DNA from: Vulcanimicrobiota bacterium
GTDB lineage: Bacteria; Vulcanimicrobiota; Vulcanimicrobiia; Vulcanimicrobiales; Vulcanimicrobiaceae
DNA length: 10,909 nucleotides
Reading direction: 5' to 3'
Assembly: GCA_019233165.1 (NCBI GenBank)
Contig: JAFAMS010000195.1
Coordinates: 1-10,909 of the forward strand
Shown here: positions 1 to 10,909 of the stretch, one piece after another
Layout of the letters: each line of letters begins with the position of its first letter
How positions within the stretch are numbered: the first letter of the stretch is position 1
Position numbers and translations under genes: made by a program
The notes under the pieces: model-generated
Databases searched by the model: none
What the model was told of the DNA's origin: nothing
The model's input: only the letters and a program-made list of their open reading frames with translations

Positions 1-1131
1 GATCCGGTCGAGCAGGCTGCGCGCGATCACGAGCTGCTGGATCTCTGAGGTCCCTTCGTAGATCTCGGTGATCTTCGCGTCCCGGTAGTACCGCTCGACC
101 GGGAACTCGGTCGTGTAGCCGTAGCCGCCGTGGATTTGCACCGCTTCCGCCGCATGCTCGCGCGCCTTCGTCGAGGCGAAGAGCTTCGCCATGCTCGCCG
201 CGACGGCAAACGGTTTCGCGGCGTCGCAGAGCGCGGCGGCGCGATATGTCAGCATCCGCGCGGCTTCGAGATCGGTCGCCATCCGGGCGATCTTGAAGCC
301 GATCGCTTCGAAGGCGCCGATCGGCCGGCCGAATGCGTGGCGTTCTTTCGCGAACGCGATCGATGCGTCGAGCGCGGCGGCAAGTATCCCGCAGGCCTGC
401 GCCGCGATCCCGATCCGTCCGGCGGAAAGGGCTCGCAGCGCCCCCGCGAGCCCTTCGCCCTCGCCACCCAGGCGCGCATCGACGGGAACGCGCGCGCCGT
501 CGAACGCGATGTCGCACGTGTTGCTGGTGTGAATCCCTAGCTTTTCCGTCGTCTTTTCGATGACGACACCCGGCGTCGCGTTATCGATGAGAAAGGCCGA
601 GATCCCGCGCGACCCCTCGCCGCCGGTTCGGAACATTCCCATGATGACGCTCGAGAATCCGCCGTTCGTACACCATTGCTTCCGGCCGGAGAGCACGTAG
701 TCGTCCCCGTCGCGGCGCGCCGTCGCGCGAAGTGCGGCCGCGTCGGAACCGGCGTCCGGCTCGGTCAGCGCGAACGCCGCGATCGCATCGCCGCTTGCGA
801 GCAGCGGGAGATACCGCCGCTTTTGCTCGTCGCTGCCGAGCACGCGGATGGCGACGCAGATCATCGAGTGAACGGAGACCGTCACCGCCGTCCCGGCGTC
901 GGCGCGCGCGAGCTCTTCGATCGCGAGGGCGTAGGAGAGATAGTCGGCGCCGGCGCCGCCGTAGTCTTCGGGGACGAGGATCCCCATCAGTCCCGCCTCG
1001 GTCAGCTTCGTGTAGAGCGCGCGCGGGAAGGTGTGCGCCTTATCCCACGCGGCGATGTGGGGAACGATCTCGCGTCGCGCGACTTGCGCCGCGAGCTCCC
1101 CGATCGCGCGCTGCTCGTCGGTTAGCTCGAA
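1..1131 (-). CDS. Acyl-CoA dehydrogenase, 3' end cut by window edge; start codon not identifiable
   Basis: FAD-dependent enzyme that oxidises an acyl-CoA to the trans-2-enoyl-CoA in beta-oxidation or short-chain acyl-CoA metabolism. Counting from the Phe codon at 1131, 377 residues are visible. They begin FELTDEQRAIGEL, the usual family N-terminus. Signature 1 is ALTEPDAGSD (about 121-130), followed by KQWCTNG (151-157). Signature 2 begins QIHGGYGYTTEFPVERYYRD (331-350). YEGTSEIQQLVIAR (358 on) contains the likely catalytic Glu359. Family members are about 380 residues, so the stop should lie a few codons past the left edge. The frame opens after a TGA at 1180-1182, and no ATG, GTG, TTG or CTG occurs before the CTG of residue 43. 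The first ATG (985-987, residue 49) would remove a conserved N-terminal helix. The 5' end overlaps the end of hbd. Substrate chain length cannot be read from the sequence. Identity is certain; the start is unresolved. Confidence 0.93.
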
Positions 1132-2024
1132 CGAGCGAGTGTCGCGGCGCCGTTCGGCGCCGCCTCCGGGAGATGCTTCTCACCGTCGCGGTAGACGTAG
1201 AACCCGCGTCCCGTCTTCTTGCCGAACCAACCGGCGTCGACGTACTGCCGCAAGAGGGGGCATGGGCGATACTTCGTGTCGCCGAGACCTTCGTGCAAAA
1301 CTTCCATGATCGCAAGGCACGTGTCCAGCCCGATGAAGTCGGCCAGCTCGAGCGGACCCATCGGATGGTTCATCCCGAGCTTCATGACGGTATCGATCGC
1401 TTCGATCGAGCCGACGCCTTCGTAGACGGCGTAGATCGCCTCGTTGAGCATCGGCAAGAGCACCCGGTTCGCGATGAAACCCGGATAGTCGCGCGATTCG
1501 ACCGGCGTCTTCCCGAGGCCGCGGGCGAGATCGAGGACGAATTTCGCGGTCGCCTCCGACGTCTGGATCGCGCGAATCACTTCGACGAGCTTCATCACGG
1601 GAGCCGGATTCATGAAGTGCATCCCGACGACGCGCTCCGGATGATCGACCGCGGCGGCGAGCTTAGTAATCGAGATCGACGACGTGTTGCTCGCCAAGAT
1701 CGTCTCGGGCGCGACCGAATCGTTGAGCAGCCGGAAGATCTCGAGCTTGACGCGGAGGTTCTCGGTCGCCGCCTCGATCGCGAGCTCGACGTCGAGATCG
1801 CCGAGATGAGGGCGTGCATCGATGTGCGCTAGCACCTTCCCGCGTTCTTCGGCGCTCATCTTCCCACGCTCGACTGCGCGCGCGAGGTTCTTCTCGATGC
1901 TTTCGATCCCGCGCTCGATGAAGCGCTCCTCGCGATCGTTGAGCAACACCTCGTGCCCCGCTTGCGCGCACACCTGCGCGATCCCGGCGCCCATTTGACC
2001 TGCGCCAACGACGAGGATTCGCAT
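1122..2024 (-). CDS. hbd: 3-hydroxybutyryl-CoA dehydrogenase
   Basis: NAD(P)-dependent cytoplasmic enzyme interconverting 3-hydroxybutyryl-CoA and acetoacetyl-CoA, as in butanoate metabolism, beta-oxidation or the PaaH/FadB2-type step. The 300 residues start with a Rossmann GAGQMGAG loop (7-14). SNTSSISIT (112-120) and HFMNPAPVMKLVEVI (136-150) supply the expected catalytic Ser and His136, with Glu148. PGFIANRVL (181-189) supplies Asn186. The C-terminal helical domain carries MGPLELADFIGLD and GWFGKKTGRGFYVY. Typical proteins end near that last motif at about 282 residues; this one adds a tail of some 20 residues rich in Ala, Pro and Gly. The ATG overlaps the thiolase TGA by one base (TGATG), and the order thiolase then dehydrogenase matches consecutive reactions. 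No good Shine-Dalgarno is visible, so translational coupling is likely. Confidence 0.96.
   Translation of the reverse strand: MRILVVGAGQMGAGIAQVCAQAGHEVLLNDREERFIERGIESIEKNLARAVERGKMSAEERGKVLAHIDARPHLGDLDVELAIEAATENLRVKLEIFRLLNDSVAPETILASNTSSISITKLAAAVDHPERVVGMHFMNPAPVMKLVEVIRAIQTSEATAKFVLDLARGLGKTPVESRDYPGFIANRVLLPMLNEAIYAVYEGVGSIEAIDTVMKLGMNHPMGPLELADFIGLDTCLAIMEVLHEGLGDTKYRPCPLLRQYVDAGWFGKKTGRGFYVYRDGEKHLPEAAPNGAATLARSS
1144..1163. other. Perfect 8-bp stem, 4-nt loop hairpin at the hbd/acyl-CoA dehydrogenase junction
   Basis: GCGGCGCC at 1144-1151 and GGCGCCGC at 1156-1163 are exact reverse complements around a four-base loop (GTTC on plus, GAAC on minus). It lies inside the last codons of hbd, about 12 bases before the first conserved residue of the acyl-CoA dehydrogenase. 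A GGAGG element sits just upstream on the minus strand. No U-tract follows, so it is not a standard intrinsic terminator. It may affect coupling or frame choice at the junction, or may only reflect base composition. Confidence 0.55.
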
Positions 2025-3376
2025 CAGTCTACCCGGACGAGCAGCGCGTCACCTTGGCCGCCGCCGCTGCAGATCGCCGCGACCCCGAGGCCTCCGCCGC
2101 GGCGGCGCAACTGGTGGATGACGGTGCCGACGATCCGCGCGCCCGACGCGCCGATCGGATGACCCATTGCGACCGCGCCGCCTTGCGCGTTCACTTTCTC
2201 GTGCGGGATCCCCAGACGCTCCATCGAGCTCAGCGTGACCGCCGAGAACGCTTCGTTGATCTCCCACACGGCGATATCGCCCGGCGAGAGTCCCTGACGA
2301 TCGAGCAAGAGCTGCGCCGCCATCGCCGGCGTGAGCGCGAGGTACGGCGGGTCCCAGGCGGCCGTCGCATGATCGACGATCGTCGCGAGCGGCTCGAGCC
2401 CTTGGCTCTTCGCGTACGCCGGGGATGCGAGGACGAGCGCTGCGGCGCCGTCGTTGACGCCCGGTGCGTTTCCGGCGGTTACCGTCCCGCCTTTGTCGAT
2501 CGCCGGAAGCTTTGCCATCGCTTCGAGGCTCGCGTCAGTTCGAACGGCTTCGTCTCGGTCGACCAGCGTCGAGGGAATCTCGCCGTGCGCCTTTGCGTCC
2601 AGGAACGGCGAGTATTTCTGCGGGTCTGGGACCATCGTGTCGGGAGGGACGTGCGACCACACGCTCTGCGAGCGGCCGTTCCCACCCGCGAGGACGGGGA
2701 CGCGCGGCGGGACTTGCGTCGGGACGCGGTCGACGACGATCTTTCCTTTTTGTTTGCTCGCGACGCGCAGCGGAACGATCTCGTCGGCGAGGTGACCTGC
2801 CTGCTGTGCCCGCGTCGCGCGCTGATGGCTCTCGAGGGCAAATGCGTCTTGCATCTCACGCGTAAGGCCTAGCTCGGCGGCGACCTTGGCGCCTTGCGAC
2901 GCCATCGTCACGTCGAAGAAGAAATCCCAGAGCCCGTCGTGGATCATGAGGTCGACGAGCTTTCCGTCGCCGAAGCGGTATCCGCCGCGCGCACCGGGGA
3001 GCGCGTACGGCGCGTTCGACATCGATTCCATCCCGCCGGCGACGACCAAACGGTAATCGTCGCTATCGATCAAGCGCGCTGCGAGCGCGACGGCGAGCAT
3101 CCCCGAGGCGCAGACCTTGTTGACGGTCTCGCTCGTGACCGTCTTGGCGAGACCGGCCTTGTACGACGCCTGGCGGGCCGGCGCCTGACCGGCGCCGCCT
3201 TGTAACACTTCGCCCATGATCACGTGCTGAACGTCGGCACGATCGACCTTCGCGCGCTCGAGCGCCGCGCGGATAGCTTCGGCACCGAGCGTCGTCGCCG
3301 GGAGTGCGGCGAGAGCCCCGCCCAAGCGGCCGAACGGCGTGCGGGTGGCGGCGAGAACTACGGCTTTTCCGTTCAT
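2024..3376 (-). CDS. Thiolase (acetyl-CoA C-acetyltransferase family) with an internal extra segment
   Basis: Condenses two acetyl-CoA to acetoacetyl-CoA or cleaves 3-ketoacyl-CoA. All catalytic elements are present in 450 residues: Cys89 in NKVCASGM, NEAFSAV (374-380), GHPIGASG with His406, and CSGGGQGDAL with Cys436. Cys89 matches the position in the well-studied Zoogloea thiolase. The His406 to Cys436 spacing of 30 also matches, but Cys89 to His406 is 317 residues instead of 259, so about 58 residues are added in between. The ATG at 3374-3376 gives MNGKAVVLAATRTPFG, the normal thiolase start, and has GAGGAA just upstream. An in-frame extension to 3451 would read into the transporter gene and is rejected. 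It overlaps the transporter stop by four bases (ATGA) and hbd by one. Substrate length is unknown. Confidence 0.95.
   Translation of the reverse strand: MNGKAVVLAATRTPFGRLGGALAALPATTLGAEAIRAALERAKVDRADVQHVIMGEVLQGGAGQAPARQASYKAGLAKTVTSETVNKVCASGMLAVALAARLIDSDDYRLVVAGGMESMSNAPYALPGARGGYRFGDGKLVDLMIHDGLWDFFFDVTMASQGAKVAAELGLTREMQDAFALESHQRATRAQQAGHLADEIVPLRVASKQKGKIVVDRVPTQVPPRVPVLAGGNGRSQSVWSHVPPDTMVPDPQKYSPFLDAKAHGEIPSTLVDRDEAVRTDASLEAMAKLPAIDKGGTVTAGNAPGVNDGAAALVLASPAYAKSQGLEPLATIVDHATAAWDPPYLALTPAMAAQLLLDRQGLSPGDIAVWEINEAFSAVTLSSMERLGIPHEKVNAQGGAVAMGHPIGASGARIVGTVIHQLRRRGGGLGVAAICSGGGQGDALLVRVD
2552..2722 (-). other. Thiolase-internal insertion of roughly 58 residues
   Basis: This is the approximate location (protein residues about 219-275) of the extra length relative to classical thiolases. 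It falls between the usual EIVPL strand and the DASLEAMAKL...TVTAGNAPGVNDGAAA region. It contains a Pro/Val-rich piece, GGNGRSQSVWSHVPPD and DPQKYSPFLDAKAHGEIP. The flanking motifs stay in frame. It lies in the loop domain that in thiolases covers the CoA site and contributes to oligomer contacts. The exact borders are a manual estimate. Confidence 0.6.
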
Positions 3377-4296
3377 GGACTTCCTCTTTCCCCGGCACTC
3401 GGGGTGAGCTGGGTGCAAACGATGCGGTCGTCCTCCACGCACGACTCGCACTCGAATTGAATGGTTACATGCGAGATTCCGAGCTCGTCGCGGACGGCGG
3501 TGTCGACTTCGCGCAGGATCTTCGTCGCCTCGCTGATCCGGCTGTCAGGCAAGAGAATGTGCGCGGAGAGCGCGTACGACCCCGTCCCGATCGTCCAGAC
3601 GTGGAGGTCGTGAACGCCGGCGACGCCGGCGAAACGGCGTATGCGCGTTTCGAGCGCCTCGATGTCGACGTGCGCCGGCGCGCTCTCGAGCAAGACGTCG
3701 GCCGCTTCGCGGACAATTTGAACCACGCCGACGACGATCACGCACGCGATCGCGAGCGAGAGCAGCGGGTCGATGATATTCCAGCCGAAGAGCGCGATCG
3801 CGAGCCCGCCGAGGAGGACGCCGAGCGCGGCGAGCGCGTCGCTGACGACGTGCATGAACGCCGCGCGGATGTTGAGGTTACGTTTCGTCGACCGCAGCAG
3901 GAGCGAGCCGAGCGCGGCGTTCACGAAGAGCCCGAAAAGCGCGAACCCCGCCATCAGCGAACCGACCGGAGCGACCGGCACGAGGAGACGCTTGACGGCT
4001 TCGATCACGATCAGCACCGTGATCGCCAGCAGCAGGCCGCCGTTCAGGAGCGCCGCGAGGATCTCGGTGCGCGCAAAACCGAACGTCTGCTTGCGCGTCG
4101 CGGGACGTGCGGCGAGATGCAAGGCGCCGAGCGCGATCAGCAGGACGATGACGTCGAGGAAGACGTGGGCGCTGTCGGTGAGCAGCGCGATCGAATGCGC
4201 CATGAACCCGCCCGCGCACTCTACCGCGGCGACCCCTGCGGTCGCAAAGAGCGCGAGCCGGAGTCGCGCCGGGTCGTCCCGTTCCGGAAGATGCAC
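3373..4296 (-). CDS. Cation diffusion facilitator (CzcD/ZitB-type), probable zinc exporter
   Basis: Inner-membrane proton antiporter that exports divalent metals, most likely Zn2+. The 307 residues contain several hydrophobic segments (about 12-30, 38-60, 80-100, 112-134, 148-170 and 175-195) followed by a cytoplasmic domain. The transport site is seen as DSAHVFLD (His44, Asp48) in helix 2 and MHVVSD (His149, Asp153) in helix 5. An HD-HD quartet is typical of zinc transporters. The C-terminal domain has HDLHVWTIG (229-237) and HVTIQFE (276-282), both family hallmarks, and an ECESC motif (282-286) that may add a metal ligand pair. The start is GTG at 4294-4296, directly after the preceding TAA with no gap. 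A weak AAGGCGG lies upstream. No metal-responsive operator was recognised. Confidence 0.95.
   Translation of the reverse strand: MHLPERDDPARLRLALFATAGVAAVECAGGFMAHSIALLTDSAHVFLDVIVLLIALGALHLAARPATRKQTFGFARTEILAALLNGGLLLAITVLIVIEAVKRLLVPVAPVGSLMAGFALFGLFVNAALGSLLLRSTKRNLNIRAAFMHVVSDALAALGVLLGGLAIALFGWNIIDPLLSLAIACVIVVGVVQIVREAADVLLESAPAHVDIEALETRIRRFAGVAGVHDLHVWTIGTGSYALSAHILLPDSRISEATKILREVDTAVRDELGISHVTIQFECESCVEDDRIVCTQLTPSAGERGSP
3381..3386 (-). promoter_or_regulatory. Ribosome binding site of the thiolase gene
   Basis: GAGGAA on the minus strand lies a few bases before the ATG at 3376, inside the end of the transporter gene. It is the clearest Shine-Dalgarno in the window and supports the 3376 start over the longer frame. 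Confidence 0.7.
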
Positions 4297-4875
4297 TTAC
4301 AGCGCCGCCTTCAGCAGCAGGAGTCCGAGCATCGCACCAAAGGTTGCGAACGTCCGCGACTCCGCACGCGCGATCACGCTCGGATCGTACCGGCCGACCT
4401 CCGGCTGCGCCGGCACGAGCTGCGGGAGCGTGCGCGGCACGCGCGCCGCATACTCTTCGAACCTGGTTCCGAACGTTTCGCGCAAGTACGCTTCTTCGTG
4501 CGGGACGATCGTCGCATACACCGCCACCATCGTGCCCAGCGAAAGCCCGACCAACGCGAGGCGGGAGAGTGGGGCGTTCCCGCCCGTGAAGCCGAGCGCG
4601 AATCCGAGCGCGGTGATGAAGTTCCCGAGATAGAGCGGGTTGCGCACGTAGGCGTAGGGACCGGCCGTGACGAGCTCCGGCGCGGTTACCGTATCGGAGC
4701 GCGTCGTGACGCCCGAATATCCGACCGCCCAGATGCGAATCGCTTCGCCCGCGAGTGCGAGCGGGATACCGAGCGCGACCGAAGCTGCGCTAGGCTTACC
4801 GAAGATTGCGAGTGCGACCGCCGGGAGTGCGAGGAGCGCGCCGCGATGCTTGAAGACGAGCGCCCGAGCATCCAT
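4297..4875 (-). CDS. Isoprenylcysteine carboxyl methyltransferase-family membrane protein (CzcN-like context)
   Basis: Small integral membrane protein of the ICMT/phospholipid methyltransferase superfamily, 192 residues. Hydrophobic segments lie at about 12-50, 82-98 and 104-124. The family core is AGPYAYVRNPLYLGNF (71-86), the SAM-binding region, and then EEAYLRETFGTRFEEYAARVPR (127-148), which matches the conserved Glu...Phe-Gly...Tyr pattern. Bacteria lack a prenylated-protein pathway like that of eukaryotes, so the true substrate is unknown. CzcN and NccN of metal-resistance operons belong to this family, and the next gene is a CzcD-type transporter starting on the following base; a role linked to metal efflux is therefore inferred. 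The ATG at 4873-4875 follows the rmd TGA with one base between. The in-frame extension to 4962 lies inside rmd and is rejected. Confidence 0.88.
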   Translation of the reverse strand: MDARALVFKHRGALLALPAVALAIFGKPSAASVALGIPLALAGEAIRIWAVGYSGVTTRSDTVTAPELVTAGPYAYVRNPLYLGNFITALGFALGFTGGNAPLSRLALVGLSLGTMVAVYATIVPHEEAYLRETFGTRFEEYAARVPRTLPQLVPAQPEVGRYDPSVIARAESRTFATFGAMLGLLLLKAAL

Positions 4876-4876
4876 C

Positions 4877-5824
4877 TCAGCCCGCTTCGCCCGGCCCCGC
4901 GAGCGCCGCCTCCCGGTCGCGCGCTTCGGCATAGACCTCGCGCAACGAGTCGGCCAGCGCAATTCTGGGAGCCCATCCGGTAGTGCGTTTCAACTTGCTC
5001 GGGTCACCGACGGCGCGCGGGACTTCCGCCGCACGCAGCAAGGACGGATCTTCACGAATCTCGACCGCAACGGCGGCGACGTTCACGAGCCGCCGGAGAA
5101 CCTCTCGCATTTTCACGGCCGAACCGCTGCAGACGTTGTAGATCTCGCCCGACTGACCCCGCTCGGCGAGCGCGACGTACGCGGCGACGACGTCGCGAAC
5201 GTCGAGGAGGTCGCGCTCGGTCTCGATGTTCCCGACGCTCAACACCCGCTCGTGCCCCGAAGCGACGCGCGCCAACCGCTGCGCGAACGCGGGGATTGCA
5301 AAACGCGGATCCTGACCCGGTCCGATGTGATTGAAGGCGCGTCCGATTACTGCATCGAGCCCGTACGACGCGTGCGAGGCCAGGATCAGCGCTTCGGCAG
5401 CCGCTTTGCTCGCGGCGTACGGGTTGGCGGGGCTCGGCGCGAGCGTCTCGCGCAGCGGCATGTCGGTGAGCGGACGGTTTCCGTAGACTTGCGCCGAGCT
5501 CGCGAAGACGAGCCGCGCTTTCGGTGCGGCAACGCGGAGCGCTTCAAGCAAGTACGCCGTCCCGTCAACGTTGACGGCATACGTCTCGAGCGGGCGCTCG
5601 AGCGACGCCGGAACGAAACTTTGCGCTGCGAGATGGAAGACCAGCTCGGGGCGCGCGAGCTCGACGACGGCGCGAACGTTGTCGCGATCGGTGAGCTCGA
5701 GGGGAAGGTGTTCGTCGTCGCCGCGGGAGGGCGCCGCCGAAAAAACGTCGTCGCCGCGCTCTCGCAACGCCGCGAGCAAACGGCGCCCGACGAATCCGGA
5801 TCCCCCGGTGACGAGGACGCGCAC
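4877..5824 (-). CDS. rmd: GDP-4-keto-6-deoxy-D-mannose reductase (GDP-D-rhamnose synthesis)
   Basis: Extended short-chain dehydrogenase that reduces the Gmd product, GDP-4-keto-6-deoxy-D-mannose, to GDP-D-rhamnose with NAD(P)H in the cytoplasm. The 315 residues show the NAD-binding loop TGGSGFVG (6-13), HLAAQSFVPAS (64-74), SSAQVYG (109-115) and the catalytic YAASK (Tyr136, Lys140). AFNHIGPGQ (163-171) and SVGNIETERDLLDVRDVVAAY (196 on) are close to characterised Rmd proteins and separate it from GDP-fucose synthase (WcaG). The start chosen is GTG at 5822-5824, giving VRVLVTGGSGF directly and a normal length; it lies eight bases after the gmd stop. The ATG at 5920 would overlap gmd by about 90 bases with non-conserved sequence. 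No strong ribosome binding site is visible, so coupling to gmd is likely. Confidence 0.9.
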   Translation of the reverse strand: MRVLVTGGSGFVGRRLLAALRERGDDVFSAAPSRGDDEHLPLELTDRDNVRAVVELARPELVFHLAAQSFVPASLERPLETYAVNVDGTAYLLEALRVAAPKARLVFASSAQVYGNRPLTDMPLRETLAPSPANPYAASKAAAEALILASHASYGLDAVIGRAFNHIGPGQDPRFAIPAFAQRLARVASGHERVLSVGNIETERDLLDVRDVVAAYVALAERGQSGEIYNVCSGSAVKMREVLRRLVNVAAVAVEIREDPSLLRAAEVPRAVGDPSKLKRTTGWAPRIALADSLREVYAEARDREAALAGPGEAG

Positions 5825-5832
5825 GCGCTGAA

Positions 5833-7860
5833 TTACGTCGCGACGAGCGGCCGCAGCCGATCGAGATCGGCGCGAACCATGATCTCGACGAGCTCCTCGA
5901 AACCCATCTCCGGTTCCCATCCGAGGATGCGTTTCGCCTTACCCGGATCGCCGACCAACACGTCGACTTCCGCCGGCCGGTAGAACGCGGGGTCGCTCAC
6001 GACGTACCGTTCCCACTCGAGATCGACGCATTCGAATGCCGCCCGAACGAAATCTCGCACCGAGTGCGTCCGTCCCGTTGCGATCACGAAGTCCTCCGGA
6101 CTCGGGTGCTGGAGCATCATCCACATCGCGCGCACGTAGTCGAGCGCATAGCCCCAGTCGCGCTTTGCGTCGAGATTGCCGAGACGAAGCTCGCGGCTGA
6201 TCCCGAGCTTGATGCGCGCCACGCCGTCACTGATCTTACGGGTGACGAACTCCTTTCCCCGACGGGGCGAGTTGTGAATGATGCACTCGCCGATGCCGGC
6301 GTGGAACCGCTGTGAGTCCGTGCTCACATCGTAGAGCCAATCGGCGTAAGCCGGGATAGGGGTCTTGCGCTTGACCTCTGCGGGATCTCGCCGCAGGTGC
6401 GCCCCTATGCCGTTCTCTTTAGGCGATCGCAGATTGATCGAATAAAAAGGTCCTGGCCGCTCCGGCGGTCCCACATCGAGATTAAGAATACACTGTTGCT
6501 TCAACGCGACCGTTGCGAGCCACCACAAGCCCATCGCAAGCGTCGGCGAATTGGTTTTGAAATTCTTGTAACGATACTTCGACTTCGGTGCAGACTTCAA
6601 CCCGTCCGTGGCGTGATAACCCTCAAGGAAGGCGCGCCACGAACCCTCGTCGCTGTTCAAGACGACCTTAGGAATGCGCTTTCGTCCGTCGGTGGTATAG
6701 CATTCGTCGCGCAACCATTCCAAGTACCGTGGAGCATCGTTGAGCGCAAGCGCGCCCACCGTTCTGCCCGGAACGAATCCTGAGGACGTTGCCGTGTATT
6801 TCGTCGTCCCGCATGTGACGCGCTGCCAAGCATCGGAAAAAAAAGTGCGAAGCCGCGCGTCGCTGTTCGTAAACTTGCCATGAACGCCACTTTGGCCGCT
6901 GTGGCTATAGGCGCTGCCATCACCGACAAAAGCGCCTAAGAGCCATGCCTCATCGAGGGTCAGCGACGTCAGGCTCGGCGCTTCCGGCAGTTGAGCGCGC
7001 GCCACGCGGTCGCCGACACTGACTCCCCGGTTCGGGACCTGGCCGTTCTCCGTAAAGATGACGTGGTCGCCGGTCGTCGTGACCGTCCCGCAGCGCGCCT
7101 CGAGCCGTGCAACCTCTTTGTCCTCGAAGTTGCGGCGTACGCGATAGGCCGTGCCGCCGCGAACGCGGGTGAAATCTTCTCCGTCCCAGATCTCGAGGTC
7201 TTGTATCTCGAAACGTTGGTAGGTCGGTCCCTTCTCGCGGATGTGCAAGAGGTCGCCGATCGGCAGCACGTCGATCAGTCCGTTCCTGCGAACGATCACG
7301 GGCGTGCTGGCCGGGACCGACTCGTGGTTGAAACAGATGCCGCTCACGGCGAAAATGTCGTAGCTCTCGCGATAGTTCACGGTAATATAGTGCCCGTACA
7401 CCTTCGCCACGCCGTAGGGGCTGCGGGGATAGAACGGCGTCTTCTCGTTTTGCGGCGACTCGAGTACCTTGCCGAACATCTCGGAGCTCGAGGCCTGATA
7501 GAACTTGATGCGCGGATCGACGGCGCGAACCGCCTCGAGGACGCGCGTGACGCCGAGCGCGGTGAATTCGCCGGTCAGCACGGGCTGCGTCCACGAGGTG
7601 GGAACGAACGACTGCGCGGCGAGGTTGTAGATCTCGTCCGGCTTGACCGCAGCGACGATTGCGGTGATCGAGCTTTGGTCGAGCAAGTCGCCCGAGACGA
7701 TCTCGACGTTATCGACGATGTGCTCGATCCGCTCGTGGACGTCGGTGCTCGAGCGGCGGGTCATTCCGACGACGCGATATCCTTTTTCGAGCAAAAACTC
7801 GGCCAGGTACGATCCGTCCTGGCCGGTGATCCCCGTAATGAGCACTTTTTTTTGCGGCAT
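5833..7860 (-). CDS. gmd: GDP-mannose 4,6-dehydratase precursor containing an intein
   Basis: Converts GDP-D-mannose to GDP-4-keto-6-deoxy-D-mannose, the first step toward GDP-D-rhamnose (with rmd next door) or GDP-fucose. The 675-residue precursor is an N-extein (1-180), an intein (181-530) and a C-extein (531-675). The spliced enzyme would be 325 residues, the usual length for bacterial Gmd. The N-extein has the NADP loop GITGQDG, the AAQSFVPTSW motif, SSSEMFG with Glu127, and YGVAK (Tyr149, Lys153). The C-extein starts SPRRGKEFVTRKI and includes LGNLDAKRDWGYALDYV and FYRPAEVDVLVGDPGKAK. Joined, the exteins restore the conserved FNHESPRRG. The ATG at 7858-7860 lies one base after the PilZ TAA and gives MPQKKVLITGITGQDG. 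The upstream in-frame extension to 7932 has no family resemblance. Both exteins appear intact, so the enzyme should be active only after splicing. Confidence 0.96.
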   Translation of the reverse strand: MPQKKVLITGITGQDGSYLAEFLLEKGYRVVGMTRRSSTDVHERIEHIVDNVEIVSGDLLDQSSITAIVAAVKPDEIYNLAAQSFVPTSWTQPVLTGEFTALGVTRVLEAVRAVDPRIKFYQASSSEMFGKVLESPQNEKTPFYPRSPYGVAKVYGHYITVNYRESYDIFAVSGICFNHESVPASTPVIVRRNGLIDVLPIGDLLHIREKGPTYQRFEIQDLEIWDGEDFTRVRGGTAYRVRRNFEDKEVARLEARCGTVTTTGDHVIFTENGQVPNRGVSVGDRVARAQLPEAPSLTSLTLDEAWLLGAFVGDGSAYSHSGQSGVHGKFTNSDARLRTFFSDAWQRVTCGTTKYTATSSGFVPGRTVGALALNDAPRYLEWLRDECYTTDGRKRIPKVVLNSDEGSWRAFLEGYHATDGLKSAPKSKYRYKNFKTNSPTLAMGLWWLATVALKQQCILNLDVGPPERPGPFYSINLRSPKENGIGAHLRRDPAEVKRKTPIPAYADWLYDVSTDSQRFHAGIGECIIHNSPRRGKEFVTRKISDGVARIKLGISRELRLGNLDAKRDWGYALDYVRAMWMMLQHPSPEDFVIATGRTHSVRDFVRAAFECVDLEWERYVVSDPAFYRPAEVDVLVGDPGKAKRILGWEPEMGFEELVEIMVRADLDRLRPLVAT
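6451..7023 (-). other. LAGLIDADG endonuclease domain of the gmd intein
   Basis: Approximate span, intein residues 100-290. The first LAGLIDADG motif is WLLGAFVGDGS (126-136) with acidic Asp134. The second is AFLEGYHATDG (230-240) with Asp239. Between them is KRIPKVVLNS, a segment usual just before the second motif, and after it KNFKTNSPTLAMGL, which resembles the usual strand-helix following it. Both metal-binding Asp residues are kept, so cleavage activity is plausible. The target would be the uninterrupted gmd sequence coding for FNHESPRRG. Domain borders are estimated. Confidence 0.85.
6837..6844. repeat. Eight-base A/T homopolymer inside the intein endonuclease
   Basis: A8 on plus, T8 on the coding strand, covering codons for TFFS between the two LAGLIDADG motifs. 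Such a run is rare in this GC-rich window. A one-base slip here would truncate the intein and the whole Gmd precursor. Confidence 0.8.
7846..7853. repeat. Eight-base A tract at codons 3-5 of gmd
   Basis: On the coding strand the gene opens ATG CCG CAA AAA AAA GTG, so eight A residues follow the sixth base after the ATG start. A length change would frameshift gmd at once. It could be a slippage-prone on/off site, or simply an A-rich, unstructured start that helps initiation where no good Shine-Dalgarno is present. Confidence 0.8.
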
Positions 7861-7861
7861 C

Positions 7862-8533
7862 TTAATTGAGGATGAGTACGTTCTCGCCGTTTTCGTCGAA
7901 GACGAAACGCGTCTCGTACATCTCGTCTCCATCGTTGTCGACGACTTTCGACTGGATCGTCAGACGGTGCATCGGCTTCCCTTCGTGCCGGACCAAACCG
8001 GAATAGAAATACTGGACGAGCGGCGTGGCCTTCTCGTCCAGAGCCGCGAGACGATGGCGCTCGACGAGCATTTGCAGGAGCCGGTTCTGCAGCTCGAGCG
8101 GGAGCAGGCGCGAAGTGTCGTCTTCGCTCATCCGAACGGCGACGAGCTCTTCCTGCGCCTTGTTCGACTCGGCGACGGTCTTGCCCGTCGTGTAGCGGAT
8201 CACGGCGTCCCAATCGTCGGCCGGGATCCCCGAGTATCGCAGGCCGTACCGAAAGACGGTCTTGCCTTGATGCGTGACGTTGTCTTGCCAGACGGTCTTC
8301 ACGCGCATGCGGACCGTCCGCTGCTCGAGCGTCGCCCGCACGTCGAACTCCGCCTTGTCGACCGCTTCCTGCGTGAGGATGCACATCCCACCGCCGCTGA
8401 TGTCGAGCCCGATCGCGGGACGCTGCGACTTGCCGTCGAGCGTGTACGTGGCGCGATAGGGCTTGCGCTTACGAGGGAACTTGCGCCGGTTTACTTCTTT
8501 GCCGGTAAACCACGCCAAGAGCTCGGGGAGCAT
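7862..8533 (-). CDS. PilZ-domain protein, predicted c-di-GMP receptor
   Basis: Cytoplasmic protein of 223 residues predicted to bind cyclic di-GMP. The N-terminal PilZ domain (about 15-115) has both binding motifs: RRKFPR with the RxxxR pair Arg17 and Arg21, and LDISGGG with the DxSxxG pattern (Asp44, Ser46, Gly49). The C-terminal half (about 120-223) is a charged helical stretch followed by a strand-like segment ending DENGENVLILN; I do not recognise it as a named domain. The ATG at 8531-8533 gives MLPELLAWFTGKEVNRRKFPRKRK. The frame stays open to 8671, but that part overlaps the SIS gene and is Arg-rich shadow sequence. Its TAA is one base from the gmd ATG. This suggests it is co-expressed with, and may control, GDP-rhamnose use or a glycan export machine. 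No effector partner is visible. Confidence 0.92.
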   Translation of the reverse strand: MLPELLAWFTGKEVNRRKFPRKRKPYRATYTLDGKSQRPAIGLDISGGGMCILTQEAVDKAEFDVRATLEQRTVRMRVKTVWQDNVTHQGKTVFRYGLRYSGIPADDWDAVIRYTTGKTVAESNKAQEELVAVRMSEDDTSRLLPLELQNRLLQMLVERHRLAALDEKATPLVQYFYSGLVRHEGKPMHRLTIQSKVVDNDGDEMYETRFVFDENGENVLILN

Positions 8534-8574
8534 TAAGCGGCGCTTTGACGGCTCGGGGCGAGGCCCTGCGCACG
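8534..8574 (-). other. 41-base intergenic gap between the SIS and PilZ genes
   Basis: The only gap over ten bases in the window. On the minus strand it has an imperfect CTCG/CGAG inverted repeat without a U-tract and no clear Shine-Dalgarno before the PilZ ATG. No convincing -35/-10 promoter is seen, but a separate transcription start for the PilZ-gmd-rmd group could lie here or inside the SIS gene. Confidence 0.35.
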
Positions 8575-9570
8575 CTACGCAAGGAACTTCGAGAGGCCGC
8601 GTGGTGCGTCGCCGTCGACGTGCGCGGCACGGCCCGCGAAGAGCGCGAGGCTCTGGCCGGTCACGAGCCATCCCAGCGTGTTGAAAGCCTCGCCGGTCGA
8701 GGGCCCGAGCCGGGGGATCTCACCGAGCGGCGCTCCGACGACGTAGCGGAGCGCGCCCGCGCGTTCCGCCTCCAGCATCGGCCGCGCGACGATCTCACGC
8801 GAGCTCTCGTCCAAGATTCCGATCAGCGCGCACGACGAATCGAGCATCGCCGAGCTCCCGTGCCGGAACTCGCCGGCGGCGAACCCCTCGGCGTGAACGT
8901 AGCTCGCTTCTTTCATTTTGAGCGCGAGCTCGAACGCGATCGGGACGCTGTAGCCGGCGCCGACGATCGCGACCGCCCTCCGGTATGCGATGCGGAGCGC
9001 CGCCGCCGACGCTTCCTGCCACCCTTCACCGCCCAGCCATCGCTCGACGTCGTCGGCCGTCTCGCGCAACGTCGCCGCCGTTCGGTTTCGGTGTCCCGCG
9101 ATCAGCGCCGCGGCCCACAACAGGATCGCGACCGTCGCGGTTACGCTCTTCGTCGCCGGAACGGCGCGCTCGGGGCCGGCGTCGAGCGCGATCGAACGAT
9201 CGGCGCGTGCCGCGAGCGGCGAGTCGGGCGCGTTCGTGATCGCGATCGTTTTCCGCGGCGCGAGCAGATCGAGGGCGGCGAGGACGTCTCCCGAGCGCCC
9301 GCTTTGGGAGAGCGCGACGACGCACGCTTCGCGATACGCTTCGCGGTCGAAGCGGGTCTCGGTCGCCGCGAGCGCGCTCGCCCAAATCCCGCGCCTGCGC
9401 AGCGCGAGCGCGCCGAGCTGCCCGGCGAACAGGGAGCTCCCGCTTCCGACGAAGCAGACCTGGCGCGTTCCAATCGCGCGTGCGAGCTCGTCGGCCTTCG
9501 CCGAGGCCGCCAGCCGCCGCCACACCTCGGGCTGCTCGCGAATTTCCGCTTCGAAGCGCGCGCCGAGCAT
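8575..9570 (-). CDS. Double-SIS sugar-phosphate isomerase/deaminase (GlmS isomerase-like, NagB-II type)
   Basis: Protein of 331 residues with two SIS domains and no glutaminase domain, matching the C-terminal isomerase half of GlmS. SIS 1 (about 25-155) has GSGSSLFAG, ALSQSGRSGDVLAAL (86-100) and AGPERAVPATKSVT (131-144). SIS 2 (about 190-320) has VGAGYSVPIAFELALKMKEASY and HAEGFAAGEFRHG. Equivalents of the GlmS isomerase residues are present: Glu221 (MKE), His237 (FRHG) and Lys328 near the C-terminus (PRGLSK). Stand-alone proteins of this build include the NagB-II glucosamine-6-phosphate deaminases and AgaS-like enzymes. The best guess is interconversion of glucosamine-6-phosphate and fructose-6-phosphate with ammonia, in amino-sugar catabolism or cell-wall recycling. 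The ATG at 9568-9570 overlaps the PBP4-like TGA by one base. The exact substrate is not decidable here. Confidence 0.9.
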   Translation of the reverse strand: MLGARFEAEIREQPEVWRRLAASAKADELARAIGTRQVCFVGSGSSLFAGQLGALALRRRGIWASALAATETRFDREAYREACVVALSQSGRSGDVLAALDLLAPRKTIAITNAPDSPLAARADRSIALDAGPERAVPATKSVTATVAILLWAAALIAGHRNRTAATLRETADDVERWLGGEGWQEASAAALRIAYRRAVAIVGAGYSVPIAFELALKMKEASYVHAEGFAAGEFRHGSSAMLDSSCALIGILDESSREIVARPMLEAERAGALRYVVGAPLGEIPRLGPSTGEAFNTLGWLVTGQSLALFAGRAAHVDGDAPRGLSKFLA

Positions 9571-10909
9571 CAACGCGCCAGACGTGCCAGGACGCGAGCG
9601 CGCAGCGCGTACATCCCGTCGTCGTCTCCCATCCAGTCGTCGACCATCAGCGCGAAGGTGATCGCCCCGTGACCGTGCGGCCGGAGATACCCCGCGAGGC
9701 CGCGGGCGTACCGCCGCGTCCCCGTCTTGGCGAAAACTCGCATTGAGGCGGCCGTCCCGTTGAAATCGATGACGGGAAGCGCGTCGAGAACCGCGTCTCG
9801 GTTGGGGCCGTTCCAATCGTATTGCAGCAAGCGGACGAGGACGCGCGGGCTCAAACGGTCGTAGATCGAGAGCCCCGAGCCGTCGGTGACGTCGAGGCGC
9901 AGCGGATCGATCCCCAGCGAACGCAACCACTCGTTCTCGAGCGCCGCACCGTGCTCGCTCGTCCCGGGAACGCCGCTGCGTGCCACGCCGAGCGATTTGA
10001 GGAGCAGCTCGCCGACGAGGTTGTCGCTCGGAAACCAGAAGTCGTGAAGGTAGCGCGCCAGCGGCGCCGATTCGTGCGTCCACAGAATCCGCGCGCCGGC
10101 GGCGCTCCCGGTTGGCGGTGGTCGCAGAGTGTCCACGGCGACCGAAACGCCGTGTGCTGCGAGCGCGCGCGCGAAGACGTCGAGCGCGTACGCCGGCGGA
10201 TCGGGAACCGCCGCGTCGAGCTTCTCGGGTTTCGCGTTCGCCGGGATCGAGCCGACGAACAGGATCGTGGAGCCGTCGCGATCGACGTCGAGCGTGTCTT
10301 TGCTCCCCGGCGGTCCGGTCGTTGCACGATTCTCGGTCGCGAGGGAGGACGTGGGCGCGAGTGCGACCGCGGGTGGCGCGCCCGGCGACGCGGGGGTGAT
10401 GACCGCGTGCAGGACGTTGTCCTCGAGGCAAACGGCGCTCACGACCGGCGCAAAATAAAAGGGAAAGTCGTCCCACACCCAGCCGTCGGGATACGGCCGC
10501 CGGTCGAAATAACCGTCGTCTGCAGCAAGCCCCGCGACCGACGTGATACCCGCAGCCGCGACCGCGGCGGCGGCCGCGTCGAGGTCGGCAGCGCGTAGGA
10601 GCGCATCGCCGCCGCCTGAGAGGATGAGGCGATTGTCGTCCGCGAGCGCGACACGGGTCTTGAACGTGAACGACGGCCCGAGGAGCGCAAGCGCGGCCGA
10701 GCCGGTCAGCACCTTCATCGTGCTCGCCGGCATGAACGCATCGTCGGTGGCGCGCGCGTACAGAACGCGGCCCGTCGCGGTCTCGACCGCGAGGATCCCC
10801 GAGTGCGCCCCTTTGAGCGTCGGCGAACCGTCCACAATCGCATCGACGTCGTGCTGCAATGCGGCGACCTCGGCCGCGGTCCACGACGCGCCCGCCGCAA
10901 CCGGTTTTG
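9570..10909 (-). CDS. D-alanyl-D-alanine carboxypeptidase/endopeptidase, PBP4 (DacB) family, 5' end cut
   Basis: Periplasmic serine peptidase of the S13 family that trims or cleaves peptidoglycan peptides. The frame is open to the right edge, so the true start and signal peptide lie outside the window. A TTG at 10857-10859 could serve as a start but would leave no signal peptide. Counting from that TTG (429 residues to the stop), the three active-site motifs are PASTMK (Ser46, Lys49), PSDN (277-280) and AKTGT (377-381). VTDGSGLSIYDR (324-335) is the conserved segment before the last motif. A domain of about 200 residues between SxxK and SDN matches the inserted domains that separate PBP4 from other carboxypeptidases. 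The segment before SxxK, GILAVETATGRVLYARATDD, is typical. Its stop overlaps the SIS gene start (TGATG), suggesting coupled expression. Confidence 0.94.
   Translation of the reverse strand, partial: KPVAAGASWTAAEVAALQHDVDAIVDGSPTLKGAHSGILAVETATGRVLYARATDDAFMPASTMKVLTGSAALALLGPSFTFKTRVALADDNRLILSGGGDALLRAADLDAAAAAVAAAGITSVAGLAADDGYFDRRPYPDGWVWDDFPFYFAPVVSAVCLEDNVLHAVITPASPGAPPAVALAPTSSLATENRATTGPPGSKDTLDVDRDGSTILFVGSIPANAKPEKLDAAVPDPPAYALDVFARALAAHGVSVAVDTLRPPPTGSAAGARILWTHESAPLARYLHDFWFPSDNLVGELLLKSLGVARSGVPGTSEHGAALENEWLRSLGIDPLRLDVTDGSGLSIYDRLSPRVLVRLLQYDWNGPNRDAVLDALPVIDFNGTAASMRVFAKTGTRRYARGLAGYLRPHGHGAITFALMVDDWMGDDDGMYALRARVLARLAR

Follow-up and report, generated by a model that had tools for sequence, protein, structure and literature searches.

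Inteins in GDP-mannose 4,6-dehydratase (Gmd) are known from Thermosynechococcus, where type II inteins in gmd were described in 2022 (PMC9403480). They are endonuclease-bearing and share the host gene with the intein presented here, but their host is a cyanobacterium and not a member of Vulcanimicrobiota, and the likeness is one of description, the relevant section of that paper giving neither site nor sequence. This is the one report of a Gmd intein found in a literature whose subscription journals are thinly covered; the accessible text of PMC11467894 mentions Gmd and has inteins in a reference, the two being unlinked. A first-ever Gmd intein is thus ruled out by the Thermosynechococcus description as far as its available section goes. 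The original prediction had called the insertion site new or little-known, which is only partly borne out: besides the printed case, hundreds of copies are present in the databases, nearly all of them annotated simply as Gmd or unnamed. The kind of intein is known; its spread over phyla and archaeal bins, the shared FNHE/SPRRG site and the site signature described below were not found in print within the same coverage. The closest solved structures are those of the VMA inteins TliVMA (7qsu) and PhoVMA (7qst) and of the intein endonuclease II (2cw7), which the modelled fold of the present insert resembles over the whole length, with a splicing domain and an inserted LAGLIDADG endonuclease. Their identity to the Gmd insert is 14-23% by two aligners, and they occupy other host proteins and sites.

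The window, i.e. the whole stretch of DNA analysed, comprises 10,909 nt (positions 1 to 10,909 of contig JAFAMS010000195.1, assembly GCA_019233165.1) of a Vulcanimicrobiota bacterium (Vulcanimicrobiaceae). A single open frame of 699 codons on the minus strand (7932..5833) spans both Gmd halves and the insert. The gmd gene with its intein is assigned to 5833..7860 of this strand; it is readable from 7932, and the ATG at 7858-7860 suits the Gmd N-terminus and is the likely start. The Pfam model GDP_Man_Dehyd matches the 699-residue product with 431.5 bits in two stretches flanking the insert, and TIGR01472 (gmd) gives 424 bits against a cut-off of 415 for the host protein with the insert included. 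The insert occupies residues 205-554 of the frame (7320..6271), is in-frame and 350 residues long. It separates an N-extein of 180 residues (7321..7860) ending with ICFNHE from a C-extein of 145 residues plus stop (5833..6270) beginning with SPRRGKEF. When residues 205-554 are deleted in silico and the ATG at 7860 is taken as the start, a 325-residue Gmd with the junction FNHESPRRG is obtained. The alignment with the best two PDB chains, 1rpn (the closest solved chain to the host Gmd) and 2z1m, reaches FNHES and picks up again at HESP. The original prediction had given the position and length of the insert correctly to the base, as judged from the frame and the two profile halves, as well as the restored motif, and the comparison with Gmd structures that it proposed agrees with the junction. 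The GC content of the intein is 60.2% versus 61.0% in the extein, with GC3 of 72.0 versus 84.4 and 79.5; its composition gives no clear sign of a foreign origin.

The splicing residues of class 1 inteins are present in the insert, all on the minus strand. The segment 7282..7320, with Ser1 and SVPASTPVIVRRN, is what we take to be block A; residue 1 is Ser in 111 and Cys in 10 of 121 sequences. The TxxH motif of block B is TGDH (residues 83-86, 7063..7074), with Thr and His in 121/121 sequences. The segment WLYDVSTDSQRFHAGIGECIIHN (6271..6339), presumably blocks F and G, ends with His349 and Asn350, which are found in all 121 sequences. It is followed by Ser and Pro at the positions +1 and +2, encoded by TCG CCC (6265..6270), in agreement with the target-site signature TCN CCN. 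The original prediction had read these motifs rightly (Ser1, TxxH, the block F Asp region, the terminal His-Asn and Ser+1). Two LAGLIDADG motifs with the catalytic Asp are present, namely LLGAFVGDGS (6913..6942) with Asp134, conserved in 121/121 sequences, and FLEGYHATDG (6601..6630) with Asp239, conserved in 120/121. It tells against the intein reading that both Ser1 and Cys1 occur and that one sequence lacks Asp239. Ser or Cys at position 1, TxxH, the C-terminal His-Asn and Cys, Ser or Thr at +1 are found in 296/296 proteins caught by the pattern, and the exact in-frame insertion, whose removal recovers a conserved host protein, is likewise that of a class 1 intein.

A confident AlphaFold model of the insert has the Hint fold and matches solved inteins in the PDB. 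At the sequence level the insert has two weak matches in the PDB, to 2cw7 (E 0.31) and to a sorting nexin (E 1.9). The AlphaFold model of the precursor (mean pLDDT 85.7, pTM 0.58, segments below 50 at both junctions) supports no claim here. The outcome of the profile check suggested in the original prediction was mixed: the model of the insert speaks for the Hint fold, and the curated intein profiles do not recognise the insert (no match of PF14890; 15.9 bits for TIGR01445, under the cut-off of 24.5). At E 0.01 the intein models matched 0/16 family members and the endonuclease model PF14528 matched 12/16, the window's own intein scoring 21.6 bits, just under the cut-off of 22.5. Gmd-a inteins, as we name those at this site, thus mostly escape the standard Pfam intein model; in the precomputed Pfam annotation PF14890 stands beside 6 of the 312 matches listed, and three of these six carry a second intein. 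As a profile score is an aid to recognition and not a defining feature of an intein, the motifs and the fold decide.

The genome of the window contains a second intein, in DnaB (G000 contig 160, L001:1294-2568, minus strand), the N-terminal part of which is lost at the contig end. It was the only intein returned by a general intein profile search of this genome. It shares LAGLIDADG-like motifs (read by eye) with the Gmd intein, but its host is a replicative helicase and, unlike the Gmd intein, it is recognised by PF14890 (36.5 bits, cut-off 35.8).

The motifs, their family-wide conservation and the modelled fold strongly support an intein at FNHE/SPRRG of Gmd. Very probably we are dealing with a full-length cis-splicing intein of class 1 that bears a LAGLIDADG homing endonuclease and occupies the Gmd-a site, with splicing and cleavage predicted from sequence and model. 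Splicing of class 1 inteins proceeds via an acyl shift, transfer to the +1 residue, cyclisation of Asn and a final shift. In the present case the gene would be translated from the ATG at 7860 as a 675-residue precursor, which would excise the intein along this route, with Ser1 as the site of the acyl shift, Ser+1 as the acceptor and Asn350 as the residue that cyclises, so that NHE would be joined to SPRRG in the 325-residue Gmd. Before splicing the precursor is expected to lack activity, as the Gmd loop that the insertion interrupts is strongly conserved: N202, H203, E204 and S555-G559 are invariant in 62 sequences (all of them intein carriers). This loop is presumably located at the substrate and cofactor site, as we take it from structural work. 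Since the precursor is expected to be inactive, splicing is probably needed for the GDP-sugar pathway in those carriers that lack a second Gmd, and the earlier view that surface-glycan synthesis would stand behind protein splicing is a fair one. The endonuclease, in turn, would cut empty gmd alleles at NHE/SP, and repair would copy the intein in, so we propose that the element persists by homing.

The neighbouring genes lie on the same strand. An extended SDR gene follows gmd (4877..5920; PF16363 206 bits, Epimerase 191 bits), with no NCBIfam model above cut-off among the 25 matches listed; its true start is probably internal to this frame. It probably encodes a reductase or epimerase using the product of Gmd, and such a gene after gmd would suit a GDP-deoxyhexose pathway. 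Immediately upstream of gmd there is a PilZ-domain gene (7862-8671), which ends 1 nt before the likely gmd start.

The search of database Gmd proteins, also put forward in the original prediction, returned same-site relatives. Among 313 proteins gathered by likeness to Gmd inteins (the window's own and the 312 matches listed) 310 have both junctions at the same site; the remaining three are all short (407, 492 and 528 aa), two with the C-terminal junction only and one with the N-terminal junction only. Such agreement of 310/313 proteins in both junctions excludes chance. Owing to the way of selection, by likeness and in lists of up to 120 matches each, it demonstrates the shared site and not a restriction of the relatives to Gmd. 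The length of the Gmd-a inteins is 333-365 residues over all those read. Three proteins of the 313 (P0157, P0158 and P0227, ~1,100 residues each, read by eye) have two inteins, the second one at QASS/SEMFG in P0157 and P0158 and at NLGAQ/SHVKV in P0227; judging by these sequences, Gmd is a multi-site intein host.

In the host phylum the insert was matched in 22/149 genomes, 19 of which have a full-length or nearly full-length in-frame copy, the other three being weak local matches. All 19 carriers read FNHESPRRG once the insert is left out, with Ser as residue 1 in 18 of them and Cys in one. The carriers are confined to two host families (f1 and f3), and the distribution within the phylum is patchy. 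Uninterrupted Gmd above cut-off is present in 75 genomes of f1-f3. Of the 19 carrier genomes, 18 are without a listed uninterrupted Gmd above cut-off, several of these assemblies being incomplete (the window's own is 80% complete). The sole genome of the phylum with both an intein-bearing and an uninterrupted gmd is G117 (contigs 23 and 186; L050, L020).

A wider scan of genome contigs gave 12 loci: ten titled Eremiobacterota or WPS-2 (one of the ten merely a C-terminal piece), one Proteobacteria and one Thermoplasmata archaeon, whose gene likewise encodes a Gmd that the insert interrupts at this site. In 400 genomes of the class of this archaeon two full-length copies (that of the scan and one 58% alike) and 20 weak matches were found, and the database entry P0125, named Thermoplasmata, is distinct in sequence from both. 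The source-given names of other carriers are Synechocystis salina, Oscillatoria, Oscillatoriaceae, Kamptonema, Sericytochromatia, Anaerolineae, Thermoflexales, Chloroflexaceae, Anaeromyxobacteraceae, Deltaproteobacteria, Methylomirabilales and Pyrinomonadaceae, as well as a partial Anammoxibacter protein. With these names assigned to phyla as we assume them to belong, six bacterial phyla are counted, Vulcanimicrobiota included and Deltaproteobacteria and Anammoxibacter left out as uncertain. As most of the named carriers are metagenome bins, single taxonomic assignments may be wrong. Two carriers are named as strain or species, Synechocystis salina LEGE 06155 and Vulcanimicrobium alpinum, the protein P0029 of the latter containing the insert of genome G118. 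The word "intein" is absent from the accessible text of the publication on the V. alpinum isolate WC8-2 (PMC9758169), for which conditions of growth have been published, and this cultured carrier makes splicing testable. The inteins of Synechocystis salina (P0185), an Anaerolineae bin (P0213) and a Thermoplasmata bin (L146) share the FNHE/SPRRG insertion point and the motifs with that of the window but have Cys1 in place of Ser1. Between the 114 sequences nearest to the window and 104 others (sets split by search list and not by taxonomy) the inteins are 41% identical on average. Taken together, these inteins form a large and mostly unannotated group that occupies a single site of a surface-sugar enzyme and occurs both in bacteria and in archaeal bins.

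In the Gmd tree the carriers are interleaved with non-carriers: 18 changes were counted versus a mean of 18.9 for shuffled labels, i.e. clustering is no greater than in the shuffled sets, in a tree built with distant outgroups, with two genes from archaea and with the +2 column left in. For the 19 carriers the intein and extein alignments reject each other's best tree (AU p = 6.7e-12 and 5.9e-4), in a test that set the two best trees only against each other and so favours rejection. The f3 carriers are grouped in both trees and the f1/f3 split is common to both except for L042, whose place in the intein tree is weakly supported; vertical descent or whole-gene transfer hence accounts for part of the history. 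Intein and extein identities over 218 sequences are correlated (Pearson 0.73). The extreme pairs are P0180 and P0194, with inteins 72% and exteins 50% identical, and P0030 and P0209, with exteins 77% and inteins 38% identical.

In the closest pair dN/dS is ~0.08 for the endonuclease part and 0.05 for the splicing part, and dN is below dS in the 12 pairs listed; purifying selection on the endonuclease part is thus computed. The patchiness, the conflict of the trees and the low dN/dS are what would be expected of an endonuclease whose activity is maintained by homing, with mobility at present suggested by these patterns. The same selection bears on whether the intein has decayed or lost splicing, so that the gene would give the inactive precursor only. 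This is very improbable: the case for activity is one made from sequence, but the frame is open across all 699 codons, the splicing residues are kept in every protein caught by the pattern, dN stays below dS, and nearly all carrier genomes are without a listed uninterrupted Gmd above cut-off. It is also unlikely that slow or redox- or temperature-dependent splicing serves as a switch governing the supply of GDP-deoxyhexose. Conditional splicing is known for other inteins, and such a role would fit the position of the insertion, in a conserved loop of an enzyme of which most carriers have a single copy, and the low dN/dS of the splicing part; however, the patchy occurrence (75 uninterrupted genes versus 19 occupied ones in f1-f3) and the fact that residue 1 may be Cys or Ser fit a selfish element better than a regulator that the host maintains.

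The occupied genes of f1-f3 have TCN CCN at +1/+2 in 19/19 cases and the empty ones in 21/72 (Fisher p = 7e-9). For f3 alone the counts are 6/6 occupied versus 0/7 empty (p = 6e-4), and for f1 and f2 together 13/13 versus 21/65 (p = 4e-6); these Fisher values ignore relatedness. The final empty set consists of the 72/75 genes read by the pattern and of L022 and L185, with L211 left out, which makes TCN CCN in 21/74 empty genes. In L022 and L185 the Ser+1 of NHES is replaced by Ala or Gly, a change that should also forbid splicing there; the 72/72 other empty genes read have Ser at this position. The uninterrupted gmd of G117 has AGC AGC (Ser Ser) at the site and not TCN CCN, and the two archaeal carriers read have TCT CCC and TCC CCC.

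The site also stands out in a whole-gene association scan, in which 55 of the 59 empty genes then gathered were compared with the occupied ones. Pro+2 ranks first of 322 residue columns (p = 4.9e-6; next 1.7e-3), the nucleotides +4, +5, +1 and +2 are the top four of 966 columns (p from 2e-5 to 4e-4; next 1.1e-3), and the class of Ser codon at +1 leads the 13 Ser columns (p = 4e-4; next 0.063). In a tree-aware test with +1/+2 masked and supported branches used, joint TCN CCN gave 9 independent pairs, of which ~6.7 point the same way and none the opposite (p = 0.016, range 0.016-0.031), and in this test neither the Ser codon alone nor Pro+2 alone was significant (median p = 0.0625 each). With the tree of the clustering count above, which retains the +2 column and extends to distant outgroups and archaeal genes, Pro+2, the only feature so analysed, gave 13 pairs and a median p of 0.004.

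The point in need of an explanation is the constancy of TCN CCN in the occupied genes. The Ser-codon part of the signature is synonymous, so protein splicing cannot explain it, and it points to homing specificity at the DNA level. The account that we prefer is specificity of the endonuclease for the non-wobble bases; its rival is a short flank copied along with the intein, while the empty genes drift. Such hitch-hiking, which bears on the signature and not on the identity of the intein, comes close to an even chance. Gmd varies at this site elsewhere as well (TCN CCN in 34/71 viral-contig genes read and in 6/10 genes of other classes of the phylum), so that the variation among empty genes may be drift and needs no selection by the intein. 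On the other hand, the association breaks off after +5, with none between -12 and -1 or between +6 and +17, where a copied flank would be expected to extend further. Since occupied and empty genes alike hardly vary at the adjoining non-wobble bases, a short copied tract would still be compatible with this pattern. Weak associations occur at -13 (p = 0.0093), -23 (0.042) and +18 (0.03), as well as farther off at +102 (p = 0.0011) and +122 (p = 0.0023).

Building on endonuclease specificity, we tentatively suggest, as a reading somewhat less likely than not, that the Gmd-a endonuclease of Vulcanimicrobiota recognises the non-wobble bases of NHE/SP and that intein-free lineages persisted via mutation away from TCN CCN, a natural escape from a protein-level gene drive. 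The escape would have used a silent change of the Ser codon from TCN to AGY, replacement of Pro+2, elsewhere a common residue, by E, A, S, Q, D, T, K or G, or, in two genomes, replacement of Ser+1 by Ala or Gly. If so, the sequence of this conserved enzyme loop bears the imprint of a selfish element. Most carriers have a single copy of the host gene, one carrier is in culture, and the natural sites form a series (occupied, empty with TCN CCN, empty and altered), so that two questions become testable: how the specificity of a homing endonuclease meets codon degeneracy, and whether hosts in nature escape homing through site mutation.

The collection of viral contigs gave no sign of carriage of the Gmd intein by phages. 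The best 80 of 132 stretches related to Gmd were kept; 71/80 were read, and 71/71 are uninterrupted, the matches spanning ~0.8-1.2 kb of DNA, which leaves no room for a 1 kb insert. A scan of the same contigs with the insert alone gave one locus (L148:2069-5698), a DNA polymerase with an intein ahead of TDS that is 25% identical to the Gmd intein.
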